This document shows, one piece after another, positions 1 to 64,000 of a stretch of 64,000 nucleotides of DNA (within the stretch, counting starts at the first letter, position 1; each line of letters starts with the position of its first letter). The DNA lies in the NCBI GenBank assembly GCA_011800805.1, contig MPNW01000036.1, positions 187,736 through 251,735 of the forward strand, written 5' to 3'. Below the pieces are notes generated by a model. The model ran no database searches, was not told where the DNA came from, and worked only from the letters and a program-made list of their open reading frames with translations. This DNA comes from Hirudo medicinalis (Eukaryota; Annelida; Clitellata; Hirudinida; Hirudinidae). Made by a program: the position numbers and the translations under genes.

Positions 1-474
1 ATTTTGATTTTTTTATTATTTGCCTATTTTGATAATGTCCCGTTAAATAAATTGAACAAGGGGCACTTTTCTACTATTTTTTAGGGGTTTGGCAAAACTA
101 CTTGGTTTTATCAATCGACAATTATGATGCGCTAAATTTAATTCTAGGCATCAAATTTGGAGTATCGTTGAATCTAGCCGTTTGGGATTTAGGTCGTCGA
201 GAGATAACGCAATCTATGGAACGTTTTAAAACCTCGTGTTATTTTTGTTAAGTTTAAATAAAGCACACATTTAGAATAAGCAATAAAAGTTCGCGTGAAA
301 TGCATTTTTTGTGTTATTTATCACTTCTCTCACCCTCATGATTCATAAGTTAAACCATTTTAATTTCAAGGTATTTTAATACATTTTTTCTAAAGTTAAA
401 ATTTTTTAGGTTTTACAAAAAATATATTGCATAATTTTAACAAAATCTGTAAATAACTTTTACATCTTGATAAA
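1..474. other. Non-coding DNA at left edge, probable 3' end of an upstream gene
   Basis: I see no convincing coding exon here. The stretch is AT-rich and has an AATAAA hexamer at about 256-261, which could be the poly(A) signal of a plus-strand gene lying to the left. The rest is probably the spacer and 5' region of the CP110-like gene. Confidence 0.4.
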
Positions 475-3400
475 ATGTTTGTTGTGGTTTCGGCGGTAGG
501 TAATGTTATTGGTCTCATTGCTTGTCTTTTCTGCACAATTTCTTCAAGAGGAATAATTTTATTCCACGAATGGCGGATTATGAAGTCTGTTTTTCTTTTT
601 CTTTTGAGCTTGTTTAGTTTTTCTGCTTGTAAAATTGTTCGTCAGTTGCTGAATTGGATGTTTATATTGAATATGCAGCAAAGCATAAAGGAAAAGTCTA
701 AGAAAAGACTTCTCTTGATGGGTAAGGATAGAAAATCTAAGTCGCGGGTAGCCATGAAGTTTAGATTTAGTAATGACAGGGCCTTGGTGAGATTCTTGAA
801 TGTTTTTTAAATGCGTGCTTTTAAATTTTCAAGTTAGATTTAATGGTTTTTTATTGCTACTCTAGGATAAAGTCAATGATGTACAACAAGAGCAAAACAA
901 AATATCCAAGGATTTGATAACCACCACAAACAATTTTGAAAATGTTGAAGAGACTGGAGTTGATGTTAAAGGTTGTATAGATGATCTTCAACAAATCGCT
1001 GTGGCAAAGAAATCTATTATCCAGAGTGATGCCTCGCCAAATTTTGATGAGAATATTTGTGATTTGAATGATTCATTTCTCATACCCTTTCACAGAACAG
1101 AAGATTACCTTATTGGTCAGAAAGAACCAATTGGGTTGCTTTCTTCAATTTGCAGTGCCTTACGAACATCCAATCGAACACCAATAAATCAATCAGGATC
1201 ATCAGTCTGTAAAAGTTCTATTCAGCTGCTAAACATAACCGATTCAGAAAACATTTCCTTGAAATCATTTAGTGGAGTTACTCAAGAAGCATCATCAACA
1301 TTTACTTTTTGTAGCTCACCGAAAAGATCAGAATCACCCAGTTATGATCCTTCACTCACGAGCAAGGACCTCGCATCGCACTCTGAATTTTACAACATCA
1401 TTGACGACAATAACGATAGCAAAGTAGCTCGTGATGATAACTCTACGATAACTGAGCTCAATAAATCTCACTTACAAGTAAATAAGCAGCTTCAAGGTGA
1501 TGATGATGATGATGATGATGATGATGTTGACACTGATGAAGAAGGAGAGTCAGGTCAAGACCAAAGTGAAGCTGATGTACAGAGCATTTCAACTGTGGTA
1601 GAGTTGATGGATGCTCTTAGTGACAATCTGGATTTTGAAGACATTGCAGTTTCTATTCTGGAAGAAAATAATGCCGATGATATTCTTGATAACGATGCTT
1701 GCAAGAACAAGGATGATGGTAGTGTCGACGAAGTTTTTGATGATAGCAACAATAACAGCACTGTTGATGGGAGCCAAAGTCAGCTCAAAAATTGTTTAAG
1801 AGGGCCATTTCTGTCCAATGAGTGTGTAAATTGTCCTAATCCCTGCTCAGAAAATGTTTCACAGATCTCCAGAAAGATTAAAAGTTCCATCTTGATGTCC
1901 GACATTGCAGTAGTCGATGCAAAGAATAATGCCGACTACAGAATACGCTCGGATAGCAAGATTTTAGAGGAGAAAGAAAAAGAGAGCTGTGGTCTTAACC
2001 ATTTACTTGAAATTTATAAACCTGAAGTGATGATATTACCTCAGATTCCTATGCTGAAGATGCCAGAAAACAATCAAAGCAGAATCAAATCTAAAGTTGA
2101 CCAATCCATCCAGACAGACGAATCACTGTCCGGTCTTCCCACAGGTCCGTCGGACTTTTGTGCTGCAACGACCCAGTCCAAAGATCATTCTCCATCACAA
2201 TCTGACAGAGAATCGGTGGACATCAAAGGAGGCAAAGAAAGTAGGTCCCAAGGGGGAGATTTCATTGGTCAGCCCAGAGATATGTTGGAATACAGCAAAG
2301 AAGCACAACAACTTGGAAGGTCCTTTAAAAAACTTGATAGTACTTTGCTCCAATGCCAATCAGATTCCCAATCTTTCAGAAAAGATTCTAGGATCGTTAA
2401 TAGTCTGGACTTCGGTCGATCGACACCATTAACGACAGAAACTATGCGACCATTTTCACAGCTTGATTTGCCCAATCAAGAAGAATTGAACAGATGGAGG
2501 CTCAAGGAATTGAATGAGTTAGAGAAAAAGAGGCAGGAAATAATGGACATGTGTCCAAGGAACACTGAACTCTTGTACCTCAGACAGAAGGAGAAGGATT
2601 TGAAAAATCGACTCAAAAAAGTTGTTCAGAGAAGGAAAGCCCTTGAAAACTTGAAAGCATCCGACACGAAGCTAGAGCTCACGGATGCCTCGTCTCTCGA
2701 CGGTCTTGGGAACTCACTTCGGTCTCAGGGCCGCAGCGACGACAAGTCCGATCTTTCGTCTCGGCACGAACGTTCCTCGCCGTCCAAATCGCTTGTTAAT
2801 TCGAACGGCAATAACAGAAACTTTCCTTTTTTGAATTGTTTTGATTACCCCAAATCTCATGATCAAAAGTCTTGCACCAGTGGAGACTCCTTTTGCTTCC
2901 CTTCAACAGAACTTCGACGGTCAGAATGTTCGGAAAGCGACGAATCGACGTCGAACGACGTCGAATTAACAGCTCGGCTTGCGTCGATCGAGATTTCGAC
3001 CTCGTCGCCAAGTCCATCCGAGCCAAAAAGAAAAGTCGGTGGTTCCTTATTGTTAACAATTACTAACAACATTACTCGAATGATTAAAGATTTAGTAAAC
3101 GTTTAAACATTTATCTGCTTAAAAGATGCATTATTAAGTGTTTTACATCATGCAGTCGCACTTATTTGCATTAATTCAAATTGAATTGTTGTTCAATTGA
3201 TGTTCTTGAACAAAATGTTACAACTCCAAAAGTTCAAATTGCTTTTTAGTAGCTTTGAAAAAATCTCTTTGATAATTTTTTGATCTGGAAGGCGGCCTTC
3301 GACAAGCTGTGTCTGTTGCTCGGTCCTGTCGTCAAGGGATACATCGTCCGGAGACTGTTCAAATGCCACAAAGTCAAAGAGATCATCAAGAACCTCATGG

Positions 3401-5052
3401 TGAGTGAAGTCAGTGCTTCGTGTTAAATGAATTTCTCGAAATCTTTTTGTTTTCATTCGATCCAGTTGTGAAAAATAAATAATAAAATTTTTACATTTTT
3501 TTAAAACATCAATCACAAGAGATAATTTTTAGAGAGTTTTCATGAATTGTGCTGGCTTTATGTGGATAACAGGACATTGCCAAAGAAGTGATAGCTGTGC
3601 TTCCAGTCATAAATTCACAGGAATGCAGCAGTAAAGATCGAAAGTTTTTCGAACTTCTCGATAAACAGGTGAGGTCTGCTTTTGCAGACGTCAGTTGTTC
3701 TCCAATGTAGTCAGGATGTTTTGTTATTTCATTATAGAACAGTGATGGATTCAGTTATACAGTTATTCAGTTAACAACAAAATAGTTGCTTGGAAACATA
3801 TTGATTAATTAGTCGATCAAGTCCATCATGTGACTTGATGACAGTTTTGGAATAATTTCCTTCATTGAGATTGATTTTTGTGCTCATGTGTTGACAAGTT
3901 GAAAAGCTAAGATTTAAATCATTTTCCAGTTATCATCAAACTTCAATGAACTGCAGCAGATATTCATTGGACCTTCGAGGGAGCGCATGGAAATTTTGGC
4001 CAATCAGAGGGCAATCGAACGAAAAAAAATATTCAAGGTTTTAGGAAAAGTTTAATTTATTTATGCAGGTGAAAATGCCTCAGAAAGCCGCGTCGAGATA
4101 AAGACTTGATTTCAAATTGACATCTTTTCATGCATAATTCTGCACAAAATCGTCAATGCATTGGATTCATAAAAATTGGCAAACCACAAATCTCTTGCTT
4201 TTTGCCTTTTTTGCACATAATTTTTTAATAAATCTGTTGAATCTCAGAAAACACCTCCAAAGGAGAAAAAACTGAGTTATGCCACAAAGAAAACAATTGA
4301 AAGAAAGAAGAAATTTGAGTTTGTGATGCTATTTTGCTGTATGAGTTAATAGCATGAATTGCCTTGTGCTGTTATTTTTATTATTATTGATAGTACTTTT
4401 AATCATTGCTATTTTCTTATTGCATAATGTCATCATCAATGGATTGAATTTTTTACAGAGAACTAAATTCGAATGCACCGCCTGCATCCCGGTCTTCAAT
4501 TGATGCCCCGTCAACATGCCGATCGGATGGTAGCATCTCACTGAATGCAGTTCCTCCACTCTTCGTTGTCCGGTCAGCTTCTAGTTACCAAATTGAAAAT
4601 TCAAAAGGATTTGTCCACAAAGCTCATTCCAGCAGCCAATCAGCGGGCAAAAACGCTAAATGTTCAGGACATACCCTAAGGTTTATTTTGGATTCTTGAG
4701 ATTGGCTGATATTTTTTCTTGAAAAAAGAATTGCTAAATAGGTTTCATATAATTTATTCCTAATGTTGTTTAACTACAAAATCTGAAAATTTTCGTAATT
4801 TCTTTTTCCAGGTCAAAGTTTTCAAGCACTTCCAAAAAGCCAGCTTTATCTAAAAACAACCAAAGTAAAATACCTCACATTACATCTTTTTTGCTTAAAA
4901 ATATTACCCATTATTCAGGAATATCCATCATTACAAAAATTAACTATAAGGCTGATAATTAGTATGGTAATGTCTTTTCAGTGCATTTGGACAGTTTGAG
5001 GTCAAACCCCACAGGATTCAAGCACAGACCCTTTCCAAATGGCAAGGGTTGA
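475..5052 (+). CDS. CCP110: CP110-like centriolar coiled-coil protein, about 9 exons
   Basis: CP110 caps the distal end of centrioles and blocks cilium formation, working with CEP97 and binding calmodulin. Exon model: 475-786 (start uncertain), 866-3094, 3292-3399, 3573-3668, 3930-4037, 4248-4318, 4459-4680, 4812-4864, 4982-5052; all phases join. The large exon encodes an acidic, low-complexity protein with a run of eight or nine Asp (1498-1526), a SIQTD motif and a coiled coil at about 2488-2660. The small 3' exons carry the signature: an IQ-like helix (VVKGYIVRRLFK), then NELQQIF...RERMEIL, then KKLSYATKKTIERKKKFE. These match in order the carboxyl region of vertebrate CP110 (KGFLTRRLMQ; ERMSILHH; LSAATQKSLDRKK). 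The amino end is weak: the first exon encodes a hydrophobic stretch unlike CP110, so the true first exon may start later (Met at 754) or be split further. A GTTTTA donor after 4037 is non-ideal. Confidence 0.75.
1498..1530 (+). repeat. In-frame (GAT)n tract in CP110-like exon 2
   Basis: GAT codons repeat here and encode a run of Asp. The same unit makes up most of the non-coding microsatellites elsewhere in the window. Confidence 0.9.
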
Positions 5053-5865
5053 AAAAACTTGGTTTTTGTAACAGTATTTATTTTCTATTGTGTAATTAAT
5101 TGACATGTTTTTACTCACGTTGCAATAAAAATGTTTTTTGTGAGTTTGCTGGGTTTTCCAAACTTGGAAAGAATTGTGCGAAAAACTCGAAATTTTAATT
5201 TTTGAGTGTTACGTACCTATTAATTATTCCAGAAAGCTTGGAAATTTTGCGGAGGAAATATCGAATTGTGGGGATATTTGTTCTCAAAGCTTTAAAAGAT
5301 TTGCTAGTAAACGACTTGGTCGATGCTAAAGAATTTTTTATTGAAGTGATTAGATTAGGTTAGCTGGTAGAAGCGCACGACGAAGTTATGATATTATATT
5401 AATGGGTGGTTAATTGTTCTCACTGCAAATTCGTGATCTTTTTTGTCATGTGTTTTAATGCTAAACAATAAGGGGCTTAGCGGCTTAATCTGTTGAAATA
5501 CAACGGAACAAAATTAATTACTTTGTTCAATCCAAGTGAGTAAAGGCTTTGGTTGGCTTTATGAACGAATTTACTTGAATAAAAGCAATTTCTATTCAAA
5601 TTAATAATTTCCGCCTGACAGGAAATACTTTTAATGCAAAATGGAAAACTTCTTTGGCGGAATAGGAATCCGTTGCTTGCATATTGAGGCTAATAGTCAA
5701 GAGCATGCACATTGAAACCCTAACCCTAACCATATGCCTTAACTTATAATTTCAGTTTAAAACTTATTGTTATCAAGCAAAACACCATGGATTCGATACA
5801 TGAAAAACATTTTCATGCAATATTTTATTTAGCATATTAAGAGTTAGTGCCTCAACAAAGAAAAG
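5053..5865. other. Intergenic spacer between the CP110-like gene and TMEM192
   Basis: No coding exon is visible. A GCAATAAAAATG sequence at about 5121-5132 supplies the likely poly(A) signal of the upstream gene. A short (CCCTAA)n-like tract lies at about 5714-5731. Confidence 0.5.
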
Positions 5866-8800
5866 ATGTCTTCAGGCAATGCTGCTGGTCCCTCCAATGG
5901 GCCAGGTTCAAATGCCAATCTGACCAGCCAGACATCTTCCTTGAGCAGCAATCCTCAAGTGAATGAGGTGACACATGCACAATTTATAAAAATTGTTGCG
6001 TGTTATAAAATTTTAAAGTTTTACTCATAAATTACTTATATATTATGAATAGTTGAGACCTCTTACATAATAATGATAGAATAGTACTTGGCTAAGGTTA
6101 AAAATTGATTGCATTCATTGTGCATTGCAAATGTAATTATTTCTATTATTCAGAATATTCTGCCAATGCCTCTGGAAGTAATTAATTCCTGAGCTATTTA
6201 ATTTTATTACAGTCTAGTTTTGCAGGCTTTCTGAATGTCATTATTAGGGTTAGGGTTAATAATAATAATATTATTGTTATTTATATTAATAATATTATTA
6301 GTGAGAATATTAATAATATTGATAATAATAGTAATAATATTTTAGTAAATTAGTGTAATATTATTATATTATATTTATATATATAAATATTATTATTATT
6401 ATTATTATATCTAAAACAATGTTAATAATTATTATAATTAATGTTATTATTATTATTATTAACAAACATATTTCATGCGCTATTATTTCTCTGAAAGAGA
6501 AAATAATTGTTGATCAGTTTTATCACTTGATCCTTGAAATTACAAACAGTGAAATTACTGCCAATTTTAAAAGAAAGCGATCTTGCGTAACTTTCATCTT
6601 GTCTAATTACCGCAGGTGGTCGGTTTCGTGTCGCACGATTGGCTACTTTTATGTCTTTGTTTTGCCTGACAGATTATTAACAACGTGCCTCGTGTGATCC
6701 TAGGCATTTTGTAAATATTGAGATTATGTTCGTGGTGTTATTATTAGTTGTCATCTTTAGTGTTAGTTTTCTGTCCGTATGCGCTGCTCGCATTATGTGT
6801 TTACATTTAATATGGCATAAGCCATGTTAAACGTTGATATTGTGTAAAAATATTCCTTTCAGTCAGATTTAAGTTTTATAAAATGTCGATGATTTACAAG
6901 ATAAGTTTAATTATTACATGCTTAAATAATGATTTATTATTTATTTTTTATTACATTACCTGTTTATTTTGATGCCATATTTATTTATTTGAGATTGCAC
7001 ACGTGATTTTCTTTTCTTTTCAAAGTTATATAATAAATAAATAGTATAATAATTTAAAGTTTTTGAACTCTCAACAGCACGCTCCTGAACTAACATTCAA
7101 CTTCAGGAACAGAAGATTCCAGAAGATGAACATGTTCTGGGCAACCATTGTCCTCATGCTCCTCTATGTAGGAATTTGTTCTCATATTGATGGTCAGATA
7201 TAAGTTTATGAAGGTGACGGTGATGACGACGGCGACGATGATGACATTTTATTATAAATTCTTTAGAAACATTTCATTGTTTTGTCAATGCCTGTGCTGA
7301 AAAGTTACTAAGTGAGAATTAATATTTTCATTTCAGAAGTTCTAACAACAACGTAATTAGATGTTTCTGCCGTTATTACTGCAATCATGTTTGCATCTGT
7401 TATTTTTGCGACCATCGTTCGTTCATCGCTGCCATCATGACTATCGGTGCTTCATTCATCCCCAATCCCTTCGTGCAAACTCCAACAGGTGGTGTTCTTG
7501 GCCCTCTCGTTGCCTTTGCATTGGTACTGCGTCAACCAGAATTGTGCCCCGTCTCCGTTCTCCATAGTCGTTTACTCCAACACTGCCATGTGGTTCGTCA
7601 CCGTGGTGATGACGTTCCTGGTGCACCTGGAATTCAAGAAGATCAGAAGGAGGGGCTATGCTAATTTCTACAAGAACAACCACAAGTTGGTCTCGGACCC
7701 CTTCGTCATTTTTTCCATCGGTGGGCTGCTTTTGGTGTTAAAGACAATTTAAGCTAATGATATTAGTGATGCCTAAAAAGTATCGTGATGACTTCAACGA
7801 TGTAAGGAATTCAATGCTAGGAAGTCTTTGGTTCATTCAAATTCAATTGCAAAATAAATAACACTTATTTAGTTATTATAAATATAATTCAAAATCAACC
7901 ATATTTTAAATGTTGCCATTATTGTTACCATCCTAACCCTAATCCTGGCATGAAAGTTAGCTCAGAAGGTTGCACTCCCTCAAATGACTATAAAAGCAAC
8001 AGTCGTTGTGTGTCGCATTCGCAACCCGGCTTTCACGACGACAGTGTGCTCCTGGAATGGTCTTAAGAGCTCCTGGTGTTTCCTTTTTGGCACTATATAA
8101 ACACACCTATTGATACTGTTATCCTCATTATTTGTTCACCGTGATTTCATCCTCCGTCATAAACAACAGGAAATGCCGTCCTGCTGGTGTACACCTGGAT
8201 ATTGTATGACTTGGATGTCTTTATTAAACCCTGCTCCCCCACGGACTCTACCACCAGAATGACGGACAATAATTTTGACAAGGCTGGATATTTTGTAGGA
8301 TTCCAGGTTGTTGTTGCATTAGAGATAATCATCTCTTTTGCATTCCTCATCTTACTAACTGGTGAGTGGTAGTTGGCTTGAATTTATTAACTTCTCGTCA
8401 CGACCCGGTTTTACTCTCGACTACCAGCTCGGATCATCAAGTTTAACGGTCTGGCACAACCCCCTGATGCCATAAACGACCGCATCCTATCTCGCTCTAT
8501 TGAACCAAGATCCATCGTTGGATACAAGTCAGTGGATTGTCTTTTAAAGTCTGCGGATGATTACGGCAATGTCTGTAACCATCGCCATTGTCAATATCAT
8601 TCTTGTTTTGTTTTTATGTTTGTCTTATTGTAAGATGTTCTTGTTGATTAATTGTTGAGAGTTTTATTAACTGGTTTTATCATAGAGATTGATGGGAATA
8701 ACTTTTATAATTTCCTCAAGTGAAACAAATAGCAACCAGGACCTGGTGATTGATCGACAGATTGACAACATAAACTTTCTCAAGCGAAGGTGTCGCCTCC

Positions 8801-9000
8801 TTTATGGTTCCATCAAGAAACTCCTTTCCTCTTTTCCTCCCGATCAGCGCAAGCAAGGCGAAGAGATACTCCGACAGTATCTGGACGAACACAGAGACGA
8901 CGACGACGACAACGTTGGAGACGTGGCTGATATCAATCAGTACTTGGGCACTGGCACAGTACCTCAGGATAGAGATGATGTTCCTCTCATCAGAGCATGA
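5866..9000 (+). CDS. TMEM192: TMEM192-like lysosomal membrane protein, 6 exons
   Basis: TMEM192 is a four-pass protein of late endosomes and lysosomes that dimerises through its cytosolic carboxyl end. Exons: 5866-5967, 7078-7167, 7489-7720, 8170-8361, 8428-8527, 8688-9000, giving 342 residues against 271 in human. The start is the first ATG of a Ser/Asn/Gly-rich cytosolic leader. TM1 is built across the exon 2/3 junction (VLMLLY then VVFLALSLP). After TM2 comes the family motif FKKIRRRGYANFYKNNHKL (human SKIRNRGYNLIYRSTRHL). Then GNAVLLVYTW matches GNTVLLLIL, IIKFNGLAQPPDAI matches IRRFNKAKPEPDIL, and the tail helix DRQIDNINFLKRRCRLL matches EKQGDTIEYLKRHNALL. The tail ends with a short Asp run from GAC codons. 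Intron 1 is long and AT-rich; intron 3 holds a SINE-like copy. Identity is strong because five separate blocks agree in order. Confidence 0.9.
6240..6470. repeat. AT-rich (ATT/AAT)n stretch with one TTAGGG pair in TMEM192 intron 1
   Basis: The stretch opens with TTAGGGTTAGGGTTAATAATAA and continues as imperfect AAT/ATT triplets. It is intronic and has no coding potential. Confidence 0.85.
7950..8102 (+). mobile_element. tRNA-derived SINE-like element, copy 1 (TMEM192 intron 3)
   Basis: An A-box-like TTAGCTCAGAAGG (about 7957-7969) is followed about 50 bases later by a B-box-like ATTCGCAACCCGG (about 8018-8030). The element ends in GCACTATATAAA. The block around the B box and the 3' end recur in reverse orientation at 17316-17405 and directly at 26018-26121. 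That supports a dispersed pol III-type retroelement. Exact ends are uncertain. Confidence 0.6.
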
Positions 9001-9954
9001 AAGATTTGACATTAATTTTCAAATTAAATCTTGATCTAACGACCAAATATACATTTATGTAGAGAAAAATAGCCTTTAAATGGATGCCTATTCAATCGAG
9101 GTTGATAAGAGAATTTTTTTTCATGAATTTTTACTCCACTCGCTTTTTGTTTTTAAATGAGGATCAACTTGTGTCAGTTTTCTCTATCATGTAATTATGA
9201 GAATTTGTGGAAGTAACTGTTATCATACTGAAGGTACTGAAACATTCCAAGCTTTGGGGAAGTTTTAAATGAGAAGCATAACTTGCTTTCAATAACTTCC
9301 AAAACTCTAATCATTTGCAGTTTGAATTATTAATTTCTAAAGACTGTTGTTAGCTTTGAATGGTCACCAAACCATTTTTGTTTTCTGAATGTTTTCAGTT
9401 CAAATAAAATTGATTACTTTTGAGTTACTTGTAACGCAGCAGCTTAGCTTAAACAAAGTAAACTCTGGAATTATGGCTCGGATTGTGGTTGGCTCAGGGC
9501 TTGGTAGCAACTGAGATGAAGTTGTCAATCACTTTTTGTAGGCGTGGTCATGTTGATGTTTTAATGTCATAAAAAAAAGAAACTACATTTCTCTAATGCC
9601 GCCGCTACTGTCGAGAGTTCTGGCGATCTTTGTGTTATCCTTACAGCGATATTTCAAACGTAGGCTGTTGTGGATTTTATCTGAATTTCAAGTTAGTGCA
9701 CATCTTAGCTTTGTTTGATTAATTTGAATGCCAATTCAAATCACAGAACGGGCTAGATTACTTAATAGCTTGGAGTTTCTATCATGAAGGTTGTAAAATA
9801 TAAAAATAATTTTGCAAAACTTATTATATAGAATCAATTATAATCAAATTATTTAACAATTACCTTACTATTTTATGCATTTTTATTAGTTCATCTAGGC
9901 ACTTTTAGAGATAGTCGAGTGAGTGAGTGTAGGAAAACAAATTCTGCTGAAAAC

Positions 9955-15024
<5,070 letters not shown>

Positions 15025-15940
15025 TAATTGATAAGTCGGTCTACCACTGGTTTGTGGTCGCTCATTTGTGACCGTTCACGACTTTGAGGTCACGTTGCCT
15101 TTCATTTTATTTATTTATTGCTCCTCTGCAAATATTTGTGTCACCCAGTTGCAAGGCAGGATTATAGATCTTTATTATATTTTTTATTTATTTTCCTCTA
15201 ATGCCTAGGGCTTGTTTTGAATTCGATTGGAAATCCGTGAGCCAAGCTAATTTGATGGGTCGGTGCCAAACCTTCTAACATCATTTTTTAAAATGCTCTC
15301 CAGACATTCTTGCCTCAGTGTGATTTGTTTTCTGGCAAGACTCCTTCAAAGACTAATTGAAATCATTGTGTTCCATTCACGAATGCTGCCAAATAAATAA
15401 GAACTAAAGGAGATATAATAATGTTCCGAAATTGCCTTAGTTGTTTTTGTTTTTTCATTAATTTGATTTTGAGTTTTGTATGGGGAGGCTCTGTGTAGAT
15501 TTCTTTAAATTGGGAGAAGGCAATCTGGCTTAAGCCTTTGCGGAGTAAACTCATGAGTAACAATTGATATTTAGAGTTTATGGTTGGTAAAGTGGTGGAT
15601 AGGCGAGTAAATAGACACGTTGGGCAATATTGATTGGTGGCGGTGGGGAGGATTAGTGGGTTCGTGGCTTCACTGTGCAGTGTTTGTATTATTCTAATTA
15701 TTGGTTACATAAAATATACTTTCTCCAAGTAAGTAAAACTTTTAATCAAAGCTAATGAAATTCTAGTTTTAGCTGGAGATGAAAACGGTGTAAAAATTAT
15801 TTTTGTGTAAGTGTGATTTTTAATTTTAAACATTTTGAGTTTCATGTTGTTTACAACAAGTTGCTTCAGGGCGATAACATAACAACGATTTATTTTTTTA
15901 AATAAATTTCTGCGTTGTTTCTGCCATCTAACTATTAACT
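15025..15940. other. AMPK alpha 3' UTR and METTL5 upstream region
   Basis: No further coding exon is seen. A CAAATAAATAAG sequence at about 15389-15400 is a likely poly(A) signal for AMPK alpha. The remainder, rich in T and A runs, should contain the METTL5 promoter. Confidence 0.5.
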
Positions 15941-17056
15941 ATGGTGTTAATGAAATTGAAAGCTTTGCAGTCGGAATTAGAAAATGTCGAGGGTTTCAGG
16001 AGTCCAATTCTAGAGCTTGAGCAATATATGACCAGTTCTCACATTGCTGGTACATCGACATCTGCTTTCCATTCAATTCTACGTAGACTCTTAGCTAAAA
16101 ATAATTTTATTTTAAACACGTAGAGTAAAAGTTAGTATGCATTTGCTAAATAGTTCCATTCACAATAGCATGAAAAATAATATTTAGATTAAAATACATT
16201 ATCAAATACAGCCCACATGATGTATAACATTGAGATGAGCCATGAAGACATTGAAGGTCATACTGTGGTCGATCTTGGTTGTGGAACTGGAATGCTTACT
16301 ATTGCTGCTTCCCTCCTTGGAGCTAGGTGAGCAATTGGAACAGGTGATCAGATATGTCACAACATGTTCAGCTTGATCAACCTAAAAAAATGACTGGAAT
16401 AATGGCCACCATACAAACTTTTACATGGATTGATATATATTTTTTTAAAAGCTACTGTCTCGGGTTGGATCTAGACCCTAATGCTCTGGAGATATGCAAA
16501 GAAAATTTTTCTGAGGGTAAATTTACTAACATGGACGTCGTGCAAATGAATGTCAGGCAGCAACTGTCTCTCGGTAGCTCACATCCGTGGTATGAAAAAT
16601 TTGACACAGTCATTACAAATCCTCCATTTGGTACCAAACAAGCAAAAGGTTGCAATTGATTGTGGAAAATTAATTTGATTTTCAATTGATTCTCAATTTC
16701 ATTTCTTTAGGTATTGATATTGACTTTGTGAAATTTGGCCTTTTGATATCCAAGAGAGCTGTGTACTCCCTGCACAAATCTTCTCACACCAACGTTAGCA
16801 TAATTTTAACTCATAATTCGGTGGCCCAAACTGTAAATATATAATTTATAACTGCAAATTATATAATTTGTAACTGTAAATTATAATTTACAATGAACTA
16901 ATCACTCTACAGGCTGTTCTAAGAGAAATGAAAAAGATGGGGGTCGAGGGCAAGCGAGCCACGCAAATCTCCTTCGATCTTCCGAAAACCTATAAAATAC
17001 ACAAACGCAATTCTGTTGATGTTTCTGTGGAAATGCTGAGATTTACCAAACAATGA
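15941..17056 (+). CDS. METTL5: METTL5-like 18S rRNA N6-adenosine methyltransferase, 5 exons
   Basis: METTL5, stabilised by TRMT112, places a single m6A on 18S rRNA. Exons: 15941-16049, 16212-16326, 16452-16648, 16711-16793, 16913-17056, giving 215 residues (human 209). The S-adenosylmethionine site is DLGCGTG at residues 57-63, followed by acidic motif GLDLDPNALEI (79-89). The catalytic amino-methyltransferase motif NPPF is at 131-134 inside TVITNPPFGTK. Other family blocks are LELEQY, KRAVYSLHKSS, and the end DLPKTYKIHKRNSVDVSVEMLRF, broken here as DLPKTYKIHKRN plus SVDVSVEMLRF (human DLPASYKFHKKK plus SVDIEVDLIRF). The start ATG at 15941 gives the expected short basic leader. It lies on the same strand as AMPK alpha with about 0.9 kb between. 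A poly(A) signal AATAAA sits near 17107. Confidence 0.95.
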
Positions 17057-17315
17057 CTGCATGGAAAGGATGTTTGAGATGAAACTATGCTACTTTTAGT
17101 AATACCTAATAAAGTGAAAAGCCCACTGTTAGCCACTTTGTTGGATATATCAATAAAGTAGTCTCATTTGTTTTGAAAATGCTCGTGTGTCAAATTCTGG
17201 TAGAGATTACATCCAATTTTCGCACATAGAGCCCAAAGTCTTTCAAATTGCTGACATTTTGGTGACTTACATTTGTATTTACCAGATCTTTTGAGGAACT
17301 TTTATCCTATCTATC

Positions 17316-17405
17316 ATTTATATAGCGCCCCTACCCGAGTAGGCTGTCTGGCGGTGCAGGCCGGGTTGCGAACACGACGCATTGCGACTGTCATTACCGA
17401 ATGCG
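17316..17405 (-). mobile_element. tRNA-derived SINE-like element, copy 2, 5'-truncated
   Basis: On the minus strand this reads GGTAATGACAGTCGCAATG, then CGTGTTCGCAACCCGG (B-box-like), and ends GGGGCGCTATATAAATG. The first and last blocks match the copy at 26018-26121, and the B-box block matches the copy at 7950-8102. No A box is seen, so the copy looks truncated at its 5' end. Confidence 0.6.
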
Positions 17406-17660
17406 CTGTAATATCTAAATTGTCAGGACTACAAACAGACTGCAATATTGCATGCACGACTTTCTTATTTCAAAATAGCAATAACAAGCCACCAGAACTT
17501 GTTATAACTGCACTTTTATTTTGGTCATGCATGAAAGCCTCTCTAACAGCAGAGTAATAGTAGGTGTATAATCGGTGTGTGCTACACCTTTACGCTCAGT
17601 TTTGGTCTAACTCGTATACAGTTAGTTAATTTGTCGGCGGTTTTTGTCAAATCGTAAAAT

Positions 17661-19399
17661 ATGGTACCTGTACATGGAAAAGAAGAAATGAGTGCCGTCG
17701 ATGAAGAGTTCATGATATGCAAAGTGTGTTTAGAAAACTTCGATTCAGTAAAACGCCAACCAAAGCAACTTCCATGCACTCATATTTACTGCCACCGTTG
17801 TGTCGACAATTTCCTGTTGAAGGGAAAGAGCAAAAGGGTGACATGCCCCATTTGCAACCAGAGTTCAAAATGTTGTGGTTCGTCGGAAATCAAAACCTGC
17901 CAGCATTCGATAAACCTGGTAAATACTTTTAAACATTTGCTGACACGACGCAACTTAAAACCTAAAAGTTGTCAAGATCGTTGCGAAAGCGACATGGACG
18001 CTTTTGGAGTAGAGAAGAGCAAGCGAACAGTTGTGAAATCATCCAATCCTCTGCTACATCCGTCCAAAAAATGGTCGAAAATGACCTGGAGCGATGACGA
18101 AGGCGATGCGGATGACGGCGAATTAGTTGGCGTAAAAAACATGACTCTAAAATCACAGCTTCCTTCGACGAAGTTGATTTAAATCCTCTAATTGATGCTC
18201 CAAAATCTCTGAAAAACCTGTGGAATCAACACTCACCTGAAGTTGTTTCGCCGCCAGAACATGTGGACCTTCACCTGGGTGGTGGGAGTGCCGTTACACG
18301 AAACAATTTCTCAACGTCTCCAAATAATAATTCCACTGTTCAAAGTATAAATGCGCTCGAATTAAGAAATTATCCCTCAATTCAACACCAGTCTGATGCG
18401 AATCAATTTTCTGCTGAAGTTGACGAAAGTGATGATTTAGACTGGAATTACTTTACCCAGAATTTTGAACCAAGTCCGAAATCAACAATGACGTACAGCT
18501 CACACAAAGAATCGAAACAGCAAATTCTCCAAAGTAATGCCAAAGATTTACCAAGGTTCAAAACAGACGACCAAAATGGGACACCTTCAGACGTGTTTAC
18601 TGAGTTAAAATTTACAGCCCCGTCCTTGATAAGATCATCACTGACCGGCGATCTTGTACTCATTGTTGATCAAACTGGCAAAATGGAGAATAAAGTACAA
18701 GTCTTCGAAGCGAATAGTGTTATCAAGCACACTTTTAATGTCAATCTAGAAATTAATGATGTGTGTCTTGTTGAATCGGAAGACAAAGTTGCAGTAGCAG
18801 TGGCATCTAAAGAGGGCATCACCATATTCGAAACTGAAATGGATGGCAAAGGAAAATTGATACCAGTTGGCCCAGCAAATTTTGTCTCTCCTTTCATGAA
18901 AGGCTTCGTAACAGCTCAGGACAATTCTCTGAGTTTCTGTTTGGATTTAAGCTGCAGCCTCGTGCTCCAGTCCATAAGAAGCATTCATTTAGAATCAGCA
19001 TCAACGGACGGAAACATTTTTAGAAGAATCGTTGACATGAACACTTGCCAGAATATGATAGGTCTTCTCACCAGCGATCAGTGCATATTGATAGATCAAC
19101 ATGGCAAAGTGTTGCAATCAGTCAGACTTTTTGAAGCTGAAAGCTCTGGAGCAAAGGCAGCCATGCAACTTTCCTTTACCCCATCTTTCAGGAAACTGGC
19201 TGTTATTCATAAAAGCAAACTACTGGCTGAACTACAAGACATTGGACCCTTAACTTCTTCCAAAATTCCTATCATTCTCCCACTTGGCGAGTCTGGGAAT
19301 CGTTTTGAAGTCCTAGGCGGAACTTTGGTAGGTGAGGACAGACTTCTAGCCATTTTGCAAACCAAGGAAAACTTCAGAATTGCTAAATACAACATTTGA
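17661..19399 (+). CDS. RING-finger E3 ubiquitin ligase-like protein, single exon with apparent frameshift
   Basis: Two overlapping open frames make one gene. The first (17661-18182) encodes a C3HC4 RING with Cys20, Cys23, Cys39, His41, Cys44, Cys47, Cys62 and Cys65, so ubiquitin-ligase activity is likely. The second frame is open from about 18116 to the stop at 19397-19399 and continues without a start Met. It encodes a low-complexity linker and about 260 residues of short beta-strand-like blocks (GDLVLIVDQTGK, DKVAVAVASKEGITIFE, QCILIDQHGKVLQSV) that resemble a beta-propeller, as in TRIM-NHL ligases. One extra base in the A6 run at about 18134-18139 would join the frames as VKKHDSKITASFDEVD. 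A sequencing or assembly indel is the simplest reading; a real mutation is possible. I do not recognise the orthologue. The poly(A) signal AATAAA at about 19475 nearly meets that of the convergent importin gene. Confidence 0.75.
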
Positions 19400-19601
19400 C
19401 AGTGACATTACACACCTGAGACTTGTTTCATCATGTAGCTTCTTATAACATTTAACAAACTAAAAGTAATTCGATAATAAAGACGAAGTGTTTTTTTATT
19501 GGAAATGATAATCAATAAAAAACAAAATGGGCTCCTGACAAAAATAAGCTGTTAAGGAATACAGTGGACTGGAAAATACATAACATCCCTACACTTGGGA
19601 T

Positions 19602-21865
19602 TCAGAACTTGAAACCATTTCCAGCAACATTGTTGTTGTTAGAGAAGTTGAATCCTGCTTCTGATGCAGTGTCCTCTTGTGGAGCCTGTAAAACAAAATT
19701 TTCAAATGAAACAGATCCAGTAAATTCTAATTTTTTTTAATAAAATGTATGGACATTAGTCACAATCTGCTCCAAAACTTACAGAGAAATACTTTTCAAT
19801 GAGTCGAAGAGCAGCATTGTAAACGGCCTCGTTGTCGTGGGTCTGAAGTTCCTCGATTTTGTCTAAGCCCCCGCACTCCTCGAGGACCATGCACACACCA
19901 TCTAGGCATCCAAGTTGATCTGCAGCCTGCAAACAAGACAGATTTGAGCACTGTTGTTTTACATATCGAACTGATAATAAAATTAGTACTTACATTGAGA
20001 ACATTGCCAAGAGTTTCAAGGACAATACTTATGAGTCTGACATCCTTGCAAAGGAGGAGGCTGCTGAGGGCCTGAACAACACCCATCTCAACTGTTCTTA
20101 TAATCTGTTGGTCAACACCACCACTGGCAAGGTTATTGATGACCCAAACTGCTTCTTTTTGGCTCTTGAAGTCTCCTTTGTTTATAACGTTTATCACGAA
20201 CGGGATGAGACCACTGTCGATGACTTCCTGATAACATCAAGTTGATATAAAAATTATAATAGCATCAGAGAAGTTTATATTAATAAGTTTATTAAAAAAG
20301 TTGCTTATTTAGAATATTTTTAATGAGCCTTAAAATATCATATTACGTACTTGGATTTGAGCTGCGCTTCCTGCTGTGATGTTGGAGATTATCCAACAAG
20401 ATTCTTTCTGAATTCCTGTCTTGTCATGGCCCAGAAGTTTTACAAATTTGTGGAGAATCTTCATGTCCAACACAGTCTGATATGAAAGAATTTAAATCAC
20501 AAAAAAATTACACAATGCAGAATAATGGCATGTTTATCAAAGCTAAAATTATCAGATGACCCACCTGAGTCTGGGCATCATCCCCTGTAACAATATTTCC
20601 GAGGGCCCTCAGCGAAGGAGTGAGGATTCCAACATCATTGAATTCAAGAAGAGCACTGAGTTTTGGCAAGACTCCCGAGTCGATGACTTCCTGGATGCGA
20701 TCGTTAGCTCCATCACTAATGTAGGAAATAGCCCAGCAAGCATCTGCCACAATTTCTTTATCTTGATGGTGCAACAGGGTTACCAGACATGGTAGGCATT
20801 TCTTCATGGCATCAAATGGGGGAGGTGGGTTCTTATTACGACAGAAGTTGGACAAAGCCCAGGCTACATTTCTCAGCAGTGTGATTCCAATTTTCCCACC
20901 TTCATTGTCTGTCAGAGCCCTATGGACAAGCTTCAACATGCCATCCATGGCATCCAGTTTTAGCACGGCATCCCTCAAATCGGCACCATCGCCTGAGAAA
21001 GTCATGTAGCTATTGCTTAGCAAATCGACCCAGGCATTTGATCCAATAATATCACTCACCAGAAATGTTTCCAAGAGCCCAGACAGCTTGCTCTACGACA
21101 TTGAGGTTCTCACTCTCTAGGAGTGCTACAAAGTTCTTAAGAGCACCAGCCTTCACAACCTCTCTTGTTTGGGTGGATGTCCCTGATGCAATGTTTGTCA
21201 GTGCCCAGGCTGCTTCAAACTGGAGATTAGGCCTATAAACACATTTATGTTACATGATTTGAATTTAGTACAGAAGACAGATGCTTACTTGTCAGTGCAA
21301 AGGAGAAGTTGGGACAAAATAGGAAGAAGGTTAGTTTCAATTATAACATCAATGGGTGGAGATCTTTCTCTTGAAAGCATCTTCCTGATGCTCTGAACAG
21401 CCTGAAAGACTTCCTCATAGTTGTTCAACTGCTTCATTATCCTAGTAATGTCATCCATGGGTAAAATTCGCACTGTGGAAGCCTGCACACACAGAGATTA
21501 AATTACAATACATTTTTCTATTGCTAGAGACAAATAATGATAAATGAATTAATAAAGTAAATGAAGAACAGTCTAATGAGCTTAAATGCAATATATACTC
21601 ACATGAGTGTCCTCTGAATCAAGAACATCGGGTTCCTCTTCCAAATTCCTCCTCTTTGAAATCTGCTCATCCTTCTTGGCTTTGCGAAGTTCGACACTAA
21701 CCTCCGACCTTTGTCGTCTCAGATCCTTAACGAGCACAAAGCATATTAAAATAACTTGAAACATTCAAAGTAATTGCGCGACAAGTGACTCTAGTCAAAA
21801 GCAAGGTAACTCACATTTATATCTTTGCCCTTATTCTTGTAATTTTTCAATCTAGCTTCAGACAT
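19602..21865 (-). CDS. KPNA: Importin alpha (karyopherin alpha), 9 exons
   Basis: This adaptor binds classical nuclear localisation signals and links them to importin beta. Minus-strand exons: 21865-21815, 21725-21603, 21482-21289, 21232-21060, 20992-20565, 20476-20351, 20227-19994, 19926-19783, 19685-19602; 518 residues (human 529-538). The start is [15 protein letters not shown], the importin-beta-binding domain, which continues [18 protein letters not shown] with the basic cluster SKRR. Armadillo repeats follow, with the conserved Trp/Asn ladder for NLS binding: [90 protein letters not shown]. The carboxyl end (EKYFS plus [15 protein letters not shown]) follows the usual [11 protein letters not shown] block. 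It looks closest to the alpha-1 type (KPNA2-like) by its end, but this is only an impression. Intron 4 is only 67 bases. Confidence 0.96.
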
Positions 21866-22289
21866 TATTTTTCGTAGGGCGATTTCGAAAAAAGTGCGAA
21901 TAACGAACTAAATCTCCGGCAACGGGAACGTGACTGTAGCAAATCGAATTAATCCGCCAATGAGCATAAAACGAACCGTGCTTCACAATGATAACATATT
22001 TTCTTGTTAAAATAGTTAAAACAATTTTAAAATAAAATGTTTTATAATTTTAAAAATTAAATAATGTTTTACTAAATTTAAATAATCTTCAAAGCATTAT
22101 TCATTGTGTATACACATTTCTTACAAAATAATTATAATTACAAGCAAATTTTAAATTATTTATCAATTTTTTATTTAGTCATAATTTGCTTTTATACAAG
22201 TCAATCTTCGATAAGGTTATTTATTGATAAGTCGGTTCTGCTGCAGGCGTTGAGATTTAAAAGTCAACAATTATTAAAGACTTTAACAA
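21866..22289. promoter_or_regulatory. Divergent promoter between importin alpha and inhibitor-2
   Basis: The start codons of the two genes point away from each other and are 424 bases apart. No TATA box stands out. The interval should hold both 5' UTRs and a shared or back-to-back promoter. This is inferred from gene layout only. Confidence 0.5.
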
Positions 22290-23713
22290 ATGGCTGATTT
22301 CGACAAGAAACCCGTGAAAGGAATTCTGAAAAATACATCGAGCTTTGATAAAGGGAAGTGCGAAGGCATGAGGTTAACTCTTTGCTAAAGTATTGCTTAC
22401 ATACCACCAATCTGTGTAATCCGAAGTAATGTGATACTACAAAAACAACAAGCTAATTTTTAATTACTTTGTAACGTTTCTATTTAAGTCGCAGAGAAAA
22501 AGAAATGAAATGGGATGAGATGAATATCTTGGCCACTTATCATCCAGCAGACAAAGATTATGGACATGACAAAATAAACGAACCGCCAACTCCTTATAAT
22601 AGGTTTGAGGGAGATGGCGACGAAACGCGAAGTGGTGATGAAGGGGAAAGCTGCATTGATCCTGAACTTCTCGCTCAAGGGTAGTTTTGTTTCTAAACTT
22701 TCATATCAATTCTATTAATTCAATTATCCCAGCTAATTATTTTGTCTACTCATTTGCTTCATTTTTGAGAGTGTAATCATGCTGCTTTAAACTTTGCATA
22801 TGTTTTTGTCATTACACACATAGAACCTGACATTTGAATGTTCGCTTTCATTTTATGACTGATCATCTCTATTTTTATCATTTAAAAAATATTGCATTTG
22901 TATTAAGTTCTATCTATCACATTTAGTGATGTGTAAAAGCTTGCTTTATTGACTGATTTTGATTTCTTCACAAATTTATGATAATGTCACGGTAAACAAC
23001 AACATAGATATTGTCATAAGCATTCTTAGAGTTGAGTTAGAACTGCAAACACCATTACATGTGATGGTACTAAAGTAATAGTAAAACATTATTTGATTTC
23101 TTTAAATTTTTAATTATTCCTACTAACGAGGTTTAATAATGATTTCAAGAAATGTTGTTTAGAATATTGTTTACATAAATTAAACCTAATGGCACTACAA
23201 ATGCAGGCTAACTATGAAGACGAAGCCAAAAGTTCTGACGAAGGTTGACACTTACAGCAGTGGAGATGAGGATGAAGAGGATGAAAACCTCACAGAAGAA
23301 GAAAAAGGTAAGAGATTCCACTTGTCAGAAAGTTGTTCTTAAAAGCCACTTTAATTAATTTCAAAGAAATATAAAATTTTAATTATTGATTAATAATTTT
23401 TCAGAGAGAAAAAGGGTGTTCAGACTTCACAGAAAGCAACATTACAATGAGTTTCAAGCTGTTAAATTGGCTCGCCAGCTCCTACAGGAGGAAGAAGATG
23501 ACGAAGATGGTGAGATTTATTAATTATTTTTAATGGCTATTTTTGGTAGGCGGGTGATACTCAGAACTTGATGTATTTACAGCTGATGATGAAGGAATGG
23601 GATGTAGGAATGATTACTCAGAGGCCAGCAGGTCAGTGGAAGTCAACGATTCACTGAAGGAGAGTCCCCTTTCCACTGAGGAGCCATCCCCCATGGACAT
23701 TTCAGACAAATAA
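22290..23713 (+). CDS. PPP1R2: Protein phosphatase 1 inhibitor-2, 5 exons
   Basis: Inhibitor-2 is an intrinsically disordered regulator that binds PP1 and blocks its active site. Exons: 22290-22372, 22495-22680, 23207-23307, 23405-23509, 23583-23713; 201 residues (human 205). All three PP1-contact regions are present: KGILKN (residues 10-15), [20 protein letters not shown] (matching human [16 protein letters not shown]), and the carboxyl helix [18 protein letters not shown] (human RKLHYNEGLNIKLARQL). The GSK3/ERK phosphorylation site is kept as PPTPYNR. Acidic patches lie around [10 protein letters not shown] and EEEDDEDADDE. The exon 2 start could also be 22489, which would add two residues. 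The gene is head to head with importin alpha and tail to tail with the coiled-coil gene at 24148-25446. Confidence 0.93.
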
Positions 23714-24147
23714 AACTCCTCATTTGTCGAGTTTCACCTGAAGCGGGATGGATTTTGTAGATTTGTGGTTTCGTCTCTGAGCCTTGGCCTCTAGCAAGAA
23801 TTGGGTCTGCAAAGTGTTTGGTAATGCTTGGTGGTGTTTCAGAATCCCTGTCAGCAATGTAGGCAGAGAAAATTGAGAAACTTTTGAAGGATTGTATTTG
23901 ATCTTTTGATTTTCAGTCAATTTATAAATGCTTTGCTAGCTCCTCAAAATTGCTAGGTCATCAAAATTTGATTTAAACAAGTAACTTAATAAACTCGTAG
24001 TTTTTGGTTACTGCCTGCCATGATTGCCGAATTACATTCCCCGATATTTCTGGTGTTGTCATTGCATTTTTGTCGAAGATTTGTAAACTTTGGACCGAGA
24101 TTACAAAAATGGATGTCTTGCATTTTTTTACTGCTCTTGTCCGTTCA

Positions 24148-25446
24148 TTATATCCTCCACCGCTTCTGTTCGAGTTCCTTGTGTTTTTGCAAGAAGTTTG
24201 GCAAGATCTTCTTGGGAGAGCATTTTTGAGGAATTGGGGGACAGAGGTTTAGGCCTTGTGAATTGAGGAGTTCCTTGAATGCTATGAAGAGTTCAGGAGT
24301 CCATTTGTTGTTGCTGATGAATGCACTGCTTGCCTGCTTGAGTTTGGAAAGCTGAAGTTTAATTTAATTTCAAATTAATTTTATTTTCTAATTCGAAGAA
24401 AGATGAAAAAATCATTATGCTATGTTTTTATTTATTTAACAGCATCATTAATTATTGTGGAGCATGATTTCGCTTATTCGTCCAAGGCTGGGTTCATTAT
24501 TTATTAATTATTTTTCCAATTGGTCCAGTATCAAAAACCGAAATCCGCAGCATTTTGGCTTTTCTGAGACAAATTTTCCGTCGAGAAAAAAGCATTGAAT
24601 TCAGAGTTTGTGTTCCTTTGATTTAAATTTTGTATAAACGCCCTTCATAATTGATGAAGGGTCTGACAATGTGCGGGCATTATCTCCCTAACGTTTAATA
24701 ATATTAATAATAAATTTGTAATGCGCTATGATGTGCTTTACAACAATAAAGGGAGCCACACGTAGTCATGAAACTGAGGATAAATTATTATCACCTGTTT
24801 GGCGGTGGCCACATTTCGCACGACTAGTTTCACGACATTGTTCGCAAAGTCGGCTTGATTGATATAATCCTCATCACTTTCTTCTTGAAGGGTCGGGTGT
24901 TCTTCCTCGACATCGGGATCTTGGATGCTTTCATCCTCGCTTTTATCTTCCGTGAAGTCATTCATACATTTGTCCCATTTAAATTTGATGATTTTTCGTT
25001 TTCTCTTTCCCTAAAAATTTGAATATAAAATACTTAAGTTAGTTAAACGCACAACTTAAGTATTTAGATCCAACCCTTTCTGCTTCTAGGAAGTTTAATT
25101 CCTTTAGGAGTTTACATTGAAGATCTTTTTCACGCTTTATGTCCTTTTTTAATTTCACTATTTCTTCCAGGATGCCAAACGTAGTAGGCTCTGCCGAGGC
25201 AAGCTGATTTCGTATTTTAGCTTCGTATTGGAACACGCTTACATAAAATTGTAGCTCCCTGCCTTGCGTTTTCAGTTTTTCCACGGTGTCTTGAGATTTA
25301 ACTAAATCCGAACGACACTTTTTCCGCAAGTTCTTAATTTTGGAGGTGAGTATTTGTACGGGATCGCACATATCCGTTTGTATGCCGACCGTTTTAGTAC
25401 CTCCCAGGACGTTGAATACCATTTTAGATTTTGTAAAAAATTTCAA
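24148..25446 (-). CDS. Coiled-coil protein of unknown function, 3 exons
   Basis: Minus-strand exons 25446-25075, 25010-24795 and 24351-24148 join in phase and give 263 residues. I do not recognise the family. The amino part has a VGIQTD motif and then about 90 residues of heptad-like coiled coil (SKIKNLRKKCRSDLVKS, EEIVKLKKDIKREKDLQCK). The middle is basic (GKRKRKIIKFKW) then strongly acidic. The third exon encodes NNKWTPELFIAFKELLNSQ and a basic end ILPNFLQKHKELEQKRWRI. Start may be the first Met or the one at 25422. Evidence is reading-frame length, splice phase and helical pattern. Exon 3 is the least certain, because all three minus frames are fairly open from 24000 to 24350. Its start faces the receptor phosphatase gene 224 bases away. 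Confidence 0.6.
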
Positions 25447-25669
25447 ATTAATGTTTCCATCTGGATCGATTAAACTGCTTTCATAAACAACTTCTTAATA
25501 TCTTACGTTTAAAAGATCATAAATAATATATTTTTTTGCGAATTTGTTTTCAAACGTATATTGTCTTGTTTTTAATTTGCATATTTATTTATTAAAATAT
25601 TCTCCTATTTAAAATTTAGTCATATAGTTTTGTGGCGCCACTCGCCATTTTGTTAAGCAATCAGCGGAC
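25447..25669. promoter_or_regulatory. Divergent promoter between coiled-coil gene and receptor phosphatase
   Basis: About 220 bases separate the two opposite start codons. Inferred from layout; no specific element is recognised. Confidence 0.35.
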
Positions 25670-28600
25670 ATGTCTGAATCCGGATTGTTCGGCGTCCTTT
25701 GTTTCTGGGCAATGTTAAAACTTTCTCAAAGTTTGGCTATTTCATTAAAATACTAAGAAACGTTATCGTGTCAAAGTTCTGAGTTGTTGCAATAACATTG
25801 TAGATGCTTGTCCATCTGAGAGATTTGGCCCACACTGCGAATTCCAATGTCATTGCTTAAGAAAATGTAATAAAGGTGATTGTTCTGATGACCTCTGCAG
25901 TTTTGGTTTTATGGATCCCCCGAAATGTCAAACAGGTAATAGATAATAAGTGATCGATAAATTCTTAATAGATAAATATTTTTTTTTGTGAACTGTTGGT
26001 CGAGATTTTAAGAAGGTTGTGCAGGCTGGCTGAATGGGTTGTGTTCCTGCATACGGCGGTAATGGTAACAGTCGTAATGTCGTGTTCACTGCCACAAGTG
26101 CCCTTGCGCTATATAAATGGTTAACAAAAAGCGCCTCTGACGCTATGCAAATGGCGCTATTTAAATGAACTACATTTACATTTTATATTTGCGTTTTGTT
26201 TCCAGTTATAAGTTAATTTGTCTTAGGTTGTCCAAAGCAAAGGTTTGGTGTTAATTGCATGTTTGATTGTAAGTGTCCGGAGAACGATACCTGTAATAAT
26301 GTAAATGGCTGGTGTTCCTCGAACAAGTGTAAGGATGGCTTTGGTGGAGCTGGATGCCAAAAAAGTGAGTTCTTCGGTATTTACTTAACTTTATAAGTAT
26401 CTAATTAATAGTTTCCAACTAAGTTATTGATTATTCTAACAAGGAGTACCCTTTCTGAGCGATCCGCCGGTAGTTGACATCATTGCAGAAAAATATATGT
26501 TGATTTCCTGGAAACCTTGGTCTCATGGCTTCCAACTCACCAATTCGTCCATCCTGATATATTTAATAGAAGCTCAGAATTATCAAGACATCGACTCGGC
26601 AAGCGAATGGATCACTCTCGCTAAGGTCAGAGATACAGACGAGTCTGGACAAGCGGCTTGGATCATGGAGAAAACGAACAATTTCGACGTAGCGCTAGTG
26701 ACTACTAGTAATGGAGATCAATCTCTTCAGCGGGTTCGAGTTCTTTTCCAGAATCCTGAGCCTGACCAACCATACAAATTCAGGATTGGAATATCTGTAT
26801 TGAAAGACAAAAGACCACCATTCAAGGTTGACCCGAGTCCCGTCACCCCGAAGTGGCACAGCATCCATTGTGGAGGTTTGCGTCTTCAATCTGTTTGTAT
26901 ATTGGTATTACAGAATTTATTGAATAGTATTTATTTATAGTATTTATTGAATCAACCCAGTTACTTAAAGAATAATATCAGTTTGTATAATTCGTGGATT
27001 TACTTTGTGAGATTGATGTGTTGTTCCGAGTTGCTAATTGGTTGAATTACTGATTTGCTGCCCGAAAAGTTGCCATCGATTCTTGTCCACGAGACTTTTT
27101 GATCATCAAATATTAATATGCAAATTTTAAATATTCAATGAACGCTGATCATACATTTTTAGTATGCAAATATATTCCATAATATGTATTAAATTGAAAT
27201 TAGTAAAAGTTTATTTTTTTTAAAGTTATGAAATAACTTAATAATTATGATGATGATGATGATGACGATGACGATGACGATGATGATGATGATAAAGTCT
27301 TTTAATGATCAACACTGCAATTTATTTATTTATTTCTCGTTTTTTTTTCTTCATCAATTTATCTTAACCATTTCCGTGATCGGTGATTTGATATTAAATC
27401 TATTACACCCGAATGTTCAGTTACAAGTTTACCATCCAGCTCCAAGCCAAGTTCCAACGAGAGTGTCAGCCAACATAACCACTTCTGAGGACTTCATGAC
27501 GCTCACCATCGCTTGGGAGGTTCTCTTGATTTGAGATAATTATCATTACCACAGTCATTAGTACATTCTGACTATTTTCTTATCAATTGTTTATTCTGTT
27601 GTCGACTTTGAAGAATAATTCGCTGGAAAGTAATCGTTAGTGAAATGTTGTTATACGTCAGGGTCCTTTGTGCTTTTATTTTCCATTATTCTGCCATCAA
27701 CAAGGTTGAACGTAATCCAAATATTATCAAAATTTCGAACGTTTCGAATTTTCACCTCGCAGCTTTTGGGCCAAAATTCCAGTAAATGTGATGAATTCTG
27801 GGGACATGAGGCGTCCTTGATCCGCCTTGATCTCAATGAGAGCAACATTATTTCATCATTCAACGTCACTTGGCCTCATCTATCTATGCTGGTCTCCAAT
27901 ATCACAGAAATACATTTTGCTGCCTTCAGCTCTTTGTCCTACGCTGTTGCAGTACGAGTTGTAAACAAATGGGGGGTGGTCGGACCTTGGTCTGAGCCAA
28001 GTTTGGCTTTCTTTATTGGTTGGTAACTTTAGCCAAATTTTTGTTACTATTTTGAAATAATAGCGTGTTTTCTTCTTTTGGAAGTCGAATCAACGACTTT
28101 AGGAGAAGTAGGGTCTGATTTAACAATGTCTCTGCAAGGATCTTCCAATTTGACAACATCTCCTCTGCCCCAAAGTCCCTCATCATCTCACTTTGTGGTT
28201 CTTCCGACTTCTCACCTGGTCACTCCTTCGCTCAAAGTCAAAGGTCAATCTCCATCGCCAACGGTCCGAGGTCGGAGTGTGAAGTGGACGCTGCTCGAGA
28301 GGAACGAGACTCATTTGGAGTTGCTACACGAAGGCGGAACGTCTGCTTTCTGTGAGGTAAGTGCCAATGTCTGTTTGTGTGTATGATTGTATGTATGCAT
28401 GTATGTGTGTATGCATGTGTGTATGTATGTATGTATGTATGTATGTATGTATGTATGTATGTATGTATGTATGAATGAATGTATGCCTGTCTGTCTGAAT
28501 GTCCATTTGACAAATATTGAATTCCATGGCTTGCACACAGATAAAACTGTTGAAGCATCTCATTGAGGGCGTCGAGCCCTACGTGGAAGTGTTGAATAAT

Positions 28601-31600
28601 GTCGTCATTTTGAGGAATGTCAAGGGAGGCATAGAATTGTCCTTAGGAGGACTCGAGATCAAGACCTATTACACCGTCGTCGTGACTTGTCCTAGTCTTT
28701 CGATTCACTCGTCCTTGACATTAGCCACTAGTGAGGATTGTTTCGTCATTTATCCCTAATCGACGAATATACAATCAACAATATACAGTGCTAGAAATAT
28801 TATTACGACATACCCAATGTTTTTATACTCTGTCAATTGCACCTATTTATAAGTAAGCTTGAATTGGTGCTTGATTTTTCTGATTCTAAATTTTCCAATC
28901 GTCGAACAAGGTCTTCCACCACCCAGGAAGCCACCTGACCTCAAAGTTCTCAAGGTGACGTCTTCGATTGTGGTCGTGCATTTACCTCGGAAGGAAGGAA
29001 GAAGTAAAGAACAAAAGATGAAGCGGAAGAGGGTTATTCTTTTCTTTAAATTGTTGTTTATTTTCGAAGGTGCAATAATAATAATAATAATAATAATAGA
29101 TTTATAAGGCTCCTCCAAAACAAAAGTGACACAATTGTCCTGATTATTACATACTCTGCAGGTCAATGTGGGGCTGCTATCTTATCATCTTATCATCTCT
29201 TATTATCCTTTATCATTTACCATTTGCATTAATCCTGCTCAATCAGTTCTGATTCGTAATAGGATTACATAGCCATGGGTCTGCAAAAACGGTCGTACCT
29301 GGTCATTGTCGAAAAGCTTGGGGAGATTGGGTGTTGTTCTGTATCGTACCTGATCGAAAGTGGACAGGTGAAGGCAGTGCATGAGCACGAAGAGACTTAT
29401 AGACTCAATGAATTCTATGGGTTTCAGATCACTTGGGATGATCAGAGGAAAAAGAAGCAACACGTCGATTTCGATATGCTCCCAAACTCTGCAACATCGG
29501 GCATGTACCGCAAGAGTTACTATCTCGTTGCCAAGCTGAACTTGCCAAGCAATGTCTCGAAATCAACTGAAATCTTTGAAGAATTCACTGTGGGAGATGG
29601 AGTCACGTACGGGTGAGAAGATTGCCGCTGGAATGCAATGTTTACGCTCGTGCGATGTTTACCTGACGAGGGTGGTACTTAAAAATACGCAGGAAATATA
29701 ATAACCCACCATTGAAAGCCAACCGTTCTTACGTCATCTGGTTCGCCATCGAGGACACCTTGGATGGACTCATCCGTCGGTCATTCTCTCGTTCACCGGT
29801 CGTCACCCTCCTCCCGGAAGAGGGCGCAATCGTAATGGGGCCGGACGCACTGCAAGTGGGTAGTTTCTGCAACAATGAAAATGCTTAAGACTTTTTCATG
29901 AATGTAATGTTTTGGCAAACATGATTAATTTGTACAGCAACTTATCCTCAGAAACTGATGTGCTTCACGTCGTTAAGATTACTCGGTGATTGCTGTAATG
30001 CGGTTGTTATTGTCATTTTAACTGTCATTAAATTCGATTAAAATAGGTCAATCAAATGATCTCATAATTTTTAATAACATGGCGCCCAGTAGACGATGAT
30101 TCATATTCCAACTCGATCATTATTCATTATTTTGTTTTAAGGAAGTTGTTGGAATGTCGCTAATCACAGTTGCCATCTTCTTGACCCTGACCCTGACTAC
30201 CTTCTTTGCCTTGAGGTGGATTCGACAGAAAAGAGATGCGAGACTGTTTAAGAGGTGGTTGGATCGAATATTATGTTTGATTATGGTTGCTTGGATACAA
30301 GGAAAGAAATAAATTGTTTGGATTAAAGATTATGAATTTGGGCAATTTGAGTAATATTAGGTAATGTTGATTCCTCATTTTGCAGGCTTCGTCAGGCAAG
30401 ACTTCAGAGCCTTGCCTACCTCGACAAGGAAGGTTTTCGGTGGAGATGCGACGATGTCTTTACCGAGCTCGTTGAATCTGCACCTTTTTCAGATTCCTTT
30501 TGCTCTTCTCCTGGCAAATCCATTTCTCCGTTCACCTTTCCTGCACCGATTATTTCTTCTACGGTTCTGAACAACGAAGACTTCCTGTCTCCAATTCCAG
30601 TGAAAGACTTGAGGAGTTTCTGTGAAAGACATGTTTCCCTTGGAACGCGTTTACCTGCCAATCCTGTCGGAGAGGATCAAGCGGACGTCGTATCGAGCCT
30701 CATCACGAAAGAGTTTGCTTCCTTCCCGACTGGCTTGACGGATGTTGTGGCTTCTTCATACCGACCTGACATCATAACCTCCATGGATTCCTATCACCTC
30801 AACGTGGTATGAACATGTACGTTGATTGTAGAAATAATAATAATAATAATATCAAGAAGGTTTCGGAGCTTATGTGACTCAGGCTAAGCATGCTATTTGC
30901 AATAGATATTGTTTTGCTTGTCGTGATTTCGCAATTCTTTTCTGTTACAAATATCTTGTAATATATTATTTTTACATATTCAATATCCATTTAACAGGTG
31001 CTTCCTTACGAACGCAACAGGGTGAGATTAAAGGATCGTTTCAAAGAGTCAAACCCTTCACCACTGGAAAAGACTTTGGAAGATGTGGGATGGGAGGATC
31101 ACCTTAATGCCAGCAGGGTGAGAACCCTGGGTAGAGGTTCTTGCATAGTCACCCAAACCCTCACTCCTTCCTCATGTTCTGCTTTGTGGCTCCTAATATG
31201 GCAGGAGGCTATCACCCATATCATTGACCTTGATTCGCTCGACCAATGGGATGCTTCCATTCAGGGTGATTCTTCTTGCCCTTCTCCAGGGTACTGGCCT
31301 CATGTTTTGAAGCGAAGAGAGGTCTTCGGCGATTTGGAGGTTGAGTTGGTTTCCAAGATGGACTTGGCTCACTATGCTGTAAGGGTTTTCTGGGTGAGTG
31401 ATTTTCAATAAGGTGTTTCGCATTTCTTGCTTAACTTATGAAAGTCTTAATAACGTACACAATCGCTTTTGATCGAAAGATCGGAAAAGCAGACAGGGGA
31501 AAATTCGTGCATCAGTGGCACTACCATGCCTGGACTCCTCAGTCCATACCTGTCCATCACATTTCATTCCTCAACTTCATCCGGGCTCTTGGGGAGGATG

Positions 31601-33799
31601 TCCCCCTCGGTCGAGAGTGCAGCATCATCGTTTCGTGCCAAACTCTCCTGCACTGTAACCGTGCTGATGGAAGGAGCGGCATCTTTCTGGCACTGGATGC
31701 CCTTATAGCTCAGGGTCTCATGCTGAACGTGATCGACGTCAAGAGCTGCGTTGCTCTGCTGAGGTGTGCACAATGTCGATAGTTGGAGTAGATGGGCTAA
31801 ATTGATCGAAATAATTTGTTTTTCCAGGTCAGAGCGTCACAACTTGGTGAAGACTCTCCGCCAGTACTGCTTCATTTACGAGTGCCTTGCTGAGGAGTTC
31901 GATCATTCTGGAACCAGGAAGAACATTCTCAGATTCATCACTGGGCTCAGGAGTTCTGAGGATAAACTGAGTATCCCCGCCGAAGTGGTCTATGACCACA
32001 GGCTCATGACCTCCTGCTCCTACAGGCCACTGAAGGCCAGCATGTCAGAAGGATATGCCAGCTGTGTGCCTCCCTGTAAAGGCGGCCCGGAGCAGATGGG
32101 TTTGGTGATGTTGGACAGCTATTGGTTGAGAAAGGCTTTTTTGATCCAGAGGTGAGGCCTCAGTTGATGTGCTATGATTCATCTGTTAACATGATGTTCC
32201 ACCTGTTAAAATTATGAGTGCATCATTTCAGGAGTTCGAGGTGGGTCGATGATGCAGACTTTTGGAAGGCCGTCGTTGATAACGAGGTGGTTGCCATAGT
32301 CTCTCTGACGAAGATAATGGTCGTGGAGAATGCCGATGGAGGGGCTCATGGTGCCCATCAATTATGTCTTTCCACGGGGAGAAGTTGGAGTGCAGGCATC
32401 TTTACTGTAGCCTGCGTCCTTGCCGATAAGTTGGAAGAGTCAGACTGGGCAACATTTCGATTGTCGATAACACATCATTCCGATGTCGAAGATGTCCCTG
32501 CTCCCCAACGGAATGTAGAGGTCATCCAGTTAGACACGTTTGGGAGGAGTTACAAAGACTCTGTTGCTTCCGTTGACACTTTCCTACGGTTCATCCATTT
32601 CTTGAAAAGCAATAACAAGTGGTCGTTAGGGTATCTTAATTCATTAGCTATTTTAGACTGAGTTTGAATGAGCAATTATGCAAGAGCTTTTCATTCAGAT
32701 CCCATCCGACAGTGTTGCTGGGAGGACCCCAAAAAATGCAAAATATAAATGAAATTGGCGGCTCTGTTCCACTGGCTTTTGACAGGGTTGGGGTGTTTTT
32801 GGCGTCTTGGATGTGCATCGAGCAGGCAGTCTCGGACGGAGTTGTGGATGTCTTTGGCACCTGCAGACTGCTCAGATCCTATTTGTCTGCTGCCATCTCT
32901 TCAAAGGCGGGCACTTGTCTCTGAGTTGTCTTGATTTATCGTAAATATAATGTAAATGATTGTACAATACAGATGTAAATGTTTACATTATGGATTGCAA
33001 TAATGGTCGGAAAGAGTATATCAGAGCGTGCTAATTGTTCAAAATGGTGTGACAAACGCAGGAAGAATACCAGCTCACGTGTCTCGTGGTGAGTTCCTAC
33101 ATGCGCACACACTCACAACCCGACAACGACTTCTCTCGTCGTCATCTCCTCACTGGCTTTCATTGGCGAGAAACTCGTCTTGATGTCTCCCAGGAGCAGC
33201 CATCCGTGAACCGACGCAACGTTTTGTTTCTACCGATATCGAGTTCTTCGATGCTTCCTTTCGCTAGGAAGAAGCAGAGTCCATCAACAAGAATAAAGAG
33301 GGATTTCAGTGGTAGTTACCAGAAGTTTCCTTCCCCACGCGCATCGCCCCTCCTGGCAAATAAGGTCTCGACCGAGGAGGCAGATGGGTCACCACTTACA
33401 TCTGAGGTTTGTAATCATTTTTGGGGTCCTACACCCTGTTTATCCTGGGTTCAAAACTTCCTTCAAAATAAACTTCAGTCCTTGGGTCGGAATTTACTTG
33501 GCTCAGCTTGCTTTACTTGGCCAAGAAAAGGCTGAACATAACTAAGTGACTAAGTTTTTGAGTTATTAAGCAATGACTAGATTTAAAATTGATCCTTTCC
33601 TGATTTAATGGCTCACTGTTTCAAAATACCTGCCTTGAAATTGTTTTATAAATTTAATTAATTTATAATTACTGGTTATTAATTATTAATAATTTTATTC
33701 AAGAAACAACCTGCTCCCCAGGGGCGTCGCCCAGGCAGATTTTTCGACTCCCTGAGGCGTGAGGCCCCCCCAACATCTGATGCTGTTGACATCTGCTGA
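25670..33799 (+). CDS. Receptor-type protein tyrosine phosphatase with EGF and FN3 domains, about 20 exons
   Basis: Model: 25670-25730 (signal peptide, uncertain), 25804-25935 and 26227-26364 (two EGF-like units), 26444-26875, 27428-27519, 27763-28018, 28085-28356, 28541-28730, 28911-29003, 29273-29612, 29693-29855, 30142-30254, 30386-30806, 30998-31397, 31493-31763, 31828-32151, 32232-32618, 32699-32906, 33062-33406, 33722-33799; about 1571 residues. The ectodomain has fibronectin III-like units and a LAR-type membrane-proximal domain (FTVGDGVTYG, PPLKANRSYVIWFAI). One TM follows (SLITVAIFLTLTLTTFFAL). D1: LPYERNRVRLKD, CIVTQTLTPS, HYHAWTPQSIP in the WPD-loop place, LHCNRADGRSGIFLALD as the P-loop, then KTLRQYCFIYECL. 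D2: VMLDSYWLRKAFLIQ, DFWKAVV, GGSVPLAFDRVGVFLAS in place of the P-loop, DGVVDVFGTCRLLRS. Both domains lack expected catalytic residues. The phase of exons 14/15 has an alternative (31393 to 31480), and the donor after 32906 is GC. Confidence 0.85.
26018..26121 (+). mobile_element. tRNA-derived SINE-like element, copy 3 (receptor phosphatase intron 2)
   Basis: An A-box-like TGGCTGAATGGG is at about 26027-26038. GGTAATGGTAACAGTCGTAATG and CGTGTTCACTGCC follow, then the shared end GCGCTATATAAATGG. It aligns with the copies at 7950-8102 and, reversed, 17316-17405. Confidence 0.6.
27247..27296 (+). repeat. (GAT/GAC)n microsatellite in receptor phosphatase intron 4
   Basis: Nearly perfect GATGATGATGACGATGACGA triplets within an intron; no coding role is seen. 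Confidence 0.85.
28377..28480 (+). repeat. (ATGT)n tetranucleotide microsatellite in receptor phosphatase intron 7
   Basis: TGTATGTATG repeats begin about 20 bases after the exon 7 donor at 28357 and continue for about 100 bases with scattered changes (GCATG, AATG). The His/Ile/Tyr-rich minus-strand open frames here are only the translated repeat. Confidence 0.9.
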
Positions 33800-36427
33800 A
33801 AGTTTTCGTCGAATAGTTTTCTGTTTTAAATTCATTCATTTTTGTTATAAAATTGTTGAAATGCTCATTTTATCGATATCGATAGCGTAAGTAATATGTT
33901 TCTCAGCAGATGGTCATATTTCTATTATTTGTAGTATAAAATGCTCGTGAAAGATGATTTCAATTAAATGGACCTCCTGACGTCTGTGAGCCTCTGACGT
34001 TTTTATTAAACCTGCCTGTTGCACCGCGTGCTGGTTGGCGTCCCTTGCTTTGTTTTTACTTTTCCTGTTTAACAGTGATGGAGAGACAGAGGTCGGTGAA
34101 GATGCGCTCGGTGAAACAAGATGATGTAAGAGGAACAAGATGAGTGAGTGGGGAACGCAAAAGTTATAAGCAATCGCAATCAAGAGGACCAACCTTTAAG
34201 TTTGGATGGAGCATCCAATAGGAACGTTGCAAGGTCTCGTAGACTGCTCGAGCGACTTGAGGGTGTCCCCCGTCCTTTTGCCAGCCTTTCCATTCGTGGT
34301 GTGGTAGCTTAGTGCTAGGGCCATATTTGCATGGCATCGATTTCGTTCTTACGTTCACTGAGGCAAAAGTAACTGAGCATCTGGCTTGGTCGAGAGATTG
34401 AGTCTAGGTTCTGTCTACACCGTTGCATGTTGGCGTGTCTTACCATCTCGGTTAACCCTACATTCGGCATAAACTTCCATAGTAAGCGATGTCTTTATTT
34501 TGGTGGCGGTACTTGCCTGATCCCATTTAAATAGTTTTATGGCAAGCCATTTCCTATGCGTGAGCGGCTGGGTGAGCAAGTTGATAGTCTGGTGGTAATA
34601 ATGTAATGATTCTGTTCGGAGACGACAGTTGATAATGCAACTGCAATTTCTCTTTTGTAATGGATGCTCGCACCGGATATCGCCATGTTGCTTCTTGACC
34701 CGTTGACCCCGTCTTCAGAGTGCGCAGGCGCATGCTCTCTTAATTACTTTCTTTGTCGAGACATAAATCTTTCTATTGACGTGACGCCTGCCAAATAAAT
34801 CTGTTCTATAGCTGAATTGGCTCGTCTCTCCAAGCCGGAGGCTGACAGTTCGAATCCTGGATGGATACGTTCATTTAAAAGTCCTCTCGATACCTCTCGC
34901 CCGTTATTTCTTATTATGTAGTTGAAGTTTCGGCTATAAGGATATTTTAGACATGTACGTCGTCGTCAGGCATCAACATCACGTGCGAGCGAGCTTCTCC
35001 AAGTCCCGACGTTTCCATGACAACGCTACCGTTGCGTGGCTATCGGGATGCACATTTTTTCTTAAAGCGAGCGTTTTTATTGTCATTGGAGGGAAATGGC
35101 CCAGGGTGGAATTGGCGGGGGTGGGTGGCGAGTGAATGAAATGGTAGCAAGTGAAATAGCAAAGTGGAGTGGGCATGGCGAATGGGGATTTCTCACTGGA
35201 GACAAATAAATCAGTTAAAAAGGATGGGGTTGTTATATGTTACCATATTATAGTTACCCTTCTATATATTATATTAGACCCTTATATTAGAGTTGCCCTT
35301 TTAAAGAGGGGATAGCAGATATATATTTCCCCCTCGACAGCTGTGCATGATTCAGTACCCGCAGATCCGCTCCAAGGTCCGCACGTGCACTTGGTCCTCG
35401 GACGTTGCATCCCCTCATCCCACATAAGCCCCCCTCCACGGCTCATGAGAAGAATCTTTTGCGAGTGTATCCGTTTCGCATGATGATCGATTTGGCATCA
35501 AAATTGCATCTGCCGAGACTGCTGTCGGCTCGTTCCCATGGGAACAGAGCGGTTAGAGAAATGTCGGGTATGAGAAACCTTGCGGAGGACAGACCGAGGA
35601 CGTTTTCTCACAACCCCGGGATGAGACGGTCTCGGTGAAGTACTATTAGGACGTCCCGCTTATCTGCCAAGTATCTGGGACGACTGTTGTGGGCAGGAAA
35701 GCGAGTAATTAGAATGTAAATGATGTTTCAAGGAAGAGAGTGAAATCTTATTACCGGACCATCTGCTCCGGTTATTCTCCTTGTCCCATCGCATCGTTTC
35801 CTTATTCGTGTTTGTCTGCCTTCGTATCGGCGACCGAGGATTTTCGGAGTTTAATAAGTTTTGTACGAAGTTGATTCATTATTTATTTTTGTGGTTCTTT
35901 TGAAGTTTTAATTCCATTACTTATTCATTAAATTCATCGTTATCCATTATTTCGTTGACAAAATAACTAGCTTAAAATGAAATGCTATTTATGAAGAGCG
36001 ATTTATTAATTAATGAAATACAGACAAAATCAAAATCAAAAGCTCATACGAATGCCATGGACAAAAATTAACCAGAAATTCGAATCAAAGAGAATGCATT
36101 TAACTTTGAAAATGTTGGCCTTACTAAGCGATCATCCAGGCGGCCCTCCAATTGCGTCACGAGAGATGCGCATGCGCCAAGGAACGGAACGATACTTATG
36201 GAAAAGCGATGTGCCTGGATCGCCCTACAATCGATCTGGAGGAGTGGAAGTAAGAGTGGAGATTCTTAGATTCACATCATGTTCATTATCTTGAAAGTAG
36301 TGTTTGCACATCATTTTATTTTGTCGTGTTAACATGCTTTATTACGTACGTATGCGTTATTTTGATTTCTTAAGCATGTATTGATTGATTTCCATTTACC
36401 GTTTGTGAGTTACGATTCCAAAATTCC
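33800..36427. other. Intergenic region between receptor phosphatase and LHFPL gene
   Basis: I see no convincing exon in this 2.6 kb. Short open frames at 34164-34358, 34953-35135, 35405-35638 and 36013-36294 show no recognisable motif. One tRNA-like sequence is annotated separately. Several GC-rich blocks (about 35000-35120 and 35340-35640) contrast with the AT-rich surroundings and could be regulatory or the remains of an older gene. Confidence 0.4.
34800..34870 (+). mobile_element. tRNA-like sequence, probable tRNA pseudogene or SINE head
   Basis: TAGCTGAATTGG resembles an A box, and AGTTCGAATCC about 35 bases later is a good B box. A TCTCC/GGAGG stem lies between them. The anticodon-loop candidate CAAGCCG lacks the invariant T before the anticodon, and the T-arm does not pair well. 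A functional tRNA is therefore unlikely. Confidence 0.4.
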
Positions 36428-38817
36428 ATGTTTTATCCCAAGACGCGGTTAACTTTCTTCTCGCTCGCAATTCACTTTGCTCGAGCTGACGTCATCATTA
36501 ACGTCATCATGCTCGCACCAATTCCGGACCACCCGCCCCCGAAGTATCAACCCCATCCGGAAACGCCCCCGGCCCTACCAGCCAGGCCGAAACGTCTTGA
36601 ACTGGAATCGAGAAGCACCTTTTCCAGGTCAACCAATCACCATCCTTCCCAAAAGACCCATCGTTCGGAGCAGAACTCCGGAGAAGCTTCGACTCCTTCC
36701 TTGGTTCACACCCCGAGGGTTCAAAGGTATTTTTCGAGCCCCCTCAGTCCGCACCTCCTCTTGCCAGACTTTACCCCACCGGGTAGACAACAAAAAATCC
36801 AAAGGAAAAGACACGATCAATTTTCGCCAGTTCCTCACATGACATCGGACCCTTCCAGTTATTCTGTTGCAACGACGATGACCGTATCGTACAAGAGATC
36901 GGAGACTGATTCGAGTTTCACTGACTCTCTGTTGGAAAGCCAGCATCAAGGACTTTCTCAGTTGGCTGACTTAAGGCTTGGCTCCGTTCCCATCAGAGAA
37001 ATTCAGTCTCCTCCGCTGCCAAAGCGAAAGAACATTCACAGGACAGTGGAGATTTCACATCAGGGAGGTTCGTCTGAATGCAGTTCAAACCTGACCTCGC
37101 GCTTTGAGCGACGCAAACAGATTGCGAAATACGTCAGGGTTCTCTGGCTCGGTCTGAGTGTTACCATCACCTCGGTGTCTATATTTAGTTACATCCAGCC
37201 CCATTGGTTCGTGAGCCAAACAACAGCCACAAGTCTCGGCGTGTTTGGCTATTGCGAACCAAATCGCCTCAAATCAGCAAGAAACGGAGAAGGATTCGGA
37301 AGCAGATGGAAACATTACGTCGAACCTGATGATGCCATGAACGGCGATTGGCGCTTTCACAGAAGCAATTCAGGCCACAATGTGCCTAGGGTGTGCGCCC
37401 TTTACGGTGGCCGAGCGGGTCTATCAAACCTGCCATCTAATATCTGGCAAGTCGGGTGTGTCATGTTTGGGGGCGGATGCGCGCTGCTCCTCGTGTCCAG
37501 CGTTTGTGCTCTTCTGTGCTTTATGCTTACCTTGGTGGAAGCCCTTAGGCAAAGGATTTCTGTTGGGCGTCTTTGCACTCACACCGCCTACGTTCAAGTG
37601 ATGTCAGGTTGGATAACTGGTTTTCTTACAATTACAATTACAACAGTCATTAATCAACATTAACGACATCTAAAATGTTACGAAATGTTATGAAATCTTA
37701 ACCCAGTTATGAAATTAACAACGGTAATAGTAATGATCGACATCGTTTTACAAACATCTCAAATAATGATAAAATGATATCAACATACAATAACAATAAA
37801 CATCAAGAAATTTTTTTTTATTAAATTTTGCAGATATTTCACTAAAAATCAGAATTTTCTAGAACTCGCTCCTAAAGAGCATACATTACTACCTCCCAAT
37901 AGGGATGTTTCCGAAGGGTAACCGATTATTCCCCGTGGGGTCGTTGCGAACCGGCCATTTTAATGGATCCTTGAAATCTGTTCTTGGACGGACATGCGCA
38001 GAGCAATCCTATTCGGGAATGTACATTTTTTTTTGTATTCTCCAGTCGTTGTTATTGGAATAAGATGGTAGCTTGTACCATTGTTCTAGTTGTAATGATG
38101 ACGACCTCGACGACGGTTATGATAGTAGTAGGCCGCGATACATCATCTGTCCAATTCGTGGCACGTAATGAAGCCATTCTTTTAGCACAAAGAAAACATC
38201 TGGCAGTCAAGAATCAAGCTTTGGAAAGCACAAATAATCATAAATATTTATAATGCTATACGTAATACATTTTTATAAACACGATAATTTTACTTCATTT
38301 ATATGAATCTGTTTTAAAGTATTTCAACAACAATTATTAAGTCACATCCTATTTGTGTTGAATTGTGGTTGTTTTATATTCAAGCANACGTAATACATTT
38401 TTATAAACACGATAATTTTACTTCATTTATATGAATCTGTTTTAAAGTATTTCAACAACAATTATTAAGTCACATCCTATTTGTGTTGAATTGTGGTTGT
38501 TTTATATTCAAGCAAAACTTTAATTAAAAATAAATTTATGAAAATTATCTAATTAAATAATGCATCACTGATGCCCTCTATTCAGGTTTAATGTTTATCT
38601 TTCGTTAGCTTTTCTTCTCATGACCGGAGTGGCCATATTCCCGTTTGCCCTCGACTCCAAGATAGCCAATCATTACTGCCTCGGCTCAAATCCTGCCAAA
38701 GCCTCCTATGGGTGTCAGTTAGGCTGGTCTTATGTACTCGCAGTGACTGCCTCTGCTCTGTCGGTCTTCTGTCCGCTTCTCGCCTATTACAGTAAAGACA
38801 TTTATACCAACAAATAA
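36428..38817 (+). CDS. LHFPL: LHFPL-type tetraspan membrane protein with long proline-rich amino end, 2 exons
   Basis: LHFPL proteins are four-pass proteins in the claudin-like superfamily; some escort channels or receptors. Exons 36428-37607 and 38609-38817 join in phase 1. The more likely start is the ATG at 36509 (MLAPIPDHPPPKYQ), giving 435 residues. The first ATG of the frame would give 462. The membrane core starts near RKQIAKYVRVLWLGLSV; loop 1 has SYIQPHWF and GVFGYCE (human SFIQPYWI, GLFHYC) and the GGRAGLSNLPSNIWQVGCV block (human GSFTDFSTLPSGAFKAASF). TM2-TM4 follow, with GCQLGWSYVLAVTASAL in exon 2 (human GACSVRWAYILAIIGIL). The leader of about 210 residues is far longer than the roughly 20 usual for the family. 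It holds a PPxY motif (PPKY) and a PxxPxR-type SH3 motif (PARPKR). Exon 2 is conventional. A duplicated 127-base block lies in the intron. Confidence 0.8.
36487..36494. promoter_or_regulatory. CRE-like palindrome TGACGTCA upstream of LHFPL start
   Basis: A perfect TGACGTCA lies 15 bases before the preferred ATG, with a second AACGTCATC just after it. If translation starts at 36509 these lie in the 5' UTR or core promoter. With the upstream start they would be coding. Binding is inferred from motif match only. Confidence 0.3.
38260..38514. repeat. Perfect 127-base tandem duplication around a single N
   Basis: Bases 38260-38386 and 38388-38514 are identical by eye, with one N at 38387. This pattern is typical of a contig join or gap closure where overlapping ends were not collapsed. 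It lies in the LHFPL intron and does not affect coding. Confidence 0.85.
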
Positions 38818-40362
38818 GAAACATATTTTTCCATAGTATTTACAATTTGTTTTTGAAGATTTTCATCGAGTTAGATGGGTTTTTAGTCATTTATGTTTTA
38901 TATTGTTGATTCTATTTTATATTTATTATTGTTTATAAATTTTAAATGAAATTTGTTGTTGCTATTTCGTTGTTGTATTGTGGTTGTTTTACATTCAAGC
39001 AAAATTTTGGACATAAAAGCTTTTTAGACATAATTGATCAAAGATGTTATTGGAAATTGAATTTTCTGAGATTTATATTTGGAAATGTGACTTCAATATA
39101 TTCAAACTTCTGCGGAGATTATGCATATTTATATTCTATATTATATTTATTGCCTGCATAAGACTTGTTTTATTTTTCTCTTGCAAGCCATTTCTGCATA
39201 TCTGATCACAGCTAATTGTGCATTGCAATCAATATCCAATTGTAAATTTTTGATTTCGATTTTGTCCATATGCTTTTTTTCAGAATTATGTTTATCCTGT
39301 TCGTTGTGTTGCTGTTGAAGAAGTTTGTAAAAATTTATGTCGAAAGCCAAATTTTGCAACCGACCGATAATTCATATTTTTTTTATTTTTCTAAGAATGT
39401 TTTTGAAAATCTATTTTATGCAAAATTTCATTTATCTTCGCAAAACCTTTTACTTTTTGTATTCTCGTCGTGACGAGTTGGATCCGACTTCGATAAACAT
39501 CTACACACGCACCGTGACGCTTTTGTCGCCTTTCTCAAACTCTATCGATTTTTAGAAGTCATGCCACAGAGATGGCCATCGAGGTCGTGCTAACCACTCA
39601 CTGCTACGTCGAGTGATTTATATTGCTGTCAATTGTTGCTAAAGCTTAGTTACTATCCCTTGCCCCGGTTAGGTTATGTCCAAAATAACAAATTGTCCTT
39701 GGAGAATGCTAGCTTAATCAGCAACTTATTAGAAATCAGCACTACAAAGTATTAGTGTTATTCCATTGATTTCGTCGTCCGAAATCCTGATAAACACGCG
39801 AAATTAAGCGCGTTGTGGGACTTCAGTTACAAAAAAAAAAATAGATGAACAAAAATTACAAGTCTTAGCGAGGACGTCGACAGCTGCCCTCGACGTACCC
39901 CAGAAGGTAAACGGCCGAACTATAATGAAAAAGAAAAAACGGCCAGTTTTCTTCCTTAGAAAAGAACAATGAAGACGAATGATCGCAGAATCTGAGATTG
40001 AGAAACAGTGGAAGGCTGTTCAACAGCTGTCAGGGTGATCTTGTATTCTTCTCTGTGCCTGTCTTATGTACTGCTGTTGTTTGTAGTAGATTTTCAGGAC
40101 CCCCTTTATGGTAATGAATGCTATGCCTCCCTGTGTAGATGAAGAAATGGATTATTAGGATTTTCAACAATATGGCAGACTTTGTCAAAGCTTATGTATT
40201 GGTTCTTGCATTGAATTATCACTGTCAGTAAAGCAATAATGGAACTGCCGTGCCTGAAGCCTGAGTTGCTTCACCAATAATGCCTGTGGTGCCTTAAAAA
40301 TTGGACTGCCTTGTGCAAATGTAAACAGAAATAAAACCACTTTTATAATTCAGTATGTATTC
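38818..40362. other. Intergenic region between LHFPL and MARCHF5
   Basis: The two genes converge here. Open frames at 38946-39161 and 39121-39555 are Phe/Leu/Ile-rich products of AT-rich DNA and I do not support them as genes. A stretch TGTGGTTGTTTTACATTCAAGCAAAA at about 38979-39004 repeats part of the duplicated block at 38260-38514. An A11 run at 39831-39841 and an AATAAA near 40331 are seen, but no transcript can be assigned. Confidence 0.4.
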
Positions 40363-42278
40363 TTATGTTACAAAATAAGTGCCAGCTTTACTGCTTCTAT
40401 TTGAAGTAAGGATTGCATTAAGGTCGGCAAAGAATAATAATGAACAAGTCGGGATAATGGAATTTCTTTGAAAAATTGTAAATTTGTAAAGGATCAACAC
40501 AAACCACAAAGTCAAACCAACCAGTAATGTCCTCTGAAAATTTGACTCAACTTGGCTGAAGCACAGCTTTCCAACGATGGTGGCCAGCGTGGGCAGGATG
40601 AGAGCCCCGCACAAAATCCTCGTGGCGCTCATGGGATCGGACATGAGGGTCGTGTCGGCAGGGACCCGGTAATCCTCGGCATTGCCTTGGGATGATTAAA
40701 CGAGCACGGAACTAACGAGATGCACTCAAAAGATGGAACCGAAGACGGACTGCCGAACAGCAAATCGAAAGCACTTCACGAAAGCCATTATGCAAAGTAC
40801 ATTCAAAAGCTAACAGTTCCTAAATAATTAGAATCTTTGTGCAATGAAAGCTCATACCACAAGACAAATGAAGCATTACGGACAGCAAGTGATGCTCGAT
40901 GCTGAATTCGAAAAACCCAAAGTGTATTCTCCAATCCAACACTCACTGGTTTGGAAGAGATAACTGATGATTGGTAATTTGGTGGAGTACTTCCTCCAGA
41001 GCCTCAAGACAAAATCCTCCCATCGGATCATCTTCGACAGGATCAGGACACCGGAATCATGGGCAGTCCGATCAGGAGGAACAACGGGTCGGCTTTCTCC
41101 ATGACGTTGAGTCCCTCCTTGTGGCCCAAGACCTGAACGACATCCAAGAGAGACATTGTATTACCGCTTTATCGGTCCAAAACGTGCGGGTAAAGTTTGA
41201 AGATTCTGCAGTGCCGGCGTACGACGACGATTGCACGTAAATTAAAATTTATTTTTTATTGTAAAGCTGCAACAAACTCACTTTTAAACAACATTCATTT
41301 TTCACGTCCATTAAACTTATAAAACATCATAGATATACAAAAGGATTTCCATTCGAGAAAATCATTGGAACTCGTTTTCCGATGGCCGACCCAAAAGCAA
41401 ACAAAATCCATCTGCCATCGACAACACAGACTAAAAATCAAAGCATAAAAGCAGATTTTGATAATAACGAAACTCAGTTCCACTCGAACTCATTCTTAAA
41501 TTGAAATTAACTAAAATTTTCTGAGAAGAGTTATGTTTGCGAAATCCCACCTGCATCACAGTCACTGCTCCATAAGTCACGGCCGTCCAATAAACGGACC
41601 CCACAAACAGGCCACCAGCCACAAACGGACAAAGCTTATAGATGGCTCTGTCGACCAACTCCATAATACAGATAATCCTACCTGAAAAGAATTGTGCCAA
41701 AATTTGGGATTGTTTAATCAAAAATTGTTTAAGTTATTTTCAAAACTTAAGAAAAAACATTTTATTTGATATAGAAGCTAAATTTCATTTGTAAAAAAGG
41801 CAGTTAAAATCACCTTTTTTATGTTTAACTAATGTGCACATTTATTATAAATACTCAAATCTTTATCTAAAAACATACTTCAGAAGTTGTAAATTATGGA
41901 ATTACTCTGTTCTGGGAAACATATAAGATACTCTGTGTTGCATTGAGGGCAGTACACTCGAGTCGAACTGTTGCCCCTTTGTTTCTCGTCTATCCATCTC
42001 TGAAGGCAAGTGTGGTGGACCCATCGACTTGTGCCTCTGCATCGGCATGGATGAACCCACTTGGCCTCCCTGTCGTCGTCTTCAGTTGCGAAACAAACCC
42101 AACAAGACCTTGTATTATCAAAAGATTTAAACTAATTTTGAGCAGGAAGTTTGACTCAAACCATTGTGCCATTAACTAATTATTACTTTATTTCTTTTAC
42201 CTGATTTTAAAAAATAAACTCGTCACAAACTTACTTTTCGCTTAGTTCAAAGTTCCTTGCATTCACATTGAGACTCAT
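40363..42278 (-). CDS. MARCHF5: MARCHF5-like mitochondrial E3 ubiquitin ligase, 5 exons with an apparent missing base
   Basis: MARCHF5 (MITOL) is a four-pass ligase of the outer mitochondrial membrane that regulates DRP1 and mitofusins. Minus-strand exons: 42278-42235, 42108-41906, 41681-41551, 41132-40947, 40685-40363; about 295 residues (human 278). The RING-CH domain opens SCWVCFATEDDDREAKW and has PCRCRGTSRWVHHTCLQRW, then RVYCPQCNTEYLI (human RSCWVCFATDEDDRTAEW; PCRCRGSTKWVHQACLQRW). Then come LVDRAIYKLCPFVAGG, SVYWTAVTYGAVTVMQ, GHKEGLNVMEKADPLFLLIG, and MSATRILCGALILPTLATIV (human VSATRILCGALVFPTIATIV). In exon 4 the frame breaks after LIGLPMIPV: one base is missing near 41046-41051, after which KMIRWEDFVLRLWRKYS continues in the next frame. 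Exon 4 is 186 bases where phase needs 187, which supports a one-base deletion. The carboxyl tail diverges from human. Confidence 0.92.
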
Positions 42279-42822
42279 CTTGCACTGTTCGGTCAAGATA
42301 CTCTAAAGCATTAGTGATGACTACCACTACATATACACGAAATTTTCCAAAGCTGGGTATAAGTGGATTTATTAATTTTATACTTTACTAGTTAAGCAAG
42401 TAAAAATTCGTCGGAAATAAAATAGAGGCACCGACGAAAACACGGCAATTATCAACCACACCGAAGGCAGATGTTGTGACGTATAAAGACGAGAGGCATT
42501 TTTCAACAAGTCGACGTTCGTGAAAATCAAATAAATAAATTATTATGTAAAAAATAATTATACTCGTTTCTAATTCGGTACTTCTCCAAATATCCATTGA
42601 CGTCAAGGTGATATTGTTATTGTGTTGAGGAAAGCGAACATAACACCCAACTAACGCAAAAGTAATTAGACGAGATCTATCATTCAAATTTTTTCAATTT
42701 TATTGGACCTTAACGCTAAATATCAAACAAGTATTTCAAAGAATATTGACGAAACGTATAATGTTGCATTAGTTTTAAGCACAATCTACAAAAGAAACAA
42801 ATTTTCATAAGAAATCGCAGGA
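42279..42822. promoter_or_regulatory. Divergent intergenic region between MARCHF5 and the Cys-rich orphan
   Basis: About 540 bases separate opposite start codons. A small open frame at 42388-42687 on the minus strand has no motif and is not supported. A shared promoter is inferred from layout. Confidence 0.35.
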
Positions 42823-45177
42823 ATGTTCTGCTTGTCAAGTCCTAGCTTGAACAGAGAAAACCCTTGTGTTTGTTTATACTCTCAACTTTCGACAAGTCTA
42901 TCATGTCCTACGAACATTTGTGGCATGTCGTGTTCGTTGGCGCATCATTTGTTTCCATACTCCAACTTCAAGGCGTCTTCAAATCAAATTAAGGAAAGAG
43001 AGTGCTGTTCAAGTAGTAACACGGAAATACAATCGACCCTTATTCAACATCTAAGGCCTTCGTCGTGCCCAGTTGACTTGTTTCGCAATTTTGGCAATGT
43101 GCGGAAAATCTCGCATAAATTCACTAAAAGGCAGACTAGAAAGTGTTTCAATTTGATTAACCAATTGAGAAACCATTCACTAAAACATGGAGTTTGTAAA
43201 AACTACGTGCTCCCCAATGAAAACGAATGGGAAAGAATTACTCACAATTTTTCTTTTGCCGAATGCGAAATTTCTTCATTTAATGACAAATGTCACTTTG
43301 GGACCAATAAACGAGGTCAAACCCCGTTGAATAAATCCTACAAAATAGCACCAGGACAGCGCATTTTACCTCCCTTTGCACATCTTCAATACTGCCAATT
43401 GAAAAACAGGAATGTTTCCCGCTACGTGTGTAATTCCTGTGAAAACTGTGATATTTATTGTCAGCACAAGATGTTCTGGCCAAACGATTCCATCTCAAAT
43501 TGTTTCTCAGAAGCTCAAGCGCCCTCCTCTAACAGATTCGACATCTTGTCTCAATCCTACGACAACAATAATACATACTTGAGAAATTGCCATCCGGACA
43601 GATTAGAAAATTACCATTTCCATCAGAGTGGTAATTCAAAGTTTCATCGCAAAAGAATCCAGCCAAATAACTTTGATAGTCAGAAAAGTGGATTCCTTAT
43701 GAATGGTATGAGAGCCTACGGGGAGTCAAGTCAGAGATGCCATCGATGTTGTCTGAACAAGCATTTGCATTACTCCGGCTACCCCATCACGAATTACAGA
43801 TCCACGGAGAAATGTTGTCACTACCCAAACAATGGATGCTCGATCCACTGCAGAGATTGCAAATATTGCCACTGTTTCGCCTGCAACAGATACGACGCCC
43901 AACTCCAAAATCACAATCGATTTTGTCACAAATGTGATCAACATCATGAGATGTGTCGTCACTGCCACTTTTGCAGACACAACACCGAAGGCAAATCATG
44001 TTGCTTATTTAGACGGCACCACGAAAACCACTGCCAATCCTTGGATGAACTGATGAACTGCTGCGGATCTCATACCGCTCGTGCTGTTGGCCACATCGAC
44101 ACTTTGGGTAATCTAGGACAACTTATCAATGCCTGTGCGTGTAACTTCTCACGGAAGCAATATCCACCTAAATATATCAATGAATGTTACATGTATGCCT
44201 GGCCATGCTCATCCACTACCAGGGAAGCTGGAACTCAGACTCGCAGTGAAATGCCAAAGAAAAGAACTGTTAATACGCAAACCTGCTCCCATCCAAAGAA
44301 GACTTTCGTCGTCAGCAAGGTGATGAGAAGACCACGATGCTCTCGCCAACCATACCGTAATAGGACACGACTAATTTATTTTGTATGTCGAAGGAAATAT
44401 TTCTTGAAGAAGCAGGCTTTAAAGCAGAAACATAATTTATTTGAATCCGAGAATTCAAATTGGCCCGCAACTTTGGTTACAAATTGTCAAACGGATGAAG
44501 AGATTCTAAAGATCAACCCTCTACGTCTGAACGCCTACTTTAAGAATGCCATTTCAGAATGTCGGGCAGCACTTTTGCAAGGTGCTTTACCTTGCGAAAA
44601 TAAATTTACAAATTTTCAAAATTTCTCCTCCAAAGTAACAAATAGTTTTCACAACTTTGTGGCACAAAACAGCGATCGCATGGAAAAGCTGAATAACCAT
44701 CAGGACAAAGCCAACAACATCTGTAGCTATTTACAAGGAATCGACAAAGGTGATTATCCAATAAACCGAGACATAATTCACAAAGAAATGCATCAAAACC
44801 AACATCCTTTCCTCTTATACGGAAGACGAGAAACCTACGAAAGACAGAAACCCCTCCAAATTGAAAGCGGAAAGTTCAGCTCGTTTGACTATCCAATCAT
44901 CCCAGAAATTTTTTATCGTAGCCCTAAAAGCCAAGTTTGCACAAGCTATCCATTGGAAAACCACAAAACATTCCTGCTGGGTCATTCGCGAAACAGTTCG
45001 ACCCATCCGTGCTACGACGTTTGTAAGTCAGAAATCGGCCATAACAACAGCTCTTCAGCTCACGAAGAATGCGAAACCTCAGGCAATCATAAACTGCAAA
45101 GTGAATCATCCGGAAGACCTTTTCATCAATTTGTTCTCTCATCTGTTGAAGAGGTGCCTCCTTTGAGTCAGCATTAA
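42823..45177 (+). CDS. Cys/His-rich orphan protein, 784 residues in one exon
   Basis: The frame is open for 2355 bases with no intron, which cannot be chance in AT-rich DNA. I do not recognise the family. There is no clear signal peptide or TM segment. Residues about 300-410 hold a dense cluster of Cys and His: RCHRCCLNKHLHYS, CCHYPNNGCSIHCRDCKYCH, CNRYD, CHKCDQHHEMCRHCHFCRH. The irregular spacing suggests metal binding rather than an ordinary zinc finger. Downstream are two TQT motifs (AGTQTR, VNTQTC), a CQTD motif, and a basic stretch (KVMRRPRCSRQPYRNRTRL). TQT is the core of dynein light chain LC8 ligands. Asn, His, Ser and Gln are abundant. The rest appears disordered. The start ATG at 42823 is the first in the frame; an N-terminal extension by an upstream exon cannot be excluded. 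Confidence 0.75.
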   Translation: MFCLSSPSLNRENPCVCLYSQLSTSLSCPTNICGMSCSLAHHLFPYSNFKASSNQIKERECCSSSNTEIQSTLIQHLRPSSCPVDLFRNFGNVRKISHKFTKRQTRKCFNLINQLRNHSLKHGVCKNYVLPNENEWERITHNFSFAECEISSFNDKCHFGTNKRGQTPLNKSYKIAPGQRILPPFAHLQYCQLKNRNVSRYVCNSCENCDIYCQHKMFWPNDSISNCFSEAQAPSSNRFDILSQSYDNNNTYLRNCHPDRLENYHFHQSGNSKFHRKRIQPNNFDSQKSGFLMNGMRAYGESSQRCHRCCLNKHLHYSGYPITNYRSTEKCCHYPNNGCSIHCRDCKYCHCFACNRYDAQLQNHNRFCHKCDQHHEMCRHCHFCRHNTEGKSCCLFRRHHENHCQSLDELMNCCGSHTARAVGHIDTLGNLGQLINACACNFSRKQYPPKYINECYMYAWPCSSTTREAGTQTRSEMPKKRTVNTQTCSHPKKTFVVSKVMRRPRCSRQPYRNRTRLIYFVCRRKYFLKKQALKQKHNLFESENSNWPATLVTNCQTDEEILKINPLRLNAYFKNAISECRAALLQGALPCENKFTNFQNFSSKVTNSFHNFVAQNSDRMEKLNNHQDKANNICSYLQGIDKGDYPINRDIIHKEMHQNQHPFLLYGRRETYERQKPLQIESGKFSSFDYPIIPEIFYRSPKSQVCTSYPLENHKTFLLGHSRNSSTHPCYDVCKSEIGHNNSSSAHEECETSGNHKLQSESSGRPFHQFVLSSVEEVPPLSQH

Positions 45178-45565
45178 TTTGTTGAATAGCCAAGGGGCCG
45201 TCATCATGCCATTTTGGCCGATTTTTGAATCTTACCCCCTAAGTGCAGATGGACGGTCCCTGAGCGAGACTAGATCCTAAATTGGATAAATCAAAATCAA
45301 ATAATTTTCTCTTTTAGTTATTTAAAAAATAAAAACTGGGATAATTTATTTAAAAAAGAAAAGAAAAGAAAACAATTTTCATGATCTACTGAAAACAAAT
45401 TGATGCTTAAATTTCCAGGCAACTGGGAACATCAAACATCAACAAGCAGCGAACTCCGAAGATGGCAGACGTTCATCAGAATGGAAGGAAATATTTTGTG
45501 TCATCGGAAGTAATCATATGCAAAGATAGAAAAAAACTTTGAACAAATGAGTCTGTGTCGAAACG

Positions 45566-45566
<1 letters not shown>

Positions 45567-45604
<38 letters not shown>
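45567..45604 (+). repeat. (AATC)n microsatellite
   Basis: About nine to ten perfect AATC units. Confidence 0.9.
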
Positions 45605-45609
<5 letters not shown>

Positions 45610-45679
45610 AATATTCGATATTGCGCCATTTACATGTATAAAATATAGCAAAATTGATTCTAATTTTTAGGCAATGGCT

Positions 45680-45929
<250 letters not shown>

Positions 45930-46682
45930 GCTGAAATGAAGGCTTTCTAAAAGTACAATATATTCACGATCGAGCATCTGAAATAGCATTTGCCTAGACA
46001 TAAAATAACATCAAACTGACAACAAACTGAATAATTTTGACAAAGAACATAAAAAAAACATGACTATAGGTTGCAATGTTGGTAAAGTCAAAAGCCAACT
46101 CATTGGGGACAGCCTTTGGTAACGTCAGTATCCCCTACCCTCAACCTTAAAACCAGCCCTACTCCTAATCCCAACTCCACACCTGGAAAACATAGAGAAT
46201 TTAAGAAAAAGCAAATTTGATCGCCATTGGCTTTTGGCCGTGAGTTCTCCTGGTGTCCAAAAGTTGTAACAAGCGATAGTTGAGCCTTTATCTGGATTTT
46301 GCCACGAACGTTGTATAGTGTGAAAGACACAATAAAATATTCTTTATCCATGCTGTCCGACTGCAGCTTTTGTTTTTATGCGATGACGCAACAAGACTTC
46401 CAATCGTAAATATCAACATCTCCGAAAACTTTTCAAATGATTAATTTTGCTTATCACATAATTTCCGGTTGATAGGCAGTCGGCATCATTTTTCGAATGC
46501 TCGGATCTTATTTTAAGAAGTTCTTAATGAGGACTATATTTAGTTAAAGCTTGAAAATATGCCTCAACAAACATTTCTTTAAAAATTGTAAGTCACTTCT
46601 AAATAGTAGCAATACTTCTTCGGTTGCTTTCATAATCGAATTGACTGACAAGTTTCAGGGAAACTGAACACGTTCAATCCCA

Positions 46683-49603
46683 ATGTCTTTCACGTCGAGG
46701 GCTTTAATCTTTCAGTACATCACCGAATTGATGGCAGTCAACATAGCCATGAACAAGAACGGAAAATACTGCGATGTCAAGGACTTATCCGGCATCGTAT
46801 TTGATGGCGAGCGTGATTCCAATAAGTTTCAGACGGTGGCCGATGCATGCGATGTTATATCGAGTATAAGCATCAACTTTGGTGTGATGTACATTGTAAA
46901 TTATGCTGTTGTCTACCAGGGCCTAGGTAAGTGATTTTCAATTGTTCATTTTATATTTGTTTATAAATATTTATAATTACAAATGACTGTATTATTTTAA
47001 GAACAGAAATGTTTTGAACTTTTTTTTTCATCCGATTATCACGCTAAGAAAAATCACAAATTTTTATAAATTTTAGAAAAAATAATTACAAATTATTCGT
47101 CACAGAGACGCGGAGCGGACAGTTGGATTATTTCTTGATTTATCTCACGTCAAAGAATGACAAACAAAAATGTGCTGAATATCCTGGTCCCTCAAAAACA
47201 GGCAGTGCGGGAATGAGAGTGAATTGCCCCTCTTTGGACACCACATTCACCGGGGCTGTGCTTGAATCTCGAAAGAATTATGGTTTTTCCCTCGCAGAAA
47301 TCGAGTTCCATTCGCTTAGTAATAAGTTAAATTAAATTTTGTTATAAATACTGCTCCAATCAAAATGATGTTAACGAATGCCTCGTTTGCATGTTTCAAA
47401 TTCCAATTATATTACTTGACTCGAATATTAAATTTTGTTGTTTGGTGTTGTTAAAGATGGTCATTAATTTACAATACATGCTCTCAAATCCTTCCATTTC
47501 AGCCTCTGGCAAAGCAGGTGAGACGATTCTGCTTTACCGTGGCTGCTTCAAGTTGTCTTTCAGATCAGACAAAAGGATGAACGAACCCTTGCTGAGTTCA
47601 TGCCAGGAAAAATGCTCGGCCGGAGGATTTGTATTCCTTGCAGTAGAAGTATTTAGTTATTTCCAATAATTTATTAAGATTCAAGACCAAGTCACTCCAT
47701 GTTCGTCTAAAAGATATTTTAAAAGCACCTCTTTCTCTAGTGGCCTGCTGCTTTGTGATAAGCATTCGATCACTAAATAACATCACTTTAACTAAGCATG
47801 TTCATCTTGCAAAGAAGTTAGACGCGAGATTATTGAACAAGTATTTAGACAGCAATAAATGTTTTATGATGAAACATTTTGAAGCAAAACACCCTTTGTC
47901 ATTGTCAACAAGAATACGCTGACAGCGATGAAGTACCTCCTTCAAGATGCGATTCGAAGTGCAGTGATGGTGTTCATTGGTGTGGAGGTGCCGATGGCAT
48001 GTCATCAGTTTATCTCGGTCAGTTACACAGTTTCATTGATGTCAACATGTCTCGCATATTGCCACACTTTGCTTCTCTAACAAAAATTAGTTATCACAAA
48101 TAGATGCTTTATGATGCAGAATTCAATTTCTTATAGATCTAAACAAGCAGTGGAACGTGCTTTGAAAGTTATGAAGTTATGAGTTTCCGTTACCAACGAA
48201 TGAAATAAAGAATTTATCAATGAACGCGAGTAAAAGTGAACTTAATTGTTGCAGTAAGAGCTCCATTGCCAACTTACAGTGGATGTTTTCGACTGGACAA
48301 GGAACCAAACCCAACTGCTGAACACATTAAAGACGACATGTCCATTTCAAAATGTCTCATTTACTGCAACGATTTCAACTACGCCTTACTAAAGGTGAAA
48401 TTAGCCTAACAAATGCGAATCATGAATTTCAAAAGGATAAATGATTTTTGTTTGTTTGTTTGTTTAAAATTCTCAAAGGATGGCAACACGTGCTTCTGCA
48501 GTGGAGAGTTTGATCTGCCAGAAAACAAATACGATGCCTGCACAGCCAAATGTTCAGGTGATGCTACGAACTTCTGCGGAGGAAGGACTGATCAAGTTTC
48601 TGTTTACGAAAGTACGAAAGTCCATCTTCAACTTCATCTTCAGCATCAAAAATGAGTGTTTTAACAATTTGCTTGCAATCTGAGAGCATGTTTAGTCCTA
48701 GGTGTGGTGCATTGCAATAACAGTTTTTTGATTGGCATTAATTTGTCATCCAAACAGCCTGCAACAGCAAAATCCTTCATTCGACAGGGTGTAGCAAAAT
48801 ATTAAAGTGTTTGGACTCTTACGACATGCTCGGAGTTTGTGCCAAGGGATGCATGCCTGGTTTTGAAGGGGAGCACTGCCTCTTACGAAGTGAATGGCTT
48901 TCTTCTTCTTACCAATCAAGTGTCATAACGAGCAACATAAAACAATTTGAAATGAGCAATAAATTGAATTTTCAGGCTTACATTGTACACATTTGTGAGT
49001 TTGAGTATATAAAATGCCCGCTTAGAGTTAGGGCTGGGATTGGGAATAAGGATTGTTGCATACTGCAGTATGGGCAAGTACTTAAAAGTTACTTGCGCCA
49101 CTAAAAAAAAACAATAAATAGTTCCATTTAATTTCGTGGGAGTCTTTGTTTTAAGCTGTTACAATATTTATCTTTGCAAGCCTAGAGTGTTTAAATTGAT
49201 TTTAAATATAGAATAAATTGTGTATGTATTCACAAAGATGAAATATTGAGATTGGTCGATGTCAATATCTGCAGCACTCATAATGGAGGACTACTCAACA
49301 CCCGATGACGGACCGAGGGAGGGAATCAAATTTGCTGGTTTCTTTTACCTCGGTTTTGCACTTGGTTCGGTGCTTTTCGCAGTCTGTTTTACTTGGTGAG
49401 GATTACATCACGTTCTTTTACTAATTTCATTGTTTTGAAATATTTTAAAATTAAATTAAAATATCAAATTATCATGGTTTTAATTTATTTAAAGTTGCTT
49501 TTTCTTTTTTAAATTGCAAACCTTGACGATTAGCTGCTTTGACATTATTCAGTTCTTTCAAAAGAGTTCTCAGCATGGAAGGAACAACATCTTTCACGAG
49601 TGA
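46683..49603 (+). CDS. F-type-lectin-like/WSC/EGF single-pass membrane receptor, 9 exons
   Basis: Exons: 46683-46926 (5' end uncertain), 47106-47318, 47503-47648, 47885-48017, 48255-48394, 48479-48611, 48758-48889, 49275-49395, 49534-49603; all phases join and give 443 residues. Exons 1-2 resemble a galactose-binding/F-type lectin-like domain (MAVNIAMNKNGKYC, GIVFDGERDSNKF, SLAEIEFHS). Two WSC domains follow: YRGCFKLS with CQEKC, CHCQQEY, CDSKCSDGVHWCGGADG and SVYL; then YSGCFRLD, CLIYCNDFNYALLK, CFCSGEFD, CTAKCSGDATNFCGGRTD and SVYES. Exon 7 has an EGF-like end CAKGCMPGFEGEHC. Exon 8 gives one TM (GFFYLGFALGSVLFAVCF) and exon 9 a 23-residue cytosolic tail. Surface sugar recognition is the likely role, by analogy with WSC and F-lectin families. 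The leader MSFTSRALIFQYITELMAV is a poor signal peptide, so a further 5' exon probably exists. Confidence 0.75.
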
Positions 49604-49647
49604 ACAGACACTCAACTGAGTCGTTCAAATGAAAGTAGGTTGCTCAT

Positions 49648-49892
49648 TTAATAATTAATAATTAATAATTAATAACTTAATTAATAACTTAATAATTAAT
49701 AACTTAATTAATAACTTAATAATTAATAACTTAATAATTAATAACTTAATAATTAATAACTTAATTAATAACTTAATAATTAATAACTTAATAATTAATA
49801 ACTTAATTAATAACTTAATAATTAATAACTTAATTAATAACTTAATAATTAATAACTTAATAATTAATAATTTAATAATTATTTTAACTTAA
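49648..49892. repeat. AT-only minisatellite of TTAATAATTAATAAC units
   Basis: Units of about 15 bases built from TTAATAA, TTAATAAC and AATTAATAAC alternate for about 245 bases. The sequence is almost free of G, and its units are partly self-complementary. Confidence 0.9.
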
Positions 49893-50578
49893 TTTATTCT
49901 TTCTCTTGCCTCGTGCTCAATCACAGTTCGTCTCTAACCTCTTTATTCCTTCTGGAACTCAATGCTTGTCATCTGAGACAATCTTTTCTCATCACATCAA
50001 CTCTACAGTGCTTAAAGCATTGAATGGAATTGTTTTTCTTATTTTGGAACTTCGAACAGTGGCTAACCAAAGTTGATTGCAACTCCGCAATCAAAATAGC
50101 CACTCAATCGCTTCCAATTGATTAAGAAATATATCACATGAAAGTTTTAATGTCTGAACTCCAGTGTGAATTTGATTTTCAGTCTTAAACGACTTAAATC
50201 AGAACTTCTTTGATCTTTCAGGCCCTTTGAGAAGGATTTTTGGAACTCGGTCCGCTTCAAAAAGTCCTGACAAACACACAGTGTGAATTGCTGGGATCCT
50301 ACGACTATTGATGAATATGAAAGAATATTAATTAGCGAAGAATGAATATTAATTCTAAATATATTTTCATATTTTATTGCTCCTCAAAAATGCGTTACTC
50401 TTTTTCCTAGTGGGAATTAAACAATTGAATTGTCGTCTGCGTTTTAATCTGGTCACGTGAGTGCTCACGTGCATACATTCCAGTTATTGTACCAGAGATG
50501 GCAGTATTTTGTTCATTAAAATAAATATTCGATTTATGAGCCGTACGATCTCAATCAAATGGATTGAAAAAATTATCT

Positions 50579-50668
50579 ATTATTATTATTATTGTTATAT
50601 TATTATTACCACCACCACCATCATCATCATCATCAGCAGCATCATCATCGTCATCGTCATCGTCATCG

Positions 50669-50705
<37 letters not shown>

Positions 50706-50760
50706 TATTATTGTTGTTGTTGTTATTATTATTGTAATTTATTATTATTTATATAAAAAA
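50579..50760. repeat. (ATT)n and (ATC)n compound microsatellite
   Basis: TATT triplets change to CACCACCATCATC, then ATCGTC, then ATC, then ATT/GTT. The order gives a near-symmetrical block. Confidence 0.9.
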
Positions 50761-50901
50761 ATACATTTCCTACAGACATTTTAGGCTGGCACACTCGCCA
50801 CAGTATATTATCAACCTGGATGAAATATCTGCAAATCATGATCATCATCATCATTATCATGATGATCGTCATCATAATCGGCGTGAGAAATCATATTGAA
50901 A

Positions 50902-50975
50902 CAAAGAGTTGCCATTTGTTCTGAAGATTGCTGTCGTAAGCAATTTGCCTTCTTCAGACAACAAAGATTCTTTTG
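50902..50975. other. Imperfect inverted repeat able to form a hairpin
   Basis: TTGTTCTGAAGA (about 50917) and TCTTCAGACAACAA (about 50953) can pair, and inside them ATTGCT and AAGCAAT pair too. On RNA this would give a stem-loop of about 50 bases. No function is assigned. Confidence 0.4.
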
Positions 50976-53321
50976 TTGTTGTTTTCGTTGCAAGCAGGCG
51001 ACTTACAAAATTATGAGATTCATTGTTTGAGTTTTACTCATAATATTATCACTGACAACCTTATCGAAACAATTTAACGATTAGTTTACAAAAAATTATT
51101 TTTCTAAATAAATAAATAGATATTATTATTATTATTTTTATTTTTATTTTATTTTTTTTTTTAAGAAACGGACAACAAAGAATGTTGCTGACATAAGATT
51201 TCAACCTTCTTTGTACTTCCCTGGTCAACCAGGCATCTTCCCTGGAATTTCTCATCACAGGAATCTCGAGCAGCTAAATTCGTGAATTAATGAAATTATC
51301 TTGGCCTCCTCTGCTTAAAATATCTTTTAAATAAAAATAATAATTCAAGTATTTCGAAGTACAGTAATCTCTATAAAAAGATTCTTCCTGAAAACCATCT
51401 CCTGTTAAGTAGAAACGGTCTGCCATCGAAAACACGGCGATTTTTCCGCGAAACTGTCAAGCAATCGAGAAAGCCATGTTATTCCAGTTAATGTTCTTTG
51501 TTAGTAGTTGTTATAAAGACACGCGCACTTTGCAGTGGTTTGAATAGCAGCTCTTAAGTGCGAGTAACTGATGCTATGTTACATTCTTAAGCGCTTTGAG
51601 ATTTTCAGTCATTTCAGTTAGGGTTATGTAGCTCGACCTGGCCGGTTCTCCACAAGAATCACACCTCACTGTTAACAATGGAATAAATATATTACGCCAT
51701 TGCGAATTTTCCTTCGTTTAAACCAACAACCTGAGGCCAATTAACAGTTAAAACGCTTGTTAATTGAATAATTTTTAATGTTTTAGCATTAAAGACCAGA
51801 GGAATTTTTAATTTTTAAATTAGTTAATAGTTTCATTAGACCAATTACCAGCGACCAAAGACGCAGCCATGGCTAGGATTCATTTAATTAATGGAATCTG
51901 ACGTGTAACAAATTGGATGAATTTTAAACCTTTTATTTTAACAAAATTTTACTCTATTTTAATTGGATTAAACATTCTAATGATTAATTTCTTCCATTGA
52001 CGTGTTACTAATTAGAATCTAAATGAGAAAACCTCCGATCGTCAGCTAACAGCCTAACAATTACTGAATATTATCTTTAATTACGATTATCACCTCCGGT
52101 GCATTGACGAGAGAAATTGTCAGACAATTGCTCTAAAATCGTTAATTTAAGAAAAATTAATATTGCTTCTATTCTTGCAAAATGAAAATTAATTCATTGC
52201 TCACACAATCGCACATCCCTACACTGAAGCTTGTTTGTTCTCGCGACTCTTAGTTGTTGCATGGAAACGCTTTCATAAAATATTCGCGATATCTCAAGAA
52301 TCTCCGGGGATTCAAATCGTTCTTAGCTTCGAATTCTCACTAAAAGTACGAACTATCTCCAACTTTTCTGCACACTTGATTCCGAATGTGAGGCTTTTGT
52401 AAGAAGCGTAATTCCTCGGAACTGCTGCAAAATCTTAGAACGTCTTTTCGTTGTTGATTTCATAGCGTAGAGATCGAAATGCACCCGTCGATTAGAATAA
52501 TGACCCAGTATTTAATTTACTTGGACCTTTTGCTACGATTCGAAGAATGCTAAACCTGGTAATTTCTTTCCAGCCAAATTCGCATCGAGTCCTGAATTAC
52601 AGGGATACTTTGAGATTCTGAACTTCTGAGGCCATTCCCGAAAAATGTCGAGATCCGAGCGTGGCTTTTGTCGTCAGATTGAACTTATGTGAATGAATGT
52701 GATCGTGAACGATTAGCGTGATTGTGTGCAGGTGACTGAGTGTGACTGCGCACGTGAAAGTCTGTGACACACACTCTCAAGGATCAGTTTTTGGAACTTG
52801 CAAAAACTTTTTCTGAGAACAAAACCGAGCTTCTCTCTCATCATCGACATCTCACCACTCTACTCTACTTTGAATTTCAAAAGAATACCGAATTTATTAA
52901 CTAGTTTTTACTATTTTGCTAAAATATTTTCAAAATAAAGTCACTGTAAGTGCACAAAAATGACATTCCGTGCAGCACAGTTTTCAATTCATTTAAAGCA
53001 AGTAACTTATTAAGTTAACAACAAAGTAACATTCATATTGCAAATTTGTCCTTCCTTTCGTCCGTCCAATCGATTAAAAAAGATCAAGTTGACCTTGACA
53101 GTCAATGCCGGGAATTTCCACTCTCAGCAATACCCTTGAGATATCCTAATGAAGTGGAGTGATGGAATTTCAATCGACTGAAAGGTGTCGAGTTCAAACC
53201 TTCGCTGGTGCTGCTCGCATTGCAATGTCAAGCATGTGACATTCTTGCAAGCGGTGCCTGTCATGACGATGACTCGGGTTAAGATGATGACGTAAACATG
53301 AGGAATAGGATGAAGTTGTTG

Positions 53322-53357
53322 ATGATGATGATGACGACGACGATGATGATGATGATG
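53322..53357 (+). repeat. (GAT/GAC)n short microsatellite
   Basis: GATGATGATGATGACGACGA units. Confidence 0.85.
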
Positions 53358-53478
53358 TATGGATAAACCAACTTCATAAAACAGAACAGAAACTTTATTG
53401 GCAACCAAGAAACTTCGAAACCGAACAGACTGAAATATATCGCTAATATCTCCGAAGTACGTAATCGCCTGCAATATC

Positions 53479-53641
53479 GTCAAACCCGCAATCCTTCTCG
53501 AACTCTAACTTCCCGCCTCGCGGACTGTTCCCCCAGTCCTTTTATACTCGNGCGGTGTCTTACGACGTCAAACCCCGCAATCCTTCTCGAACTCTCTAAC
53601 TTCCCCCCTCGCGGACTGTTCCCCCAGTCCTTTTATACTCG
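53479..53641. repeat. Near-identical 72-base direct repeat flanking an N
   Basis: Bases 53479-53550 and 53569-53641 share CCCGCAATCCTTCTCGAACT through CCAGTCCTTTTATACTCG with a few small differences. An N lies at 53551. It may be a real tandem duplication or a contig join between two haplotypes. Confidence 0.75.
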
Positions 53642-53658
53642 AATATGGCGTCACACCA

Positions 53659-53719
<61 letters not shown>

Positions 53720-53720
53720 C
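53659..53720 (+). repeat. (GAT)n microsatellite
   Basis: About 20 GAT units. Confidence 0.95.
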
Positions 53721-54276
53721 TGTTAAAGTGTGTGGCGCAATATAAGTAACATAAAATAATAATTTTACTAAATTTAATATATATTACTATTATTATTATT
53801 AAATATTTTAAATTATATTAAAAAATTTTTAATTTAATAAATAATTAAAATAATAAATAATTTAATTAATAATAATAATATTATTATTAATAATAGCAAT
53901 AATAACACCATTATTATCATCACGAAACTGATCGCAGAGCGTGCACTTTCACGAAAGTCGTGTCTTAAGAGAATCATTTCTCAATTGAAGATCGTGATTT
54001 CTTTAGAATTACCAACACTCATGATTGAACTCAGTGGTTGAAGTTATTTTGGTTGAAGTGATTGGAAATTGAAAAACCTGATTGAAGAATTGAACAACGG
54101 ACGTTGTTATTACTTCTTGTTATTATAAATCTAATCCCATGTTATTTGTTTTTATTATTTTCATTTTTTTTTTTTTAATGGCAACCGCACATTCACCGTT
54201 CCAGGCATGCCTGACTCATTCATTCCTGGACCCAGCAGTCATCACACCCCTGAGTCCAACCACACTATCATTATCA

Positions 54277-54301
54277 TCACCAATATTATTATTATTATTA
54301 C

Positions 54302-54346
<45 letters not shown>

Positions 54347-54390
54347 TATTATCATCATCATCATTATCATCATTATTATTAATATTACAC
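54277..54390 (+). repeat. (ATT)n microsatellite
   Basis: ATT triplets with some ATC and ACT changes. Flanking open frames on both strands are the translated repeat. Confidence 0.9.
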
Positions 54391-54474
54391 CGTACATGTA
54401 CATGAATACTATTTAAATAGTTAAACATTTCCTATTTTATATTAAGAACCATAAAATACTAATAAAACCAGTAA

Positions 54475-54761
54475 AGGGTTAGGGTTAGGACACAGACATG
54501 CATCCATCCCCCTATCCGTACACCCATGCATTCATCCATCTATCTGTACATACATGATCTCCTAACCCTAACCCTAAAACTAATCCTAACCCTAACCCTA
54601 TCCGACCATATGTCCCTATATCCGCATCCACTATAACTAATTTGTAATTAAGATGATAACTGATAGTTTCAACTAAGTGGCTAACTAACTTTTCATCCTG
54701 AAAGTTAGGGTTAGGGTTGTGGTTAGGGTTAGGGTTAGGGTTAGGGTTAGGGTTAGGGTTA
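54475..54761. repeat. Interstitial telomere-type repeats in both orientations
   Basis: GGGTTAGGGTTAGG at 54475-54489 is followed by CCCTAACCCTAA-type units at 54561-54602, then TTAGGG units in the forward direction from 54703 to 54761 (about nine units). The 54490-54560 spacer holds CATCCATC-like repeats. Confidence 0.9.
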
Positions 54762-55217
54762 ATAAAAATTAAAATTGCGGATGATGATATTGATCGTGAT
54801 AATAATTTCGGAGGTCACGGTTACATCATTATCAATAATGATAATTCGCCAGACGACATTCGCTAGCAGATCAAGGATTAGGGTTAGGGTTAGGGTTAGG
54901 GTTAGGGTTAATAAAAATAAAAAAAATAAAAAACCCACAAAAATGAACTATTATTATCGCAAGGTTATTGCATTGATCGTGATAATAATAATTTCGGAGG
55001 TTACGGTTTTGATAATGATGACGACGACATCCACCAGCAGGTCAAGGGTCAGGGTTAGGGTTAGGGTTAGAGTTACAGTTAGGGTTAGGGTTAATAAAAA
55101 TAAAAAATAAAATAAACCACAAAAGCGAACTACTAATATTGCGGATGATAATGATCGTGATAATAATAATTACGGTTTTGATAATGATGACGACGACATC
55201 CGCCAGCAGGTCAATAT
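54703..55217 (+). repeat. Tandem array of about 130-170-base units separated by TTAGGG tracts
   Basis: Each unit starts with (TTAGGG)n and TTAATAAAAAT. It then has TGATCGTGATAATAAT-like text, a GATAATGATGACGACGACAT block (units 2 and 3), and the end CAGCAGGTCAA. Unit bodies lie at about 54762-54876, 54912-55044 and 55094-55217. Telomere-type tracts lie before each (54703-54761, 54877-54911, 55045-55093). Confidence 0.8.
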
Positions 55218-55415
55218 GCAGTTCGTAGATCTGTTTACATCGCCTTAGCAGCGCTCTTCTATGTTTACCATTGAGATTTGAAAACATAATTAGCATACGA
55301 GAGGCTCTTATTGGCCGCTATTTATAAACATCGAATTTCCATTTGTTGAAGGATTGGTCGTACACAAATTCAAACGTACGCAGTATTAAAATAGAATCAC
55401 AGTGAAATTAGGGTC

Positions 55416-55612
55416 ATCCATCTACTCATTCACTCATCCATATAATCACTCACTCATCTATCTATTCATTCATTCATCCATCCATCTGTTCACCCATCCA
55501 TGTAATCATTCATTCACTCATCCATCCATCTGTTCACCCATCCACTCATTCATTCACTCATCCATTCATCTGTTCACCCATCCATGTAATCATTCACTCA
55601 TGGTTGCATCCA
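55416..55612 (+). repeat. CATC/CATT array with higher-order units
   Basis: Runs of CATCCATC and CATTCATT combine into longer units containing CTGTTCACCCATCCATGTAA, seen about three times. The plus-strand frame here is translated repeat. Confidence 0.85.
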
Positions 55613-55867
55613 TCCATGAACCATGTTCGCCTAGCATCTTACGGCTCCATAATTGCACAGCATTTAAACTTGAAATCACGTGATGTTTACATTCGGATTC
55701 GTCGAAACTCGTTGTAAACAAGAGCAGACGACGGAATCGTGCAAAATATGTTTTAATCTCCAGAACAGTGTCCACAGTAAGCAACAACTTGATAATTAAC
55801 GACGCGATATGATATATAACGATATGATAACGAGCGCTGGGTCAATTAATATTTATGTTATGCTAAT

Positions 55868-55890
55868 GTAATAATAATAAAAATAATAAC

Positions 55891-55980
<90 letters not shown>
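55868..55980 (+). repeat. (AAT)n microsatellite
   Basis: AATAATAAT triplets with a few AAC variants. Confidence 0.95.
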
Positions 55981-55981
<1 letters not shown>

Positions 55982-56045
55982 GTAATTGAACGCCATGCCG
56001 ATCAAATGGTCCAAGGAAAGAGTTTCAAAAGGAACCGTGTTATTG

Positions 56046-56148
56046 ATGACGATGATGATGATGTTAGTAATGATGACCTCGACGATGATGACGATGACGA
56101 TGATGATGATGACGACGATGATGATGACGATGATTATGATGACTATGA
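56046..56148 (+). repeat. (GAT/GAC)n microsatellite
   Basis: Imperfect GATGATGACGACGATGAT triplets, read as Asp or Met runs in different frames. Confidence 0.9.
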
Positions 56149-56274
56149 CAGCAAGACAGCGACTAATCTAGGACGGGGGATATTTTTGCATGGAAATGTG
56201 AGTCATCTCCAGAGAAATGAGTCGAAAAAATGTTGATGGAAGCGAACGATGATTCCATGGAAACGCTGAATTGG

Positions 56275-56275
<1 letters not shown>

Positions 56276-56368
<93 letters not shown>

Positions 56369-56475
56369 NNNNNNNNNNNNNNNNNNNNNNNNNNNNNNNN
56401 NNNNNNNNNNNNNNNNNNNNNNNNNNNNNNNNNNNNNNNNNNNNNNNNNNNNNNNNNNNNNNNNNNNNNNNNNNN
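56276..56475 (+). repeat. (GAT)n array running into an assembly gap
   Basis: Perfect ATG/GAT triplets from about 56276 to 56368 run directly into 107 N (56369-56475). The gap was most likely caused by the array, so its length is unknown. Confidence 0.95.
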
Positions 56476-56519
56476 CATTACGTTGTTGACTATGAATTAC
56501 TTGTGACGGCGATGAGATG

Positions 56520-56697
56520 ACAACGACTGTAGAGAAAATGATGACGACACGGTCGTGACGATGAAGATGACGACACGGTCGTGACGATGATGATGATGAT
56601 GATGATGATGATGACGACGACGATGATGATGATGATGACGACGACGATGATGATGATGATGATGACGACGATGATGATGATGATGACGACGACTTTG
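56520..56697 (+). repeat. (GAT/GAC)n array with a short duplicated head
   Basis: ATGACGACACGGTCGTGACGATGA occurs twice (as shorter identical blocks at about 56539 and 56568), then GAT and GACGACGAC blocks alternate regularly. A related (GATGAC)n tract is at 56944-57026. Confidence 0.85.
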
Positions 56698-56967
56698 AAT
56701 CTCCCACATGATGATGATTATGCAGAATCCAGGAGGTCGATTCCTAAAGTGGCAATAAGAAAATACGTAACGAAAATAATTAAAAACGATCATTATCATA
56801 ATTGTCGTAATCTTCAGGGGTCTGCTGACGTCAGTAGAATTTCTGGGAAGTGGCTTCTTGGATGCTCCGAGTTTGACGACACCCAAGCTTTTGGAGGTGA
56901 TTGAGAGAAGGTGGTGTGTGCTTGAAGTGGTTGACATGGTTGATGCGATGATGATGATGATGACGAC

Positions 56968-57011
<44 letters not shown>

Positions 57012-57522
57012 TGATGATGATGATGGTAGTTGTCAATACCATGTGAAAATATTGACAGTGATATTCACATTCAGACGGCCTACTTTCGAAGTGCCTATCA
57101 GTTAATAATGCTCTTGTGATTAACCCTTCGATATTACGCCGCAAATTATTCAACTAGGCCGGCAGCCACAAATAGAACGAGGTCACATTTATAGAATATT
57201 GTTTATATTTATAATGTAATATTTATAGAAGTGTTCTGTGAAGTCTTATTGGCCGCATTACAACTTCCGTGTTCTATTGTTAACCTTATGATTACCTCGG
57301 CTCTTGGATTGGTCGGCGAGAGTGATTAATATGCATATGAATTGATTATGATAATGTACGCATTCACTAAGTGACCTTTTGCTCAGAAGTTCAAGTCTCA
57401 GTCCCAAGTGCAGGACGCCAAATCCTTCCTGTGTCGGCGCTTTCTCATGTTCATTCATCCTTCTCTCTTCATTACTGATGGTTAATAATATGTTAATTAA
57501 TTAATATTGATAATTTATTAAT

Positions 57523-58042
57523 GCTGTCGAATAATTAATTAATGTTGTTGAATGATTAATCGATGCTGTTGAATGATTAATCGATGCTGTTGAATGATTA
57601 ATCGATGCTGTTGAATGGTTATTTAATGCTGTTGAATGATTAATCGATGCTGTTGAATGGTTATTTGATGTTGTTGAATAATTAATTGATGTTGTTGAAT
57701 AATTAACTGATGTTGTTGAATAATTAATTGATGTTGTTGAATAATTAATTGATGTTGTTGAATAATTAATTGACGTTGCTGAATAATTAGTTGATGTTGT
57801 TGAATAATTAATTGATGTTGCTGAATAATTAATTGATGTTGTTGAATAATTAATTGATGTTGTTGAATAATTAATTGATGTTGTTGAATAATTAATTGAT
57901 GTTGTTGAATAATCAATTGATGTTGTTGAATAATTAATTGATGTTGTTGAATAATTAATTGATGTTGTTGAATAATTAATTGATGTTGCTGAATAATTAA
58001 TTGATGTTGTTGAATAATTAATTGATGTTGTTGAATAATTAA
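57523..58042 (+). repeat. 21-base minisatellite, about 24 units
   Basis: The unit is TGTTGTTGAATAATTAATTGA with variant units (TGCTGTTGAATGATTAATCGA) at the left end. Because the unit is a multiple of three, a minus-strand frame reads a seven-residue repeat (NYSTTSI). That is repeat translation, not a supported gene. Confidence 0.95.
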
Positions 58043-59525
58043 TGAGCATTATTAACTGCATAATCAAGCGCCACTGAACTTTGATCGAGTGGGCGTATAA
58101 AGAAGGAATCACCGGTCTTTGTGATTAAGTGGAACTTCCCGCCAGAACTAAACAATGAAAATGCTTTGATGCCATCTTTAAAAATAGTTAAACAATTAAC
58201 ATAATTTATTAACTTCATTTGCAATCACAACATTGGCTATTCGTCGGATTTGATTGACATCTCTAATGAATAGAAAGCTTTATGTCGATTGGGAAATGAC
58301 TTGGACACAAGTAGGACATTACGTCATATTAATTCTATTACGTCTTACAGAGAATATTGCGCTACATAATGCATCACGACATTAGGAGAGGTTACTTAGA
58401 GGCGCATAATAATTAGTCTATACAAACAGCATTGTGTTGTGAGATGATGATGTGTTGTACGAGAAGAGTGATCGTCACAGTCACGTGTTGCCAACCAAAG
58501 CGAGCCAACGTGTCCTGAAACCACGTTTAACATGGTTGCACAACAGGGTTGCAACAGCTCCCCTTCACACGCGCATATCTTGTGACCGGTGGATGTTGTT
58601 AATAATAGTTAGTAATAATCGTAATAGTAAACTGTTATTATTATTAATATTAGTTAGCCTTGTTTGTTTTGTTTTATGTTTCATATTCGCTTGCTAATTA
58701 TCGCATTATTAAATGTGTTGATACTTAAGGACCTTCCTCCTAAAATCTTCTTCCTTAATAAATAAATCTAATTTGAAGTCACTTCATTCACTAAGCATAA
58801 ACATTAATAAGCCTAAATTCGATTGAAATGTTTTTCGCTTCGGTACAACATCACCACGACAGAGTGCTTACGATGGAACTCGAGTTGAATCCAAACTCAT
58901 TTTCATGGAAGTCATGAAAACGCCTCTGCAAATAACAATATTTTGTTTGTTCAGTTATTTGTTTCGAATTTATTTTCAACTTACTTCCTCTTCTCAAGAG
59001 CAGCTTGCTTCGGAGTTAACGGGAACCGTTCAAAAATTGTGCTATTTATTAGCACAAATGTTTGTCCCGAAAATTCAACAAGCTTGACAACTCTTCCACA
59101 TATATGCCTCATAAATCCTCTTCAAAACAACCATCCAGAATCGGATTTTCGGAAAAGGAGAATGGCTTCTTAATTGGGATTTTTACGGAGAAGGTGCTGA
59201 GTGGAATACACCGAATAACCACGGATTTCATGGATTGGTTTCGTGTTTTGCATGACGAAAATATTTTCAAGAACTAGAAACATGTGAGCATTGCATCACC
59301 GTTGCGAATGCGCTGAACGGCATGTAACGAAGACAATTTGATTAAATTTTGGAACTTATAGTTATAGGGATGTTTAATTCTGAGTAGATTTTTGAATAAT
59401 AAACGTTTTAGGTCGATGAAATAGAGATTATTCGTCATTTCGGCGTGTTTTTAATTAATATATAGCACGAATTAGAGCCAGAGTTTGTCTCACGCAGTGG
59501 ATGTGCAGCAAGTCAGGCTAGCCTC

Positions 59526-59535
59526 CGTGAAGTCG
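59526..59535 (+). promoter_or_regulatory. TATA-like box upstream of GADD45
   Basis: TATTTAAAGG lies about 210 bases before the start codon in a plausible promoter position. Motif match only. Confidence 0.3.
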
Positions 59536-59746
59536 TATTTAAAGGACAGAACCGCGCAAACATGTTCTTGGTTAAGTGGCAAGTTTTTCGATTCCGTATT
59601 GTTCTGAACGTTCGATAACGTGTTTGGACGAACGTAATTTGTCCAAAGATATTTTACTTGAACTTCATTTTGTTTATTGTCGAGAGATTTAAAAGTGAAT
59701 TCTGCATTTCGGATAACGAGTCCAAGTTTGGGAGTTCCGTGAAAAG

Positions 59747-61261
59747 ATGAAAGCTTCTAAAAACTTTCAAAATCTAAACGTACTCATACCTGACAAAATG
59801 AACAGGTTGGATTCTAGATTATCGAAGTATTTAATTATATTCGAGAATTATTTGCTTCGTAAAATTCCAACGCATTCACGTGCTAGCAACCGGCATTTGA
59901 ACCCTGGTCTGACGTCATAAGAAAATCTGGGCCCTTTTCAATGCTAAATTTGCTAAATTTTGCAAATTTTTCCTAATTTAAAATGTGGAAAAATGAATGC
60001 GAGTTTGCAAAACTATTTGGTTGATTTTGAAAAAATAAGGTTTTGTTCGTGCTTTTAGTGCATTGGTTCACATAAAGTTACGGATTTAGGTGTGAAATAG
60101 AAACAAATTTGAGTTGCGTTATTAAAATTTTTGATGTGTACTATTGTTTAACGTAAGAATTTCTTTGCACATCAGGGAAAACATCGTCGTCACTGATGAT
60201 TTTAAGGCGATTCTCTTGGAGGCCCACGCCCAAAATCGTATCACTTACGGGATTTACGAGTCTGGGAAACAACTCGAAAGGTAAATTTTAGAGTTAGTTG
60301 CTTGGATTGAAAAGCTATTAACATTTGTACACCTTACTAACATGTTGCATCATGATAAGCTCATGCAACATGTTTAGTTATATGTGCAGATCACCTAGTT
60401 TGTTTTGTTTTGTTTGCATTTGTGCACCAGTTATTCCAGTGTTCTAATGTCGATTTTGATCTAGCATTTGTTTCTTATTACACGTCATTTAGTGGATATA
60501 ATAAGACTTGTGTGCACGTTTCATTTATAAATATTTATATGACGTTTGACTAAATTTATTTATTTGATTAAAGTCTGTTGCATGACTAAGATTAATATTT
60601 GACTAAAGGTTTTTTTTTTTTATAAATATGCCCTCATTAAGTTATGGACAATACATACTTACATCAGAAACAACAAATAAAACATCACGATTTTCCTCAC
60701 ACCTCAGTTTTTTGTGCTCAGCAATCCAGATGATGTGATGCTTTGCGTGCTTCCTTCCTATTCCGGGGCCGAAGCGACTCTCCACATCCACTTGACCTTG
60801 ATCGAGGCCTTCTGTCTGGAAGTTGGAATCCAGGTCGTGAAGGTTGACGACGTGGAGTCTCTTAGAAAACTGCTGTCCTCAAAATTCGAGAGGAGCATCT
60901 CCAGACGGAGTGAGGATGAAGACGACAATGAAGATGACGACGATGACGATGTTGGAACGATGGATTATAATTGCTTGCTTGTAGAAGTGAGTGATAGTTT
61001 GGTCAATGCTTACTCATAATTGTACAACCTCATGACTACAACCATCTCACTATTAGTTATTAGAATTGCCTAATTGTCAGCAGGCTCTGACTTAACACAA
61101 ATTTGCCTAGCTATGATATCACAAGACTTCATTTCCTCAAATATGACACTTTTTTTTTTCAGTTTCCTGATGGAAGCCTATCCCCATCAGAGGAGAAGCT
61201 CTTAGATTATTGTACATACCATGTAGACGAAGAACTGCCTGCCTTCAGATTGGTGGAGTGA
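59747..61261 (+). CDS. GADD45: GADD45-family stress-response protein, 4 exons
   Basis: GADD45 proteins are small acidic L7Ae-fold stress proteins that bind MTK1/MEKK4, PCNA and p21. Exons: 59747-59805, 60176-60280, 60722-60986, 61163-61261; 175 residues (human 159-165). MKASKNFQNLNVLIPDKMNR leads to the helix FKAILLEAHAQNRITYGIYE (human LHELLLSAQRQGCLTAGVYE), then SNPDDVMLCVLP (human VDPDNVTFCVLA), the core HLTLIEAFCLEVGIQVVKVD (human [20 protein letters not shown]), CLLVEFPDGSLSPSEEKLLD and the end ELPAFRLVE. Exon 3 starts inside TTTTTTGTGCTCAG, because only that acceptor keeps phase and the family alignment. An Asp/Glu run from GAT/GAC codons lies at about 60913-60954. A TATTTAAAGG box at about 59526-59535 lies upstream. 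Intron 1 has a TGACGTCA at 59910-59917. Confidence 0.9.
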
Positions 61262-61496
61262 GCCGAGACCGTTCCATGTTTGGATATTATAAACAGGCAA
61301 GGATCTTTCTCGTTAACCTAGCTTATTGTAACGTTAATGCGAGCATCTGAACTTACGGTCATTGATTTTCTCAGAATCAAAAGTCATATTTGTGGGACTA
61401 CAGCCTCGGCCATCAGTAAAAAGCAGTCTTCCCAAATGACCAATCGAAAGGCAGCATCAACGTGATTCATCATCTTGAACCGACATCGTTTGTCGT

Positions 61497-62720
61497 CTAT
61501 TGGGCCGTGCCCTCCTCTAAACAAGCAATCAGAAAAAGATTCAATTCACCTTCTGCCCCTTCCAGGGAATGTACATAGACGGAATGGATGATACCTCGAC
61601 AGCTTGTAAATAGGATCCGATCATGGCAGCCAATCATCTCCTCTGTTGATAGTTTATGGATTTCTGCAGAAAGATTTAATGAAATCCTAATCAATTTGAA
61701 TGAATGAGGAGCCACACCTGTTCCACCTTTGCCAAATTGACTGGAGCTTGCATTTAATGCAGTGTAACTAGTAACTGAAGCTATTGTCATTATTGAAGCT
61801 TTTCATTTGATCACTACTTCAATTGCTATTAAAGACTGTTGGAAATAAAAGATGCAGTACTATTGTCGTTAATTTTTTTGTTGGAGGAGATATTCAATCA
61901 TTACCGTAACTATTCTATATTAAGGCTCAAACCCGAGCTTGATTGCGGTGTTTCACTCAGATTTTATAAGAGTTGGAAAACTAAATGTTTCAGGGTGGCA
62001 TTGGTGTTTGCACTAATCGCTTAGCGGTGGTTGAGATGGTGGGGCGGTTTGGCCTATGAGAAGTATTTTATAACTGGACAACACGGGCAGGCCTCAGAAA
62101 ACTTTCAGGAAAATGACGACTTAAAAAGATGCTGGGAATAAGAGAAAATATTGTTACCCCGAAGTGCAACACTTAATGCTTCTTGGTAAAAATTGGAAGC
62201 AGCAATCTTTACAAATAACAATAAAAAAGTTAAATGTTTTTTGACTATTTTCACGGTGCTTACCTGGTGATGGCCTTCACATTTCACTTTGTTTTATTTT
62301 GTTTAAATTAATGGAATTTATCTCAGAAAAATTATTTAATTATTTTACGTATAGTTTTAAAAGATTTAGTGTAAAATTATTTTCGGAAGACTTGTTTTGA
62401 GAAATTCTACATGTCACGAGATGCTGCATTTCGCTAAACGTTTTACTTAATTTCTCGTTATTTGATGCATTCTCATTCACCAATTTTAATAATTAAACAA
62501 TAATATTACCTTTAGAAATTACCGGCTGTGAATTTTACACTCCAAACTCAAATAAAAAATGGACTTCTTGCATGGTCGTACCAAGTTTCTCATCTGATGG
62601 GTGTATACACCGAGGTGCTGGAGTCGGTTCGGTTTAAAAGTTATAAGAAATGAACTACGATTCTTCGATGGTCTCTGATCTTTAAAGCAACTGATTATTA
62701 CGTACATTTAGTAAGAAGTC
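61497..62720 (-). CDS. Possible minus-strand gene, incompletely resolved
   Basis: A probable last exon runs from about 61663 to the stop at 61497-61499, after a good acceptor (TTTCTGCAG). It encodes EIHKLSTEEMIGCHDRILFT followed by SCRGIIHSVYVHS and ELNLFLIACLEEGTAQ, which reads like folded protein. A possible inner exon at about 62215-62155 reads IAASNFYQEALSVALRG. A strong GTAAGC donor follows CATCACCAG near 62268. A further open stretch lies at 62519-62707. I could not join these in one frame and recognise no family. Other readings are a degraded gene or chance frames. It would be convergent with GADD45 and divergent from the PH-domain gene. Confidence 0.3.
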
Positions 62721-62783
62721 CAGAAGTCTGATCCTCTGTTTGTGACGTGATAATAACTCCAACAAGCAAGCAACTGGTTAATA

Positions 62784-63787
62784 ATGGATAACGAAAAATT
62801 TGTTGCACAGCCACTCAGTTCTCCCTTGAAATCTAGGATTAGCACTCTACCTTCTGGAGCTAAAAGTAATTGGTATTACGATCACGAAAGCGACGATGTA
62901 GACAAGGCTAGTGTTTTTTCTTGTAGGGACATTGCCTTTATTTTGATAATGTTATGATGGAGCACAAGATTTTTTTTATGAAAGCGAGAAATCGTTTCAG
63001 AACGTGAATGTGATTTTGACTTTATTTATAATGATTTGAATTCCCATCTAAAGTTTTGCACTTTGGTGAGCATGTTATCATCAGCTTGATTCAATCATTT
63101 GTTATAGAAACCACTTAGACAATTTTTTCACTTGGTAAAATGAAATATTTCTGGGCCTCCAATCATATTCAATAAGAAATTCATGCCCTACAAATAATTC
63201 ATAGCTTCAAGATGTGTATGCTGACTCATTCACATATTTTGCTGGGGGTTTGTCCTAGTAAATACTTTATTGTCACTCGCCTTCATTCCAGTCCTCAGCG
63301 ATACGAAGAGGCTGGTTGGAAAGGCAACCATCGAAACTCTTTTCCAGTCGAAAACAGAAGTGGGTCGTGCTTCAGGAAGGCTACCTTCACTGTTTTGATG
63401 ATGAGAGGGAACTCAAGTCTGCCACAAGGACCATTTCCCTTGTAAACAAGACTGTGTCAGAGATTGCCAATAATGATAGTGTAACAGCAAACAATGGAAC
63501 TGGAGGTTCTGGGAAGTACCTCTTCCAGATTTCTCCGGGTATTTCCATAACTCTAACTTTTAAGCTTTTGTGATTTATTCGTTAAAGAACTCCTATAAAG
63601 TATAACAATCCATTCAACCAATCCGAACGTTTTCATAGTTTTTCTTTCGTTTCAGCCGAGCCGAACTCGGACGGAAAGACCAATGTTTCGTCGAAGAATG
63701 TCGACATTTTTGGAGCATCCTCAGAGCAGGAGAGGAAGGACTGGATGAAAGCTCTCAAGAAATCCATGTATGCAAAGATTGGTGGAG
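62784..63787 (+). CDS. PH-domain protein, 5' part only; gene may run past window end
   Basis: Exons 62784-62897, 63292-63538 and 63656-63787 join in phase. The start MDNEKFVAQPLSSPLKSRI begins a short Ser-rich leader ending YYDHESDD. Exon 2 opens a pleckstrin homology domain: SAIRRGWLERQPSK, then KQKWVVLQEGYLHCFDDERE, the usual beta1-beta3 pattern with the WxxLxxxxLxxF form. Exon 3 completes it with the carboxyl helix EQERKDWMKALKKSMYAKI, including the invariant Trp. A Ser/Asn/Thr-rich loop is inserted between the strands. PH domains bind phosphoinositides or partner proteins at membranes. The last exon ends at a GTTGGT donor (63788), so the rest of the protein and its class lie beyond the window. 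The donor chosen after exon 1 (GTAGAC) fits phase; an alternative at 62911 does not. Confidence 0.75.
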
Positions 63788-64000
63788 GTTGGTATTAAAC
63801 ACATTTGGGTATTGGAATGGGTCTTAATGATTATGTTGTAAGGAATGTAATTGTTTTTAAGGTTGCCTCCTTATAATTTGATTGTTGTTCACTAAAAGAT
63901 TTGAATTTTCAAATAATGCCATGTAGTTAATTTGTATAATTTATTTAGTTCTGTTTACATTGAGATCACCATAGTTATATTTGATAAATATTTATTGTTA
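63788..64000. other. Intron of the PH-domain gene
   Basis: AT-rich sequence without a visible exon, running to the window end. Confidence 0.4.

Follow-up and report, generated by a model that had tools for sequence, protein, structure and literature searches.

A candidate leech receptor-type phosphatase in which both tandem domains appear to be pseudophosphatases

Receptor-type tyrosine phosphatases with two cytoplasmic domains are usually described as combining one live and one dead domain. In the human R2B receptor PTPRU, both tandem domains are pseudophosphatases (PMC7320164), and the portion of that article drawn on here calls it unique among receptor phosphatases in this respect. Its D1 has WPE, carries GSRQ where KNRY is expected, and differs in the P-loop, in which Thr1089, at Cys+4, blocks the catalytic Cys; PTPRU shows no activity on phosphotyrosine, phosphoserine, phosphothreonine or two phosphoinositides, and it binds substrates of its relatives (PMC7320164). 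R2B receptors (PTPRK, PTPRM, PTPRT and PTPRU) carry one MAM, one Ig and four FN3 domains, according to the excerpted text of PMC10815196. As described in the cited part of PMC9640194, PTPRK combines an active D1 with a pseudophosphatase D2 that brings in a protein partner and needs no catalysis to do so. Altered WPD loops also occur in the single-domain R3 receptors, namely in PTPRQ and in Ciona and acorn worm (the section of PMC5336234 used here), and PTPRQ, with its WPE, acts on phosphoinositides (same section of PMC5336234; PMC7320164).

The window analysed in this study (64,000 nucleotides of Hirudo medicinalis contig MPNW01000036.1, positions 187,736 to 251,735) contains a receptor phosphatase gene on the + strand, modelled as 18 exons from 25804 to ~33406 and in phase across all junctions. 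Its sequence is best explained by an intact animal gene whose D1 and D2 would both be pseudophosphatases, working as a PTPRU-like scaffold or decoy, and we regard this reading as more probable than not. A preliminary description of the locus had likewise proposed a pseudophosphatase receptor, which is still the best reading of two altered domains, and had added a LAR-like label, which is not retained (see below). It had also set the gene against receptors in which usually only D2 is degenerate, a contrast that stands only with PTPRU alongside, both of whose domains are pseudophosphatases (PMC7320164).

The predicted ectodomain opens with two Cys-rich EGF-like exons translated in phase (25804-25935 and 26227-26364; a signal-peptide exon would lie upstream), which gave a single Pfam EGF-like match below cut-off (11.4 of 27 bits). 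Six exons taken as FN3-like follow in the in-phase model (26444-26875, 27440-27519, 27763-28018, 28085-28356, 28541-28730 and 28911-29003); their FN3 nature was judged by eye, Pfam giving no FN3 match to them and PTPRM a single alignment stretch at -1.2 bits. An acceptor at 27421 and a donor at 28022 were discarded in this region for wrong phase. The membrane-proximal domain (29273-29612 and 29693-29855), which includes FTVGDGVTYG, matches PF23144 Fn3_PTPRU at 26.9 bits (Pfam cut-off 24.7) and aligns weakly to PTPRM (E 0.059), leaving the LAR-like assignment unsupported. It is followed by a single transmembrane helix read directly from the sequence (VVGMSLITVAIFLTLTLTTFFALRWIRQKR, 30142-30254). 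Set beside the R2B receptors, the gene thus has the Fn3_PTPRU domain, taken as an R2B marker because of its family's name and its alignment to PTPRM, and the MAM/Ig/FN3 set was not found: MAM, Ig and FN3 were absent from the Pfam list at E up to 5, a list from which filters drop most matches above 0.1 and which covers a model with an incomplete 5' end. Unlike PTPRU, it carries EGF-like exons in front.

The spliced cytoplasmic part matches Pfam Y_phosphatase at 146.8 bits (E 1e-42, cut-off 20.9). On a second profile, built from 24 domains of the same genome with the window left out, D1 scores 109.7 bits and D2 a weak 24.0 bits in two stretches. With these Pfam and window-free scores, the match to PTP domains is not due to chance, and the ~110 bits of D1 indicate that its fold signature has been kept; both tandem domains were detected, D2 without catalytic residues. 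The best PDB matches of the cytoplasmic part are the R2A receptors PTPRS (E 1.4e-37) and LAR (E 8.1e-34); the D1 of PTPRS has canonical WPD and P-loop columns, unlike that of the window.

D1 starts in an exon that also encodes the juxtamembrane segment (30386-30806) and that ends in the KNRY equivalent, SYHL (30789-30800), or DSYH when the count starts at the exon junction. It continues through an exon with LPYERNRVRL, HLNAS, VTQ, YWP and YAVRVF (30998-31393, recognised by Pfam Y_phosphatase) and one that carries the WPD-loop equivalent AWTPQSIP and the P-loop equivalent LLHCNRADGRSG (31480-31763), and it ends with the Q loop VKTLRQY in the exon where D2 begins (31828-32151). In the WPD loop, WTPQ stands in place of WPDH, with Pro at the column of the general-acid Asp (WTPQSIP); among 26 other first or single domains of the same genome, 22 keep this Asp, 3 have Glu and 1 is without the loop. 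The P-loop reads HCNRADGRSG (31651-31680) for the family HCSAGVGRTG, with Asp at Cys+4 in the register of the LLHC Cys, and the first Gln of the Q loop is Lys. The second Gln of that loop is retained, as are the Cys and the Gly-Arg-Ser-Gly with which the P-loop closes. The P-loop, KNRY and Q-loop changes are those that had been reported at first sight of the sequence; HAWTPQ is present as well, at 31525-31542, three bases earlier than had been claimed.

Local profile alignments placed the KNRY column further on, at KDRF. This alignment was rejected because LPYERNRVRL matches the family LPYDHSRVxL and because the exon junction adjoins the loop; many PTP domains of the same genome, not all, have an exon break there. 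A gene model that would restore the WPD Asp or HCSAGxGR was sought and none was found, because both loops lie within one uninterrupted exon (31480-31763), the reading of which also disposed of a hidden intron. With its general-acid Asp and KNRY pocket missing, its P-loop altered and Lys at the first Gln of its Q loop, D1 should be unable to work at normal phosphotyrosine rates, and it is very likely dead toward phosphotyrosine.

The D2 core (32232-32618) has no recognisable WPD equivalent (TFGRSYKDSV). In the next exon (32699-32906), as the preliminary description held, D2 is without any Cys-x5-Arg: the P-loop is replaced by GGSVPLAFDRVGV (32757-32795), followed by GVVDVFGTCRLLRS. D2 does not end at 32906, where it had been thought to: its last helix, EEYQLTCLVVSSYM, is found in phase past a GC-AG intron (32907-33061), in an exon joined by a predicted splice that also encodes the cytoplasmic tail (33062-33406), and it has the same length as LRTQRPAMVQTEDEYQF of PTPRS D2. 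Without the splice at 32907 the D2 frame reaches a stop at 32924, and the final exon, if left unspliced at 33406, stays open until a stop at 33533-33535. When the catalytic columns were checked, as had been proposed, both domains proved to be missing residues required for catalysis.

The window gene and PTPRU are both tandem-domain receptors with a membrane-proximal Fn3_PTPRU domain and a D1 that is changed in its WPD and phosphotyrosine-recognition loops and at Cys+4. The leech gene has gone further: PTPRU has WPE and one unusual P-loop Thr, whereas in the window D1 the acid column is Pro, the P-loop reads HCNRADGRSG and the Q loop carries a Lys; the D2 of the window gene, unlike that of PTPRU, is without even the Cys. 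PTPRK, in the cited part of its description, pairs its pseudophosphatase D2 with an active D1, whereas the window D1 is altered. The R3 receptors share the natural loss of the WPD Asp with the window D1 and differ in being single-domain, and loss of KNRY is not among the changes described for them in the section of PMC5336234 used here.

Since both domains are missing residues required for catalysis, signalling probably proceeds through binding, as in human PTPRU. Judging from the motifs, phosphotyrosine binding or scaffolding is possible, and binding through the old pocket would be the less likely form because the phosphotyrosine-recognition loop is gone. Presuming that the protein is made and folds, its ectodomain may sense a neighbour or a ligand, and the dead tandem domains could capture the substrates or partners of phosphatases that are active in the same cell, either keeping them away from these enzymes or placing them in complex with them. 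By analogy with PTPRU, a decoy mechanism in particular can be suggested tentatively. A second case, altered much further than PTPRU, would demonstrate that a whole cytoplasmic part can persist as a binding module and would offer a natural test of the surfaces that matter once catalysis is not selected.

The position of the D1 cysteine allows a variant of the pseudophosphatase explanation, one that does not compete with inactivity. The letters of the Cys-x5-Arg signature noted earlier are there (HCNRADGR), but their register is not certain, as the Cys of IIVSC (31636-31638), six residues upstream of the LLHC Cys, fits nearly as well. The P-loop could be expanded, the IIVSC Cys taking the catalytic position and HCNRADGR lying six residues on, with no Cys-x5-Arg loop formed. 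Counted from the Trp, the IIVSC Cys lies at 36 and the LLHC Cys at 42, and a spacing of at least 42 is found in 2 of 37 other rows of the same genome (the two rows being one fragment shown twice); a single-sequence model of the exon has a strand at ECSIIV that ends two residues before the IIVSC Cys (pLDDT ~55). However, the LLHC register scores higher on the profile (115.2 vs 112.8 bits, trimmed versions) and the exon model is of low confidence (mean pLDDT 46.4); we consider the expanded loop somewhat unlikely. The single-exon AlphaFold model was too weak to serve as a structure-search query.

The divergence could also be erosion, with no new function, in a receptor phosphatase recently freed from selection. 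D1 is worn throughout: 7/18 conserved active-site columns and 23/39 others are kept, and the active site has not lost significantly more than the rest (p = 0.13). Such spread, the almost unrecognisable D2 (24 bits), the GC donor and the lack of a close relative in the same genome would all fit decay. Yet the gene shares no more than 26 to 41% identity with its best matches in the rest of the genome, and it still holds 4,581 coding bases without a stop; in the two remaining frames, these exons contain 76 and 72 stops. In 400 runs of neutral substitution the frame stayed open in 3.5% at 0.02 per site, in just 0.5% at 0.03 and in none at 0.05, a test flattered by splice sites that were hand-picked to keep the frame open and could mask a frameshift. 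Also against decay, every intron of this hand-chosen set preserves the phase, and 16/17 have GT-AG borders. In favour of an intact gene, GC content is 52% at third codon positions and 32% in the introns. Decay is an improbable account.

Slightly less probable still is that D1 is an unusual enzyme, slow or using another substrate (e.g. a phosphoinositide) and a different acid. The Cys, the loop end and the second Q-loop Gln that D1 keeps would allow this, and so would the precedent of PTPRQ, but the acid column holds Pro and not the Glu of PTPRQ, the KNRY pocket is gone, the Cys register is itself uncertain, and PTPRU is inactive on all substrates listed above with milder changes (PMC7320164). 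That a gene-model or assembly error conceals a normal D1 is very improbable: the exons are predicted and the draft contains, by eye, bacterial-looking and gap-duplicated pieces elsewhere, but the WPD and P-loop columns fall in a single open exon, family sequence preceding and following them, and no other place in the genome matches the window better than the window itself.

Searches of a 5.8-billion protein set gave no relative at E up to 0.001, either with the cytoplasmic part (7,998 candidates sharing most words scored, under a length filter that leaves out full-length receptors) or with the almost complete protein together with D1 words (1,531 candidates), and neither this set nor the same genome yielded an ortholog or close paralog. 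In D1 trees, which include no named R2B D1, the window D1 stands apart from the same-genome Fn3_PTPRU genes L018 and L019. This position, the lack of an ortholog, the spread of losses over D1 and the GC donor weigh against the favoured pseudophosphatase reading. The one grouping of the window D1 that did appear was with PTPRS-like D1s in the tree without active-site columns (support 25), a grouping absent with all columns, and placement in a subfamily by tree was dropped. It is tempting to speculate, at long odds, that receptors of the Fn3_PTPRU class became double pseudophosphatases on more than one occasion, in vertebrate PTPRU and in the window gene, where the Asp at Cys+4 might block as Thr1089 does or the P-loop might be expanded; losing D1 catalysis would then be a path taken repeatedly in this class. 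Three Fn3_PTPRU loci are known in the leech genome, and the D1 WPD Asp is lost in the window and on C555, not on C68. The C555 gene (L018) is, like the window gene, a tandem receptor phosphatase with an Fn3_PTPRU domain (41.5 bits); its D1 has the WPD loop deleted (WNSSN), keeps KNRF and HCSTGISRTG, and is ~23% identical to that of the window. Unlike the window D1, those of L018 (10/18 active-site vs 34/39 other columns kept, p = 0.012) and of L026 (13/18 vs 39/39, p = 0.002) show loss concentrated at the active site.

Both phosphatase domains of the receptor gene are altered at their catalytic motifs, as the preliminary description had read them, and these losses are directly observed. The Pfam Y_phosphatase profile matches two stretches of the cytoplasmic part (146.8 bits, cut-off 20.9), the best matches among solved structures are PTPRS (E 1.4e-37) and LAR (8.1e-34), followed by PTPRA, CD45, PTPRE and PTPRU (1.8e-22), and a profile built from 24 domains of the same genome, window excluded, gives 109.7 bits to the first domain (D1) and 24.0 bits to the second (D2). 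In D1, WTPQSIP stands for WPDHGVP, SYHL or DSYH for KNRY, HCNRADGRSG for the P-loop HCSAGVGRTG and KTLRQ for the Q-loop QTxDQ; D2 lacks all four motifs (WPD, KNRY, P-loop and Q-loop).

At 31621-31680, two similar Cys-ended stretches, IIVSC then TLLHC, lie in tandem ahead of GRSG, and may reflect lengthening of the loop that precedes the strand or expansion of the P-loop. The Cys of HCNRADGRSG had been taken as the catalytic one, and the profile scores agree, by 2.4 bits, but two results point instead to the Cys of IIVSC, six residues upstream: (i), the distance from the WPD-loop Trp is 36 residues to IIVSC and 42 to LLHC, a distance of at least 42 being found in only 2 of 37 other rows from the same genome and (ii), a low-confidence single-sequence model of 31480-31761 (mean pLDDT 46.4) places the strand at ECSIIV, with its end two residues short of the IIVSC Cys. 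We consider LLHC the more likely position of the catalytic Cys. Under either register, the general acid and the phosphotyrosine pocket are absent from D1.

The anatomy of the gene, observed on the + strand, was assembled by hand from splice sites and reading frames; the model is incomplete at its 5' end, where the first coding exon is missing. Two EGF-like exons (25804-25935 and 26227-26364) are followed by six exons (26444-29003) judged FN3-like by eye. The membrane-proximal domain spans 29273-29612 and 29693-29855; next come a transmembrane exon at 30142-30254 and a juxtamembrane one at 30386-30806. D1 is encoded by 30998-31393, 31480-31763 and the exon starting at 31828, and D2 by the remainder of that exon (to 32151), 32232-32618, 32699-32906 and a final exon starting at 33062. 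Sixteen of the 17 introns are GT-AG and one is GC-AG, the phase is kept at all 17, and the 1,527 codons hold no stop, the other two frames holding 76 and 72. Position 32906, the end coordinate given previously, is the GC donor (AAG/GCGGGC, intron 32907-33061): several other D2 domains of the genome break there too, the unspliced frame hits a stop six codons on, at 32924, and the exon from 33062 provides the helix required by D2, with a residue count equal to that of PTPRS D2.

Exons of 396, 421 and 432 bases each fall within one open frame, and GC content is 32% in the introns and 52% at third codon positions. Under simulated neutral substitution (400 runs), the frame stays open in 3.5% of runs at 0.02 per site, in 0.5% at 0.03 and in none at 0.05, a test that favours the model because splice sites were picked to keep the frame open. 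The genome search found no close paralog: the ten matches listed beyond the window are 26-41% identical. Searches of the protein collection found no homolog.

The 133 Mb genome, which the gene itself indicates to be that of an animal, contains at least 163 exon-level Y_phosphatase matches. Our survey covers part of this family: 31 loci were taken, one of them part of the window, leaving 30 others, from which 35 domains long enough for comparison were reconstructed (L019 D2, L021, L031, L032 and L034 D1 were left out at 90-189 columns, fragments below 90 columns are not listed and 20 further regions are not included). The WPD Asp is kept in 22 of the 26 first or single domains compared, which include some from non-receptor-like genes; Glu replaces it in three (L026, L041 and L045), and in one (L018) the loop is deleted. 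Several first or single domains carry WPE, WAE, WTE, WSD, WKD, WLD or WAD.

The loss in D1 is not confined to the active site. Of 57 columns conserved in canonical domains (18 active-site and 39 other), D1 retains 7 of 18 and 23 of 39, respectively (p = 0.13); the 20 canonical domains of the same genome, which had themselves defined these columns, retain 15-18 of 18 (or 15 of 15 in domains with missing columns) and at least 30 of the others. D1 is worn everywhere, unlike the first domains of L018 (p = 0.012) and L026 (WTE, p = 0.002), which lose mainly active-site columns, and the test is evidence against a neat story for the window gene.

The membrane-proximal domain, previously described as LAR-like, matches Fn3_PTPRU in Pfam (26.9 bits, cut-off 24.7) and can be aligned over that stretch with PTPRM (E 0.059). 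Pfam found no MAM or Ig domain in the gene, as modelled without its complete 5' end. In D1 trees, which include no named R2B domains, the window D1 falls outside the other D1 domains when all columns are used and joins PTPRS-like domains (support 25) when active-site columns are removed. From these comparisons, the gene appears R2B-like in its membrane-proximal domain only. Fn3_PTPRU was found in at least two other places, on contigs C555 and C68, a lower bound because the search missed the window's own intron-split copy; neither locus (L018 and L019, respectively) joins the window D1 in either tree. L019 has a canonical D1. L018 is a tandem receptor phosphatase (D1 at about 2067-2860 of the locus) with a deleted WPD loop (WNSSN) and a Q-loop Gln changed to Arg in D1, and no P-loop Arg in D2. 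Its loss is concentrated at the active site, a cleaner pattern than that of the window gene.

Dead receptor phosphatases are already known, and the window gene is a new, strongly altered case; it belongs to a known kind because precedents exist in PTPRU, PTPRK D2 and R3 receptors. In the PTPRU study (PMC7320164), D1 has WPE, GSRQ for KNRY and Thr1089 at Cys+4; it is inactive on the substrates tried, its P-loop being turned and its Cys blocked, but still binds substrates of PTPRU's relatives. In the LLHC register, the window D1 instead carries an Asp at Cys+4, and this residue could by analogy cap the same helix. Two other reports describe recruitment of Afadin by PTPRK through its dead D2 (PMC9640194), and altered WPD loops among R3 receptors, in Ciona, in acorn worm and, with the Asp retained, in sea urchin (PMC5336234). 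We infer that the window protein would be expressed and folded as an inactive surface receptor whose two dead domains may bind partners, and may thereby compete or form complexes with active phosphatases of the same cell as a decoy. Such non-catalytic binding beside active phosphatases is its most likely mode of action, and the large family in the genome offers many candidate active phosphatases.

The gene is flanked in the window by genes for a RING-finger protein (17658-18179, +), importin alpha (19799-21092, -), protein phosphatase inhibitor 2 (22505-23508, +) and an LHFPL-type protein (36389-37660, +). On other contigs, L048 (C459) carries cytochrome oxidase genes of bacterial appearance, judged by eye, that are open under the bacterial code, and may be either a contaminant or a symbiont; L049 (C456) carries a COX1 piece with TGA as Trp, broken at a gap accompanied by a duplicated stretch, and may be either a nuclear copy or an assembly fault.
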